The notes under the pieces are model-generated. The model searched no databases. It was not told where the DNA came from and saw only the letters and a program-made list of their open reading frames with translations. The translations under genes and the position numbers were made by a program. From the IMG/VR virus record IMGVR_UViG_3300025012_000121, positions 1 to 51,786 of that record: a DNA stretch of 51,786 nt. One strand, 5' to 3'. Below are positions 1 through 51,786 of this stretch, piece by piece (position 1 is the stretch's first letter; each line of letters opens with the position of its first letter). Source of the DNA: a virus.

Positions 1-304
1 TTTTCTTGATCTGTGTCTGTTCCCACTCTTGCAGACCTTTTTCTGTCGTACCCCTGAACATTCTCCTGGTAGTTTTTTCTCCGAATAGGTTGACATATGA
101 CCGGATAACTTTCTCAGGTATACTGCCAATTTCTGCACGTTGTAGAAGTATATTTTCCCAATCTTGCAATAAATCTTTTTTCTTACTTTCCCATTTCTCA
201 GGATTAGCTTTGTATGCTTTACTATATTTGTTAGTATTGAGGAAATGGTTACAAAATTGTATGTAGGTTAGTTTATATAATTCAGTTTGGTTAATTTGTT
301 TCAT
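1..304 (-). CDS. Hypothetical protein, 3' end outside window
   Basis: The frame is open from an ATG at 304 to the window edge (101 codons, no stop). A GGAGG lies 8 nt upstream on the minus strand, which fixes the start. The product begins MKQINQTELYKLTY and is rich in Lys, Glu and Trp. It shows no signal peptide, membrane segment or metal motif. I do not recognise the family. It is the most distal visible member of the minus-strand accessory array and has its own sigma-A promoter at 350-378. Confidence 0.75.
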   Translation of the reverse strand, partial: MKQINQTELYKLTYIQFCNHFLNTNKYSKAYKANPEKWESKKKDLLQDWENILLQRAEIGSIPEKVIRSYVNLFGEKTTRRMFRGTTEKGLQEWEQTQIKK

Positions 305-610
305 TTGTGTGACCTCCCTGTTAAGTTTATGTATTAAGTTGATATTAATATTATAAAGGATATAACCGTATAATGCAATAAATATTTTATTATTCTGTGA
401 TAATTTATTTATATTAATATAATTAATAATATATATAACTTTATCCAATAATCTATATATGAGCCGATTCTAGGATATATAGGTATAATACAGGTTAGAA
501 TAATTTTATAAGGGTTAATGAGAATTGTAGAAGGTTGTTTTTAAGGTGATAGGGTTAAAATATATTGATTTAATGGCTACTGTTATGTTGTTATAGATAA
601 ATTTGCAAAA
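305..610. other. Intergenic T/G-rich spacer
   Basis: There is no gene on either strand. It holds the promoter at 350-378 and then a plus-strand T/G-rich stretch of the kind seen in most gaps of the left arm, followed by the terminator at 611-637. Confidence 0.6.
350..378 (-). promoter_or_regulatory. Sigma-A promoter TTGCAT-17-TATAAT
   Basis: On the minus strand TTGCAT (373-378) is followed after 17 nt by a perfect TATAAT (350-355), upstream of the gene starting at 304. The surrounding 60 nt resemble the promoter region at 3004-3032, suggesting duplicated promoter cassettes. Confidence 0.65.
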
Positions 611-637
611 ATTTAACCTACTAAATGTAGGTTAAAT
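611..637 (-). terminator. Intrinsic terminator of the 632-832 gene
   Basis: Perfect 11-bp stem (ATTTAACCTAC / GTAGGTTAAAT) with a 5-nt loop, followed on the minus strand by a T run. It overlaps the stop codon at 632-634. Confidence 0.8.
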
Positions 638-832
638 TAATTCTAAGTATTGGCAATATTCTCTAGAATGTTTATTGTATAATTTTGTATTATACATTTG
701 TTCATAATTCCCCTTTTCTTTACATTGATGTAAGAGGATGATTTCTTTTATTGTTGCGCGTGAAGTGGTTCTGAGGGTAAGCATTTTTTGTTTTAATTGT
801 TTGGCTTTTTGTGTTAACTCTGTATTTGTCAT
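632..832 (-). CDS. Hypothetical 66-aa basic protein
   Basis: Starts MTNTELTQKAKQLKQKM, with AGGAGG 8-9 nt before the ATG. It is small, Lys/Gln-rich and predicted helical at the N-terminus, with no cysteine motif or membrane segment. The family is not recognised. It is a single-gene unit with its own terminator overlapping the stop codon, as for most genes in this arm. Confidence 0.7.
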   Translation of the reverse strand: MTNTELTQKAKQLKQKMLTLRTTSRATIKEIILLHQCKEKGNYEQMYNTKLYNKHSREYCQYLELI

Positions 833-893
833 TTTGTGGAGCCTCCTTTTATTTTACCTTTCTTATACCGGAAAAAGGGGGTTATATGTATTA

Positions 894-1244
894 CTAACAA
901 GCTAATAAATCAATATTATCTATTTTTAAACAAAGGTTAACTATCTTATAAAATGATTCTGTTAATTCTTTATGTTTTTCACTATGATCAAAATATAATA
1001 CGTGTGCCAATTCATGACAAATTGTTTCTATAATATTATTTACATCTTCTTCCTCGATAAAACTAGGAGAAATATATAGATTATGCTTTGACAGTGCAAC
1101 TGTATGTACTATGTTAGTTTTAATGTTTTTGTAGGCTCTACCGTTGTAGGTTATTGCATTTGTTATTTTTAGTTCTGGAATATTGGGGAGATATTCAGTT
1201 AAATATTTTGTTGATAGATTGTAGCATAGTTTTAATATATTCAT
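894..1244 (-). CDS. Putative SprT-like zinc metallopeptidase
   Basis: 116 aa. Residues 77-91 contain HELAH followed by further histidines at about 87 and 91, an HExxH zinc-binding and catalytic motif in a predicted helix (CHELAHVLYFDHSEKH). SprT-like and related small metallopeptidases use such a motif to bind Zn and cleave peptides. The remainder is too short for a full SprT (about 150-165 aa), so it may be a minimal form or a non-catalytic relative. No signal peptide is seen, so it is probably cytoplasmic. A GGAAG lies just before the ATG and a promoter at 1307-1335. Phage SprT-like proteins have no settled role; the substrate is unknown. Confidence 0.65.
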   Translation of the reverse strand: MNILKLCYNLSTKYLTEYLPNIPELKITNAITYNGRAYKNIKTNIVHTVALSKHNLYISPSFIEEEDVNNIIETICHELAHVLYFDHSEKHKELTESFYKIVNLCLKIDNIDLLAC

Positions 1245-1306
1245 TATTTCACTTCCTTTTTAATTATAACTGAGATAAGATTAAATAGAATTGTACTAAC
1301 AAATAC

Positions 1307-1335
1307 ATTATATCAAATTGGCCGTTAAATGTCTA
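1307..1335 (-). promoter_or_regulatory. Sigma-A promoter TAGACA-17-TATAAT
   Basis: Minus-strand TAGACA (1330-1335), 17-nt spacer, TATAAT (1307-1312), upstream of the metallopeptidase-like gene. Confidence 0.6.
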
Positions 1336-1376
1336 TAGTTTGGAGTGAATTTGTTGGGGATATTATTTTTTGATTG

Positions 1377-1392
1377 TGTTCCACGTGGAACA
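1377..1392. promoter_or_regulatory. parS-like palindrome, copy 1
   Basis: TGTTCCACGTGGAACA is a perfect 16-bp palindrome with the CACGTG core and flanking GTT/AAC of ParB (Spo0J-type) centromere sites. It is identical to the copy at 13504-13519. No parB is visible in the window. Confidence 0.7.
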
Positions 1393-1407
1393 ATGAGAGA
1401 AAAGAAA

Positions 1408-1429
1408 AACTAGCATTATAATGCTAGTT
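1408..1429 (-). terminator. Intrinsic terminator of the 1428-1715 gene
   Basis: A perfect 22-bp palindrome around AGCATTATAATGCT, followed on the minus strand by TTTTTCTTTT. Confidence 0.75.
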
Positions 1430-1715
1430 AAATATGGTATGATTCTATATTATTACATATCTCTATATTAAACCATTTTTTAACGGTGTTTAACACTTGT
1501 TTAGCTTTTTTATTTGCCTCTTCAAAAGTTATTATATTTTCGTATGGATACCAATTTTCAATTGATTCTCTATTTAAACGGTAATCTATTTGCACATTGA
1601 ATAATAAATATTCATCTTGATAGATCATGATATGTAAAGATTGGTCTTCTCCTGCGTTTTTATATATTAGAGTTTTTAGTTCCTTTTTGATTTGCTTTAA
1701 ATCGTTTATTTGCAT
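1428..1715 (-). CDS. Hypothetical protein, 95 aa
   Basis: Begins MQINDLKQIKKELKTLIYKN. Mixed alpha/beta character with aromatic residues in the middle (ENWYPYENI) and an amphipathic C-terminal helix. An AGGAGG precedes the ATG. The promoter at 1758-1786 matches the sigma-A consensus exactly and the terminator palindrome abuts the stop, so this is a complete single-gene unit. No family recognised. Confidence 0.7.
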   Translation of the reverse strand: MQINDLKQIKKELKTLIYKNAGEDQSLHIMIYQDEYLLFNVQIDYRLNRESIENWYPYENIITFEEANKKAKQVLNTVKKWFNIEICNNIESYHI

Positions 1716-1757
1716 ATTGTTTAACCTCCTGAGTAAATTTAATTTAAAACATAATTA

Positions 1758-1786
1758 ATTATATTCTTATTCTTTCAATATGTCAA
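1758..1786 (-). promoter_or_regulatory. Consensus sigma-A promoter TTGACA-17-TATAAT
   Basis: Perfect TTGACA (1781-1786) and TATAAT (1758-1763) on the minus strand with a 17-nt spacer, upstream of the 95-aa gene. Confidence 0.8.
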
Positions 1787-1917
1787 CACAAAAACATAAA
1801 ATTCACTTAATATAAAACAATACTTTTATGGTGTTATTTGAGGTAGGATTGTGTATAATATTGTGTTGTTATGTGTAGGTTTATCTAATTATTTTTAGTG
1901 TAAAATGACAAAGAAAA

Positions 1918-1939
1918 AGAAGGTATTTTTCAACCTTCT
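1918..1939 (-). terminator. Intrinsic terminator of the 1930-2172 gene
   Basis: AGAAGGT / ACCTTCT stem followed on the minus strand by TTTTTCTTT. It overlaps the end of the gene. Confidence 0.7.
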
Positions 1940-2172
1940 GAGCAATTATTTTTCTTAAATTCTTCTTCATAAGCATTATTTATAAATGGTTCTAGATATT
2001 TCATAATTTTCTTACATCTTCCTGCTTCTTCCTTGTGATACTGATTATCATATCCCTGTTTTTTATATTTTATTATATCTTCCTCAAAGGAACATTTTCT
2101 AGCTCCTAAAGCATTATATATTGTTTCTAATTCCTCTAAGTTGTTTATATTTAAAGTAACATTTTCCATCAA
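1930..2172 (-). CDS. Hypothetical protein, 80 aa
   Basis: Starts MMENVTLNINNLEELETIYN, with AGGAGG about 10 nt upstream. Highly charged with repeated Lys/Glu, predicted to be mostly helical. Two cysteines (about 27 and 53) do not form a metal motif. Family not recognised. Stands alone with its own terminator. Confidence 0.7.
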   Translation of the reverse strand: MMENVTLNINNLEELETIYNALGARKCSFEEDIIKYKKQGYDNQYHKEEAGRCKKIMKYLEPFINNAYEEEFKKNNCSEG

Positions 2173-2308
2173 TAAAACCTCCTAAAATTTATAATATAGT
2201 TTGCCGTGAGATAAGTATAACATAATTATGGTTAGCTGTATATAGATTTTAGATAATTTATAGGGAATATTATTTTTATATTGTTTATGGCAATTCAGAC
2301 AAAAATAA

Positions 2309-2324
2309 AACCCTTTACAGGGTT
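2309..2324 (-). terminator. Intrinsic terminator of the 2323-2967 gene
   Basis: AACCCT-ttac-AGGGTT hairpin followed on the minus strand by TTTTATTTTT. Confidence 0.75.
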
Positions 2325-2967
2325 AATATTTATAAATTAATGTTCTATAGTGTAGTTTTTGAATGTTATATCCTCCTGCAAGTATTGTATCTATGTTTAC
2401 ACTTCCCTTTTCTCCTTTTATGGTTCCGTCCATACCTTTATTGGGATTATAGTTTAGACTTATTATTTCTAATACATTCCCTATTTTATCCTTTAGCATG
2501 AAAATTAATTCTTTTAACATAATATCGTGAGTATAGATAATATCCTTCTCACTTATTTTATTTCCGTCCTTATCCTTCCATGTTGTTAAGGCATTTAATT
2601 CCATTTCCTTAACTTTAAGTATCAGCAATTCAATATTACATTTATTATCTGCCATATACTTTTCATAATCAGTTTGATTCAATCCTTCAGCCTCTTTCTT
2701 ATCAAGAATCGGCTTTAGCTGCTCAAGCATTTTTAAATCTTCTATAAGTGACTTAGTATAATACTTTATACTGTCTGAGCAATCCTTTAACCTTGACAAA
2801 TAAGTTTTAGATGTTACGTTTAAATTAACTATTTTCTCAGCATCTTCTTTAATTAAATTTTTCATATTGTCGCATATTCTGGATCGTTCTATGTATACAC
2901 CCCTGATTTCTCCCAAGGTTTTAGCTTCCCAGAATTCTTTAAATTCTTTTTTGGTCAATTGGTTCAA
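2323..2967 (-). CDS. Hypothetical helical protein with AGGYNIQ C-terminal motif
   Basis: 214 aa. Residues about 1-170 are charged and helix-prone, possibly coiled-coil. The C-terminus is a compact motif (AGGYNIQKLHYRTLI) preceded by a glycine/lysine-rich stretch. I have an impression of this ending from other plasmid and phage proteins but cannot name the family. The start is set by a GGAGG next to the ATG and by promoter TTGCAA-17-TATAAT at 3004-3032. No membrane segment. Function unknown. Confidence 0.7.
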   Translation of the reverse strand: MNQLTKKEFKEFWEAKTLGEIRGVYIERSRICDNMKNLIKEDAEKIVNLNVTSKTYLSRLKDCSDSIKYYTKSLIEDLKMLEQLKPILDKKEAEGLNQTDYEKYMADNKCNIELLILKVKEMELNALTTWKDKDGNKISEKDIIYTHDIMLKELIFMLKDKIGNVLEIISLNYNPNKGMDGTIKGEKGSVNIDTILAGGYNIQKLHYRTLIYKY

Positions 2968-3003
2968 CCTCCTTAAAAAATCTGAAAATATGTAGTTGAT
3001 AAT

Positions 3004-3032
3004 ATTATAAAGAATACAATGAGATATTGCAA
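3004..3032 (-). promoter_or_regulatory. Sigma-A promoter TTGCAA-17-TATAAT
   Basis: Minus-strand TTGCAA (3027-3032) and TATAAT (3004-3009). Sequence and spacing resemble the promoters at 350-378 and 4328-4355. Confidence 0.65.
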
Positions 3033-3334
3033 GGAATATTATTTTATTACTCTGTATTTAGCTGTTAATATTAAATATAATTTTTAGATTTAATATTTCA
3101 TATTGATATTTAACATACAATATAGTATATATTTATTTAGTTTTATCTAAGTATTATATGATTAACAAGCAATAAAAGCAATAAAAGCAATAAATTATAA
3201 TTAATTTGTGTTAAGGGTTTTAAGTGGTTGTATGGGGATTGTAGGAAGGTAAATAATTATTGTAAGTGATAAGTTTAAGGTTGTTTTTGTTATTTTATTG
3301 TTGTTTCCGGTTAGAAAAGGAAAAGGACATAATA
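3033..3334. other. Intergenic spacer
   Basis: No gene on either strand. AT-rich with a small tandem repeat of AGCAATAAA near 3167-3194, then a T/G-rich stretch leading to the next terminator. Confidence 0.55.
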
Positions 3335-3383
3335 AAAACCCTATTCAATTTTACTGAATTTAATCAGCTACTAAACAGGGTTT
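3335..3383 (-). terminator. Probable terminator of the DUF932 gene
   Basis: Stem AAACCCT / AGGGTTT with a long, partly pairing loop, followed on the minus strand by TTTTTATT. Confidence 0.6.
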
Positions 3384-3392
3384 AAAGTTTAA

Positions 3393-4217
3393 TTATGCTT
3401 GTTTTAATTGTCTCATACCGTCTGCCAATATCCAGAGTGCCTTATTGAGTTTAACATTATTGTCGATTGATTTTACTTCCCTGGTTGTTGTACGGTTTCC
3501 GTTTGCCGTTCTGCCTCTTAAACCGCCTCTGATAATGTTTTCTTGTACCCGGTTAAAATTTGACCATAAATCTGGATTCCTATCGGCTATTCTTCTGGTT
3601 GACAATAATTGGTTAGGTGTTATCGGTGCTTCGTTTTCGTCGTATTTCAATGATAAAGCCGCTTCGGCAAATATTTCCTGCTCCGCTGGTAACAATAATG
3701 TTGACTTCATACCGTCAATACTTTCGGTCACTGTTTCAAAATCATTTACAATCGTATAAGCTGCATCTATTACATTGTGGACAATATTTCCTTTATGTCT
3801 AACTCGTATATCCTCTACAATGTCACCTGTAACCATACCATTCTGACATATGAACCGGAAACAACCTGCCATCATTTGGTAACTAGATGTTCCGTCATGT
3901 GAGTTAATAAGAATAATCTCGTTGGCTTCTGCTTTTTCGATTTCTCCTGTTTGACGTAATCTAAGCATATGCTTAGTAAATTCGGATTTACCTTCTATTC
4001 TTGATCTGGATTGTGCCACAAAAAATGGCTGAAATCCTTCTTTTCTGAGACCGTCAAGAACATCAATTGTAGGAATATAGGTGTATCTGGCAGACCTGGA
4101 TTCATGAGCCTCATTAGCGAATATACTGGGTGCAATCCTGAATAATTGTGAATTGTCTAAAGGGATATTTGACCTTAATGCGTTGCTGTTTTTGCCAAAT
4201 CTTGTTGCTAATGCCAT
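3393..4217 (-). CDS. DUF932 family protein (YfjQ/YafZ-like)
   Basis: 274 aa, the usual length for this family. It matches from memory the E. coli prophage proteins YfjQ/YafZ along its length: HESRSARYTYIPTIDVLDGL, a GFQPFF segment, KHMLRLR, INSHDGTSSYQM, CQNGMV and a C-terminal NKALWILADG. DUF932 proteins occur in prophages, plasmids and near anti-restriction genes; their biochemical role is not established. G+C is higher than in most neighbours (28 of 60 bases at 3481-3540), which suggests recent acquisition. An AGGAGG precedes the ATG and a promoter lies at 4328-4355. Transcribed alone. Confidence 0.9.
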   Translation of the reverse strand: MALATRFGKNSNALRSNIPLDNSQLFRIAPSIFANEAHESRSARYTYIPTIDVLDGLRKEGFQPFFVAQSRSRIEGKSEFTKHMLRLRQTGEIEKAEANEIILINSHDGTSSYQMMAGCFRFICQNGMVTGDIVEDIRVRHKGNIVHNVIDAAYTIVNDFETVTESIDGMKSTLLLPAEQEIFAEAALSLKYDENEAPITPNQLLSTRRIADRNPDLWSNFNRVQENIIRGGLRGRTANGNRTTTREVKSIDNNVKLNKALWILADGMRQLKQA

Positions 4218-4327
4218 TTTGAATGACCTCCTATAAATTATATTTAGTTTTCAAAGAATTGTTACGAGGTGTTACGGGTTTTAATACTTATGTATTTATA
4301 TTATGTTGTTGTTTGGTGCTAAATACT

Positions 4328-4355
4328 ATTATATAGATTTTTGAGATAATTGCAA
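4328..4355 (-). promoter_or_regulatory. Sigma-A promoter TTGCAA-16-TATAAT
   Basis: Minus-strand TTGCAA (4350-4355) and TATAAT (4328-4333) with a 16-nt spacer, 110 nt upstream of the DUF932 start, leaving a long untranslated leader. Confidence 0.6.
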
Positions 4356-4632
4356 TAGATTTTAAGTAAATATTTATTTTTTTATTATGTATAGAATTTA
4401 CAGTATATTTACAGGATATTTAATACATATTTATAGTTATTATATCTAAGTATTTTATATTTGTATCGAATTTATATCTAATTATTACTATAGGATAAGA
4501 TATAAGGAATTGTAGAAATAATATACCTTAATTAAATTTTAAGTGGCTTGTTGACCGTCCTGTGAGGGTGAATTTTAGGTAAGTGTTATGTCGGTTGCTG
4601 TTATAGAGGATTAGAGATTTGAGCAAAAAAAT
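4356..4632. other. Intergenic T/G-rich spacer
   Basis: No gene. Includes AAGGAATTGTAGAA near 4504, which resembles AAGGAATTATAGG near 7342 in another gap, so the spacers may share ancestry. Confidence 0.5.
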
Positions 4633-4661
4633 AATAGTATATCGTTGTTGACTATACTATT
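4633..4661 (-). terminator. Intrinsic terminator of the 4685-5758 gene
   Basis: 9-bp stem AATAGTATA / TATACTATT followed on the minus strand by TTTTTTTGC. Confidence 0.7.
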
Positions 4662-4684
4662 TTGGTTAGTTCCCGGTTATTTTG

Positions 4685-5758
4685 TTACTCTTCTCGCCAT
4701 GCACTCACGACTGACAAACTAACATTTAACTGTTTTGCCATATTTTGTGCATCTTCCTTAGCTTCAGTAGATGCATATTCCTTCACCCATATTCTAGTTA
4801 TTTCACCAGGAATTAGGATAATTTCGTTATGAGCATTTTCTCCATAATATCCCTGGTGTTTTTTGTAAAGTTGGGTATAAGAGAATGCAGGAGTAAAACG
4901 GTTTATATCGTCAAATATGTGAACATCATCCTGTATATAAGTGTATATATCTGTACAAGATGCTAATATTACTTCTCCTTTTACATATATTCCCATAAGT
5001 CCAATTGGTTTGTTGGGAGTGCTACAACATATTTCTATTTTGTTATTGTATTTAATTGTATCTTGGATATAATGTAGGTTATTCCAAGGTGAACCATTGT
5101 TAAATGCTGTCAGACCATGTGAATATGAATATTTTGACAGATTTAAATGAGGTGAAGTTATGGCTGCTTGTCTGTTCTGTTCCGCATAGTCGTCGCGGGT
5201 GCTATTATCTAGTCTGTTATTCAGTTTATTCATATGACCAATAAATGCATAATATTGGTTATATGAACGTATTTTGTTATTGAAGAAATTATATGTATTG
5301 TTATAGATTTCCTGGTAGGAATATCTATTTTTTGTTATGTGACAGCGAAAATTAAAGGTGCTATCTTCTGTAAATTCTGACATTTCTAATATATTATATC
5401 TGTCTAAATATGGAATTATGTTACCCTCTGTATCTATAACTTTGTGGTTTAATTGTAAAAACCCTACAAAGATATACTTAGTGTTATCTTGATCGTCAAT
5501 TTCCTGCAATTCAATAGGAATTAAACAATCTAGGGTATATTTCAATTTATTCCATTTACTAGGATTTGAGCAGGTTTGTTCTGTCGGGTAAAATACTACA
5601 TACATATTTTGGAGAATCGACAAGGAGATTTTTTCCGGAAGTGATAAGATTTCAGCTATGGCATTGGCGTAGTTTGGATCAATTGAACAGACTGGTTGAT
5701 CATCGTTGATTGATTCGTTCCACTGGCATAGATAGGGAAAATTTCTTTCTTCTGTCAT
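4685..5758 (-). CDS. Hypothetical protein, 357 aa
   Basis: Starts MTEERNFPYLCQWNES; an AGGAGG lies about 6-7 nt before the ATG. A soluble, Tyr/Asn-rich protein with no signal peptide, membrane segment or nucleotide-binding motif that I can see. The C-terminal 30 residues (TEAKEDAQNMAKQLNVSLSV) look like a short helical or HTH-like tail. Own terminator. Family not recognised; it sits between the DUF932 and amidoligase genes, which gives no functional hint. Confidence 0.7.
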   Translation of the reverse strand: MTEERNFPYLCQWNESINDDQPVCSIDPNYANAIAEILSLPEKISLSILQNMYVVFYPTEQTCSNPSKWNKLKYTLDCLIPIELQEIDDQDNTKYIFVGFLQLNHKVIDTEGNIIPYLDRYNILEMSEFTEDSTFNFRCHITKNRYSYQEIYNNTYNFFNNKIRSYNQYYAFIGHMNKLNNRLDNSTRDDYAEQNRQAAITSPHLNLSKYSYSHGLTAFNNGSPWNNLHYIQDTIKYNNKIEICCSTPNKPIGLMGIYVKGEVILASCTDIYTYIQDDVHIFDDINRFTPAFSYTQLYKKHQGYYGENAHNEIILIPGEITRIWVKEYASTEAKEDAQNMAKQLNVSLSVVSAWREE

Positions 5759-5913
5759 TATAATTCCTCCTAATTTATTATAGTTTTAATGGTTATAATT
5801 GTTAAATATCTTTATGTTACCCACTGTCTGCTGTTATGGCAATATATGGATATTTTATTAAATTGACAATGGGCAAAGAAAAAGTATTTTGCTGGATATT
5901 TATTTTTATATTA

Positions 5914-7059
5914 TTATTCCAAGTTTTTAGATTTGGAGTAAGTAACAAATTCATTATAGCCTTTTTCTGTTGCTACTTGGATCAAATCTGTCCAGGTTAA
6001 TTTTAATGTATCCTGTAAACTAATGGTAGGCATTAACTCAGTTAATAAATGTGTAAACTGTAGACTAGCTTTAAAAGTTTCAATTTTTAACGTACCTCTG
6101 AAAATTCTAATTTCTACAGTATTATCATTTTTTAAATTAACCGCAAAATATCTACCTTCAGCTTTAGCTTTTTTGCAAATTTCAGCAGGTTCTTCTTCTG
6201 TTGATAGATTATTATAACGGTTACAGTATTCTACAATTTGACTATTCTTCCTTCTGGAAAATTTCTTAATGTTATCCCAATTAGTCTCAAAAAATAATAA
6301 TAGTTTAGCAATATTTAAATCCTGTTCGTGTTCTGATTCGCCAAAAGCTAACTTGCTAATGTGTATATGCATCCCACAGGTGCCCGAGTCATGACTAGAA
6401 TATCCTTTTGTATCGCATTCATCTAGTATATATCGCCATCCCATATTTTTCATATGGTAGTTATATGTACAAGGATGTGAAACAAGTTCCATACCACGTT
6501 TAATCGAACCATCTTTTTTAATATAAAGATATTTTTCATACTCAGTTAAATCTGTTCCATTGGCTTGATCATGAATCTCTAAAGCATGGTCTTCCTTAGA
6601 TTCGTAACAATTATATTCCTGCTCTTCTGTTCTGTCAATTTCCAATTCTATTCCATAATATGTATTTGTTACCTCGCCAGTCATAAAATGAAAATTTAAA
6701 GTTTCCGGTGTATATTTATAGTCATGAATAAAAGTTAAATTTTTCTTAATGTCATTCTGACAATCAGCGCAAACTGGTTCATTCTGCCATAATTCAGTGC
6801 TATCACGTTCAACAATATTTTCACATTCGGAACAAATTATTAAATCTAATTCCTCTATGCAGTTATGACAAGCATAATTATTATGACCTTCTGTTATATT
6901 ACTTTTATGGTATTCGGTATTACAAAAACTACAAGTTTTAATTTCTTGAGCGCACTCGTCACAATAAAATTCATACTCTGTAAAATTTCCATCTCGTTGA
7001 TACATATTGTCAGATATATCAGTAAAACCACAATGAAAACAACTTACTAATTCTGGCAT
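5914..7059 (-). CDS. Zinc-ribbon amidoligase (COOH-NH2 ligase)
   Basis: 381 aa. The N-terminal 105 residues carry at least four CxxC pairs (CFHC, CDEC, CSFC, CHNC, CSEC, CADC), i.e. tandem zinc ribbons. From about residue 135 follow the landmarks of the amidoligase family related to glutamine synthetase/GCS: YGIELEID, then KKDGSI and GMELVSHP, CGMHIHIS, GRYFAVNL and TVEIRIFRGTLK. This family is predicted to form amide bonds between carboxyl and amino groups using ATP; its phage substrates are not known. The Glu/Asp in YGIELEID and the HIHIS and RIFRGT blocks are candidate metal and ATP ligands. GGAGG before the ATG; sigma-H-like promoter at 7122-7151. Confidence 0.85.
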   Translation of the reverse strand: MPELVSCFHCGFTDISDNMYQRDGNFTEYEFYCDECAQEIKTCSFCNTEYHKSNITEGHNNYACHNCIEELDLIICSECENIVERDSTELWQNEPVCADCQNDIKKNLTFIHDYKYTPETLNFHFMTGEVTNTYYGIELEIDRTEEQEYNCYESKEDHALEIHDQANGTDLTEYEKYLYIKKDGSIKRGMELVSHPCTYNYHMKNMGWRYILDECDTKGYSSHDSGTCGMHIHISKLAFGESEHEQDLNIAKLLLFFETNWDNIKKFSRRKNSQIVEYCNRYNNLSTEEEPAEICKKAKAEGRYFAVNLKNDNTVEIRIFRGTLKIETFKASLQFTHLLTELMPTISLQDTLKLTWTDLIQVATEKGYNEFVTYSKSKNLE

Positions 7060-7121
7060 TTTTTCAACCTCCTATTGATATAATTTTAAGAATGTAAAAA
7101 TAAATTGTACTACTATATATA

Positions 7122-7151
7122 GTATTCGCCATCGGCCTTGTTTTATCCTTC
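7122..7151 (-). promoter_or_regulatory. Sigma-H-like promoter of the amidoligase gene
   Basis: On the minus strand GAAGGATAA, 12 nt, then GGCGAATAC. This fits the Bacillus/Clostridium sigma-H pattern RNAGGAWWW-N11/12-RNNGAATWW. It overlaps the palindrome TACTATATATAGTA (7111-7124). The same block precedes the genes at 7633 and 8948. Confidence 0.55.
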
Positions 7152-7432
7152 TTTTTTATTAGATATTTTTTAGATTTTTATTTTTATTTTTTGTTGGTTC
7201 GGACATAGATATTATGTATATGTTTATATATATTTGTATAACTATTTAATATGGTTAGAAGGTTGTTAGATAGTTGATAGATAATTGATTGAATAATTAT
7301 TATATCTATGTTTATATAATTATCGTTGTAGAGTCGATTTAAGGAATTATAGGTGTTGGAGTATGTAAATTATATTATAGTGGTCTTAAAATTGATTGTG
7401 TGAGGCATGGAATTGTTAGGGATGAGCAAAAA
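7152..7432. other. Intergenic spacer upstream of the amidoligase promoter
   Basis: No gene. AT-rich then T/G-rich on the plus strand; ends at the terminator at 7433-7456. Confidence 0.55.
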
Positions 7433-7456
7433 AATAAACCCAGTGAGGGGTTTATT
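7433..7456 (-). terminator. Intrinsic terminator of the 54-aa gene
   Basis: 9-bp stem AATAAACCC / GGGTTTATT with 6-nt loop followed on the minus strand by TTTTTTGC. Confidence 0.8.
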
Positions 7457-7468
7457 TATATTTATATT

Positions 7469-7633
7469 TTATACTGCTTTGGCTGATTGTGCCCAACGGT
7501 ATTGATCTAGGGCTTTAGCTTCGGCCTGGTAACGATTTTTTGCTACTATTCGTTCTAAAAATTCAAATGGGGAATTATTTTCGTTCAATGCGGTTATCCA
7601 TACCCAAAAGTTGGTTGTGTTGGTGTTAATCAT
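7469..7633 (-). CDS. Small hypothetical protein, 54 aa
   Basis: The frame runs ATG (7633) to TAA (7469-7471): begins MINTNTTNFWVWITALNENN and ends AQSAKAV. A GGAGG lies 8-9 nt upstream, a sigma-H-like promoter at 7677-7705 and a strong terminator just downstream, so it is a complete small transcription unit. The last 25 residues form a likely helix rich in Ala and basic residues. Family not recognised. Confidence 0.7.
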   Translation of the reverse strand: MINTNTTNFWVWITALNENNSPFEFLERIVAKNRYQAEAKALDQYRWAQSAKAV

Positions 7634-7676
7634 TGTTGTATTCCTCCTATGTATTTATTATTTTGTTGCTACTATA

Positions 7677-7705
7677 GTATTCGCCAAAAGATTTTTAATA
7701 CCTTC
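7677..7705 (-). promoter_or_regulatory. Sigma-H-like promoter of the 54-aa gene
   Basis: Minus-strand GAAGGTATT, 11 nt, GGCGAATAC, followed by a shorter palindrome TACTATAGTA. Same arrangement as at 7122-7151 and 9001-9030, with one mismatch in the -35 element. Confidence 0.5.
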
Positions 7706-7862
7706 TTTTTAAGATATTTATTTTATTATTTCTTAAATTATTTTAAGTAAAAATAACCTATATTATATTAAATTATGTATAAGTTTATACAATTATTTTT
7801 ATAATTGTTTAAATTATATTTGAAAAATAATTTTTGGTTGGGTAGAAAAAAGAAAATAAAAA

Positions 7863-7878
7863 AGAGCTTTTCAGCTCT
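7863..7878 (-). terminator. Intrinsic terminator of the 7882-8483 unit
   Basis: AGAGCT-tttc-AGCTCT hairpin followed on the minus strand by TTTTTTATTTTC. Confidence 0.75.
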
Positions 7879-7881
7879 AGT

Positions 7882-8118
7882 TTATAAATAGTTTTTTGGT
7901 TGGCATTGGACACAACCTGCCCCGCGACAATTGCAGGTGTAGTGTTCGTTTGGTTCGGGATAATGGCTATATTTACTTGGTTTGTGAAATTCTTCTATGA
8001 ATTCTTCCTCGGTTATATCGTCCTGAATTCCGCATTTTGATATAATTTTTTGTTCGCACTCAGGACAGTATAGGATATTTTCTGTGTTATACTCTTTGTC
8101 GCATAGGATACAAATCAT
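7882..8118 (-). CDS. Small zinc-ribbon protein, 78 aa
   Basis: Carries CILC near the N-terminus and CPEC at about 18-21, one zinc ribbon, plus a C-terminal Cys cluster (CNCRGAGCVQC) resembling a DnaJ-type CxxCxGxG module. Probably a metal-binding adaptor. AGGAGG before the ATG. It lies 14 nt after the stop of the 8133-8483 gene, so the two are likely co-transcribed. Family not named. Confidence 0.7.
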   Translation of the reverse strand: MICILCDKEYNTENILYCPECEQKIISKCGIQDDITEEEFIEEFHKPSKYSHYPEPNEHYTCNCRGAGCVQCQPKNYL

Positions 8119-8132
8119 GGTAAAACCTCCTA

Positions 8133-8483
8133 TTATTTAATATAATTAATAATTACTTCTAAATTTAGCATAATAGCTACTTTATGGTTTATTAATCCAT
8201 TTTTATAGCCATCTAGGATTTTATCCCTATATCCTGGAATTAATGTTTCATCTAGTAAATAAATCCAAGATGATAGACTACCATCATATCGATTCCAGGC
8301 ACTATAAGCTATTATGTTAATATCTTCTAATTTATGGATTTTATAAGGATGGTTATTTCTTACATAATAAATTTTAGGTGTTTCTTTATATATTTCTAAT
8401 TTTTGGATGTCTTCTGTGATGGTGCCTTTGTTGATAGTTAATGTATATTTTGTAATAAATTGTATGTTTTGCAATTGTTTCAC
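8133..8483 (-). CDS. Hypothetical protein, 116 aa
   Basis: Starts MKQLQNIQFITKYTLTINKG with AAAGGAGGTG 4-5 nt before the ATG. Mostly beta-type sequence in the first half, a central SAWNRYDGSLSSWIYLLD segment and a hydrophobic C-terminal helix. No known motif. First gene of a two-gene unit with the zinc-ribbon gene. Confidence 0.7.
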   Translation of the reverse strand: MKQLQNIQFITKYTLTINKGTITEDIQKLEIYKETPKIYYVRNNHPYKIHKLEDINIIAYSAWNRYDGSLSSWIYLLDETLIPGYRDKILDGYKNGLINHKVAIMLNLEVIINYIK

Positions 8484-8518
8484 CTCCTTTGGTTGGTTTG
8501 GTTAATCTCTTTATAAAA

Positions 8519-8560
8519 AGCAGGTTAAATCAATTTTTTTGGAAATAACATTAACCTGCT
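8519..8560 (-). terminator. Intrinsic terminator of the 8574-8948 gene
   Basis: Perfect 10-bp stem AGCAGGTTAA / TTAACCTGCT with a 22-nt loop followed on the minus strand by TTTTTATAAAG. Confidence 0.7.
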
Positions 8561-8573
8561 CTATGTAAAAAGA

Positions 8574-8948
8574 TTAAATCCAGTATACTTCGTTCCTTCT
8601 ATTTTCTGCATCATATTGCAGTTGGTCTTCAAATTGTTTTAATAATTCCTCTCTAATCATATCACACAAAGACATAGTATTGTGACCTTCGCCATTATTT
8701 AGCCTATAAATCATCATGGTAGCATCTTCCACAAACATATTACAATTAATGTCAAGATTGCTAAAACTATGATACATTGTATATGTTTTGCCGTTTAGTT
8801 CCCAAGTTGAATTGTTTTTATTTAAGGATAAAAATTGTAAATTGGCGTATTGTTTAGTTACGTTAAAATATTGGTTTTTGTCTCTGTTTCCTGCGGTGTA
8901 TAAGTTTGTTAATTCCTGATTAATTTTTATAGCTTTGTTTAATGCCAT
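8574..8948 (-). CDS. Hypothetical protein, 124 aa
   Basis: Begins MALNKAIKINQELTNLY with GGAGT upstream. Contains WELNGKTYTMYHSFSNLDIN and a C-terminal helix (MIREELLKQFEDQLQYDAEN). Soluble, no Cys motif. Family not recognised. Expressed from the sigma-H-like promoter at 9001-9030 and closed by its own terminator. Confidence 0.7.
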   Translation of the reverse strand: MALNKAIKINQELTNLYTAGNRDKNQYFNVTKQYANLQFLSLNKNNSTWELNGKTYTMYHSFSNLDINCNMFVEDATMMIYRLNNGEGHNTMSLCDMIREELLKQFEDQLQYDAENRRNEVYWI

Positions 8949-9000
8949 TGTTCAGCAACTCCTTTTTTTATTTGTTTTTTAATTTGTACTACTATATATA

Positions 9001-9030
9001 GTATTCGCCAACGGGTAGCTGAATTCCTTC
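9001..9030 (-). promoter_or_regulatory. Sigma-H-like promoter of the 124-aa gene
   Basis: Minus-strand GAAGGAATT, exactly 12 nt, GGCGAATAC; overlaps palindrome TACTATATATAGTA (8990-9003). Best of the three copies relative to the sigma-H pattern. Confidence 0.6.
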
Positions 9031-9376
9031 TTTTATTTTTATATTTTTTTAATATTTTATGATTTTTTATTAAAATTTATGCGTGGTTTTTATATTTTTT
9101 ATGTTAGATTTTATAATTAATTGGGTGAATAGGCTTATATGTTGCTAGGATTGGATTTAAGGGTAGTTTGTGTTGTTTTAGGTGGGTATATGGTGATTGT
9201 GTGAGGTTTTAATTTTTTGTTTGTGGTTGTTTTTTGGTATAATTTGTATTTGGTTATTATGGTTATTATGGATTATATGTAGTATTTAATACTATGTGTT
9301 CCCCGTGGAACAATTGTGGGATTATTTATTTTGTGGTTGTGTTGGATGTGGTAGATAGTAAAATTAAGCAAAAAAT
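9031..9376. other. Intergenic T/G-rich spacer with parS variant
   Basis: No gene on either strand. Strongly T/G-rich on the plus strand. Holds the one-mismatch parS-like site at 9297-9312. Confidence 0.55.
9297..9312. promoter_or_regulatory. parS-like site with one mismatch, copy 2
   Basis: TGTTCCCCGTGGAACA differs by one base from the perfect copies at 1377 and 13504. The mismatch falls in the CACGTG core, so ParB binding may be weaker. Confidence 0.5.
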
Positions 9377-9400
9377 AAACACTCTATGTTAAGAGTGTTT
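9377..9400 (-). terminator. Intrinsic terminator of the 9389-10054 gene
   Basis: 9-bp stem AAACACTCT / AGAGTGTTT followed on the minus strand by TTTTTTGC. The stop codon of the gene lies in the hairpin. Confidence 0.8.
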
Positions 9401-10054
9401 TAAACCCCAAGCCGTTTTATATTTAATCTCAATATTAGCAAAATATTTTGCCCTGGCTTCTAATTGGTTGTCTTCGGATACATCGTATAAAAATTCTCCT
9501 CTTTCAGTGTCTATTTCGCAACTATCAGTAGACATCCACATATATACAATATTGTTATAGTTTATATTTTTTGCATCTTCATGCCATGTTATAATATCAT
9601 CAGAACTAAAATTTCTTTCAGTACCATCTCGATAAATAATTTGATAAGAGCATTCACAACTATGTCTTTCGATTAAATTAAACCTTTCAGTCATAAATGT
9701 ACGTCTATAATTTTCTGGTAAGTATTTCCACCAGTCACCATTTAAATCTTCATAAAAATCATAATAGGATTTGAAAACTTTGTATTGTTCTGCAATTAGC
9801 TTTTTGCGTTCAATGTTATAATATTTCCTGTTATCAATTTCATTTTTGATACTGGATATAATGTCTTTTTTAATGTCCTTTAGAATGCAAGCTGGTTTAA
9901 CAGGTGTATTTACTCTGTTATACTTCTTTAACCATTTAGCGCAAAATTCTTGCTTCTGCAAAGGTGAATTCATGTATAATGGTTCAATTTCGTTGGCATA
10001 CTGCTCATATGGTATTTGTATAGCTGTTAAAATACAGAATTCGTGGTGCATCAT
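9389..10054 (-). CDS. Hypothetical protein, 221 aa
   Basis: Starts MMHHEFCILTAIQIPYEQYA; AGGAGG lies 7-8 nt before the first ATG. Contains a charged helical middle (about 60-110) and a C-terminal beta-rich part (YRDGTERNFSSDDIITWHED). Trp/Tyr-rich. No recognised family. Just upstream of its ribosome binding site is a 10-bp stem hairpin at 10075-10110, which may be the terminator of the upstream gene or a leader structure of this one. Confidence 0.7.
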   Translation of the reverse strand: MMHHEFCILTAIQIPYEQYANEIEPLYMNSPLQKQEFCAKWLKKYNRVNTPVKPACILKDIKKDIISSIKNEIDNRKYYNIERKKLIAEQYKVFKSYYDFYEDLNGDWWKYLPENYRRTFMTERFNLIERHSCECSYQIIYRDGTERNFSSDDIITWHEDAKNINYNNIVYMWMSTDSCEIDTERGEFLYDVSEDNQLEARAKYFANIEIKYKTAWGLKHS

Positions 10055-10074
10055 GTTGGTTCCTCCTTTTATGT

Positions 10075-10110
10075 ATCCCTACATCATGTTACATTTGGCA
10101 ATGTAGGGAT
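10075..10110 (-). promoter_or_regulatory. 10-bp hairpin in leader of the 221-aa gene
   Basis: ATCCCTACAT / ATGTAGGGAT separated by 16 nt, between the stop at 10126 and the AGGAGG near 10064. There is no U-tract after it on the minus strand, so a leader or processing structure is more likely than a plain terminator. Confidence 0.5.
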
Positions 10111-10125
10111 ATTGTATGTAGTTTA

Positions 10126-10488
10126 TTATTTACTTATTTTAACATTATACACTTCTAGGATTTTTTTACATAATACTTTTTTAAGCATTGTTTCCACATC
10201 TTTTGGGACTGTCTGGTTAGATTTATATTTAACATAGACACTTATTCCAGAATTGTTATATTTATATTCAGCCAGGAAAATTAATCTATGTGAAGTTAAT
10301 CCACCTATTCTTTTATATGCGTTGGTTATTTTATGCCAAATTTTAAAATTATCATCTTGGTATACAATTTTAGCTTTAGTTCCCCACTGAGCGCTTACAA
10401 TTTGGTCGGATAGTTTAGTTTTATAAACTGGGTTAACTTCATGCACGTTACAAATAATTTTAAAACCTTTGTATTCCATTGACATCAA
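10126..10488 (-). CDS. Hypothetical protein, 120 aa
   Basis: Begins MMSMEYKGFKIICNVHEVNP; the second or third Met (MSMEY or MEYKGF) is equally possible given AGGAG a few bases upstream. Basic beta-rich protein with KTKLSDQIVSAQWGTK and a C-terminal LKKVLCKKILEVYNVKISK tail. Family not recognised. Only 71 nt separate it from the 221-aa gene, so the two may share a transcript. Confidence 0.65.
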   Translation of the reverse strand: MMSMEYKGFKIICNVHEVNPVYKTKLSDQIVSAQWGTKAKIVYQDDNFKIWHKITNAYKRIGGLTSHRLIFLAEYKYNNSGISVYVKYKSNQTVPKDVETMLKKVLCKKILEVYNVKISK

Positions 10489-10497
10489 CTCCTTTTA

Positions 10498-10570
10498 GTT
10501 AAACCCTTTATAAAATCCCTTAGTGTTATAAAATATTATAGTGTTAAGGGACTTTATAAGAGGTTTAAAC
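10498..10570. repeat. Imperfect long inverted repeat (cruciform-like)
   Basis: The left arm (GTTAAACCCTTTATAAAATC...) mirrors the right arm (...GACTTTATAAGAGGTTTAAAC) over about 33 nt each, with CCCTTA/TAAGGG paired in both arms and an AT-rich centre. It overlaps an adjoining perfect 11-bp hairpin TTTATAAGAGG / CCTCTTATAAA (10553-10581) at the end of the disrupted gene. No U-tract. May be a bidirectional terminator or a small mobile repeat. Confidence 0.6.
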
Positions 10571-10574
10571 CCTC

Positions 10575-10844
10575 TTATAAATCAATTTTATTAATACGTT
10601 CAATTTCATTCTTCCAACTGTCTTTATCCCTTATTTCAAACCCTTCACACATACCTTTTTTCATTCCTGAAAAAGACTTAAAGCCATGTTCCTGTGCTTC
10701 TTTATCTCTATTGTTGTCTATTCTTACCACTATGTATCCATTAGAGATTAGAACGGATTTAAATTCTGATTTAGTTGGGTATTTTCTAGTTATGTAACTA
10801 TATTGCTTAGTTTATCTGTCACGGACGTATGCGGATAGTTTCAT
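10575..10844 (-). pseudogene. Small hypothetical gene with in-frame ochre codon
   Basis: From ATG (10844, with AGGAGG 8 nt upstream) the frame reads MKLSAYVRDR, then TAA at codon 11 (10812-10814), then continues open for 78 codons (TKQYSYITRKYPTKSEF...) to a TAA at 10575. The downstream part is protein-like, including GYIVVRIDNNRDKEAQEHGF. A CAA-to-TAA transition would explain it, as would programmed readthrough. No good restart codon follows the stop. Family unknown. Confidence 0.65.
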
Positions 10845-11227
10845 TTGTTCATCCTCCTTCAAAAATTTAAAATTATATATACTTCAATTAATATTATATC
10901 AAAACAAGGTGTATTTGTATAGTATTATTTTTATATTGTGTTAGATTGTTTGTATAGTGTTGTAGATAATATAGATAATAGATAGAATTGTTTATGTTTA
11001 TTGTAGATATTGTTGGTGGTTGTTTATGGTTTATATTTATTTATTGATTGTAAATTGATATGAATTTTAGGTCATTATAATTATATAGATTTATTTAATT
11101 ATGTTTAATTATTGTTGTGAGAGTTGATTTAAGAAATCTTACTATCTAGTGTAGGTGTATTCGATTTAACCCGTCTTATTCGGCCTTATATGAAGGATTT
11201 TATTATGTATAGATAGGCAAAAAAATA
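10845..11227. other. Intergenic spacer
   Basis: No gene seen. Contains a TGATATAAT extended -10 element (minus strand, near 10900) that may serve the disrupted gene, then T/G-rich sequence with GAGTTGATTTAAG near 11121, similar to the spacer at 7332. Confidence 0.5.
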
Positions 11228-11243
11228 AACCTCCTAAGAGGTT
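11228..11243 (-). terminator. Intrinsic terminator of the 11242-11673 gene
   Basis: AACCTC-ctaa-GAGGTT hairpin followed on the minus strand by TTTATTTTTTTGC. Confidence 0.8.
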
Positions 11244-11673
11244 ATACAGTGATTTTATCATCTTTATTAACAAAGTCCCAAAGTCCTTTTTCCACTACAA
11301 TCCAAGCTGGTATATACTTCTTGTCGTCCTGCTCAATTATTAAGCTATTGGCAACAAATTCTAAATATACCATATGTCTAGCACCATGCATATTATTACT
11401 TCCAGTAATAAATCCCGTTGCTTTTTCCGTAAATCTATCTCCACTATAAATTAATGCATAATAGGCTTTTTTGCTTGGTTTTCTCGGTTTTTTAACTTTA
11501 GGGATTTTATACTCAATGACTGTCGGTCGTATGTCTGACCTATTTTCCATTTTAGCAAATATTTCATCAGGTACAATGTCACATTTTGCAATAAACTGGA
11601 AATAATAATCTTCTGGTTCGTTTTCGGACAATTTGATAAAATAATTTTTTGCGTCCTCTCTAGTAATAGTCAT
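11242..11673 (-). CDS. Hypothetical protein, 143 aa
   Basis: Starts MTITREDAKNYFIKLSENEP with AGGAGG about 8 nt upstream. A Lys/Pro-rich linker (KIPKVKKPRKPSKKAYY) divides an acidic N-terminal part from a beta-rich C-terminal part (ALIYSGDRFTEKATGFITGS). No known motif. It is the gene nearest the large non-coding region and is transcribed away from it. Confidence 0.7.
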   Translation of the reverse strand: MTITREDAKNYFIKLSENEPEDYYFQFIAKCDIVPDEIFAKMENRSDIRPTVIEYKIPKVKKPRKPSKKAYYALIYSGDRFTEKATGFITGSNNMHGARHMVYLEFVANSLIIEQDDKKYIPAWIVVEKGLWDFVNKDDKITV

Positions 11674-12299
11674 TATGTCGGCCTCCTTATTCGTTTTAAA
11701 AATATATGTACCTACCTATATTATATGCAATATTTATACCATTTATTATATTTATATTCTGTTAGATACCCTTATAGGGTATAGTGATTTAATTAATTTG
11801 TATCTGTGATTATATATAGGGTTTTTAGGTTGTTTATATATGATACTATATAGGGTATATTTGATATGTGTTGTGTGGATTGTGTTGGAATTTATTAGTG
11901 TATTGTAATGATACAATTACATGTTCTATAATGGAACAATAGTGTATTAAAATAGAACAATAAGGTGATTTATTGTGTTAGAATGGAACATATTTTTAGT
12001 ATAAATTAAGGCTTATTTGGTTAGATATGAGGAAAATTTATATTTGTTTATATATGATATTTTGGAATAGTTTATATAATATATTGTTTGATTCGTGGTT
12101 GGTTTTATTTATATTTATATTCTGTAGGTGCTAGTGTATGTGATTTTATTTTACGTTAAAATTTAAGGTATACTACAATAGGGTTTATTGGCGTTGTGAG
12201 AGGGTTTAAGACAGGTATAATTATTTATGCGTGTAGGTGTATTATGATTTTAATGTGTGGATATTTGGATTTGGTAAATATTAGGTGATATTAGAGTGA

Positions 12300-12790
12300 T
12301 ACTTAGATGATACCACTATTGATGGTAGTATGTGATAGTATGATATTTGTTTTATGTGGTAGCAGTAAAGTATTATATAGTATCATAATGCGGTAATATG
12401 GTATATATGTATAGGTATCATATCCATAGTAATATTGGTAACGATACTAAATATTTGGTATCATATAATACTTTTATATTGGTAGCATGTTAGGTAATAG
12501 ATTAGGCAATAATTTATATTTATTCGTGGTAGCATGATATATTATTTTAGTAACATAGTTGATAATATGTATGGTAGCATAGAGTAATAATATACAATGC
12601 GTGATACTTTATTAAATGGTAATAGATGATTTATAATAGATAATTTATAATTTAAGTATTAGTAGTAATATGATTAGTAACATGATTTGTAATATAGTGT
12701 ATGTTAGTTGATTATATTATTGGTAACGTATGATGTGGTATATATTGATTTTTGGTAGCACTTTGATAGCATGATATTAATATTGATGAC
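12300..12790. repeat. Degenerate TGGTAGCAT/TGGTATCAT repeats
   Basis: Variants of TGGTAGCAT, TGGTAGTAT, TGGTATCAT and GTAACATA recur many times, several followed by GATAT. Spacing looks irregular. They could be iterons for an initiator or simple-sequence drift; I cannot tell by eye. Confidence 0.4.
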
Positions 12791-12830
12791 TTGTTTTATA
12801 TTTATGTGTTTATGTTTTTTGGTAACAAAG

Positions 12831-12863
12831 TTATCAACATTTTATTATCATGGTTGTGGAATA
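12831..12863. promoter_or_regulatory. DnaA-box pair 1 (inverted)
   Basis: TTATCAACA (12831-12839) and TGTGGAATA (12855-12863), each one mismatch from TTATCCACA or its complement, 24 nt start to start. Same geometry as 13355-13387. Confidence 0.5.
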
Positions 12864-13220
12864 GCTGTTGTATATGGTTTTATTAGTTGTTGGTTTTATA
12901 TATACTATAGTATGGTATATAGTAGAGTATTATATGTATGTTTAGTGGGAGATTGATTTTAGTGTATGAGTGAGATAATACACTGGTATACTATATTGTA
13001 TTATATGAATATGTAGATATATGTATATTATGTTTTATGTTGTTCTGACTTAGTAGTCGGAGTTGTTAAAATTGTTAGATATTTTGTATTATGTATATTA
13101 TTATACGTTGTTTACTTATATACATTGTATAAAGTTACACAGTGTGCAATAATGTTACATTATGATACAGTGTATGAGGTTACTAGTACACTTATACAAT
13201 AGTTAAATTGTCAGATTATT

Positions 13221-13241
13221 ATATAGAAATCATTTCTATAT
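13221..13241. repeat. Perfect 10-1-10 palindrome
   Basis: ATATAGAAAT and ATTTCTATAT flank a central C. Looks like an operator site with no adjacent gene. Confidence 0.5.
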
Positions 13242-13354
13242 TAGATAGTTTATATTACTATGTGATATTGATTGTATAACTATATGTTGTAGTGTTTATT
13301 GCTTTGTAATTGTGTGATAATTATGTAGTATTAATTAGTATTAGATGTAAAAAG

Positions 13355-13387
13355 TTATACACAATTTGTTAACAAGGTTGTGGATAA
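13355..13387. promoter_or_regulatory. DnaA-box pair 2 (inverted), near consensus
   Basis: TTATACACA (13355-13363) and TGTGGATAA (13379-13387, exact complement of TTATCCACA), 24 nt start to start. Strongest DnaA-box candidates in the window. Confidence 0.65.
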
Positions 13388-13458
13388 ATCCTTTAGTATG
13401 GTAAAGTGTTAAAGTAGTAACGTGTTAAACAAAACGCTGTTTGTTATCTAAAACGATG

Positions 13459-13494
13459 TGACAAGACAGCTGTATATACACCTGACAAGACAGC
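13459..13494. repeat. Two direct repeats TGACAAGACAGC
   Basis: Copies at 13459-13470 and 13483-13494, 24 nt apart start to start, between the DnaA-box pair and the parS-like site. Iteron-like. Confidence 0.6.
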
Positions 13495-13503
13495 AGTTAA
13501 AAA

Positions 13504-13519
13504 TGTTCCACGTGGAACA
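13504..13519. promoter_or_regulatory. parS-like palindrome, copy 3
   Basis: TGTTCCACGTGGAACA, identical to 1377-1392. It sits at the point where strand composition switches. Confidence 0.7.
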
Positions 13520-13903
13520 TTATAATTATTTTTTGATTGTGTTTCACAGTTTACCACTTAATTCTTCACACTCAATGTTCTATAATTTATATTCACGACA
13601 AAATTATTCCCGGCGAAGCTGGCAGGAGAATATTAACCGGAATAATCATCAATTCTATTTTATGTAGCTTCACGACGACCACATCAAATGTAAATATTAT
13701 TCTAGGGTATTTATGCCACTCACACATATACAATTATACATTTACCACTCATAGCTACAACAAGCAGCCACTCAGCCGACAAACAAATATTCTAACAATT
13801 CCCAATACTACCATATTCAACCAACAATTCTCTACATAAGGTTTATTATGTAGAGATATTCAAAGTCGGGAGCAGTACCGGGGCGTAGTTTACAAATTGA
13901 GAG

Positions 13904-13918
13904 TGATAATCATTATCA
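13904..13918. promoter_or_regulatory. Fur-box-type palindrome
   Basis: TGATAATCATTATCA is a perfect 7-1-7 palindrome identical to the Bacillus Fur consensus TGATAATNATTATCA. No gene start is close on either strand. Confidence 0.5.
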
Positions 13919-14861
13919 TATGCCACCTAATCAGATGCATCTTCACGTCCATTTTATTTTTAACTTGCGATTATCGCTAATCAATCGTACAACATCATAA
14001 ATAACAACTATTTACACATAATAATCAAAACACTTTTAAATCACTCCTACACCACATATTTTTAATTCTAATCAATAAAATCGTTCAAATTTTATCAACA
14101 AATACTACTTTATCCTCACTCTACTCACTAATTTCACTCTCCTTTATTATATCACAAATCAAATAATACCAACAATCTCTCACACATTAAATTTATCCTA
14201 ATCATACTTTAATCATACTTTAATCATACTCTAATTACACTTTAAAATATACTCATAATATACCAAATAAATAAAATTAAATTCATAAACATCGAATAAT
14301 ATTTTTACCATTAAATTTATATAAAATAGTGTTAATATATTTTACCTAAACATCCCTACATCCATTATACTATCTACATTTATATCACTTTTACAAAACC
14401 AAACCAATATAACTAAACCTAATTTGGATACGTTGGTTAGTTTTTAACTATATAAACAATTTTGATTTTTGTTTATAATTTATTATATTTAATTATTAAT
14501 TATGTTTTTAAAATAACAACCTAAAAATTTACCAAACTTAACTTAAACCAAATAACCATCAATTCCTTACCATACAATATTTTAGGCAACATCCCTCAGA
14601 TAAAGTGTATATAATATAATACAACTTGTCCATGCTATATGCTTTAAACGCTTATGTAACAATGATTTACAGTGATTTATTATTTTTTCACCTTTGGTAA
14701 ATTTTTTTTATTATTATTTCATTTCTATTATCTATACTCTTACTTTATATATACAACTACTTTTTACAAAAAATTAATCCCCATTTCAAAGAATTAAATT
14801 TAACTATATTAACCCTATTTACATTGTCTACTTATAATTTTGAGGAGATCTAAATTTATAC

Positions 14862-15056
14862 TCAATCTTCACTCATCCTATGTCCTAAATAACCTAATAT
14901 TCCACTGCTGAACATTCCTATTACAATACTAATAATACCTATATAATTATAAATCATTTTATCATTTTCATTTACATCAATACCCATAATTATCTTTCCT
15001 ATATAGGTAAATATACACATACATACTATTGAACTAAATTTTAATAATCCTTCCAT
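14862..15056 (-). CDS. Small membrane protein, 64 aa
   Basis: I place the start at the ATG at 15054-15056 because AAAGGATGG lies upstream; the frame is open for 25 more codons 5'. The product begins MEGLLKFSSIVCMCIFTYIG and has two hydrophobic segments (about 5-24 and 38-57) separated by a polar loop (DVNENDKM), ending LGHRMSED. Probably a two-pass inner-membrane protein. Lies downstream of the transfer-like operon in the same orientation but about 430 nt away. Function unknown; a holin-like role is possible but not supported by context. Confidence 0.6.
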   Translation of the reverse strand: MEGLLKFSSIVCMCIFTYIGKIIMGIDVNENDKMIYNYIGIISIVIGMFSSGILGYLGHRMSED

Positions 15057-15252
15057 ATTAATATACCATCCTTTCGTATTTGTAATTATAATAACCTTAA
15101 AATTAAATTTTATACTTGTAAATATTAACAATTAAATATTCATACTAATTAAATAATAATATATCTAAATTACTATACTGTTAGTTAATTATATAGAGGG
15201 GCGTACCTTAACATATTTCAATCTTCACAATATCTCTTCCTAGTACCATCTT

Positions 15253-15378
15253 CTATTTTTTCTTCTTTAATTTCTTACTCGTTTTAATTTTATAGTAATT
15301 ATATAGTATTGGATAAGTAAATTCATATCTTCTACAATATGTATTCCTATATGTATTGTAACTTGTATCTTTACTCAT
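15253..15378 (-). CDS. Possible 41-aa basic peptide
   Basis: ATG at 15378, TAG at 15253. The product starts MSKDTSYNTYRNTYCRRYEF and ends in a run of lysines (KTSKKLKKKK). Only a weak GGACAAG precedes the start. Tyr- and Lys-rich; could bind nucleic acid, or be chance in AT-rich DNA. The rest of 15057-15483 holds nothing else I can support. Confidence 0.35.
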   Translation of the reverse strand: MSKDTSYNTYRNTYCRRYEFTYPILYNYYKIKTSKKLKKKK

Positions 15379-15483
15379 ATTGTTCAACTTGTCCTAAAAT
15401 TATACAAATAAAATAGAAGTTATAAATTCAACTTCTATATAATATACTATTAAATTTATAAATTTTAAATATCTAAACATATT

Positions 15484-16203
15484 CTATAATCTCAACATCT
15501 TTTTTATTTTATCTACAGTAACAACAATAAACTTTAAACCATTCATATTATCATCAACAATCATATTCAATATCTTATCTCTTTTTTTATTATTATCACA
15601 TACAATCAATACATGTGGAAACCTTTCTACTCTATCAAACCAATACTCATTCCTATATTCCTCACCATTATTCCCATATTTATCATTGTAGTTTTTAATC
15701 TTAGTAAACTTATTCCTACTATCATTTCTATCACTTTCTAATATCCAATATCTATATTCACCTGTCACATAATTCTTAAATCCTATTATTCCATCTGTCC
15801 TAATACCACACTTCATATAATATTCTAATCTTATTTCATCAAACTTTAAATATTTATATTCACATTTAACCATATTCATTATATACATAAATCCCCAATT
15901 TCTATTCACGTTATGTTGTAAATAATATGGTTTTTTATCTATAAAATGATAACTACATTCATTTATATCTAATCTATATGATAATATTTTCCCTCTTTTT
16001 CTTAATTGTCTTAATCTCTCCCTGCATTTAATAATACCATGTTTAATATCAGAGAAGAATAAATAATATATTTGTTCTGTACTCAACACTTCAAAATCTT
16101 CAATTGTTGAAACTATTAATCTATCTCGGTAATAACCTTTTTGTCGTGTGTTCATATATTTGATATTGCCATAATCTATTATAAATATCATCTCCTTTAA
16201 CAT
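15484..16203 (-). CDS. Replication-relaxation family-like protein
   Basis: Up to 239 aa; the ATG at 16155 (MNTRQKGYYRDRLIV) may be the true start, since the 16203 start overlaps the FtsK-like gene by 83 nt. Residues about 30-90 resemble the winged-helix of the Replic_Relax family (LSTEQIYYLFF, then RERLRQLRKRGKI and SYHFIDKKPYYL). The second half (about 125-235) has RTDGIIGF, YRYWILESDRN and VLIVCDNNKKRDKI, a layout like a nuclease-type domain of that family. Such proteins are found next to FtsK-like ATPases on plasmids and integrative elements and are thought to act at the transfer or replication origin. Last gene of the operon. Confidence 0.65.
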   Translation of the reverse strand: MLKEMIFIIDYGNIKYMNTRQKGYYRDRLIVSTIEDFEVLSTEQIYYLFFSDIKHGIIKCRERLRQLRKRGKILSYRLDINECSYHFIDKKPYYLQHNVNRNWGFMYIMNMVKCEYKYLKFDEIRLEYYMKCGIRTDGIIGFKNYVTGEYRYWILESDRNDSRNKFTKIKNYNDKYGNNGEEYRNEYWFDRVERFPHVLIVCDNNKKRDKILNMIVDDNMNGLKFIVVTVDKIKKMLRL

Positions 16204-17437
16204 TCATCTTATCTGTGATTTTATCATACATTTTTAATCTTCTAATAGAATCCTCTTGTTCTAATAACATTGCTTGAACTTCTATCTGTTTACTTTCCCA
16301 TTGTGCCATAAATCTACCTTTTATTCTAGGCAAATAAAATGCACTTGTATTTTCCAATATAGTTTTACTAGTACCTAAATTAACAGTTTTAAAACTTATA
16401 GCACCAGGAAAATTACTTTTTATCTCCATTGGTATTAACTCTTTTGATGGTCTTTGCATAGCAACAACTAAATGTATGCCAGCTTTCCTTGCCATTTGAG
16501 CAAGTTGATCAGTCATACCTTGTAATCTTTGTCTTAATTTCTTTGTGTCTTTATCATCATATTTTCTAGGAGAAGTGAAAGCAAATTCATCTATCATTAA
16601 TACAAGATATGGCAATTTATCATTAGGATACTTATTATTATATTTCTGTATTTTAACTACTCCTGCTTTAAGTGTCATTAATTGTATTCTTCTATTACAT
16701 TCATTTATAAGATATTCTAATATATTTTCTGCATCATCTAATGTACTACCAAATATACAATAATTTTTTACATGATAAAAATCTGCCATTGCTAAATCAA
16801 TTACAAATAATATAACATTTGGATTTTGCAATAATGCATCTACCCAACCAGTTAATAAAATTGATTTTCCACTATGAGTTACACCTGCAATTAAACAATG
16901 AGGTATATCTTCAAGATTCCAAACAACTAAACCAGATTGATCATAACCAAGTGGTACAACTACATTCTTATCCATATGTTCAATATAATTAAATTCATAT
17001 TGTATTTTCTCAGGTATAATTCCTTTAATAACTTCAATCATTAATAATCCTTTTCTTGGTTCAATATTAATCTGTGCAGTTAAAGCATCTGCAAAATATT
17101 TACTCTTATCAATAATATCTTCATAATTTAATCCATACGATAATTTCCAAAATGTTTGATAATGATTATCTCCTTTTTTATTAGTATTTATATGGAGAGG
17201 ATATTCACCTTTAGTATTATATAATTTACATTCAAACATTATATTCTCTATTTCTGCTTCTATTTCTCTACTCTTCCTCATTCTAATTTCTTTCTTAATC
17301 ATTTGTCTAATATTTTCTTTAGTAGGAGGTTTTAATGGTTCATAAGATAAATTCCTCATATAATTATCACTTACTTCTTTAATTTTCTTTTTAATATTCT
17401 TAATAATTTTATCTTTATCTAATTTCAATATTATCAC
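16121..17437 (-). CDS. FtsK/TcpA-like DNA-translocating ATPase
   Basis: 438 aa from GTG at 17437, which overlaps the previous stop (GTGA); TTG at 17428, better spaced from GGGAAG, is an alternative start. Walker A GVTHSGKS (about 185-192), Walker B LVLMIDEF (about 278-285), then LAQMARKAGIHLVVAMQRPS, the sensor region shared by FtsK, SpoIIIE and TcpA-type coupling proteins. No N-terminal membrane helix, so membrane attachment would depend on the small neighbours. Phage packaging is done by the separate terminase at 41.9 kb, so a role in DNA transfer or segregation is more likely. Co-transcribed with the Replic_Relax-like gene. Confidence 0.85.
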   Translation of the reverse strand: MIILKLDKDKIIKNIKKKIKEVSDNYMRNLSYEPLKPPTKENIRQMIKKEIRMRKSREIEAEIENIMFECKLYNTKGEYPLHINTNKKGDNHYQTFWKLSYGLNYEDIIDKSKYFADALTAQINIEPRKGLLMIEVIKGIIPEKIQYEFNYIEHMDKNVVVPLGYDQSGLVVWNLEDIPHCLIAGVTHSGKSILLTGWVDALLQNPNVILFVIDLAMADFYHVKNYCIFGSTLDDAENILEYLINECNRRIQLMTLKAGVVKIQKYNNKYPNDKLPYLVLMIDEFAFTSPRKYDDKDTKKLRQRLQGMTDQLAQMARKAGIHLVVAMQRPSKELIPMEIKSNFPGAISFKTVNLGTSKTILENTSAFYLPRIKGRFMAQWESKQIEVQAMLLEQEDSIRRLKMYDKITDKMNVKGDDIYNRLWQYQIYEHTTKRLLPR

Positions 17438-17961
17438 TTCCCTTTATAATTTACATCTTTCTTAATAAAATTTAAAAATTTTTTAGTGCCTTTAGTTATT
17501 TGCTTACCAACACTATTATCAATATATTTAATTATCGCATCTACAATTTTGTATAAACATTCTTTATCTGTCTCAGACATTTCTTTACTTCCTATATCTC
17601 TATTATAATTTATCTCTAATCCACTACCATCTTTAAAGCTAATATTAATTTTACCAGGAGTTTTATCATCTATAATTTTTTCATTTTGATTAATTCTCTC
17701 ATTTTTCTTGTTTTCATCATAAGTTTTATTTTCATTGTAAATTTTCTCATTTCCTTCATCTACTCTAACAATAATAGGTATCTTATTATCATCAATAATA
17801 TAATTTCCATAAAATATTTCATTATTATAATTAATTATTTCTGCATAATTCTTGCTACCACTAAACATCATACTTAAACTACTATTAATACCACTAACTA
17901 ATAATAGTATTGTCATTACACCAGATATAATAATCTTACTATTCATAATAACTGTTGGCAT
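17434..17961 (-). CDS. Membrane-anchored protein, 175 aa
   Basis: Hydrophobic segment at about 8-32 (KIIISGVMTILLLVSGINSS), then a long hydrophilic, Asn/Lys/Glu-rich region with KINISFKDGSGLEINYN, so a single-pass anchor or uncleaved signal. GGAGG before the ATG. Its stop overlaps the FtsK-like start by 4 nt, indicating translational coupling. Could be the membrane adaptor that the soluble ATPase lacks. Family not recognised. Confidence 0.7.
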   Translation of the reverse strand: MPTVIMNSKIIISGVMTILLLVSGINSSLSMMFSGSKNYAEIINYNNEIFYGNYIIDDNKIPIIVRVDEGNEKIYNENKTYDENKKNERINQNEKIIDDKTPGKINISFKDGSGLEINYNRDIGSKEMSETDKECLYKIVDAIIKYIDNSVGKQITKGTKKFLNFIKKDVNYKGK

Positions 17962-17977
17962 AATATTACCTCCATTT

Positions 17978-18301
17978 TTATTTATTATTATCCAAAGGAA
18001 ATTCAGTTAGTGTTTGCCAAAATGATTTCTCTTTACTCTTTAATTCTTTAACAATAGTATCTTTTACATTATCCTTAACATTATCTATTTTATTATATTT
18101 CTCTACATACTCTTGTAATTCTTTATTTTTAACTTCTGCATATTTTAAAACAGGTGAAAATGTACCTAAAAAAATATTAATTATACTAAATATCATCATA
18201 ATCCATGCCATAATTGCTAAATTTCTATTATTTACTGCTCTACATATAATAATTACAATAAATCCTACTAAAATTATAAACATAATATTTACTAACCACA
18301 T
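17978..18301 (-). CDS. Two-pass membrane protein, 107 aa
   Basis: Two hydrophobic helices (about 3-21 and 28-49) at the N-terminus, then a charged coiled-coil-like tail (KYAEVKNKELQEYVEKYN, later KELKSKEKSFWQTL). GAGGTG before the ATG. Middle of the transfer-like operon, 16 nt from its downstream neighbour. Family not recognised. Confidence 0.7.
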   Translation of the reverse strand: MWLVNIMFIILVGFIVIIICRAVNNRNLAIMAWIMMIFSIINIFLGTFSPVLKYAEVKNKELQEYVEKYNKIDNVKDNVKDTIVKELKSKEKSFWQTLTEFPLDNNK

Positions 18302-18314
18302 TTAATATCACCTC

Positions 18315-18611
18315 TTAATCAATATAAATTAATGCTGTAACATTTTTCAATACTTTAATGGCTTGAAATGTCATCATAACTATTGCTATCATTATTGTGC
18401 CTAATTTAATATATCCTGCCAATCTATTATTATTAAACATTGATGCTAAATTCTCTAATATCCATCCTACTACTGCAAGTAACATTAATTTTATTAGAAA
18501 TGAACCTTCACCATGAAGAGAAAAGAAATCTTTTGCAATATCTCCTAAAGGTGAAGCATAGCAAGGTAGGGGGTATAGTAAACAAATTAATAATATAATA
18601 TATTTATACAT
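18315..18611 (-). CDS. Small pilin/VirB2-like membrane protein, 98 aa
   Basis: N-terminal signal-like segment (MYKYIILLICLLYPLPCYAS, with a plausible cleavage after CYA), then two hydrophobic helices (about 39-57 and 66-88) joined by a short polar loop (NNNRLAGY). Size and layout resemble VirB2/TrbC-type small secretion subunits, but the sequence is too diverged for certainty. AGGAGG before the ATG. Confidence 0.6.
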   Translation of the reverse strand: MYKYIILLICLLYPLPCYASPLGDIAKDFFSLHGEGSFLIKLMLLAVVGWILENLASMFNNNRLAGYIKLGTIMIAIVMMTFQAIKVLKNVTALIYID

Positions 18612-18632
18612 ATTATAACCTCCTCAATTTGA

Positions 18633-18902
18633 TTATTTTAATTTTTGATTATCCCATTTAATAGATTTATATTTATTAATTTCTGTTTTCTTATTAATAT
18701 TCCTAACTTCAACTTTATCCGTATTGGATGCATTACTATTAGTAAATGGATCTTCAGTAGTATCTTTACTAGTTAATAAATTATTCCTCAATGCACATCT
18801 AATAAATTCAGACATATTATTATTTTCATATTTACTTAGTAATAAAATTAATTCATTGTCACTTTTTCTGTTTAATCTAAAACTAATCATCATTTTAATC
18901 AC
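18633..18902 (-). CDS. Ribbon-helix-helix DNA-binding protein
   Basis: 89 aa. N-terminal beta strand (MISFRLNRKSD) followed by two helices (NELILLLSKYENNNMSEFIR and CALRNNLL) is the RHH pattern of CopG/MetJ/NikA-type proteins. The C-terminal 40 residues are polar. First gene of the minus-strand operon, GGAGTG before the ATG. Three TGTATGACA repeats just upstream (18934-18984) are candidate operators, so it may autoregulate and also repress the divergent recombinase. On conjugative elements such proteins also serve as relaxosome accessory factors. Confidence 0.75.
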   Translation of the reverse strand: MIKMMISFRLNRKSDNELILLLSKYENNNMSEFIRCALRNNLLTSKDTTEDPFTNSNASNTDKVEVRNINKKTEINKYKSIKWDNQKLK

Positions 18903-18933
18903 TCCTTTTTATTTGTTTTTAATTATATTTGAC

Positions 18934-18984
18934 TGTATGACATATTATACATGGAAATATTTAGTGTATGACAGGTGTATGACA
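18934..18984. promoter_or_regulatory. Three TGTATGACA direct repeats (RHH operator candidate)
   Basis: Copies begin at 18934, 18965 and 18976; the last two are 11 bp apart (one helical turn). They lie between the divergent RHH and recombinase genes. Confidence 0.6.
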
Positions 18985-19020
18985 AATAATAAAATATTAT
19001 AAATTATTTTTATAATCCTA

Positions 19021-19058
19021 TTGACAACAATAATATTATTATGGTAGAATAATTCTAC
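19021..19058 (+). promoter_or_regulatory. Recombinase promoter with overlapping palindrome
   Basis: TTGACA (19021-19026), 18 nt, TAGAAT (19045-19050). The -10 is inside the perfect 7-1-7 palindrome GTAGAATAATTCTAC (19044-19058), a likely repressor site. Confidence 0.65.
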
Positions 19059-19085
19059 AAATAAATTACAAAAGGAGTATATAAT

Positions 19086-19931
19086 ATGAAAAATAAAATT
19101 GAACAATACAAAAATTATCTAATTAATCAAGCAAAATCAAATAATACAATATCATCATATGTGTCAGACTTAAATCACTTCTTTACTTTACATGATGATA
19201 TTAGTAGGGATTCTATTATTAAATATAAGGAAGAGATTAATAATTTATCATCTTCCTCTATTAATAGAAAATTATCTGCAATTAAATCATTTAATGAATT
19301 TTTATTAATGTTAGGGTTAATTGATAGTATAAAAGTTATTAAAAGGGATTTTATTAAGATACAAGGTAAAGGCAATCCAACAAATATAACAGAATCACAA
19401 GTGTCTGAATTTTTAGATAAAGTTAGTAATAAATATAATTTGCATAGAGATAGAAATATTGCTATTGTTTTTCTTATTGCTCATACAGGAATTAGGAGAG
19501 AAGAAATTACAAATTTGAAATTAAGAAATTTAGATATAGAAAAAGGAGAATTGAAATTAATTGGTAAAGGTGATAAGGAAAGAACTGTATTGTTAAATGA
19601 TGTTGCAATAAAAGTTATTAAAGATTATTTGGAGGTTAGAGAGAAACATAAATTTGCTAGTAGTCAATATATATTTTTATCTGAAAGAAGTGAGAAATTA
19701 GATAAAAGTACAATTAATTATATATTTAATAGTTATGGTGATGATTGTAAGGTTGGAATTCACCAATTAAGACATCATATGGCTACGAGTGCAATAGAAC
19801 AAGGAGTTTTTACATTACCAGAATTACAGAATCAACTCGGTCATAGCAAACTAAATACCGTAGGCATTTATGCACAAGCAAGAAAAGAAAATATTAAGAA
19901 GAAAATTAATAATTTGAGGATTGGATTGTAG
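19086..19931 (+). CDS. Tyrosine recombinase (XerC/XerD-like integrase)
   Basis: 281 aa, typical of Xer-type recombinases. N-terminal SAM-like core-binding domain (about 1-95, TISSYVSDLNHF). Catalytic domain from about 105: Arg in HTGIRREE (137/138), Lys in GKGDKER (about 161), HQLRHH (226-231), LGH (251-253) and nucleophile Tyr262 in VGIYAQ. All catalytic residues are present. AAGGAG before the ATG. It may integrate the element or resolve multimers. Divergent from the RHH operon with shared regulatory DNA. Confidence 0.92.
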   Translation: MKNKIEQYKNYLINQAKSNNTISSYVSDLNHFFTLHDDISRDSIIKYKEEINNLSSSSINRKLSAIKSFNEFLLMLGLIDSIKVIKRDFIKIQGKGNPTNITESQVSEFLDKVSNKYNLHRDRNIAIVFLIAHTGIRREEITNLKLRNLDIEKGELKLIGKGDKERTVLLNDVAIKVIKDYLEVREKHKFASSQYIFLSERSEKLDKSTINYIFNSYGDDCKVGIHQLRHHMATSAIEQGVFTLPELQNQLGHSKLNTVGIYAQARKENIKKKINNLRIGL

Positions 19932-20000
19932 TGTGAAATATATTATATAGGTTGTTGATTTATTAGTATATTATTTATTAATATTTATTTTATTGTTCTA

Positions 20001-20029
20001 TTGACTTCTGTATGAATATTTAGTATAAT
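20001..20029 (+). promoter_or_regulatory. Promoter TTGACT-17-TATAAT
   Basis: Upstream of the GIY-YIG gene. Downstream at about 20057-20077 is a GGAGG followed by GTG-TAG, a start codon directly followed by a stop, which may be a gene remnant or a start-stop leader. Confidence 0.7.
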
Positions 20030-20143
20030 GTGGACAGGATAAATATATTTTGTTGAAAGGAGGTAATTATAGTGTAGAAATAAATATAGTTATTTATCAA
20101 TAAACTAATTAAATAATGATAAAATAAAAGGAGGATTATATTT

Positions 20144-21016
20144 TTGATAGGAGTATATAAAATTACTAATATAATAAATGGTAAGGTGTATATAGGTGAA
20201 TCTATGAATATTGAAGAAAGATGGAATGAACATGAGAAAGAATTAAAATGTGGCAATCATCATAGTTATAAATTACAAAAAGATTATAATACATATGGTA
20301 AAGATAATTTTAAATTTGAAGTATTGGAGGAAATAGACAAAGATTTAAAACCAATAATACAAAAATGCTTATTATACATATTAGAAGATAAATATATAAA
20401 ACAATATAATAGTATTGATGATGGTTATAATGTTGAAAATACTTTGGAATTAGTATTAAAAGGTGAAAAACAAATTTTTAATACTCTTGATCCTAATAAG
20501 AATTTTGTTAGTATATTAGAAAGTGTAATAAAAAATATTAAAAAAAATAAAGGTATTTATATTCCAACTAGAAATTCATTAAAAGAAAATGTAAAACCTA
20601 AATTAGATATATCTCAATTAAGTAATGAAAATTATATAAATTTATTGTATAATGAAGAAAATAAAAATATTGTTAAAAATATATGTAATAATTATATATT
20701 TAATGAAGAATTTATAAGATTGTCTAATGTACTAAAAGATATTGGATTTAATACAACAGATACATTTTTACTTTTAAGACATATGGGCATATTAAATAAT
20801 AAAAATAAATGTTTAATAAATGATAGTAGAATGTTTAAATTTGAAAAGAAAATTTTAAATAATAATAAAAATAAATTTCCAATAACAAATTTTATTACTT
20901 CTATATCAAAAGAAGGTTTTGAATTTTTATTAAATAAAATATTAGAACATGCTAAAATTAATAATATAAATATATTTACTTGGAAATTTATACAAGAAAA
21001 TTTAATTATGGACTAA
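20144..21016 (+). CDS. GIY-YIG homing endonuclease
   Basis: 290 aa. Start TTG chosen because GGAGG lies 8 nt upstream. Residues 1-90 hold the GIY-YIG nuclease: GVYKITNIINGKVYIGES, the conserved Arg in EERWNEH, and the Glu/Asn later in the fold (LEDKYIKQYNS, DGYNVE). The C-terminal 200 residues are Asn/Lys-rich and presumably bind DNA. Free-standing, not in a recognisable intron. Cuts one site in a cognate allele to spread its own gene. Confidence 0.85.
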   Translation: MIGVYKITNIINGKVYIGESMNIEERWNEHEKELKCGNHHSYKLQKDYNTYGKDNFKFEVLEEIDKDLKPIIQKCLLYILEDKYIKQYNSIDDGYNVENTLELVLKGEKQIFNTLDPNKNFVSILESVIKNIKKNKGIYIPTRNSLKENVKPKLDISQLSNENYINLLYNEENKNIVKNICNNYIFNEEFIRLSNVLKDIGFNTTDTFLLLRHMGILNNKNKCLINDSRMFKFEKKILNNNKNKFPITNFITSISKEGFEFLLNKILEHAKINNINIFTWKFIQENLIMD

Positions 21017-21040
21017 TATTTACGCTTTATGATTATATCT

Positions 21041-21134
21041 CTTCTTTTCTTTGCATAATTTTCTAACGCCCTGCTGTCGTTCCTTACGTCACTCCGCACG
21101 CCGAAAGAAAATTTTTGTCGCCAAAGAAAAGAAG
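21041..21134. repeat. GC-rich long-hairpin element
   Basis: Perfect 13-bp outer stem CTTCTTTTCTTTG / CAAAGAAAAGAAG (21041-21053 with 21122-21134) and an 8-bp inner stem AATTTTCT / AGAAAATT (21057-21064 with 21106-21113). The 41-nt apical loop is far richer in G+C than its surroundings. Could be a dispersed repeat from a host chromosome or a structured RNA. Confidence 0.6.
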
Positions 21135-21202
21135 CAAAAGAAAGCGACAATGGTATTTTTGTATTTTTTATAAATTTTATAGAATATTAATATAAATAAG
21201 TG

Positions 21203-21231
21203 TTGACATTTATTTTATTATTGTGTATAAT
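21203..21231 (+). promoter_or_regulatory. Consensus promoter TTGACA-17-TATAAT
   Basis: Both hexamers perfect with 17-nt spacing. Drives the leader peptide and the 380-aa gene. Confidence 0.8.
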
Positions 21232-21287
21232 AAGGACAAGGTAAAATTCAATAATAAATAATAAATAATAAAAAAGGGGTGAACAAG

Positions 21288-21341
21288 GTGTATTTAATTT
21301 CTGTATTAATTGGATTTTATTTTTTAGTATTTAAAAGATAA
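21288..21341 (+). CDS. Possible 17-aa membrane leader peptide
   Basis: GTG start with AAGGGG 8 nt upstream (an in-frame GTG at 21279 would add three residues). Product MYLISVLIGFYFLVFKR is a single hydrophobic segment with a basic end. It lies between a perfect promoter and a hairpin, 160 nt before the next gene. Could be a leader peptide for attenuation or a tiny membrane protein. Confidence 0.45.
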   Translation: MYLISVLIGFYFLVFKR

Positions 21342-21405
21342 TATTATTTATTGATTAAATAGTTAACAAAGTATTAATATAATTGTGTTTGTAGTGTGTT
21401 GTAAA

Positions 21406-21456
21406 AAAGAGAAAGTTTCTATATAATATACTTCCTTATATAGAAAAAAACTCTTT
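21406..21456 (+). terminator. Attenuator-like hairpin
   Basis: Inner stem TTTCTATATAA / TTATATAGAAA (21416-21426 with 21436-21446), outer AAAGAG / CTCTTT, followed by CATAAAAAG with no long U-tract. Lies between the leader peptide and the 380-aa gene. Confidence 0.5.
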
Positions 21457-21503
21457 CATAAAAAGTGTAATAAAATCAATAATAATAAGGAGTAGATGGT
21501 TAT

Positions 21504-22646
21504 TTGGCAAAGTTAAAAGTTGGAGAAATAGATATTAAGAAATTAGTAAATATATTTGGCACAGATAAACAAAAAGAAGGTTATAAAAAAGATAAAAAAT
21601 TAAATAATAGAATAAAGGAAGGTATAATAAAAAAGGCAAGTAAATTTTGTGAGATAGAAGATTCTGGTCAAGGAATATTTAAAATACATAAAGTTTTTAA
21701 TTTAGATATGGATAATGATGAATTAATATTTCCATTATTAAAAGGTTTATCTCAATATATAACTCCATTAATACTAACTAAATTATTAAATGAACAAGAT
21801 GATAATTATAAAATAACATTATCTTTTATAAGTTGGGCACAAAAATTTCAAATGATTAATGGTAATTATAATTTAATGAGATACCATCAAGAGAAAAGTA
21901 GTAAATATTTAAAAATAGATGAAAATACAATGTTTGACTATTTTAATAAAATGGACGACTGTATTCGGTATTATTTGGAAAAAATTTTAAAGATCCTGAG
22001 TAATAAGAGTGGATTAGATTTAATAGAATTTGATTCAGTTACCAAGGTTAGAAAAATTATTCGCGATCAAAGTATTAAAGGTATTAAAATAAAATTTAAA
22101 TGTAATTTCATAGATGAAGAAATTTCAGATGAAGATAGAAAATTTGTAATTGATTGTGAAAATAAAGCAAAAGAAGAAGCAGGTATAATTAATAATAAAG
22201 AAAAATTTTATGGCATTAAGGCAAAATTATATAAAGATAAATTAAGTGAATTGCTTATTGAAAAAGATATTTTATTTACATATCAAGCGTATAATATTTT
22301 TTGTAAAAATAAAAAAGAAGTTGAAAATGTATTATCTAAATTTGAATCTATATTAGATTATAGAAGTGAAAATTTTATTGAAGAATTTAATAATATTTTT
22401 ATGGATTATATTGAAAATAAAGCAATTAAAGTAAGTAAAAGAGAACAGGATAAATTAAATAAATTATTAGCAGATTGTGAAAATCCAAGTGAAATAAAGT
22501 ATAATAAACAATTTAGATTAGTTGAAGCATATGTAAAAGATTTTAAGATGTTATCAGAATTAACTGTACCTGCAAATGCTAAAGATTTAAGTAATGAAAT
22601 AAAAATTACTTTAGCAGAAAAATATCATGTTGATTTTGAAGAATAG
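21504..22646 (+). CDS. Hypothetical protein, 380 aa
   Basis: TTG start with AAGGAG upstream. Starts MAKLKVGEIDIKKLVNIFGT. Lys/Glu-rich, mostly helical, with no zinc motif, Walker motif or membrane segment that I recognise. Its place just before a UvrD-like helicase, 36 nt apart, suggests a partner in DNA replication or recombination, but that is context only. Confidence 0.7.
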   Translation: MAKLKVGEIDIKKLVNIFGTDKQKEGYKKDKKLNNRIKEGIIKKASKFCEIEDSGQGIFKIHKVFNLDMDNDELIFPLLKGLSQYITPLILTKLLNEQDDNYKITLSFISWAQKFQMINGNYNLMRYHQEKSSKYLKIDENTMFDYFNKMDDCIRYYLEKILKILSNKSGLDLIEFDSVTKVRKIIRDQSIKGIKIKFKCNFIDEEISDEDRKFVIDCENKAKEEAGIINNKEKFYGIKAKLYKDKLSELLIEKDILFTYQAYNIFCKNKKEVENVLSKFESILDYRSENFIEEFNNIFMDYIENKAIKVSKREQDKLNKLLADCENPSEIKYNKQFRLVEAYVKDFKMLSELTVPANAKDLSNEIKITLAEKYHVDFEE

Positions 22647-22682
22647 TAAAAATACAATATAATTAAAAAGGAGATTAATAAT

Positions 22683-24464
22683 TTGAAGAAAGCATTAAGT
22701 AAATATGGAAAATTAGTAGATATTATAGAATCTACTAAAGAAGAAACATACATATGTCCAGTATGTAAAGAAGAATTAATAAGAAACTTTGGTATTAGTA
22801 GACAATATTTTTCTCATCCTAATGGGAGTGAAGATTGTGAATTAAAATTTAATTTAATGTTAAAGAATAATGAAAAAATATTATCATCTAATGAAATAGA
22901 TATTCTAAATAGAGAATATTATAATAAAACATTTGATGATGTACATATTGAATTATCAGATTACATGTCTGAGGAAGGTTATTATTTAACTCAGGAACAG
23001 AAAGATATTATATTTGCAAAAGAGGATAGGATAAAGATTGCAGCTTTAAGTGGTTCGTCGAAAAGTACGACTCTTTATTATTACGCTAAAACACGCCCCT
23101 TTAAAAAAATTCTCTACGTAGTATATAATAAAAGTATGCGTGAGGAAGCCGATAGATTATATTCTAAACTAAATAATGTTACTGTGAAAACTCAACATGG
23201 ATTTGCCTATGGCATAGTAGGAAAATTTTACAAAAATAAATTAACATTCAATTATGGAGTTGTAGATATTATTAAGGATTTAAAACTTGATTGGAATAAA
23301 GATATGGAATTAGCAGTTAAAATAGATGCAATGATGAAAAAATATATGTTATCTGATAAAATTGAATTTGAAGAGATTGAATTATTTAAAGATGAAGATG
23401 GCAATACAACAAAACAAAGAGATTTGATTATACATAAATGTAAAAAATTATGGGAATTAAAAAAGGATTATAAAAATTCAGTCAAGGTGGAACATGATTT
23501 TTATTTAAAACTCTTCCATCTTAGCAAAATGGATTTATCTAACAAATTTGACATAATTATGGTAGATGAATGTCAAGATTTGTCGAAATTATTACTTGAT
23601 ATACTTAAATCATCTAATGTTAAAGGTATAGTAATTTGTGGTGATGTTTACCAAAGTTTATACAAGTGGAGAGATTCAACTAATATACTACCTTTATTTG
23701 AAGGTAAAGAATACAAATTAACCACTTCTTTTAGAGTAAGTCAGAATATTGCTAATATTGCTAATCTTATAATTAAAGATATTTATAAAATTGATATTAA
23801 TATGAAGGGATTTAATGACAAACAAAAAATTGTGGATAATATTGATAAATCTAAACCTTATGTTTGTTTATGTAGAACTAATGCATTTATATTAGGTGAA
23901 GCAATTGAAGTTATTAGTGCTAATAAAAATGCTAAACTCTATTTTGAATCTGGTTTTTCTAGTTATAATTTTTCAGTTTTGAAAGATGCCTACTGGTTCT
24001 ATAAAGGTCACAAAGTTAATAATCCTTTATTTAATAAATTTGAAGATTATAATAAGATGATAAAATATGCTGATCGTGTAGGAGATATAGAGATTATTGC
24101 TATTAATAGAATGATTGAAAAGTATGGTAGTTTAATTCCTGATATTATAGATAGAATAAAAAATAATACAACTAATGATACAAATAAAGCAAATGTTTTA
24201 TTTAGTACCATACATAAATCTAAAGGAAAATCAATAACACTACCAATTTATATTTCTGATGATATATTTGATCTTCCTACTGTTTTTAGAAAGGAATATA
24301 TAAATAAAGGTGATGACATTGATTTTAAAATAGAAGATTTTTACGAAGAGGCAAATATTATATATGTTGGAATTACAAGGTCAAATTTTAGAATTTGTTT
24401 TAGCGAGAAACTTAAAGAATATTTAATTATGAGATATAAATTTTTTAAGAACAATAAAATATAA
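22683..24464 (+). CDS. UvrD/PcrA-like superfamily 1 helicase with N-terminal zinc motif
   Basis: 593 aa from TTG with GGAG 10 nt upstream. A zinc-binding motif CPVC...H...C at about 25-52 resembles the CoiA/competence-type finger. Helicase motifs follow in order: LTQEQKDII (Q motif, about 102-110), Walker A region AALSGSSKSTT (about 120-130), IIMVDECQDL (II), CGDVYQSLYKWR (III), LTTSFRVSQNIANIAN (IV), STIHKSKGKS (V) and IIYVGITRS (VI). The Gly before the Walker A Lys is Ser here, which is unusual. Probably unwinds DNA in replication or recombination. Upstream of the endonuclease and methylase genes on one transcript. Confidence 0.88.
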   Translation: MKKALSKYGKLVDIIESTKEETYICPVCKEELIRNFGISRQYFSHPNGSEDCELKFNLMLKNNEKILSSNEIDILNREYYNKTFDDVHIELSDYMSEEGYYLTQEQKDIIFAKEDRIKIAALSGSSKSTTLYYYAKTRPFKKILYVVYNKSMREEADRLYSKLNNVTVKTQHGFAYGIVGKFYKNKLTFNYGVVDIIKDLKLDWNKDMELAVKIDAMMKKYMLSDKIEFEEIELFKDEDGNTTKQRDLIIHKCKKLWELKKDYKNSVKVEHDFYLKLFHLSKMDLSNKFDIIMVDECQDLSKLLLDILKSSNVKGIVICGDVYQSLYKWRDSTNILPLFEGKEYKLTTSFRVSQNIANIANLIIKDIYKIDINMKGFNDKQKIVDNIDKSKPYVCLCRTNAFILGEAIEVISANKNAKLYFESGFSSYNFSVLKDAYWFYKGHKVNNPLFNKFEDYNKMIKYADRVGDIEIIAINRMIEKYGSLIPDIIDRIKNNTTNDTNKANVLFSTIHKSKGKSITLPIYISDDIFDLPTVFRKEYINKGDDIDFKIEDFYEEANIIYVGITRSNFRICFSEKLKEYLIMRYKFFKNNKI

Positions 24465-24484
24465 TAATAAGAAGGAGGAATTAT

Positions 24485-25876
24485 ATGAGAAAAGTTTTCT
24501 TAGATGATTTACCTAAGAAATATGGTAAAGGTATGTATATTAATAAATTATGTTATGATTGGAAGAATAGTGTAGGGTACAAATTAAAATTTATTTATGA
24601 TAATATTGAAGACGAATTAGAAATTGTTAATTATTATAAAATAAAATATCAAAATTATTTAGATATTAAATATAATGATAGAACAGTAAGTATAACTACT
24701 AATGTTTTTATTAATTGTGGATTGGGTAATTTATTAAATAAACATATTCAAGATTATAAATATAATATTGGCGATATTATAGAAAACAAATTTAGTAAAA
24801 TAGAAATAATAGAACAAATTAGAATTCCTCGTAAAATAGATATGCAAAAAGGTTATAAATATAAGTGTTTAAAATGCGGAAACGAAGATCAAATAAGTGA
24901 AAGTAAATTAGATGGTAAACGAGGTTGTAATGTTTGTTGTTTTCCCTCAAAGAAAGTTTTAAAAGGTTATAACGATCTTTGGACTACTCATCCACATATT
25001 GCAAAATTATTAAAGGATAAAGAATTAGGATATAAAATAAGTCAAGGAAAGCATAATTATGAATTATTTGTTTGTCCTAATTGTAGATATGAAAAATTAT
25101 ATCTTCCTTATAACATAATTAGATTTGGCTTTAGTTGTCCAAAATGCGGAGATGGAATTTCTTTTGCTAATAAAGTAGGATTTAATTTATTAGAGCAATT
25201 AGGAATTGACTTTATACCTGAACATAATTTTTATAATTATAGATTAGATTTTTATTTTGAATTAAATAATAAAAAGTATAATTTTGAAATGGATGGCGGT
25301 ATAGGTCACGGGAATAAAAATACACTAATTAATAAAACAGCAGAAGAATCTAAAGAAGATGATAAACAAAGAGATATATTTATAAATCAGCATAATATAG
25401 AAGTAATAAGAATTGATTGTTTAAAAAGTGAATTAGAATATATAAAAACCAATATATTAAATAGTCAATTAAATAATTTGTTTGATTTATCCATAATAGA
25501 CTGGAATAAATGTGAAGAATTTACTAATAAGAGTTTAGTAAAAATCGCATGTGATTATTGGAATAATGGTATCAAAAGTACAAAAGGAATAGCAAAATTA
25601 ATGAAATTATGTCATGCTACTATTGTTTCATATTTAAACAAAGGTGTTAAATCAGGATTCTGTGATTATAATAAAGGTAAAAGAAAAGTTATTCAATTAT
25701 TACTTGAAAATAAATTTATAAAAGAATGGGAAAGTATTACAAAGGCAGAAAAAGAGTTAAATATAAGAGGTATATCATTATGTTGTAGTGGCAAAGCTAA
25801 AACAGCAGGTAAATTCAAATGGATGTATAAAGAAGATTACGAAGAAATGTTATTAGAATTAGAACAAATACGATAA
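24485..25876 (+). CDS. Vsr/EDxHD-type homing endonuclease with NUMOD1 repeat
   Basis: 463 aa, GGAGGA before the ATG. Two zinc-ribbon-like CxxC clusters (CLKCGN...CNVC about 135-155; CPNC...CPKC about 199-220). Then a PD-(D/E)XK-like core of the Vsr/I-Bth0305I type: YRLDFYFELN, FEMDGGIGHGNKNT, RDIFINQHNIEVIRIDC (about 255-315). The last 60 residues form a NUMOD1-like DNA-binding module (IQLLLENKFIKEWESITKAE...GKFKWMYKEDY). Closely related to the gene at 45547. Free-standing between helicase and methylase. Cleaves DNA to promote its own spread. Confidence 0.82.
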   Translation: MRKVFLDDLPKKYGKGMYINKLCYDWKNSVGYKLKFIYDNIEDELEIVNYYKIKYQNYLDIKYNDRTVSITTNVFINCGLGNLLNKHIQDYKYNIGDIIENKFSKIEIIEQIRIPRKIDMQKGYKYKCLKCGNEDQISESKLDGKRGCNVCCFPSKKVLKGYNDLWTTHPHIAKLLKDKELGYKISQGKHNYELFVCPNCRYEKLYLPYNIIRFGFSCPKCGDGISFANKVGFNLLEQLGIDFIPEHNFYNYRLDFYFELNNKKYNFEMDGGIGHGNKNTLINKTAEESKEDDKQRDIFINQHNIEVIRIDCLKSELEYIKTNILNSQLNNLFDLSIIDWNKCEEFTNKSLVKIACDYWNNGIKSTKGIAKLMKLCHATIVSYLNKGVKSGFCDYNKGKRKVIQLLLENKFIKEWESITKAEKELNIRGISLCCSGKAKTAGKFKWMYKEDYEEMLLELEQIR

Positions 25877-25963
25877 AATATAAATATAAATTTTTTACAT
25901 ATACATATTTTTTGTTAATTCATATAATAAATAAACCAAAATATAAAAAGGAGGACTCCCCTA

Positions 25964-27946
25964 TTGCTACAACTAAATAAAATCTATAATCAAGACTGTA
26001 AAGAAGGTATGAAGTTACTACCAGATAATTCTATATCATCAATTGTCACCGACCCACCTTACGGATTATCTAAAGAGCCAAATATAGTAGAGGTTTTAAC
26101 TAACTGGTTAAACAATGAAGAATACATACATAATTCAAAAGGATTTATGAATGTCGCATGGGATTCATTTGTTCCCAATCCTTCTATATGGAAAGAAGCA
26201 TATAGAGTATTAAAACCAGGAGGATACTTATTATGCTTTGCTGGAACACGTACATATGATTTAATGTGTATAAGTTTAAGATTAGCAGTATTTGAAATTA
26301 GAGATCAAATTGACTGGATCTATTCGACTGGTTTTCCCAAATCAATGAATATCTCAAAAGAAATGGAAAAAAGAAGATGTAAAGTTAATATAGGTGAATG
26401 GATTTTAAAAAGAATGGAATTATTAAATTTAGATAAAAAAGATGTTGCAAAACATTGTAATGTAACACCTAGACAAATAGATCATTGGATTGGTATTAAT
26501 ACTCCTTGTCCTCAAAATCCCAATGAAAAAAGATATTTATTGTTAGAAGAAATATTGCAGGACAAACCATATTTTAGAGAACAATTTATTAGCAAAAAAG
26601 GTAAAAAGATTGGTGAAATTGTGCATCAAAGAAGTGGTGGAAATGATTTTGCTAAAATTGTTGGTTCACAATCAAATTCAAAAACAGAAGAATTATTTGA
26701 TTTAGCAACAGAAGAAGCAAAGCAATGGTCTGGATACGGTACATCCCTTAAACCAGCACACGAACCAATTATAGTAGCAAGAAAACCTCTAAGTGAAAAA
26801 ACTATAGTAGATAATGTTCTAAAATGGAACACTGGTGGAATTAATATTGATGATTGTAGGGTTGAATATCAATCAGAAGAAGATTTAAAAATTGTTAAAG
26901 CAAAATGTAACTTTACTGAGAATTCTAAATCAATAGGATTTGGTACATCAGATACTTTATATGGTACAGGTAGTACACCATTAAACCAAGCAAGAGAATG
27001 TGTTAATAATGAAGGTAGATTCCCTGCAAATATAATTATGGACGAAGAAGCAGGGAAAATATTAGATTTGCAAAGTGGTATTACTAAAAGTGGAAAAGTA
27101 AAAGAAAATAAAGATGCTTATAAAGGAGAATCTAATACGGGATTTTTAAGAGGTAAATCAACATTACAAAATCAACATGGTGATACAGGTGGAGCAAGTA
27201 GATATTTTTTAAATATATTATATTGTGAGGATGATTATATATGTGGGAATATTATAGAAAATCTGAAGGTCGTTGGTACATTAAATGGCGTAATCCAGGA
27301 GATAGAAAAATTTATTCAAAACGTAGAGCAAGATATATATGGGAACAAAACTATGGAGAAATTCCTGTTGGATTTGAAGTGCATCATATTAATAGTGACA
27401 AATCTGACGATAGAATTGAAAATTTGGAATTATTATCAAAATATAAACATAATAAATTACATGGAGATGCAAGAAAAGATCATAAAATTATTGATGGAAT
27501 TGAATATAGAAAATGTCAACACTGTGGAGAATATAAAAATATTAATGAATTTTATAAAAGAAATGAATGTTATCAAGGATATTGTAAAAATTGTTCAAGA
27601 GAAAAATTACGAGAATGGAGATATATCAACAAAGAATCTAATAATAAATATCACAGAGAATATCAAAGAGAAAAAAGGAAATTATATTAATTTTATGTAT
27701 TGTGCTAAAGCAAGTAAAAAGGAACGTGGTGAAGGAAATAATCATCCATGCGTCAAACCATTATCATTAATTAAATATTTAGTCACATTAGTTACTCCAC
27801 CTAATGGTATATGCTTAGACCCATTTGAAGGTTCAGGTACAACATTTCTTGCTTGTCGAGAATCGGGTTTTGATCATATAGGATTTGAAATGAATAAGGA
27901 TTATTGTGATATTGCAGAGAAAAGATTGAATAATAAAAATACATAA
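25964..27946 (+). CDS. DNA methyltransferase (DPPY type) carrying an inserted segment
   Basis: 660 aa from TTG, with GGAGG 9 nt upstream. Target-recognition/catalytic motif TDPPYG (about 39-44), LKPGGYLLCFAG, and an HTH-like insertion (KKDVAKHCNVTPRQIDHW). The C-terminal SAM-binding motif is GICLDPFEGSGTTFLACRES with FEMNKDYCDIAEKRL. An N6-adenine or N4-cytosine methylase of the beta-type order. Between GGASRYFLNILYC and FMYCAKASKKERG is a 477-nt insertion (27228-27704) that keeps the frame open for 159 codons of non-protein-like sequence and contains an HNH gene in another frame. Without it the protein would be 501 aa. Whether the 660-aa form is active is unknown. Confidence 0.88.
   Translation: MLQLNKIYNQDCKEGMKLLPDNSISSIVTDPPYGLSKEPNIVEVLTNWLNNEEYIHNSKGFMNVAWDSFVPNPSIWKEAYRVLKPGGYLLCFAGTRTYDLMCISLRLAVFEIRDQIDWIYSTGFPKSMNISKEMEKRRCKVNIGEWILKRMELLNLDKKDVAKHCNVTPRQIDHWIGINTPCPQNPNEKRYLLLEEILQDKPYFREQFISKKGKKIGEIVHQRSGGNDFAKIVGSQSNSKTEELFDLATEEAKQWSGYGTSLKPAHEPIIVARKPLSEKTIVDNVLKWNTGGINIDDCRVEYQSEEDLKIVKAKCNFTENSKSIGFGTSDTLYGTGSTPLNQARECVNNEGRFPANIIMDEEAGKILDLQSGITKSGKVKENKDAYKGESNTGFLRGKSTLQNQHGDTGGASRYFLNILYCEDDYICGNIIENLKVVGTLNGVIQEIEKFIQNVEQDIYGNKTMEKFLLDLKCIILIVTNLTIELKIWNYYQNINIINYMEMQEKIIKLLMELNIENVNTVENIKILMNFIKEMNVIKDIVKIVQEKNYENGDISTKNLIINITENIKEKKGNYINFMYCAKASKKERGEGNNHPCVKPLSLIKYLVTLVTPPNGICLDPFEGSGTTFLACRESGFDHIGFEMNKDYCDIAEKRLNNKNT
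27228..27704 (+). mobile_element. 477-nt HNH insertion in the methyltransferase gene
   Basis: Bounded by TATTGTG at 27221-27227 and again at 27698-27704, with similar sequence around each copy. It contains an HNH gene with 13 nt before it and 14 nt after. Length is an exact multiple of 3. Confidence 0.7.
27241..27690 (+). CDS. HNH homing endonuclease nested in the methyltransferase
   Basis: 149 aa in a different frame from the methylase, ATG with AGGA upstream. Starts MWEYYRKSEGRWYIKW. HNH motif EVHHINSDKSDDRIENLELL followed by KHNKLHG (about 45-75), then a Cys-rich finger CQHCGEYKNINEFYKRN...CKNC (about 92-120). Complete and in frame. It is expressed by internal initiation from the methylase message. 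Confidence 0.85.
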   Translation: MWEYYRKSEGRWYIKWRNPGDRKIYSKRRARYIWEQNYGEIPVGFEVHHINSDKSDDRIENLELLSKYKHNKLHGDARKDHKIIDGIEYRKCQHCGEYKNINEFYKRNECYQGYCKNCSREKLREWRYINKESNNKYHREYQREKRKLY

Positions 27947-27983
27947 TAATTTAAAAATATTTAACATAATATAAAAATAATTA

Positions 27984-28013
27984 TTGACTTCTACCCTACT
28001 CTCATGCTATAAT
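27984..28013 (+). promoter_or_regulatory. Promoter TTGACT-18-TATAAT with extended -10
   Basis: TTGACT (27984-27989), 18 nt, TGCTATAAT. Upstream of a run of small genes. Confidence 0.7.
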
Positions 28014-28096
28014 ACAATTAATCAATAAACAAATACATAAACAAAAATCTTAAAAGTAATACAAATCTTATAAGAAAGGAGGTGAAAAATCCCCAT

Positions 28097-28273
28097 ATGG
28101 GTAAATATGAATATAAAGTTGAGTTTGAAACTAATAATTCAAATCTAAATAATTCAAATGAAATAATTCCTATTATTCTTAATAAAATAACAGATATAAT
28201 AAGATCAGAATTATTACAATATGTAAATAATCCTATGGTTACTTTTACAATATTAGAAAATGATGAAGAATAA
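28097..28273 (+). CDS. Small hypothetical protein, 58 aa
   Basis: Start at ATG 28097 (MGKYEYKVEFETNNSN). An in-frame GTG at 28082 overlaps the Shine-Dalgarno AAGGAGGTG itself, so is unlikely; the ATG sits 14 nt after GGAGG, longer than usual. Ends PMVTFTILENDEE. Acidic at the C-terminus. Family not recognised. Confidence 0.65.
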   Translation: MGKYEYKVEFETNNSNLNNSNEIIPIILNKITDIIRSELLQYVNNPMVTFTILENDEE

Positions 28274-28327
28274 AAGTTTAATTTAATTTAAACTTATATA
28301 AAATCTATAAGAAAGGAGGTCTACCCT

Positions 28328-28714
28328 ATCCAGAAATACTTAGGAATTTACAACATCTTTACAGAAAATTACTATAATACAAATGAAACAATAATAGACA
28401 AAATGACAAATGAAAAGAATCAATATCTTCAAGGAAATTCAGGTACATATATATACAGATACTCTAAAGACACACTGGCAATATATTTTCCTAGTAATCA
28501 AACCATCAATAAATTAGATGAACAAAATATTGAATATACTATCTTAGCACAAGGCGATACAGAATCTATTTTATTAGTAAATGAAAAATACATAGATAAA
28601 TTGGATTTAGCACTTAAATTTAAAGTAAAAGGACGTTTAGAACAATTAAAAGAATTTAAACGTCAACAAAAATTAGAGAAAAAGTTAGAAAAGGAAAGTA
28701 AGAAAATAGTATAA
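28328..28714 (+). CDS. Hypothetical protein, probable AUC start
   Basis: 128 aa if translation begins at ATC 28328, exactly 8 nt after GGAGG (28315-28319). The reading frame from there (QKYLGIYNIFTENYYNTNET) is protein-like and open. The first in-frame ATG is 28403, with no Shine-Dalgarno. No ATG, GTG or TTG occurs in this frame between the upstream stop (28289) and 28403. The C-terminus is a charged Lys/Glu helix (LEQLKEFKRQQKLEKKLEKE). Function unknown. Confidence 0.65.
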   Translation: MQKYLGIYNIFTENYYNTNETIIDKMTNEKNQYLQGNSGTYIYRYSKDTLAIYFPSNQTINKLDEQNIEYTILAQGDTESILLVNEKYIDKLDLALKFKVKGRLEQLKEFKRQQKLEKKLEKESKKIV

Positions 28715-29179
28715 TAAATTAGTATTATTATTTTTTAATTTTTGTTAGAAATTTTCATATTGATCTAAATTCAATTAATTTTAAAACTGCGATAAACCCT
28801 TATAAATCAGTAGTTTGTGGTAATATGCTATAAAGTCAATAATATTAATGTTTTGTAGCACTTTTAGGAATAATTGTGATTTAAAATTGAATTTCAGAGG
28901 TCATATTCAAGAGTTGTGTAAATTTTTATATAGTTATGGGCATAGATTTTTAAAGAGCAAATTTGAGTGATAATTTTGCGTTTTAATTAAATTTTATATG
29001 AGAAATTTAATTACAAGAAATAGAAATTATATAGTAATGCAAAGTAGACCAACAAGATTATATTGGAATTTATTTAGGTTAGTGAATAATATAAATAGTA
29101 TTAGATAGTTAATTGAACAATAAAATATAATATATTAATAAAATAAATTAATAAATAATAAAAAGGAAGGTAAATATAT
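28715..29179. other. Intergenic, no gene
   Basis: 465 nt with stops in all frames. Near 28786 a short inverted repeat AAACTG...CAGTAGTTT can form a hairpin; otherwise nothing recognised. The end carries AAGGAAGG before the next ATG. Confidence 0.5.
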
Positions 29180-29563
29180 ATGAATAAAATAAATAATAAT
29201 AAATTAAATAAAACTTTTACATATTCAGGAAAACTTACATATTCAGATCGTGGTGACTACATCCTCTCTTCCCCTACCCAAACAACAAATATATCTACAA
29301 TTCTAAAGAAAATAGATTGTTGGTATAGCAATCATATAGATATTAAGATTTTAAAAGGTTGTAAGATACTATATGATGAGCAGGATGGAAGATTGCTTAA
29401 AAAATTAGATAAGTATGGTTTAGATAGTTATCATGTAAATGGATTAGATTTAGAAGAAGTGCTTTTTAATTCGGTAGGATTAGATATTGATATAGAAATC
29501 AGTAGTAGTGCATTAGAGGAAATTGCAGGGTTAGGGGTAGATATTATAGATGGGACAAAATAA
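29180..29563 (+). CDS. Hypothetical protein, 127 aa
   Basis: Begins MNKINNNKLNKTFTYSGKLT with AAGGAAGG upstream. Contains DRGDYILSSPTQTTNI and an acidic C-terminal region rich in Leu/Ile/Asp. No motif recognised. Its end overlaps the next gene by 14 nt if that gene starts at 29550. Confidence 0.65.
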   Translation: MNKINNNKLNKTFTYSGKLTYSDRGDYILSSPTQTTNISTILKKIDCWYSNHIDIKILKGCKILYDEQDGRLLKKLDKYGLDSYHVNGLDLEEVLFNSVGLDIDIEISSSALEEIAGLGVDIIDGTK

Positions 29564-29750
29564 TATAAATGAAAGGAGTATGGATAACAAGAATAATATT
29601 ATATATTGTTCTAATTGTTTGAGGGAATTGGATAGTAAGGATAAAGACGTTGTGAAAGATGTAGATAATAATATTTTCTGTGATAAATGGTGCAAAGGGG
29701 AATTTTTAAGAGAGAATTATAAGTTGATTCTAGAAATTATAGGATATTAA
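29550..29750 (+). CDS. Small zinc-finger protein, about 66 aa
   Basis: CxxC pair in IIYCSNCLRELDSKD and a CxxxC pair in NNIFCDKWCKGEF make a probable single zinc ribbon. Start uncertain: ATG 29550 overlaps the previous stop with only a weak G-rich site; ATG 29580 has GGAG just 1 nt before it, too close. Ends LILEIIGY. Confidence 0.6.
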   Translation: MGQNNINERSMDNKNNIIYCSNCLRELDSKDKDVVKDVDNNIFCDKWCKGEFLRENYKLILEIIGY

Positions 29751-29804
29751 GTAGTATTTACATATAAATTTAAATTAATAAATATAAATAAAGGAGATTA
29801 TATT

Positions 29805-30239
29805 ATGAGTGATAACAGAGAGTTAATTTGGGTAACTAAAGGTCAAGCAGAAATGTTTAAAGAATTAAATTCAGAAGTCAGTCAGAATAATTTTGTTGAT
29901 AAGTTAATTAAGGAAAGAAAATTAGATATTCAAAATAGTATTGAAAATTTAGATGATGATTTATTAAGATTGAAATCATTTGGTTTAACTTATAAAACTG
30001 AACTTAAAAAAGTTTATGATGAGAAGATTTATGAATTGAAAAATAAGATTACACAATTAAAACCTGAATTAGAGAAAGCTACAAGTCAGGTTAAAGAAGT
30101 TAGTAATGCTTTAAGTGGTATATCGACATATTCTATTGAGAGATTGATTGATGTTGTGTATAAAGTTAATAATATGAGTGAGAAAGATAAAAAGTTAATG
30201 ATGGATTTGATTAGTTTAACGACAGATAAAACACTATAA
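29805..30239 (+). CDS. Coiled-coil protein, 144 aa
   Basis: AAGGAG before the ATG. Starts MSDNRELIWVTKGQAEMFKE. Residues about 40-110 are heptad-like (NSIENLDDDLLRLKS; KKVYDEKIYELKNKITQLK). No catalytic motif. Probably structural or a protein partner; family not recognised. Confidence 0.65.
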   Translation: MSDNRELIWVTKGQAEMFKELNSEVSQNNFVDKLIKERKLDIQNSIENLDDDLLRLKSFGLTYKTELKKVYDEKIYELKNKITQLKPELEKATSQVKEVSNALSGISTYSIERLIDVVYKVNNMSEKDKKLMMDLISLTTDKTL

Positions 30240-30274
30240 AAATATAATATAAATAATAAAGGAGAAATGATATT

Positions 30275-30715
30275 ATGAAAATTAGTAAAAATTTCATTGT
30301 ATCTGAATATGATTTAGATGAAATTGAAGCAATTATGGAAGAAAAATTACATAAATTTGTAGTAGAAACTTTTGGTGAAGAAAATTATAAAAATATAAAA
30401 GTTAAAGCAGAATACATAGAATACATGGATGATAATATGAGATGTTTTAAAGATGAATTTAGATGTGAATTATGGTTAGAAGTTATTTTCTCGCAATATA
30501 ATTATTTAATTAAAGGTCATGGAGTTAGAAATGAGAGTATTAGTATGATGTTGGAATATAATGGTAGCAAACCATTTTATATTGACGGCAAGTTTGAGAG
30601 TAGAAATGTTTTTGAATGGATACAAGGTGGAATTATACAGAAGTGTGAAAGTATATATGGGATAGATAAGGAAGATATTTATGAGAAGTTTAATGATTAT
30701 ATGATGGATTGTTAG
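30275..30715 (+). CDS. Hypothetical protein, 146 aa
   Basis: AAGGAG before the ATG. MKISKNFIVSEYDLDEIEAI with alternating strands and helices; YLIKGHGVRNESI and FEWIQGGIIQKCESIYG. No metal or nucleotide motif. Family not recognised. Confidence 0.65.
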   Translation: MKISKNFIVSEYDLDEIEAIMEEKLHKFVVETFGEENYKNIKVKAEYIEYMDDNMRCFKDEFRCELWLEVIFSQYNYLIKGHGVRNESISMMLEYNGSKPFYIDGKFESRNVFEWIQGGIIQKCESIYGIDKEDIYEKFNDYMMDC

Positions 30716-30818
30716 TTAATTAGGTAAGTTATTACTGATAATTAGGGATTAGTATAAGAATATTTAATTCTTATACTAATCAAAATAAAATAATATTTAT
30801 AAAAGGAGAATGATAATT

Positions 30819-31298
30819 ATGAAAGTAAAAGAATTATTTGAAACACTTAAAGGTAAAGAAGATTATGATATTAATATTAATTATAATCTTTATGATGATT
30901 TTGAATTAGAAACTAATGATGAACTAAAAGAAGTAAATATTATATTAATTGATGAAGATGAAAATTATGAAGATGACGATAATGAATACGAAGAAGATCA
31001 AATAGAAGATTATTTATATAATTTTAACGAAGATGATTTAATCGAATTAGTAAATAAATTAGATATTGAACATGACACTTCTGATAATTTATCAAAAAAT
31101 GATTTAATATCTAAAATAATTAATTCTGAAGATGAAGATATTATAAAAGATACTTGTGAAGATTTATTTAATTATAGTTATGATGATTTTATAATTGACA
31201 ATAATTGGAGACATAGCAATTATGAATCAAAAGATATTAATGATTGGGATGTAGATGATCATTTAGCTGCTTGGTATGACCATATGATGGAAAAATAA
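30819..31298 (+). CDS. Very acidic protein with SAP-like segment
   Basis: 159 aa from ATG 30819; the ATG at 30810 is only 1 nt after GGAG. Strongly acidic (LIDEDENYEDDDNEYEEDQI). Residues about 67-100 (FNEDDLIELVNKLDIEHD, then SKNDLISKI) fit a SAP-type helix-loop-helix DNA-binding motif. It may mimic nucleic acid or bind a DNA-binding protein. Function unknown. Confidence 0.6.
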   Translation: MKVKELFETLKGKEDYDININYNLYDDFELETNDELKEVNIILIDEDENYEDDDNEYEEDQIEDYLYNFNEDDLIELVNKLDIEHDTSDNLSKNDLISKIINSEDEDIIKDTCEDLFNYSYDDFIIDNNWRHSNYESKDINDWDVDDHLAAWYDHMMEK

Positions 31299-31332
31299 AT
31301 AATAATGTAATTATTAAAGGAGGATTAATTTA

Positions 31333-33006
31333 TTGTCAAATTACCCACCACAAAGATACATATATAAAATTAATTCTACTAGATTAAGAAAATCAAAATG
31401 GAATTTAAATATTAGTATTGATGAAGCATCTGATAAAAATGAATTAGTTTCTTTGGCAGAAAGTGCATTAATTAGATTTATAGATATTATAAATAAAGTT
31501 AACACTAAATCTATATATGAAAAAGTTAATAATGTTTATAGGGATATAAGCAAGATAAAAAAACTACCTACTTCTATTGATAATCGTAGAAAAATTAAAT
31601 CATTATATAATAAAATATATGATTTATTATTGATAAAGGATTATGTTTGTATAGTAATAGATAACAATAAAGATTTTGATAGAATGAATAGTAAGAAAGG
31701 ATTTTATATTAACGGTGTTAAATTTAAACATCTACTAGGCACTCCTGGAGGAGTAAAAAAATATACAATAACTTATGTTAGTGAAAATGTTTATGAAGAT
31801 TTAGAAAATAAAATAGATAATGGTAGAAATATGAATAATAATTTTATACCTGCAAAACTAGAATCATATAAATCTTTAGTTACTTCTTCTAGTATTCCTG
31901 TATCAGATCCAAAAGGAATACTAGTTGTAAATGACTGTATAACAAATTTTAAAGCAAATGTAATTAAAATAGATGATACTATATCAGAGTATCCTGATAT
32001 TGTATATGAAAAAGATTATCCTATTGAATTAAATGATAGTGATGGGTATGGTATTATCTCACCTGAATTAAGTAGAAGATGGATAAAAGAAATTAATAAT
32101 GATAAAAGTATTGATGAAGAAGATAAAGAATATTTTATACCTAGTGGATATTGTCTGCGTAATTCTTTCTGTAAAGGCATGATTTTTTCGTTTAATTTCC
32201 AAGATTTTGCAAAAAATATAGCAAATAAAAAATATATAGTTAAGGATGTTTGGAATGAAGATAGAGACATTAGAAATATAGAATTAATTTTAACAACCTC
32301 AATGCTTAAACTTTGGGATTCTTATGATTCACTTGAACATTATCTATCTTGTTGTAAAAATAATGGATATTCATTTAGTATTACAAAACATACACCTAAA
32401 GTATTGGAAAATGAACGACATACAAATTACCAATTTTTGCAATCTTTATACTTAAATACTGAAGGTATTGAACAGTTAATTAAACCAACGACAGAAGAAA
32501 TACATGATATTATTAGTAAGGATTATAGAAAAAGTATATTATTTCTTAAAGGTATACATTTAGATAAAATTAATTTTAATAATGAAGAAAATGATTTTAT
32601 TAAAGCGTTAATGATTGATAAAAGAATGATAGATGATTCTTTTGTCAAAAATAAAATACATAATACGATTAAAAAAAGAATTAAAGATGCTAAGATAGGT
32701 GTATTAAAGACAAAGGCAAATTACTCTATTGTTTCAGGTGATATTTTTAGTTTATGTCAAAATATATTTGGAATGGAAGTAACAGGTTTGTTAAAAGAAG
32801 GAGAATTTTATTCTAAATATTGGAATGATTTAGATGTAGATAAAGTTGCTTGTTTTCGTGCTCCTATGACTTGTCACAATAATATTAGAATATTAAATTT
32901 GAAGAATACAGAAGATATGCGAAAATGGTATAAATATATGAATACAATTACAATTTTTAATTCATGGGATACTACTGCTCATGCTTTAAATGGTTTAGAT
33001 AAGGAT
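31333..33006 (+). CDS. RNA-polymerase-like protein, exon 1
   Basis: TTG start with GGAGGA upstream; 558 codons. Unspliced, the frame stops at 33007-33009. The last conserved blocks, FRAPMTCHNNIRILNL and DTTAHALNGLDKD, lead into the catalytic D-x-D-x-D motif, which is completed by exon 2 (NGLDKD + SDCVFTTNN). This layout is that of YonO/crAss-type and QDE-1-like polymerases with the DxDxD metal site. Predicted to be a phage RNA polymerase. No promoter specificity can be read from sequence. Confidence 0.7.
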
Positions 33007-34046
33007 TGATTACAGTCCCTTATGTTAGTAATAACATATGAAAAATCCGGTGAACTTGCAGAGCAAGGTGTCACATTGACTTAATTGTTTGTAGTAGGAA
33101 ATGACTACTTAACAATGTGGCTAACAGGGGAAGTCTAAGTGTGTGTTTATAATCAAGGAGGAATAAAATATAGAAGTTTGGAAAAATATTAATATAAATG
33201 GTCTGGATTATGAGGTTAGTAATTATGGTAATATTATAGGAGTTAGTTCTGGAAAATTATTAAAAACTAGATTAAATAAAGATGGATATGTTTGTGTAAC
33301 TGTTGGGAAAAATGATTGTAGAATAACTGAAAGATTACATAGATTGGTTGCAAAATTATTTATTAATAATATTAATAATTATCCAGAAGTTAATCATAAA
33401 GATTTTGATAGAACTAATAATCATGTCGATAATTTAGAGTGGGAAACACATGAATATAATATTAAATATACAGTTTTACATAATAGACATATTGCAAGAG
33501 ATGGAAGAATGAAAGGTGAAAATAATCCAAATTATAACAATAATAGTTTAAAATTAAAATACATGAATAATCCAGAATTAGCAAAACTAAATAATTCTAG
33601 ACCAAAAGAGCAAAATGGCAGAGCAAGAAAAATACAATTATATGATATTAATAATAATTATATAGATACTTTTGAATATATAGGTGCTTGTGCAGAATAT
33701 TTAAGGGATAATAATTTTACAAAAGCAAAAGTTGATTCTATAAGAGGTAATATAATACTAAGTATTAATAATAATAAATCATATTTAAAACATTATTATA
33801 AATTTGTTAGTTAAATTAATATAAATAAACACACATATGATAATCCTGTGCGAAATCTTAATAATTATTAAGATAATCGTTAAACGACTATCCTGAAATA
33901 GTGGTGAAATTCCACAATAGGAGTAGGACTGTAGCGATACAGTGGGTGAAATTCCCTTAAATCGAAGTGCCGGACTCCTTAATTTTTTAAGGATGATGAT
34001 ATAGTCTAGTCCCTTTTGAAATACTGCGAAAGCAGGGGTACAATCG
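33007..34046 (+). mobile_element. Group I intron with HNH ORF
   Basis: 1,040 nt. The 5' splice site follows U (33006) of AAGGAU; an internal guide CAGUCCCUUAU near the 5' end can pair with it. The 3' end is G (34046). Group I core landmarks include AAUCCGGUGAACUUGC, AGGGGAAGUCUAAG and a 3' AUGAUAUAGUCUAGUCCC. Excision joins the exons in phase at the polymerase active-site motif. The HNH gene takes up 33170-33814. Confidence 0.85.
33170..33814 (+). CDS. Intronic NUMOD4-HNH homing endonuclease, AUA start
   Basis: 214 aa if started at ATA 33170, exactly 8 nt after GGAGG (33157-33161). The N-terminus EVWKNININGLDYEVSNYGN is a NUMOD4 motif, normally at the start of such proteins. The HNH core is RLHRLVAKLFINN followed by EVNHKDFDRTNNHVDNLEWE (about 55-105). 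An in-frame TAA at 33164 excludes a longer reading and no ATG/GTG/TTG occurs before about 33341. The C-terminal half (ARKIQLYDINNNYIDTFEYI) is a NUMOD1-like DNA-binding segment. Confidence 0.8.
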   Translation: MEVWKNININGLDYEVSNYGNIIGVSSGKLLKTRLNKDGYVCVTVGKNDCRITERLHRLVAKLFINNINNYPEVNHKDFDRTNNHVDNLEWETHEYNIKYTVLHNRHIARDGRMKGENNPNYNNNSLKLKYMNNPELAKLNNSRPKEQNGRARKIQLYDINNNYIDTFEYIGACAEYLRDNNFTKAKVDSIRGNIILSINNNKSYLKHYYKFVS

Positions 34047-35120
34047 AGTGATTGTGTATTTACAACTAATAATTCTACGATACTTAATTCCATTAAAGAA
34101 ACAGATGCAATATTTTGTGTGCAAAAAACAGCAGATAAAATAATTCCTAAGAAAAAAGATTTTATAAAATCAAATAAAGATGGATTTGGAGATGATATAG
34201 GTGTAACAACAAATCATATCACTTCAATGTTTGATGTATTAGTAAAATTTAAAGAAGATAGTAAAGAATATAAAGAAGTATTAAATAGAATTATGTGTGG
34301 GCAAAATTATCAACAAAATGCGATAGATAAAATTAAAGGTATAGTTAGTAAAAAAATACCTAAAGAATGGTATGATTATCGTTCTGCTATTAGTGATTTT
34401 GATAAGAGTATTGTAGCAAATAAAAAACCTTATTTTTTTAATTATATATATCCATATAGGAAGAAAGTATATGATAGATATATAAACCAAACTAAAAATA
34501 CTTGTCTTATGAGATTCGGTATAACCATAGATGAGTTAATAAGTTTAGAAAATAAAACAGAGGAACAAATTGAATATCTTAAATGGTATTATATTAAAAT
34601 GCCTGTATCTATAAGTAAATCTGTGATGAATCGTATTTGTTGGAGAATTGAAAAAGAGTTTGATAATTATAATATAATTAATAATAATGATTTTGATTAT
34701 TCAATACTAATGACAAATAGTAAATATTCTAAAGGTAGATACAATGCTATTAATAAATTATATCAAGATTATACTGAAAAAACACAACAATATTCTCAAA
34801 ATATAAAAAGTAAAAGAATTGATAATGAAGAAAATAAAATACATAGACAAATTTTAAAAGATACTTTTAAGAAAAAAGCATATGAATTATGTAGTAATGC
34901 TGAAGAATTATGTAATATTGTAATTAGTATTTGCTACAAGAATAATAATTCTAAACAATTTGCATGGGATATTTGTGGAGATATAATTATTAACAATTTA
35001 TTAAAAAATAATAATTATATTGTATCATACCCTATTTTAAATAAATTTGGTGATATTGAGTTTGGTGGTAATAAATTTTCGATGTTTACGGAGGATATTA
35101 ATGAAAATAATATTGAATGA
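34047..35120 (+). CDS. RNA-polymerase-like protein, exon 2
   Basis: 357 aa after splicing, giving a total of about 915 aa. Begins SDCVFTTNNSTILNSIKETD, then FGDDIGVTTNHITSMFDVL, EVLNRIMCGQNYQQNAIDK and KGIVSKKIPKEWYDY, the region after the catalytic site that faces the bridge and trigger elements in this polymerase class. Its stop overlaps the next gene's start (35101). An internal GTG at 34119 could start a fragment but lacks a good ribosome binding site. Confidence 0.75.
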   Translation, partial: SDCVFTTNNSTILNSIKETDAIFCVQKTADKIIPKKKDFIKSNKDGFGDDIGVTTNHITSMFDVLVKFKEDSKEYKEVLNRIMCGQNYQQNAIDKIKGIVSKKIPKEWYDYRSAISDFDKSIVANKKPYFFNYIYPYRKKVYDRYINQTKNTCLMRFGITIDELISLENKTEEQIEYLKWYYIKMPVSISKSVMNRICWRIEKEFDNYNIINNNDFDYSILMTNSKYSKGRYNAINKLYQDYTEKTQQYSQNIKSKRIDNEENKIHRQILKDTFKKKAYELCSNAEELCNIVISICYKNNNSKQFAWDICGDIIINNLLKNNNYIVSYPILNKFGDIEFGGNKFSMFTEDINENNIE

Positions 35121-35895
35121 AAAAGTATTATTAAATAAATCATTAAATGATGGATATGTTGATGATAAACCAAGTATCACAATAAAATTATTAGCAAAAC
35201 ATTTTTTTAAGATTGGTCAAGATAAGGAACAAGTTATTGATTCTATTGATAATTTTATGAGCAATAATTATAAGAAATATAATTTTATGAATTGGAAAAA
35301 TACCATTGAGAATATTGTAAAACAAGTTAGTAATTTATCTGATTATGAATTTTTTTATATTATAAATATATTAGTATATGAAGATGAACTAGAAATTATA
35401 AATAGTATTAATAATTTAAGATTAGAAAAATTAGCTTTTGTCTTACTTGTTTATTCTAAAATATATAATCAAATGAATAAAAATAAAGCTAATTGGGTTA
35501 ATTCAAGTTTAAAAGATATTTTTAGTGATACAAAAATGGCAATAAGTAAAAAAGATCAAGGTTTAATGATTAATAAATTAAAAGATATGGAATTAATAGA
35601 GGTGTCAAGAAAAGTTGAATGTACTAATATGAAAGTTTTATTTGCAAAAGATGAAGGTAAAGTTGCTATTGAAATTATTGATTTTATAGATTTTATATAT
35701 GAATATTTAGATTGGAAAGGTTATAGAATTGATGTTTGTGAAGGAAATAATTGTTGTAGATTAATTATAATGAGAAATAATAAAAATAAATATTGTAGTG
35801 ATTGTGCTAAAATAAATAAATTAGAACAAAATAAGTTGTGGAAAAGAGAATATGATAAAAGTAGGAAAATAGAAAATAGTAATAAACCATTATAA
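35101..35895 (+). CDS. Winged-helix protein with C-terminal zinc finger
   Basis: 264 aa from ATG 35101, GGAGG 7 nt upstream. Overlaps the polymerase stop by 20 nt (translational coupling). Residues about 130-205 (VNSSLKDIFSDTKMAISKKD ... MINKLKDMELIEVSRKV) look like a winged helix. The C-terminus carries CEGNNCCRL and NKYCSDCAK zinc ligands. Could be a specificity factor for the polymerase, by context; unproven. Confidence 0.65.
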   Translation: MKIILNEKVLLNKSLNDGYVDDKPSITIKLLAKHFFKIGQDKEQVIDSIDNFMSNNYKKYNFMNWKNTIENIVKQVSNLSDYEFFYIINILVYEDELEIINSINNLRLEKLAFVLLVYSKIYNQMNKNKANWVNSSLKDIFSDTKMAISKKDQGLMINKLKDMELIEVSRKVECTNMKVLFAKDEGKVAIEIIDFIDFIYEYLDWKGYRIDVCEGNNCCRLIIMRNNKNKYCSDCAKINKLEQNKLWKREYDKSRKIENSNKPL

Positions 35896-35979
35896 ATAAA
35901 GAGTTTTATAACTATATATAAGAAAAATCTTATATGGAAACTATAAGTAATCACGGTGGATGTCTTCGGACTACACTTT

Positions 35980-36010
35980 AGAGAGTTAGGATGCGTCCTG
36001 CTCTCTTTTT
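35980..36010 (+). terminator. Intrinsic terminator
   Basis: AGAGAG / CTCTCT outer stem and AGGA-TGCG-TCCT inner stem, then TTTTT. Upstream at about 35955 is GTCTTCGGAC, a hairpin with UUCG loop. Together they close the polymerase transcript. Confidence 0.85.
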
Positions 36011-36107
36011 AATTTCCTCATTCGTTTTCTATTTTCGTTTCCTATTAAAAAATTTGAAATACAATAAACTAAATAAAATAAACTACAAAAGGAGAATCAA
36101 CGTAACA

Positions 36108-36299
36108 TTGAAACAAATCAGTCAACAAGAAAAAGAATGGTTAATCTCTAAAAAAATTTTAAAAATGGAAGGTGGGAAGTATCCTGATTTGTCTGGTACT
36201 TCAAAAAAGAAGAAAAGTAAAAGGAAAAAGATTTTAGTACCTGATTGGATGGCAGATAGAGTTTTTAAGGATATGTATAAGAAAGATGTTATAGAATAG
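36108..36299 (+). CDS. Small basic hypothetical protein, 63 aa
   Basis: TTG start with GGAG 13 nt upstream; the frame is open further 5' (to about 35991) but that part is the terminator region. Product begins (M)KQISQQEKEWLISKKILK and contains a lysine stretch (SKKKKSKRKKILVPDWMADR). Family not recognised. Confidence 0.6.
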   Translation: MKQISQQEKEWLISKKILKMEGGKYPDLSGTSKKKKSKRKKILVPDWMADRVFKDMYKKDVIE

Positions 36300-36336
36300 T
36301 AAGCAACAAAAATTTTCCGAGAGGAATTGATATCTT

Positions 36337-37557
36337 ATGAAAGAATTAAAAAAGATTTTTGTAGATACAAATGTACTCTTAAGTCCAAAATTTAATTTTG
36401 ATAATTATTCTCGTATATATATAAGTATTGTCTCAATTGAAGAATTAGACAAACTTAAAAGAGATGAACGAATATCATATCAAGCAAGACAAGCAATTAA
36501 AAATATTAATTCTGCTGATAATGTAGATATTATAATGAATGGTGTTAATATTTGTGGTGTAATGTTTTCTAATCAAAGTAATGATAATATGATACTGTCT
36601 ATGGCATATACTACTTATGAAAATAATGATAAAGATATGATTTTTATTTCAGATGATTACAATTTAATTGTTAAAGCACAAGCATTAGGATTACCATGTA
36701 AAATGTTTGAGTTTGAAGATGGTAAGAGTAATGATAAATATAATGGCATTAGAAAACTAACTTTGACAGAGCAAGAATATGTTAATTTACTTGAAAATCC
36801 TAATTTATATAATTTTCAACCTAATGAATATATAATAATTCATAATACAACATCTAATGATGAATATTTATTTACATGGAATAAGTATTTTGAAGAAGTA
36901 AAAATTAAACCAATAATAAATAAATATGTAAATAAAATTGTACCATTAGATATTTATCAAAAAGCATTTATACATATGCTTCAAAATGATAATATAAAAA
37001 TTAAAATAACTGATTCAAAATATGGCGTAGGTAAAAGTTTTTTGATGATACATTGGGCATTGCAAATGTTAGACAAAGAAAAAGTTGATAAGTTATATTT
37101 TGTAAAAAGTGATTCACCACCTAAAGGAAGAAGAGAATTTCCTGCAATCCCAGGAGATGTAGTAGAAAAGACATCTCCTCTACTTGGTGTTTTATGTGAT
37201 ACCACCTCGGAAGATAATATAATGGATATATTACTTAGAAATAATAGATTAGAAATTTTACCTATTCAATTTGCTAAAGGTAGATCACTTCGTAACTCTA
37301 TATTGTATATAAATGAGGCACAAGATTTTACACCTTCTGAAATGGAAAGATTACTTTCTAGAATTGGTGAAGGAACATTTGTATTATTAGATGGTTCTAC
37401 TATGCAGATTGATAATAGATACTGTTTAAATAGAAATGGATTAACTGTTACAAGCAATAATTTCAAAGATAAATATATTGCAGGGCAAGTTAATATGATA
37501 GAAGATCATAGAAGTGAAATTAGTAAAATGGTAAGTGAAATGGATTGGAAGGATTAA
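36337..37557 (+). CDS. PIN-PhoH fusion (YlaK-like) ATPase/ribonuclease
   Basis: 406 aa. N-terminal PIN domain (FVDTNVLL at about 8-15; SIEELDKLKRDE; FISDDYNLIVKA about 106-117) with the Asp residues expected for a Mg-dependent nuclease. C-terminal PhoH ATPase: Walker A-like KYGVGKSFL (about 228-236) and Walker B LYINEAQDF (about 326-334). GAGAGG about 10 nt before the ATG. Family members are implicated in RNA unwinding and cleavage. First gene of the packaging-side run. Confidence 0.88.
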   Translation: MKELKKIFVDTNVLLSPKFNFDNYSRIYISIVSIEELDKLKRDERISYQARQAIKNINSADNVDIIMNGVNICGVMFSNQSNDNMILSMAYTTYENNDKDMIFISDDYNLIVKAQALGLPCKMFEFEDGKSNDKYNGIRKLTLTEQEYVNLLENPNLYNFQPNEYIIIHNTTSNDEYLFTWNKYFEEVKIKPIINKYVNKIVPLDIYQKAFIHMLQNDNIKIKITDSKYGVGKSFLMIHWALQMLDKEKVDKLYFVKSDSPPKGRREFPAIPGDVVEKTSPLLGVLCDTTSEDNIMDILLRNNRLEILPIQFAKGRSLRNSILYINEAQDFTPSEMERLLSRIGEGTFVLLDGSTMQIDNRYCLNRNGLTVTSNNFKDKYIAGQVNMIEDHRSEISKMVSEMDWKD

Positions 37558-37620
37558 AAAGAATAATGGTCGATATTCTATACCTCTTCTACACTATTTT
37601 AAATTGAATTGAGGAATTGT

Positions 37621-38823
37621 ATGGAACATTTAAGAAAAGATAACGAATCAGATTATGATTATATAATTAGACTTATTGAAGGTAAATCAAATGGAATTTA
37701 TGATATTGATTATGTTGAATTATTTAAATTAGCATTTGGGGTAACATTGAATTCTGATGAATGTAGGAAAAGGTATTATGGTTTAAAAATGCTTCTTCCT
37801 TATCTTGATAAAGAAAAGATAATTAATATTAGTGATGATAAGATATTGAATGAGTATGAGCAAAAATTACAAGAATTACAAAAAGAAAAAATAAAAGTTC
37901 AAACAGAAAAAGCAGTATTATCACAATTATTAAGAGAGGATGCAAGATTTGAATTATTTACTGAAAGAGCAATTCAAGCAATAAAAGAAATTCAACCTCT
38001 TCCATCCCCTATTAAAATTATTAATAATAAAAATAAAACAGAAGGATTGTTGTGTATTTCTGATGCACATTTTGGAAAAGAAATTTTAATTAAAGGACTT
38101 AAAGGTGAGATTATTAATGAATATAATGAAGATATATTTAAACAAAGAATGTATAAACTACTTGATAAAACTATAGAAATTTGTAAAAAAGAAAATTTAA
38201 CAGAAATACATATAATGAATCTTGGTGATGAATTAGATGGATTAATTCATCTAGGACAACTTATAAATTTAAAATATGGTGTTATTGAATCAGCAATTAA
38301 ATATTCTTATTTCATAGCAACATGGTTAAATTTATTAAGTGAAAATGTTAAAATAAAATTTTATTCTACATGTGGAAACCATACAGACTTGAGATTGTTA
38401 GGTACTAAAAAAGGGGAATTGCCACATGAAAATATTAGCAAAGTAATTTTTGTTTTAACAAAAGAAATATTAAAAGATAATCCTAATATTGAATGTATGG
38501 AAAATGAAACGGAAATGATATATACACAAATTGCAGGATTTAATGTTTTAGGTACTCATGGTGAAGAAAAAGATGTTCAACAATCAATTAGAGATTATTC
38601 ATATATGTATAATGAAGATATTTCTTACCTTGTAACTGGTCATAAACATCATGCAAATAGTATAAATTTAGGTGTTTCTAAAGGTACTATTGGTGTTGGT
38701 TCAATCTGTGGATTAGATGATTTTAGTTTAAAAATTAAAAAGATTTCTGAAGCAAGTTCTACATTTGTTGTTTTTGAAGAATGTGTTGGTAAAACAATTG
38801 AATATAATATTAGTTTGAATTAA
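37621..38823 (+). CDS. Calcineurin-like metallophosphoesterase
   Basis: 400 aa from ATG 37621 with GAGG 7 nt upstream (an in-frame TTG at 37609 is less likely). Metal motifs ISDAHFG (about 151-157), NLGDELDG, STCGNHTD (GNH), GTHGEE and TGHKHH are in the family order. N-terminal 110 residues include a coiled coil (EQKLQELQKEKIKVQTEKAV). Could act as a phosphodiesterase or SbcD-like nuclease; the substrate is not deducible. Lies between PhoH and ClpP-like genes. Confidence 0.8.
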   Translation: MEHLRKDNESDYDYIIRLIEGKSNGIYDIDYVELFKLAFGVTLNSDECRKRYYGLKMLLPYLDKEKIINISDDKILNEYEQKLQELQKEKIKVQTEKAVLSQLLREDARFELFTERAIQAIKEIQPLPSPIKIINNKNKTEGLLCISDAHFGKEILIKGLKGEIINEYNEDIFKQRMYKLLDKTIEICKKENLTEIHIMNLGDELDGLIHLGQLINLKYGVIESAIKYSYFIATWLNLLSENVKIKFYSTCGNHTDLRLLGTKKGELPHENISKVIFVLTKEILKDNPNIECMENETEMIYTQIAGFNVLGTHGEEKDVQQSIRDYSYMYNEDISYLVTGHKHHANSINLGVSKGTIGVGSICGLDDFSLKIKKISEASSTFVVFEECVGKTIEYNISLN

Positions 38824-38850
38824 AATAAAATGCCGAAAGGTAATATATAC

Positions 38851-39435
38851 ATGGAATATTTAATACCAAATGATAGAATAATGGATGAAATGCGTATTAA
38901 CTCTGCTATGAGAGACAGACGTATTCTATTTTCTGAGGAAATAGAACGAGATTCTATTTTTAAGGTAATGTATTGGCTAGATAGACTTAAATTACTTGAC
39001 AAGAAAAATAATACTAAAGAACCAATAGAAATAGTTTTAGACACATATGGTGGTGATGCGTACTCAACAATTGCTTTATGCTCCAAAATAAAAAGTATGA
39101 TTAATGAAGGATATAATATTATCATAACAGTTCATACTACAGCTTTTTCTGGTGGATTTTGGTTGCTTATATGTGGTTCAGAACGTAGAGCATTACCTGA
39201 TTCTAGAATTATGGTTCATAGTATTATATCAGGTTCATTTGGTAAACATCAAGAAATGATTGATGATATGGAAGAAACTAATACTATGTGGAAAAAGTTA
39301 AAAGAGATAGTTATTAATAATACTAATATAACTGAAGAAAGATTAGAAGAAATTAAGAAATTAAAATATGATTGGTACTTTTGGGGAAGCGAAGCATGTC
39401 AAGACAATCTAAAAGTAGTTGATTATTTAATTTAA
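38851..39435 (+). CDS. ClpP-like serine protease
   Basis: 194 aa from ATG 38851 (AAAGG 10 nt upstream); an in-frame ATG at 38830 lacks a ribosome site. Catalytic Ser100 in TTAFSGGFWLLI, His123 in RIMVHSI and Asp174 in KYDWYFWGSEA match the ClpP/SppA triad. ClpP-fold proteases in phages often process the prohead, but they usually lie beside the capsid gene, which here is 12 kb away with a separate protease-like gene near it. A regulatory role is equally possible. Confidence 0.82.
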   Translation: MEYLIPNDRIMDEMRINSAMRDRRILFSEEIERDSIFKVMYWLDRLKLLDKKNNTKEPIEIVLDTYGGDAYSTIALCSKIKSMINEGYNIIITVHTTAFSGGFWLLICGSERRALPDSRIMVHSIISGSFGKHQEMIDDMEETNTMWKKLKEIVINNTNITEERLEEIKKLKYDWYFWGSEACQDNLKVVDYLI

Positions 39436-39446
39436 GGAGAAAACAT

Positions 39447-39821
39447 ATGAACGATAAAACAAAAACAATATCTCAAACACAAATACAAGAACAAGAATTA
39501 AATACCACTCCCCTACTCTCTTCTACATCAGAAGTGATTCTATTCTTTGAACCATTAGAGATATCAACTGATAATCTAGCAGAAGATACTAATATTCAAT
39601 TAGATTTAGATGAATTTAAAAGAGGATTAAAAGATTCTTCATATTATTCTGGTTTTTACACAGGTTTAATTAATTCAGGTATTTCAATGGATGATTCTAT
39701 TACGTTAATTCTGAATAAAATGAATGTCGATCATAGTGTACAAATAACTAATATAAATGCTAATGCTACTATTGAGAGTTCTAAAAATGCGACAATATTA
39801 AAGGAAAAAGATATGTTGTAA
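39447..39821 (+). CDS. Hypothetical protein, 124 aa
   Basis: AAGGAG before the ATG. Gln/Thr-rich N-terminus (QTQIQEQELNTTPLLSSTSE) and a C-terminal segment with repeats of NINANATIE type. Acidic. Family not recognised. Confidence 0.6.
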   Translation: MNDKTKTISQTQIQEQELNTTPLLSSTSEVILFFEPLEISTDNLAEDTNIQLDLDEFKRGLKDSSYYSGFYTGLINSGISMDDSITLILNKMNVDHSVQITNINANATIESSKNATILKEKDML

Positions 39822-39885
39822 TAATTAAATTATATTTATTACAATTATAAAATAATAATATAAATTTAAAGGAGAATATTAAAAC

Positions 39886-40566
39886 ATGCAACTAACAACC
39901 AAACATTACTATGATGATGAAACTTTTGAACACGTAAAAAGTAAGTTTTATATTGATGGTGAAGAAGTTGATTTTGAATCTTATCAAGATTTTGTTGGTG
40001 GTTTAAGTGAATATAATAAAGAAGAAGTAAAAAAAATAAATGATAGTCCTTATACATACGATGACGATGAAGTTTGTGATTGTTGTGAAGATTGCGAAGG
40101 ATGTAAAGAAGATGAATTTGATTACGGAGAATTGTTAGAATTATTTGCTAAGAGAATTCAAGAGACAAATGGAAATAAAATTTCTATTAAATCTATTTTA
40201 GACGAATTTGCGGATAATTTTATTGAAGATTATGATGAGGAATCAGTTGATAAATGTGATGATTGTGAAAATAAAGATATATGCTTAGATATTAGTATTA
40301 TTGAAGAATTTTATGATCGAATTGAAAACTTAGATTGTGATTGTAGTTCATGTATAAAAAATGTTTTATATGAATTGTTTATGTTGGGTAAGGAAATTGG
40401 ATGGAACGATTGTGAAAAGGAATTTGTTAATGATACAAATAAAAATGAAAAAGAATCTAAAACTAATATTACATGTAATTTAACTGTTAATAATACAAAA
40501 GATGATATGAATAAAGTTGCTGAACAAATACTTAACATGATTAATAATTCTACTAGATGGGGTTAG
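39886..40566 (+). CDS. Cys-rich acidic hypothetical protein, 226 aa
   Basis: AAAGGAG before the ATG. Cys-rich clusters CDCCEDCEGC (about 64-73), CDDCENKDIC (about 124-133) and CDCSSC (about 150-155) suggest bound zinc or iron. Otherwise very acidic. Ends VAEQILNMINNSTRWG. Family not recognised. Followed by a terminator at 40599-40630. Confidence 0.65.
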   Translation: MQLTTKHYYDDETFEHVKSKFYIDGEEVDFESYQDFVGGLSEYNKEEVKKINDSPYTYDDDEVCDCCEDCEGCKEDEFDYGELLELFAKRIQETNGNKISIKSILDEFADNFIEDYDEESVDKCDDCENKDICLDISIIEEFYDRIENLDCDCSSCIKNVLYELFMLGKEIGWNDCEKEFVNDTNKNEKESKTNITCNLTVNNTKDDMNKVAEQILNMINNSTRWG

Positions 40567-40598
40567 ATAGTCGGAAGGACAATTAAATAATCATAGAT

Positions 40599-40630
40599 AA
40601 AACCCATTAATTATTATCTTAATGGGTTTT
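40599..40630 (+). terminator. Intrinsic terminator
   Basis: Stem AAAACCCATTAA / TTAATGGGTTTT with 8-nt loop. Confidence 0.8.
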
Positions 40631-40832
40631 AATGTGTGTTTATTATTTAGTATAGAAGTGAGATTTGGTTGTAATATTTTTTAGGTTAGTATTAGATTAT
40701 AAATATAATAATTTTAAATATGTTTATTTTAAGAAGTTAAGTAATTGGGAATTAGCTATTCCCTCTCTACACATCCTAATTTCTATTTTATTTTTATATG
40801 CGTGGAGAAATGGAGGATAAATTTAAAAATAT
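40631..40832. other. Intergenic leader of packaging genes
   Basis: No gene. An imperfect inverted repeat near 40745-40795 (GGGAATTAGCTATTCCC) and AT-rich sequence; no confident promoter. Confidence 0.45.
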
Positions 40833-40964
40833 TTGTGTAACGGTAATTTAATAATTGATAAAGATAATTTTAATAAATATTATAATTTTAAATTTGATAA
40901 TTTATTAGATAATGAATACAAGTATATTACTTTAAAAGGAGATGATGCCAGATGCCAAGATTAA
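40833..40964 (+). CDS. Possible 43-aa leader ORF
   Basis: TTG at 40833 to TAA at 40964: product starts MCNGNLIIDKDNFNKYYNFK. GGAGG is 16 nt upstream, too far to be convincing. It overlaps the next gene's start by 13 nt. May be translationally coupled or chance. Confidence 0.35.
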   Translation: MCNGNLIIDKDNFNKYYNFKFDNLLDNEYKYITLKGDDARCQD

Positions 40965-41914
40965 CTAAAACTATTAAGAATATTAAAGAAGTTAAAACTG
41001 TATCTGGAGAAGGTTATTGTAGAATTTGTATGAAAATGCATCCTATATCTTATTTTTATGAATGTACAAATCCAAATATAGATAAAAATGGTTATCTTTC
41101 AATTTGTCGAGATCATTGTAATGAGATTTTCGATAATTATTTCTCAATACATAATAATATAGATATTGCTTTAAAATTAACATGTAGAGATTTAGATGTA
41201 AGGTATAGCGAAGAAGCGTTAAAACAAGCACAATCGCATGTAGAAAATTTAATGTCTAAAGGTAAAAAAGCAAGTAAATTATTTGGATATTATAAAAGTA
41301 AACTTGGGTCCACAAGTAAGAATAATGAAAAATTAGAATCATTTAGATTTAAAGATAGTGAATTTGAAAATATTATTAATGATCAAGTTGAAGAAGAAAT
41401 TGATGATGATTTAGTTTTATTTTGGGGAAGAGGATTTTCATTAGATGATTATATATTTTTAGAATTAGAATTGTCAAATTGGAAACAAACACATAAATGT
41501 GATAATCAAGCTGAAATAACATTACTGAAAGAAATTTGTGTAAAAATATTAATAATAAGAAATAAACGTGCAGATAAAGAAGGCGTATCACAAGATGTAA
41601 AAGAATTACAAGAACTTTTTAAAACAGCATCAGTTGATCCTGCAAAAGCTAATCAAGCAAGTGCTGGAAAATCACATGAAGCATTTGGTTTATGGGTAAA
41701 AGATATTGAACAATTTAGACCAGCAGAATGGTATGAACAACAAGATAAATATAAAGATATAGATGGATTTAAACCATATCTGAAAAATTATATTTCTCGT
41801 CCCATTGAAAATTTTCTTACAGGTGTTAGAAATTTCTTTGTTGATGATAATATTGATGCTGATTTAGATAGTGTTGATGTTGGGAAAATTGATGGTGATT
41901 TTAATGGGTCGTAG
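40952..41914 (+). CDS. Probable terminase small subunit
   Basis: 320 aa, GGAG 11 nt before the ATG. N-terminal zinc-finger-like CRICMKMH and CRDHC (about 23-55). Central acidic helices (FENIINDQVEEEIDDDLVLF), and SLDDYIFLELELSNWKQTH. C-terminus acidic. It directly precedes, and overlaps by 11 nt, the large terminase gene. Small terminases recognise the packaging site; the finger would fit DNA recognition, but the assignment rests mostly on position. Confidence 0.7.
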   Translation: MPRLTKTIKNIKEVKTVSGEGYCRICMKMHPISYFYECTNPNIDKNGYLSICRDHCNEIFDNYFSIHNNIDIALKLTCRDLDVRYSEEALKQAQSHVENLMSKGKKASKLFGYYKSKLGSTSKNNEKLESFRFKDSEFENIINDQVEEEIDDDLVLFWGRGFSLDDYIFLELELSNWKQTHKCDNQAEITLLKEICVKILIIRNKRADKEGVSQDVKELQELFKTASVDPAKANQASAGKSHEAFGLWVKDIEQFRPAEWYEQQDKYKDIDGFKPYLKNYISRPIENFLTGVRNFFVDDNIDADLDSVDVGKIDGDFNGS

Positions 41915-43742
41915 TTATAATAATTATCAAAATAATCATAGTAAGTATTCTGGACATAGTAATCAATTTAAAGCACCTAAGTCAATGATAAAAGATAAAG
42001 ATAGAAATGAACAATGGCAAGAAAATTTAATTGATTGGACTACTTTTTATCGACGTAATATTCATAGATTTATTCAACATTATTTTGGAGTACAATTATA
42101 TTGGTATCAAATAATTTGGATATATTTTATGAGTATATGTGAAAGTTTTGTTACAATTGCAAGTAGAGCAGCAGCAAAGTCATGGTTAATTGCTTTATTG
42201 GCTTATGCTAGAGGTGTACTTTATCCAAATAGTGAAATTGTAATTGTAGCAGCCTCAATGAAACAGGCAGGTATTATATTTGGTAAAATGTCAAGATTAA
42301 AAGATGACTATCCAAATATTTCTAGAGAAGTAAAAGATTTTTCAGATACTCAAAATAATTGTAGTTGTACTTTACAAAATGGAACAACTATTAAGGTTGT
42401 AGCTTGTCAGGAAAGTGGGAGAGGAGAAAGATCTACTTTCACAATTGGTGAAGAATTTCGTATAATGGACAAAACAAAATTTGATGCGATAGTAAAACCA
42501 TTTTCATATGCTAGACAAACACCATATTTAATGAAACCAGAATATGCAAATGAAAAAATTTTAATTGAAGAACCAAGACAAGTTCTTATATCTTCTGCTT
42601 ATCATAAAGGATTATGGTGGTATAAAGAAACTTTAGACACTATAAAAATGATGTTAGAAGGAAAAGATGCAGGTTTTATTGCTTTTGATTATTTAATTGC
42701 TATTAAACATAATATTAAAACTAAAAAAGCAATAGCAAGAGACAGATCGACTATGGATGCAATAACTTTTTTAGAAGAATATGAAAATATCCCATTTGGA
42801 GAGAACAGTAATTCTTATTTTAAATTAGATATGTTTCAAAAAAATAGAAAATTAAAGAAGTCGTTTTATCCTTTAAGACATGATATATTAAATAAAAAGA
42901 AAAATCCAAATGAAATAAAAAGAGTAGATGGAGAAATTAGAATTGTTTCAGTAGATATTGCTGCAAGAAAAGGTCAGAAAAATGACAATACAATTATTAC
43001 TTGTATAAGAGCATTACCTACATTAAAAGGATATCACCGTGAATATGTTTATATGGAATCAAAACAAGGTGAGCATACCGAAAAACAAGCATTACGAATA
43101 AAACAAATTTATCATGATTTTGAAGCAGATTATATTGTACTTGATTTACATAACGTAGGTATTACAATTTTCGAGAGACTTGCAACAGTAACAAAAGATG
43201 ATGAACGTGGAATTGAATATGATGCTTTTACAGTATATGAACATAAATCTCTCGATAAATCATTGATTGATGAATTAAAAGAAAAAACTTTAGCAGCAAA
43301 AGCAAAACCTGTTATATATCCTGTTTTAGCTAATGCTAGATTAAATAGTGATATTGCAGTAGATTTTAAAGATAAACTACAAAGAAATATGTGTAATTTC
43401 CTTATTGATGAAAATGATGGTGAAGAATATCTAAATAAAACAAATAAAGATTTTTCTCGCAATCAAGATATTAATTTAACTGTATGGTATATTCATCCAT
43501 ATAGACAATTTTCAGAAATGGTTAATGAGACTATTAATTTAGAATATACCATACTTAATGGAAATATTAAATTAGAAACAATTGGTACAGCAAGGAAAGA
43601 TAGGTATACAAGTTGCAGTTATGGAGGGTATTTTATTTCTTTATTAGAACAAGATTTATTAAAAGAAAAAGAAGAAGATGATCTTGAAAATTTCTTTATT
43701 GCTCCAACATCAAAACCTTGGGAAAAATTTTCAAATTACTAA
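41904..43742 (+). CDS. Terminase large subunit (TerL)
   Basis: 612 aa from ATG 41904 (GGTG upstream, overlapping the small subunit). ATPase: adenine-binding region about 60-85, Walker A variant SRAAAKSW (about 87-94), Walker B FTIGEEF (about 179-185). Nuclease domain in the C-terminal half: VDIAARKGQKND (about 354-365), LDLHNVGITIFERL and a late Asp-rich segment. This is the motor that fills proheads, working with the portal at 43.8 kb. Length is typical. Confidence 0.9.
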   Translation: MGRSYNNYQNNHSKYSGHSNQFKAPKSMIKDKDRNEQWQENLIDWTTFYRRNIHRFIQHYFGVQLYWYQIIWIYFMSICESFVTIASRAAAKSWLIALLAYARGVLYPNSEIVIVAASMKQAGIIFGKMSRLKDDYPNISREVKDFSDTQNNCSCTLQNGTTIKVVACQESGRGERSTFTIGEEFRIMDKTKFDAIVKPFSYARQTPYLMKPEYANEKILIEEPRQVLISSAYHKGLWWYKETLDTIKMMLEGKDAGFIAFDYLIAIKHNIKTKKAIARDRSTMDAITFLEEYENIPFGENSNSYFKLDMFQKNRKLKKSFYPLRHDILNKKKNPNEIKRVDGEIRIVSVDIAARKGQKNDNTIITCIRALPTLKGYHREYVYMESKQGEHTEKQALRIKQIYHDFEADYIVLDLHNVGITIFERLATVTKDDERGIEYDAFTVYEHKSLDKSLIDELKEKTLAAKAKPVIYPVLANARLNSDIAVDFKDKLQRNMCNFLIDENDGEEYLNKTNKDFSRNQDINLTVWYIHPYRQFSEMVNETINLEYTILNGNIKLETIGTARKDRYTSCSYGGYFISLLEQDLLKEKEEDDLENFFIAPTSKPWEKFSNY

Positions 43743-43775
43743 TTAATCACTTAAAAAAGTAGGCAGGTGAAATAT

Positions 43776-45380
43776 TTGGCAAGAAAAAAGCAAAAATCAC
43801 TTTCTGTTACAACAAATAGTAATAATAATATAAATAGTAATATAAACAGTGATATATCAAATACAGATATGTCACCAGATAAATTTTTAGAAACATATTC
43901 TAATACATTATATAGTTTGTTAAGAAAGATAAATAATAATCAAGGATACTATCCACATTATAGTAACTCTTTGATGAAAGATATAAATATATCTCCATAT
44001 AAACCTACTTCTCAAGAGATTGAGAAATGGTTATTACAACCTCATAGATATGAACAACAATTAAGTAATTTGTCACAGTATCTTGAGGGGGTATCTTTAC
44101 AATTTGAACGTGTAGTTTATCATTTTGCATCTAATCTTGATTTTTATTATTACATTTATCCTATCACTCCCGTTCCCGATCCTAAAAAAGATAAAAAAGC
44201 GTTTGCTACATATAAAAACTCTAAAAAGAAAGCATTAGATTTTTTAACGAAACTTAGAATTCAAGAACAATTTTTTAATATAACTTTAGGTGTCATACGT
44301 GAGGGTGGAAAATTTTACTATTTAAGAGAAGCGGATAATTATATTGATTATCAAGAAATGCCTTCTGGAGATAATAGATGTATTATAAATGGAAGAACAA
44401 GTTTAGGATACACATATGCCTTTGACATGACGTTTTTCCTTCGTACACCACAATCACTTAATGATTATGCTTCTGAATTTACTGATTGGTTTGAAGATTT
44501 TTATGAGGATATTAAGACTAATCAAAATTATTTTATACAAATGCCACCTAAAAAATCGGTAGTGTTTCTTTTTGATGACACCAAGGCTGCTAGATTGAAT
44601 CCTTTAAGGGGTTTGTTTAGAGATGTGTTAGGAATAGATGAATATCGTCAACTCTTGAAGACCAAAACGATGTTAGACACATTTAAATTAATATATTTAC
44701 AAGCACCACTGGATAAAGATGGAAAACCTTCCATAGATTTCAATACTACTGCCAAATGGGTGGCGGCTTGTCAAGCTGGCTTAAATTTCGGAACTACAGT
44801 ATTTTCCTCTCCAATGAGTGCCACAGAAATCAAGACCTCTGACAATCAAAGTATAGCAGCAATTTCAAGTATAGTGGGAAATAGTATGTGGCAAAATTCT
44901 GGTATATCACCGTTAACATATGGTTCAGCAGATGGTAAATCTGGTTCTGCTGTTAAAAATAGTAATACTACTGATATGCAATTTATAAATCATATGTACA
45001 GACAATATACTAAAAATATAAATTATCAATTAGCACAAAGAACGGGTTCTTATAAATTTGGGATTAAGATGTTCGGGGACTCATTTAGTCGTGAAGAAGT
45101 TTCGAATAGGTATAAGAACGCTGCAACCCTTGGCGTGTGTCGTAAAGAATATCTCGCTTCTTTGGGAAAATTACCAGAAGAATATGAAATGCAGATGGAT
45201 GATGAGACACTATATAGTTGGGACACGCAACAATTCATTCCTTTTAGTACGTCTTATACTCAAAGCGGAAGCAATCCTAGTAATTTAGGTGGTAGGGAGA
45301 AAAAACCTGATGACCAGCTAAATGACGGAGGAGCCACTACTAGGGACTACGACTCAAACGATGGAAAAGTTATAAGCTAA
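43776..45380 (+). CDS. Portal protein
   Basis: 534 aa from TTG 43776 with AGGTG 6 nt upstream (a GTG at 43767 overlaps that site). Asn/Ser-rich N-terminus, then a portal-like core (VVYHFASNLDFYYYIYPITP; LIYLQAPLDKDGKPSI; SSIVGNSMWQNSGI). The C-terminus GGREKKPDDQLNDGGATTRD is typical of Firmicutes-phage portals. Forms the ring for DNA entry and head-tail joining. Follows TerL. Confidence 0.87.
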   Translation: MARKKQKSLSVTTNSNNNINSNINSDISNTDMSPDKFLETYSNTLYSLLRKINNNQGYYPHYSNSLMKDINISPYKPTSQEIEKWLLQPHRYEQQLSNLSQYLEGVSLQFERVVYHFASNLDFYYYIYPITPVPDPKKDKKAFATYKNSKKKALDFLTKLRIQEQFFNITLGVIREGGKFYYLREADNYIDYQEMPSGDNRCIINGRTSLGYTYAFDMTFFLRTPQSLNDYASEFTDWFEDFYEDIKTNQNYFIQMPPKKSVVFLFDDTKAARLNPLRGLFRDVLGIDEYRQLLKTKTMLDTFKLIYLQAPLDKDGKPSIDFNTTAKWVAACQAGLNFGTTVFSSPMSATEIKTSDNQSIAAISSIVGNSMWQNSGISPLTYGSADGKSGSAVKNSNTTDMQFINHMYRQYTKNINYQLAQRTGSYKFGIKMFGDSFSREEVSNRYKNAATLGVCRKEYLASLGKLPEEYEMQMDDETLYSWDTQQFIPFSTSYTQSGSNPSNLGGREKKPDDQLNDGGATTRDYDSNDGKVIS

Positions 45381-45401
45381 TTAAATTAAATATAAATATT
45401 A

Positions 45402-45430
45402 TTGACAAAGTTATAAAATAATAGTATAAT
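45402..45430 (+). promoter_or_regulatory. Consensus promoter TTGACA-17-TATAAT
   Basis: Perfect hexamers and 17-nt spacer. The leader to 45547 contains CCGAG...CTCGG and ATAAGG...CCTTAT pairs, so the homing endonuclease message has a structured 5' end. Confidence 0.85.
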
Positions 45431-45546
45431 AATATTGGGATAGATAAGGAAGTCATGAGCCTTATTGATAAGAGAATATCCGAGTTCTTTTCCCTTATTT
45501 AAAATTCTCGGAAAATAAAAATAATTGCTGTCGGAGGTAATAATTA

Positions 45547-47205
45547 ATGTTGCTAACAAAAGAAGTAGAAATTGGCTTAAGTGGAAGACATATTAAATGG
45601 TATAAAAATAAAGGATATATAATACCAAGGGAAAAAGATAATCAAGGAAGGTTGTCAGTTCCACAGAATACAAAAATATTAGTTAAAGTAGAGGATTTAT
45701 TAGATAGTTATAAGGTGCAAGTTGATATTGGATGTGATGAGTGTGGAGAATATTTAAAAACAATAGCATTGAATGATTATCGAAAATATATTAAAGACGA
45801 TGAACAACATTATTGTATAAATTGTTTTAATTCATTATATATTAATGGAATTAAAGCACAAGAAGTTAAGCAAATAATTAATAATAACTTAGGAGATACT
45901 TGGAAATTACTTAATGTTAAAATAATAAATACTCAAATTAATGTAGATTTAATTAATTCGGATGGATATATGTATAGTAAAATTAAAATTTCCAGCATAA
46001 AAAAAGGTTATATACCACAAGGGTTTTATAAATCTAATATATACATATATCAAAATATTAATAATTGGTGTAAAATAAATAATTATAATATTAGATTGAG
46101 TGATGAGTACATTGGCTATGATGTAAAACTTAAATGGGAATGTTTAGACTGTAATCATATATTTGAAAGAAGTATGAATGCTATTACACGTGGGCAAGTG
46201 GGATGTTCTATTTGTGGAGATAATATTTCATACCCCAATAAGTTTGGACGTAATTTATTAAACCAATTAAATAATACATACAAATTAAAATATATAAAAT
46301 TCGAATATTCACCGGATTGGATTAAACCTAAGAGATATGATAGTTATTTTGAATTTAATAATAAAAAATATATAATTGAAATGGATAGAGCATTGGGACA
46401 TGGTAATAAAAAAACATTAGATGGAACCACCCCTGAAGAATCTCAAGCTATAGATGATTATAAAGATAAAAAAGCAAAAGAACATAATATTAAGATGATT
46501 AGAATTGATTGTGTAAAATCAGATATGAAATATATTAGAGATAATATTTTAGTTAGTGGATTAGCACAGATATTTGATTTATCTAATATTGATTGGTTAA
46601 AATGTCATGAGTTTGCTTGTAACAATTTAGTAAAAGAAACATCTAAATTATGGAATGCTGGAATTAAAAATTCATCAGAAATTAGTGTTATTCTGAACTT
46701 AGGAAAGAGAACAGTTATAAGATATCTTAATGAATGTAGTAAATTGGGGTGGTGTGATTATGATGCCAATGAAATACAAAAAGCAAGTGGGGTAAGATTA
46801 GGAAAATCAGGGGCGAAACCAGTTGTTCAATTGTCGTTAAGTGGTGAATATGTTCAAGAATATAGTAGCATGGTTGAAGCTGAAAAACAAACAGGAATTA
46901 TTATTATGAGTATTTCATCTTGTTGCAGAGGTAAATTAAAATCTGCTGGTGGATATCAATGGATGTTTCTTTCAGATTATAATAAAAGCGAAATAAAACA
47001 ATATAAAAAATCTCCATATGTTAAAAAAGTTGTTCAACTATCACTAAATAAAGAATATATTTCGGAGTTTGATAGTATTATTGAAGCAGAAAGACAATTA
47101 AAAATAAATCATTCAAATATTTCTTCTTGTTGTCTTGGTAAATATAATCATGCAGGTGGTTTTAAATGGATGTACAAATCAGATTATGAAAAATTAGTTG
47201 GATAG
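45547..47205 (+). CDS. Vsr/EDxHD-type homing endonuclease with two NUMOD1 repeats
   Basis: 552 aa, GGAGG before the ATG. Similar in design to the gene at 24485: zinc clusters CDECGEYLKTIAL and CINC, CLDCNHIF and CSICGDN (about 205-225), then YDSYFEFNNKKYIIEMD, GHGNKKT and IKMIRIDC (about 260-325). Two C-terminal NUMOD1-like units (VVQLSLSGEYVQEYSSM; VVQLSLNKEYISEFDSI) instead of one. Lies between portal and protease genes, with its own promoter and terminator. Confidence 0.82.
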   Translation: MLLTKEVEIGLSGRHIKWYKNKGYIIPREKDNQGRLSVPQNTKILVKVEDLLDSYKVQVDIGCDECGEYLKTIALNDYRKYIKDDEQHYCINCFNSLYINGIKAQEVKQIINNNLGDTWKLLNVKIINTQINVDLINSDGYMYSKIKISSIKKGYIPQGFYKSNIYIYQNINNWCKINNYNIRLSDEYIGYDVKLKWECLDCNHIFERSMNAITRGQVGCSICGDNISYPNKFGRNLLNQLNNTYKLKYIKFEYSPDWIKPKRYDSYFEFNNKKYIIEMDRALGHGNKKTLDGTTPEESQAIDDYKDKKAKEHNIKMIRIDCVKSDMKYIRDNILVSGLAQIFDLSNIDWLKCHEFACNNLVKETSKLWNAGIKNSSEISVILNLGKRTVIRYLNECSKLGWCDYDANEIQKASGVRLGKSGAKPVVQLSLSGEYVQEYSSMVEAEKQTGIIIMSISSCCRGKLKSAGGYQWMFLSDYNKSEIKQYKKSPYVKKVVQLSLNKEYISEFDSIIEAERQLKINHSNISSCCLGKYNHAGGFKWMYKSDYEKLVG

Positions 47206-47235
47206 AATAAAAATACAATAATATAAAAGTAAGTT

Positions 47236-47262
47236 AAAGACTATATGTTTATAGTCTTTTTT
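47236..47262 (+). terminator. Terminator of the homing endonuclease gene
   Basis: AAAGACTATA / TATAGTCTTT stem, 4-nt loop, then T-rich tail. Confidence 0.8.
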
Positions 47263-47301
47263 ATTTGTAATAAATAACAACAAAAAGTGAGTTGATAATA
47301 T

Positions 47302-47496
47302 ATGTACATAAAAAATGCAGAACAAATATTTTCTAAAGATGAACTTTATTATTGTTATGATATTAAAATTAAAAATTTCTTATGTAATGTAAAAAATATT
47401 CAATATATAAAAAAAAGTAAAGGAGAAGGTAAATTTTATTGGATATTTTTGATGAGTGATGAATTAGAAATTTATTTAAAGGAATGGAATAGTTAG
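47302..47496 (+). CDS. Small hypothetical protein, 64 aa
   Basis: MYIKNAEQIFSKDELYYCYD, weak GTGAG upstream. Beta-rich with IKNFLCNVKNIQYIKK. Resembles small capsid-region hypotheticals, but I do not recognise the family. Bounded by terminators on both sides. Confidence 0.6.
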   Translation: MYIKNAEQIFSKDELYYCYDIKIKNFLCNVKNIQYIKKSKGEGKFYWIFLMSDELEIYLKEWNS

Positions 47497-47510
47497 AAAA
47501 AATAATTTTA

Positions 47511-47543
47511 AAGAAGTTAAAACTAAATTAACTTCTTTTTTTA
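47511..47543 (+). terminator. Intrinsic terminator
   Basis: AAGAAGTTAA / TTAACTTCTT stem with 7-nt loop followed by TTTTT. Confidence 0.8.
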
Positions 47544-47593
47544 TTGATAATTTTAATTTCGATTTAACCAATTTAAAGGAGGTGAGTTAATTT

Positions 47594-49555
47594 GTGAGTG
47601 AAATAGTAAAATTTAATTGTGATAAATTTACTATAATAAGAGATGATCCTAGATTTTTGGTTTGTAAATTTTTCTTTGGACTTATCGGTTCTAACTATAA
47701 TGGTAGTGTAATCGAAAAGGAAGATTATGAAAATAATAAAAATTTTATAGGATACACGCCGATTTGTGGTAAATTTAAAAATGGAGATTTTAAAGAACAT
47801 GAAATTGATGAATATCCGTTAGGTAGTATATTAAGTTTAGAAGATTGTGAATATGGGTATGAAATATATGAAAATCTTGAGTATGCCACAGCATTAGGCG
47901 TGATCCAAAAAGAATACCTCACAAAGGAATCCGAGAATATTCTCAAAAGTGGCACAAAAAAAATAAGTATAGAAATTGAAGTTCTTAAAAAAGAAAAACT
48001 ATCTAGTGGTAAGTTTAGGTTTAAGGAGTGGATTTATCAGTGTATAACTATTCTAGGAGATAAACTAGAAATAGCAACTGGTATGAAAAACGCACATCTT
48101 GAAGTTTTAAATAAACCAAGAGAAGCATATGCAAGTTTTTGTAAAAGTACAATAGAAACTTTTGCAAAACAAGACACAGACAATAAATTTCAGTTAGGTG
48201 ATTCCGTAATACCAACAGAATTACACATGCCAGAACACGAAGGTAAAACAGGAATAATTTCAGAAGTAAAAAATGGCTATTATTATGCAATTAAATTTAT
48301 TGGCGATGAAGAACAGCATGAGTGGTATGCAGAAGATGAATTAAAAATTTTTAAGAATGAAGAATTTTCAGTTGGAATTGAATTAGGTAAATCTAATTCA
48401 ATTGAAATAAAAAATGATAAAGATAATTCTGTTGTTGGTGATTGGGAAGATCCTGGAGCGAAGATGTTAAATAGTCTACTTAAAGCAAGCAATCATGCTT
48501 CGCTTATAAAAGAAGCATATTTAATTATTGATGAAAATGTAGATAATGATTTATCTGTTAATAATGTCCATTATCCACATCATATTATAAATGATGGTAA
48601 TTTAGTGGTACATTATAGGGGAATTCAATCTGCATTAAGCAGAGCAAGAGCACAAGGTATAACTGGTAGTCCTATATCACATTTAAAAAAACATTATAAA
48701 CAATTGGGTCTTAATATGGATAACTTTGAAAAATTTAATTTAACTAAAGAAGATTATAGTTATCTATTTGAAGATATAAATAATTTTAAAGAAAGTGAGG
48801 TAGATAAGGTGGTATTTAATAAGGAAGAGTTTGCAAAAAATTTTAATGCAGTAGCAAATGAAATGTGGGGTAATATAGTCAATGCTAGTGAAATAAAAGC
48901 AGAAGATTTAAAGGCATTTGCAAAAGAAATTCTTACTGAAGAATTTAATAGTTTTGCTAAAATAAAAGTAGATGAAAAAAATGTGGAATTTATTCAAGAA
49001 AAAGAAACTTTACAATCTACTTTTGAATCTGAAAAAGAAACTATTAAAGCAGAATTTATTACTAAATCAGAAGAATTTACTACACAATTAGCGGAATTCA
49101 CCACTCAATTAGAAGAAAAACAAAATTCTATTGTTTCTTTAGGTCAAGAACTAGATGGTTTAAAAGAACAATATTCTGCCAAAGAAACAGAAATTGAAAC
49201 TTTTAAATCTGAAGTTGAGACTTATAAAACAGAGAATGAGATTCTTAAAACTGATATTGTTAATTTTGCTAAAGAAAAGAAAGAAACTCAAGCAGAAATT
49301 ATTCTTTCTAAATTCGCAAAGAAAATTAATGAAGATGAAAGAAAAGATTTATTTGGTAAACTTGAAAAATTTAATACTGTTGAAGAATTTGAGAAAGAAG
49401 TTAAAGCTTTTGTTTGTGATAAATATGAAGCTGAAACTAAAGGAAAGAAAGATTTTGCAAGTTATTCTCGTATGGGAATTGTTGTAACAAATGAAACTAA
49501 GCCTGAAGGTGAACATTGGACTGATTATGTAAAAGATTATCAAGAAAAAAATTAA
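47594..49555 (+). CDS. Prohead protease/scaffold fusion-like protein
   Basis: 653 aa from GTG with GGAGGTG upstream. N-terminal part (about 1-200) has the compact layout of phage capsid-protease domains (GLIGSNYNGSVIEKEDYENN; IGYTPICGKF; ISIEIEVLKK). Residues about 250-390 form a separate domain with HYPHHIINDGNLVVHYRGIQ and SALSRARAQG. The rest (about 400-620) is Glu/Lys-rich coiled coil typical of scaffolds (VEFIQEKETLQSTFESEK). Catalytic residues are not certain. Precedes the capsid genes. Confidence 0.65.
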   Translation: MSEIVKFNCDKFTIIRDDPRFLVCKFFFGLIGSNYNGSVIEKEDYENNKNFIGYTPICGKFKNGDFKEHEIDEYPLGSILSLEDCEYGYEIYENLEYATALGVIQKEYLTKESENILKSGTKKISIEIEVLKKEKLSSGKFRFKEWIYQCITILGDKLEIATGMKNAHLEVLNKPREAYASFCKSTIETFAKQDTDNKFQLGDSVIPTELHMPEHEGKTGIISEVKNGYYYAIKFIGDEEQHEWYAEDELKIFKNEEFSVGIELGKSNSIEIKNDKDNSVVGDWEDPGAKMLNSLLKASNHASLIKEAYLIIDENVDNDLSVNNVHYPHHIINDGNLVVHYRGIQSALSRARAQGITGSPISHLKKHYKQLGLNMDNFEKFNLTKEDYSYLFEDINNFKESEVDKVVFNKEEFAKNFNAVANEMWGNIVNASEIKAEDLKAFAKEILTEEFNSFAKIKVDEKNVEFIQEKETLQSTFESEKETIKAEFITKSEEFTTQLAEFTTQLEEKQNSIVSLGQELDGLKEQYSAKETEIETFKSEVETYKTENEILKTDIVNFAKEKKETQAEIILSKFAKKINEDERKDLFGKLEKFNTVEEFEKEVKAFVCDKYEAETKGKKDFASYSRMGIVVTNETKPEGEHWTDYVKDYQEKN

Positions 49556-49581
49556 ATTAATATTTAAAGGAGGAATTTTTA

Positions 49582-50097
49582 GTGAGCAATATATGTGAAT
49601 TTATGAATGAGGCAATTTTTGATGCTGATGTATTAAGTGTACAACATGCTTCAACAGCACTCGATGATGGTTATGTAGGTGAATTAACTGGTTTAGTATC
49701 TGGAGAAAGAGATTTATATGCAATTGCTACTGCTACTGCTGTAACTACTAATGAAGTAGTAATGGTTGTTGGTGCAGAAGTCCATATTGATGCATTTGGG
49801 TTTAGAACTCCGGTACATAATAAGGCAACTTTTACTTATATCGCAGGGATGCCAGTCCGTGCTTATAGAATGAGAGTTGGTATGAGATTTAAAATTAATA
49901 CTTCTGCTATTAGTGGCACTCCTGTTGTTGGACAGTATGTAATTCCTGCTAATGGAACTTTTACACTTGCTTCTGCTGCTACTTTAGCTGGCGGAACAAG
50001 ATTGGCATTTGTAGTTGAAGAAACTGGTTCTACTTGTAATATTTTTACTGGAAAGACTGCTATTCCAGCTACAATTATTCGCGTAATTAAAGACTAA
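49582..50097 (+). CDS. Probable head decoration protein
   Basis: 171 aa, GTG start with GGAGG upstream. Beta-rich and small-residue-rich with repeated Ala/Thr/Gly, e.g. YAIATATAVTTNEVVMVVGA and GTFTLASAATLAGGTR. Composition and place just before the major capsid gene fit a decoration or stabilising protein. Function by position only. Confidence 0.65.
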   Translation: MSNICEFMNEAIFDADVLSVQHASTALDDGYVGELTGLVSGERDLYAIATATAVTTNEVVMVVGAEVHIDAFGFRTPVHNKATFTYIAGMPVRAYRMRVGMRFKINTSAISGTPVVGQYVIPANGTFTLASAATLAGGTRLAFVVEETGSTCNIFTGKTAIPATIIRVIKD

Positions 50098-50132
50098 ATA
50101 AAAATATAAAAAGGAAAGGATGAAAAATAATA

Positions 50133-51242
50133 ATGAATATACTTACTAAGTTTTCTAAGAAACAAATTGCTACGGTTGATTTAGGTGTAGAATTATACAA
50201 ACATTATCTTTATGAAAGAGAAAATAATTTAGGACAATATAGTAGATTTGCTACTTTTGCTAATACTACTGATAATAGTGGTCATGTAATTTCTTTTAAA
50301 GATAAAAATAATATTTTTAGTAATATGCTTGCTGATGAGGCTTATGAGATTTCTGGTTTGGATAAAGAACGTTTTGGAATTAGAGATGCTTTTGCTTTTC
50401 AAACTTTTGAAAGAGCATATTTTTCTGTAGTAGAAGCAGTTATTAATAAAATTAACGCAAAAACAGAAATTGAATCAGCTTTAAATTTTGCAGAGGTAAA
50501 ATCTATTGCGGATGGAGATAGTTTAACTTTCCACATTCCGTCAAACCATTTATTGTCTGTATCTACTGTTGCTAATGGTGTGAGAAGTGTACATTTCCAA
50601 AACCTCTGGGAAGAAGATATTACTTTAAATCCTAAAAGAAAGAAAATTGGCGTAAAGATTGATACATATCGTCTTGCAACAGGAATGTATGATTGGGGTT
50701 GGTTGTTGAATCAGGTAGTTAAATCTTTTAGAACTAAGTTGCAACAAGAAGTAATTAATATTATTTATGGTGCATATTCCACTCTTGCAACTAATTTTAA
50801 AGAAACTACTTATGCTCAAGATTCATATATTCGTTTAGCAGAAAGAGTTGCTGCTGCTAATGGTGGTATAACTGCAACTTCTGTAGGTACAAAAACTGCT
50901 CTAAATAAGATTTTACCTACTAATGACTATATGAAAATGCCTATAGGCAGAGAATATGTAGACGTTGGTTATATTCAAGCTCCATTCGGAATTCCTACTT
51001 TGAAATTAGAGCAATCCATTAACCCAAACAGTGCTTATGATTTTGCTTTAGATAATAATTATGTGATACTTATGTCTATTGCTACTGATAAATTGGTAAA
51101 AATTGGTACTGAGGGACGTTCTACTATAAGGGCATCAAAAGAATACGAAACTAGTGACGGCACGAATTCTTATACTATTACAGATAGTTGGGATCTCAAG
51201 ATTATTTCGATGGCATATTTTGGGATAGTAAAAGTGAGCTAG
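50133..51242 (+). CDS. Major capsid protein
   Basis: 369 aa, AAGGAAAGGATG ahead of the ATG. No signal. Begins MNILTKFSKKQIATVDLGVE. N-terminal arm, then HK97-like order of helices and strands; ERAYFSVVEAVINKINA (about 92-108), VKIDTYRLATGMYDWGWLLN, and a C-terminal YVILMSIATDKLVKIGTEG. Codons here are more G/C at third positions than in hypotheticals, as in highly expressed genes. Followed by a strong terminator. Confidence 0.82.
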   Translation: MNILTKFSKKQIATVDLGVELYKHYLYERENNLGQYSRFATFANTTDNSGHVISFKDKNNIFSNMLADEAYEISGLDKERFGIRDAFAFQTFERAYFSVVEAVINKINAKTEIESALNFAEVKSIADGDSLTFHIPSNHLLSVSTVANGVRSVHFQNLWEEDITLNPKRKKIGVKIDTYRLATGMYDWGWLLNQVVKSFRTKLQQEVINIIYGAYSTLATNFKETTYAQDSYIRLAERVAAANGGITATSVGTKTALNKILPTNDYMKMPIGREYVDVGYIQAPFGIPTLKLEQSINPNSAYDFALDNNYVILMSIATDKLVKIGTEGRSTIRASKEYETSDGTNSYTITDSWDLKIISMAYFGIVKVS

Positions 51243-51308
51243 TAATTTATAATTTTATTTTAGAATAATAATATAATTCTTTATAGGTATTGAAAATTTA
51301 ATAAATAT

Positions 51309-51342
51309 AATAAAAGAGATATATTTATATATCTCTTTTATT
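51309..51342 (+). terminator. Strong terminator after the capsid gene
   Basis: 15-bp perfect stem AATAAAAGAGATATA / TATATCTCTTTTATT, 4-nt loop. Confidence 0.85.
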
Positions 51343-51418
51343 TATTATTTAAGAAAATAATATATATAATTAACTAATCATTAATAAATCAATATATCGG
51401 AGGCATTAAAAACAATTT

Positions 51419-51786
51419 ATGGCAAAATCAAAAAGTGAAAATAAATTAGATTCTAATTTAGATAATATAATTAATGAAGAAACTAATCAAATTAATTCTA
51501 ATTCAATTGATATTTCAGAAGAATTAAAGAAAGAATTAGAATTAACAAATCAAAAAAATAAAGATCTTGAAGATAAAATTAATAATATTACTATTATGAT
51601 GGAAAAACTATTAGAATCACAAAATAAAATAAATGAAAATAAATCTGATATAGAAACAATAAAATCTGAAACAAATAAAGGATTTAAATCTTATGTGACG
51701 ATAGATCCTACAAAGAGAGTATTGTTAATGCAAATGGAACATGCAGGAGGTAGTTTTTTTACTCATAACAATAAACTTATTAGATT
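51419..51786 (+). CDS. Hypothetical structural-region protein, 3' end outside window
   Basis: Open to the window edge (122 codons). Starts MAKSKSENKLDSNLDNIINE, then a coiled coil (ELTNQKNKDLEDKINNITIM) and a more compact end (SYVTIDPTKRVLLMQMEHAG). GGAGG is 15 nt before the ATG, longer than usual. Lies where head-completion or tail genes normally follow the capsid. Family not recognised. Confidence 0.65.
   Translation, partial: MAKSKSENKLDSNLDNIINEETNQINSNSIDISEELKKELELTNQKNKDLEDKINNITIMMEKLLESQNKINENKSDIETIKSETNKGFKSYVTIDPTKRVLLMQMEHAGGSFFTHNNKLIR

Follow-up and report, generated by a model that had tools for sequence, protein, structure and literature searches.

HNH genes are often carried by group I introns, as is the one that encodes I-HmuI, and in phage Aeh1 the HNH homing gene mobE resides in nrdA, a host gene that is split in two and works as pieces. 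A different arrangement, in which an HNH reading frame lies out of frame inside a phage DNA methylase gene that itself stays open, has been described as the ShiLan domain of mycobacteriophage methylases (Genes 2025; PMC11855218). The available part of that report includes Pacc40 gp60 as a second published case and proposes leaderless initiation. The distribution of the ShiLan domain is described as patchy (PMC9957025), and Applejack gp54/gp55 represents a further out-of-frame HNH in a phage methylase (PMC12613952); the available portions of these three reports contain no test of the open frame against chance. A contrast case, to judge from the accessible part of its description, is cyanophage CL131, whose intein contains an HNH_3 domain as part of its own protein, in the frame of the intein (PMC6293099).

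The locus analyzed here belongs to an IMG/VR virus record of 51,786 bases and 25.8% GC, the whole of which is referred to as the window. It is a further case of the ShiLan type, at another site, with an HNH gene of another lineage and in a 26% GC phage. The observation is real, the methylase frame is kept open by selection, and the arrangement is explained in outline but is not categorically new. The preliminary description of this DNA had regarded a minimal mobile gene of this kind as unusual, a view overtaken by the 2025 account of the ShiLan domain (PMC11855218, as far as available) and by recurrence of the arrangement in IMG/VR. Like gp65 of Mycobacterium phage ShiLan (compared from record JN020143), the window contains an out-of-frame HNH ORF in an open phage DNA methylase gene, in the same frame relation (the ShiLan HNH is offset by 2 from gp65), and in both the HNH ORF spans the insert with its stop at the very end, no intron or intein is seen, and presence is patchy. 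The two differ in that the window insert precedes YCAKAS, whereas that of ShiLan occupies an EPIVVARKPL site, as does the first HNH of locus L028, the sites being compared by eye; in that the window HNH protein falls in another tree group and has 149 aa against 195 aa; and in that it starts at an ATG with a weak Shine-Dalgarno sequence in a 26% GC phage, whereas ShiLan uses a GTG with no detectable ribosome-binding site. Because the published kind already includes the Pacc40 site, the site defines the ShiLan element and not the kind, and the published kind does not demand the same HNH lineage either. Pacc40 gp60 and Applejack gp54/gp55 are likened to the window as out-of-frame HNHs in phage methylases by their available descriptions and not by sequence. 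A profile search also links the window HNH to the homing endonuclease I-HmuI (PDB 1u3e), but no group I intron was found around it. It resembles Aeh1 mobE as an HNH homing gene in a phage coding gene, although the window host, unlike nrdA, is one open frame.

The methylase, the nested gene and the limits of the insert

The 660-aa ORF encodes an N6/N4 DNA methylase (N6_N4_Mtase PF01555 in Pfam, E = 1.3e-30; phrog_67 in PHROGs, E = 4.5e-64) that also matches solved methylases, and its motif order, judged by eye, is that of the beta class, with DPPY near the N-terminus and FEGSGT near the C-terminus. As the preliminary description held, an HNH gene lies out of frame inside this stop-free frame, and both ORFs are confirmed (Table 1). 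An AlphaFold model of the 660-aa form has confident blocks at approximately residues 1–120, 271–290, and 601–650 and a mean pLDDT of 64.4; its quality is low in the middle of the methylase and at the YCAKAS strand, and the insert appears as low-confidence helices. In Foldseek, M.BceJIV and M.MboIIA match nearly the whole length, with target TM-scores of 0.69–0.74 across the insert and rmsd of 10.7–15 Å, matches that support the methylase fold and not its detail. With a model of this quality, methylase activity retained after insertion is putative. An in-frame methylase ATG occurs at 27695 (MYCAKAS...), just past the HNH stop.

The 149-aa ORF matches HNH_3 (PF13392, E = 1.3e-15 in Pfam), and across 14 aligned related HNHs the residues H48, H49, N61, H70, C92, C95, and C118 do not vary, while C115 is almost invariant. 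In a profile search of solved structures, the I-HmuI type (PDB 1u3e) is the only one at E ≤ 0.01, with E = 0.0045. The model of the HNH protein has a mean pLDDT of 77.2, and its Foldseek comparison with the PDB gave no match at E ≤ 0.001, I-HmuI being ranked 10th with E = 1.1; the HNH assignment is therefore made by Pfam, PHROGs, and conserved residues, not by fold. As for the candidate ribosome-binding site of the HNH gene, 171 of the 1119 ATGs in the window (15%) have an equally good one, and a likely start with a Shine-Dalgarno-like site was seen in only 4 of 13 other methylase-nested HNHs.

Table 1. Positions in the window of the methylase gene, the nested HNH gene, and the repeats around the insert
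Feature	Position	Strand	Remarks
Host DNA methylase ORF	25964..27946	+	660 aa; TTG start behind AAGGAGG
Methylase-frame stretch over the insert, 150 codons	27239..27688	+	Protein residues 426–575; low-confidence helices predicted
Nested HNH endonuclease ORF	27241..27690	+	149 aa; methylase codons begin at HNH codon position 2
HNH stop codon TAA	27688..27690	+	Inside flank TATTAATTT common to uninterrupted alleles L007, L008, L038
GAGGA, Shine-Dalgarno-like	27227..27231	+	9 nt 5' of HNH ATG; kept in L004; weak
First TATTGTG repeat	27221..27227	+	Within diverged 5' loop
Second TATTGTG repeat	27698..27704	+	In sequence common to uninterrupted alleles, hence not a boundary
ATTATAT direct repeat, 5' copy	27234..27240	+	Most likely 5' junction
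ATTATAT direct repeat, 3' copy	27681..27687	+	3' junction; flank beyond it common to L007, L008, L038

The 660-aa protein, searched against IMG/VR, retrieved 32 loci. Among these, L002 is identical to the window over 9980 bases, L003 has an insert identical to that of the window and differs elsewhere only, and L004, from another virus, has the same insert with an HNH 94% identical to the window's. The inserts of the window and of L004 may go back to one event. Neither invaded virus shows damage to the C-terminal portion of its methylase. The insert is missing from L005, L006, L007, L008, and L038; its presence is thus patchy, in two of seven close viruses (the window virus and L004), and it is from this distribution that we infer homing.

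These uninterrupted alleles bear directly on the limits of the insert. On the 3' side, TATTAATTT is common to the window and to L007, L008, and L038, which belong to the same virus group, and TTTTATGTATTGTG is common to the window and to L038, L005, and L006. The insert therefore ends at about 27686–27688, short of the second TATTGTG, with the HNH stop belonging to flank sequence. The preliminary description had placed the insert between the TATTGTG repeats, which are indeed 477 nt apart, a multiple of 3; as a 3' boundary, however, this candidate is rejected by all five uninterrupted alleles. Alignment to uninterrupted methylases, which it had proposed for placing both boundaries, fixes the 3' one and narrows the 5' one to 27204–27240, because the 5' loop has diverged (LNILYCEDDYI in the window vs. 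KQCNYDDSDYE in relatives). The two copies of ATTATAT, 447 nt (149 codons) apart, make the best-fitting junction, and the insert would accordingly be the HNH ORF almost exactly (~447 nt). In a methylase alignment made without L040, 70 insert-free rows, near-duplicate loci included, have between SRFF and YCAKAS no residues in 57 rows, 4–16 in 12, and 112 in L116; since the length varies among insert-free rows, the insert site is a naturally variable loop. L005–L008 and L038 have a loop of 15–16 aa at the place of the insert, which was considered as a possible scar of a lost insert.

The surroundings of the methylase start show some further variation. Compared with window positions 25950–25973, the methylase Shine-Dalgarno sequence of L003 is shorter by one G, and an additional C follows the TTG, which puts the methylase start out of frame; either strain variation or an assembly error accounts for this difference. 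Directly upstream of the methylase in the window is a gene at 24485–25876 that is related to another at 45547–47205, both being assigned to phrog_4538 with weaker endonuclease matches.

Stop codons in the methylase frame

With the HNH protein held fixed and codons drawn according to phage usage, 200,000 simulations left the methylase frame open in a fraction of 0.000535; they predict 5.47 stops where none is observed, while the third frame has 29 stops against 30.4 expected. None of 5715 overlapping 150-codon windows in the other long ORFs of the phage is open in the same frame relation. A stricter control, in which the gene's own codons were permuted among synonymous sites, lowers the expectation to 2.46 stops (P = 0.0098). 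The codon choices involved can be recognized in the HNH ORF, where Ile is written ATT or ATC at all eight places with A or G as the next base, and the base after each of the five TTA codons is T or C. Such a simulation had been suggested in the preliminary description together with selection for read-through of the methylase, and stop avoidance beyond chance is found both in the window and in the pooled survey described below. The open methylase frame is not luck; the evidence supports selection that keeps stops out.

Comparison of the window insert with that of L004 indicates which product is conserved. There are 18 substitutions, of which 9 are non-synonymous in HNH against 14.05 expected (P = 0.00175), as read from these two sequences a mark of purifying selection on the HNH frame, whereas 18 of 18 alter a methylase-frame residue. 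Residues changed are thus 18 of 150 in the methylase frame and 9 of 149 in HNH, so that it is the methylase-frame residues that are less conserved; conservation of the 159 residues as protein had been named beforehand as a contrary outcome. The product conserved in sequence is the HNH protein, the methylase frame being only kept open. None of the 18 substitutions creates a methylase-frame stop, which is weak evidence alone, because random placement yields a stop in only 69% of trials and is stop-free in 31%. The purifying selection lends indirect support to a putative HNH endonuclease activity and to homing.

The survey of related HNH genes comprised two retrievals. In the first, an alignment of five nested HNHs served as query, and the best 80 loci contained 87 HNH ORFs, of which 34 (in 33 loci, one of them from the window virus itself) are enclosed by a longer ORF on the same strand; by eye, the host was assigned as a methylase in 12 loci and as an intein-like segment in 21. 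In the second, 14 methylase-nested HNHs were the query, and the best 80 loci gave 72 unique HNH ORFs (72 of 86 kept, duplicates left out), 54 of them nested; because the queries of both retrievals were themselves nested genes, neither the nested share nor the stop-free fraction of the pooled set given below is a natural frequency. Methylase matches flank 50 of these 54 on both sides and three on the C side only, with neither side matched in one. Nesting was scored by an open host frame of 90 nt on each side (first survey and permutation test) or 60 nt (second retrieval and pooled set), and the own-codon permutation test on the first set kept 70 of the 87 ORFs, duplicates and domains of ≤60 aa being left out.

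All 34 nested ORFs of the first retrieval have the host in the HNH+1 frame, as do 51 of the 54 in the second; the exceptions are three short HNH matches nested in +2 with the frame open (L244:2011–2221, L268:2132–2336, and L220:1874–2036). The predominance of +1 can be derived from the genetic code. Stops of the other frame consist of T followed by AA, AG, or GA, and a stop would arise there whenever a T-ending codon precedes Lys, Asn, Asp, Glu, AGN-Ser, or AGR-Arg.

Pooled, with domains shorter than 91 aa and near-duplicates left out, the survey retained 113 distinct HNH genes. Sixty-six of these are free of +1 stops, where locus codon usage predicts 2.8 such genes and permutation of each gene's own codons predicts 15.6. 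Below 40% GC the figures are 19 of 38 (0.09 and 2.0 expected), and at 50–70% GC they are 31 of 50 (2.5 and 10.3 expected). The other 47 genes have 270 +1 stops against 269.2 expected, which disposes of the concern, raised at the outset, that open frames might be common by chance in such HNH genes. The result is a split of HNH genes into two classes. Nesting by rule applies to 64 of the 66 stop-free genes; of the two exceptions, L119, though scored as not nested, lies where its contig ends, within the C-terminal frame of a methylase, and L206 has no +1 stop and is not nested by rule. The hosts inspected were mostly methylases or intein-like segments.

Explanations for the uninterrupted reading frame

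The explanation that is probably correct is that a coding-only homing-type HNH gene inserted in the length-variable methylase loop just before the YCAKAS strand and is tolerated by the methylase as a translated extra loop. The inserted gene brings almost no DNA beyond its own reading frame, its stop codon being borrowed from methylase sequence. The methylase frame is HNH+1, in which stops arise by chance far less often, and synonymous HNH codons avoid the stops that could still occur there; from this frame position and these codons, it is deduced that translation begun at the methylase TTG would run through the insert and yield a methylase of 660 aa, 150 residues of which form a loop that is not conserved. 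Translation from the internal ATG, with the weak GAGGA ahead of it, would yield the HNH enzyme, which would cut uninterrupted methylase alleles and then be copied into the break. The boundaries given by uninterrupted relatives, stop avoidance, purifying selection on the HNH frame, patchy presence, the variable loop, the methylase fold matches across the insert, the methylase matches that flank 50 of 54 nested HNHs, and the ShiLan precedent favor this explanation; points against it are the weak Shine-Dalgarno sequence, the poor model, the HNH model's want of a significant PDB match, a possible single insertion behind the window and L004, the nested queries of the survey, and the three short +2 matches.

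Two of the alternatives, raised in the preliminary description, dispense with the extra residues, and neither is borne out: Rfam gave no match, neither intein nor Hint families were recognized, and there is hardly any non-coding sequence in which a ribozyme could fit. Loss at the RNA level, through a minimal intron or other deletion, would give a methylase made without the 150 residues, and both the repeat spacing by a multiple of 3 and the short direct repeats at the flanks would suit it. It is nonetheless very unlikely, as Rfam returned no family at E ≤ 1 over 26500–28500, and hence no ribozyme core in the insert of the kind that distinguishes a group I or II intron with HNH; the HNH ORF fills the insert and leaves almost no room for a ribozyme, and the avoidance of stops would be superfluous for an intron, which does not depend on an open host frame. 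Excision as an intein-like protein segment would account for the open frame, and the L004 methylase does have an intein-like insert (recognized by eye) with a LAGLIDADG domain elsewhere in the gene. Here, too, the 660-aa protein matches no Hint or intein family at E ≤ 0.1, no intein motif is visible by eye at either junction, and 18 of the 150 methylase-frame residues differ between the window and L004, which leaves this reading scarcely credible.

The remaining alternatives concern what the methylase does with the insert. That it is dead or dispensable, and the frame open by luck, gains something from the description of the ShiLan methylase as non-essential in the available part of PMC11855218 and from the low pLDDT, given that the insert may disturb the fold. 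The chance of an open frame in the window (P = 0.0005 to 0.01), the excess of stop-free genes in the survey, and the intact C-terminal part of the methylase in both invaded viruses make this improbable, though of the alternatives it is the one to be taken most seriously. A methylase that works as pieces, or ribosomes that bypass the insert or shift frame, would fit the in-frame ATG soon after the HNH stop, the methylase of L028 that is broken by stops, and the ATTATAT at both insert ends; however, in an open frame nothing would terminate an N-terminal piece, and stop avoidance would not be needed for either pieces or bypass, so we give this little credence. It is hardly to be believed that the 150 residues are a functional methylase domain: they are retained and open in L004 and predicted helical at low confidence, but every one of the 18 substitutions alters them, uninterrupted relatives manage without them, and no Pfam or PHROGs family has its best stretch confined to them.

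Lineages and hosts of nested HNH genes

A tree of 71 HNHs (domains shorter than 91 aa and 2 duplicates of 73 left out) contains one supported group of 18 rows (96/94) with the window, L004, 12 other methylase-nested HNHs, and four labeled free, namely, L119, which is really nested, L120, L132, and L125. ShiLan, flagged for an unusual letter make-up, is placed with the first HNH of L028 in a separate group of 11 rows (96/95), and the intein-nested HNHs fall elsewhere; from these separate groups it follows that nesting arose, or was lost, more than once. The free genes L120:1702–2175 and L132:2345–2806 lie, by eye, directly downstream of methylase genes and are possible donors or escapees.

HNH genes nested in +1 in intein-like segments include those of L037 (2589–4571), L154, L172, L196, L147, and others, several of them in terminase large subunits. 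Among five intein-type hosts tested with Pfam, Hint or Intein_splicing was found around the HNH in L172, L196, and L147, whereas L037 and L154 have no such match and are called inteins by eye alone; terminase matches are present in four of the five (all except L147). Like the window, the terminase cases (L037, L154, L172, L196, and others) combine a +1 HNH with an open host frame; unlike the window, the host segment looks like an intein, and the extra residues could leave by protein splicing. No out-of-frame HNH in a terminase intein was recognized among the titles and abstracts listed.

The balance of this evidence leans toward a wider reading, in which the window would exemplify a broad class of dual-coded homing endonucleases that evolved repeatedly and do without splicing of their own. 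HNH genes of this class would settle in the stop-poorest frame (host = HNH+1), with codon choice keeping that frame open, and the host would be either a methylase loop, where the residues are tolerated, or the middle of an intein, which removes them. What the analysis adds to the literature compared is the wider survey. It indicates that a mycobacteriophage oddity recurs in environmental phages, including AT-rich ones in which luck is very unlikely, and it makes host translation through an endonuclease gene a question open to statistics as well as to the bench. For annotation, it suggests the rule that an HNH overlapping a methylase or a terminase intein in +1 is probably real and not a mis-call.

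Some loci combine several elements. In L028, one methylase gene (4272–7429) is broken by two searched HNH ORFs, at 4883–5446 and 6685–7143, and an additional HNH-like ORF is seen by eye at 5779–6408; a repeated EPIxxARKPL stretch lies on both sides of the first HNH, as it does in ShiLan, and stops occur in the methylase frame at 5790 and 7157. An intein at the same methylase site (W[IL]YG / SGFPKS) is recognized by eye in both L004:4001–6709 and ShiLan (L198:2786–5668). HNH matches also lie, by position and frames aside, under annotated terminase large subunit genes in phages TJE1, Highwayman, and LS06-2018-MD07; the isolated-phage records with an HNH match under a terminase gene are HQ225832, OZ038341, and OP947163.
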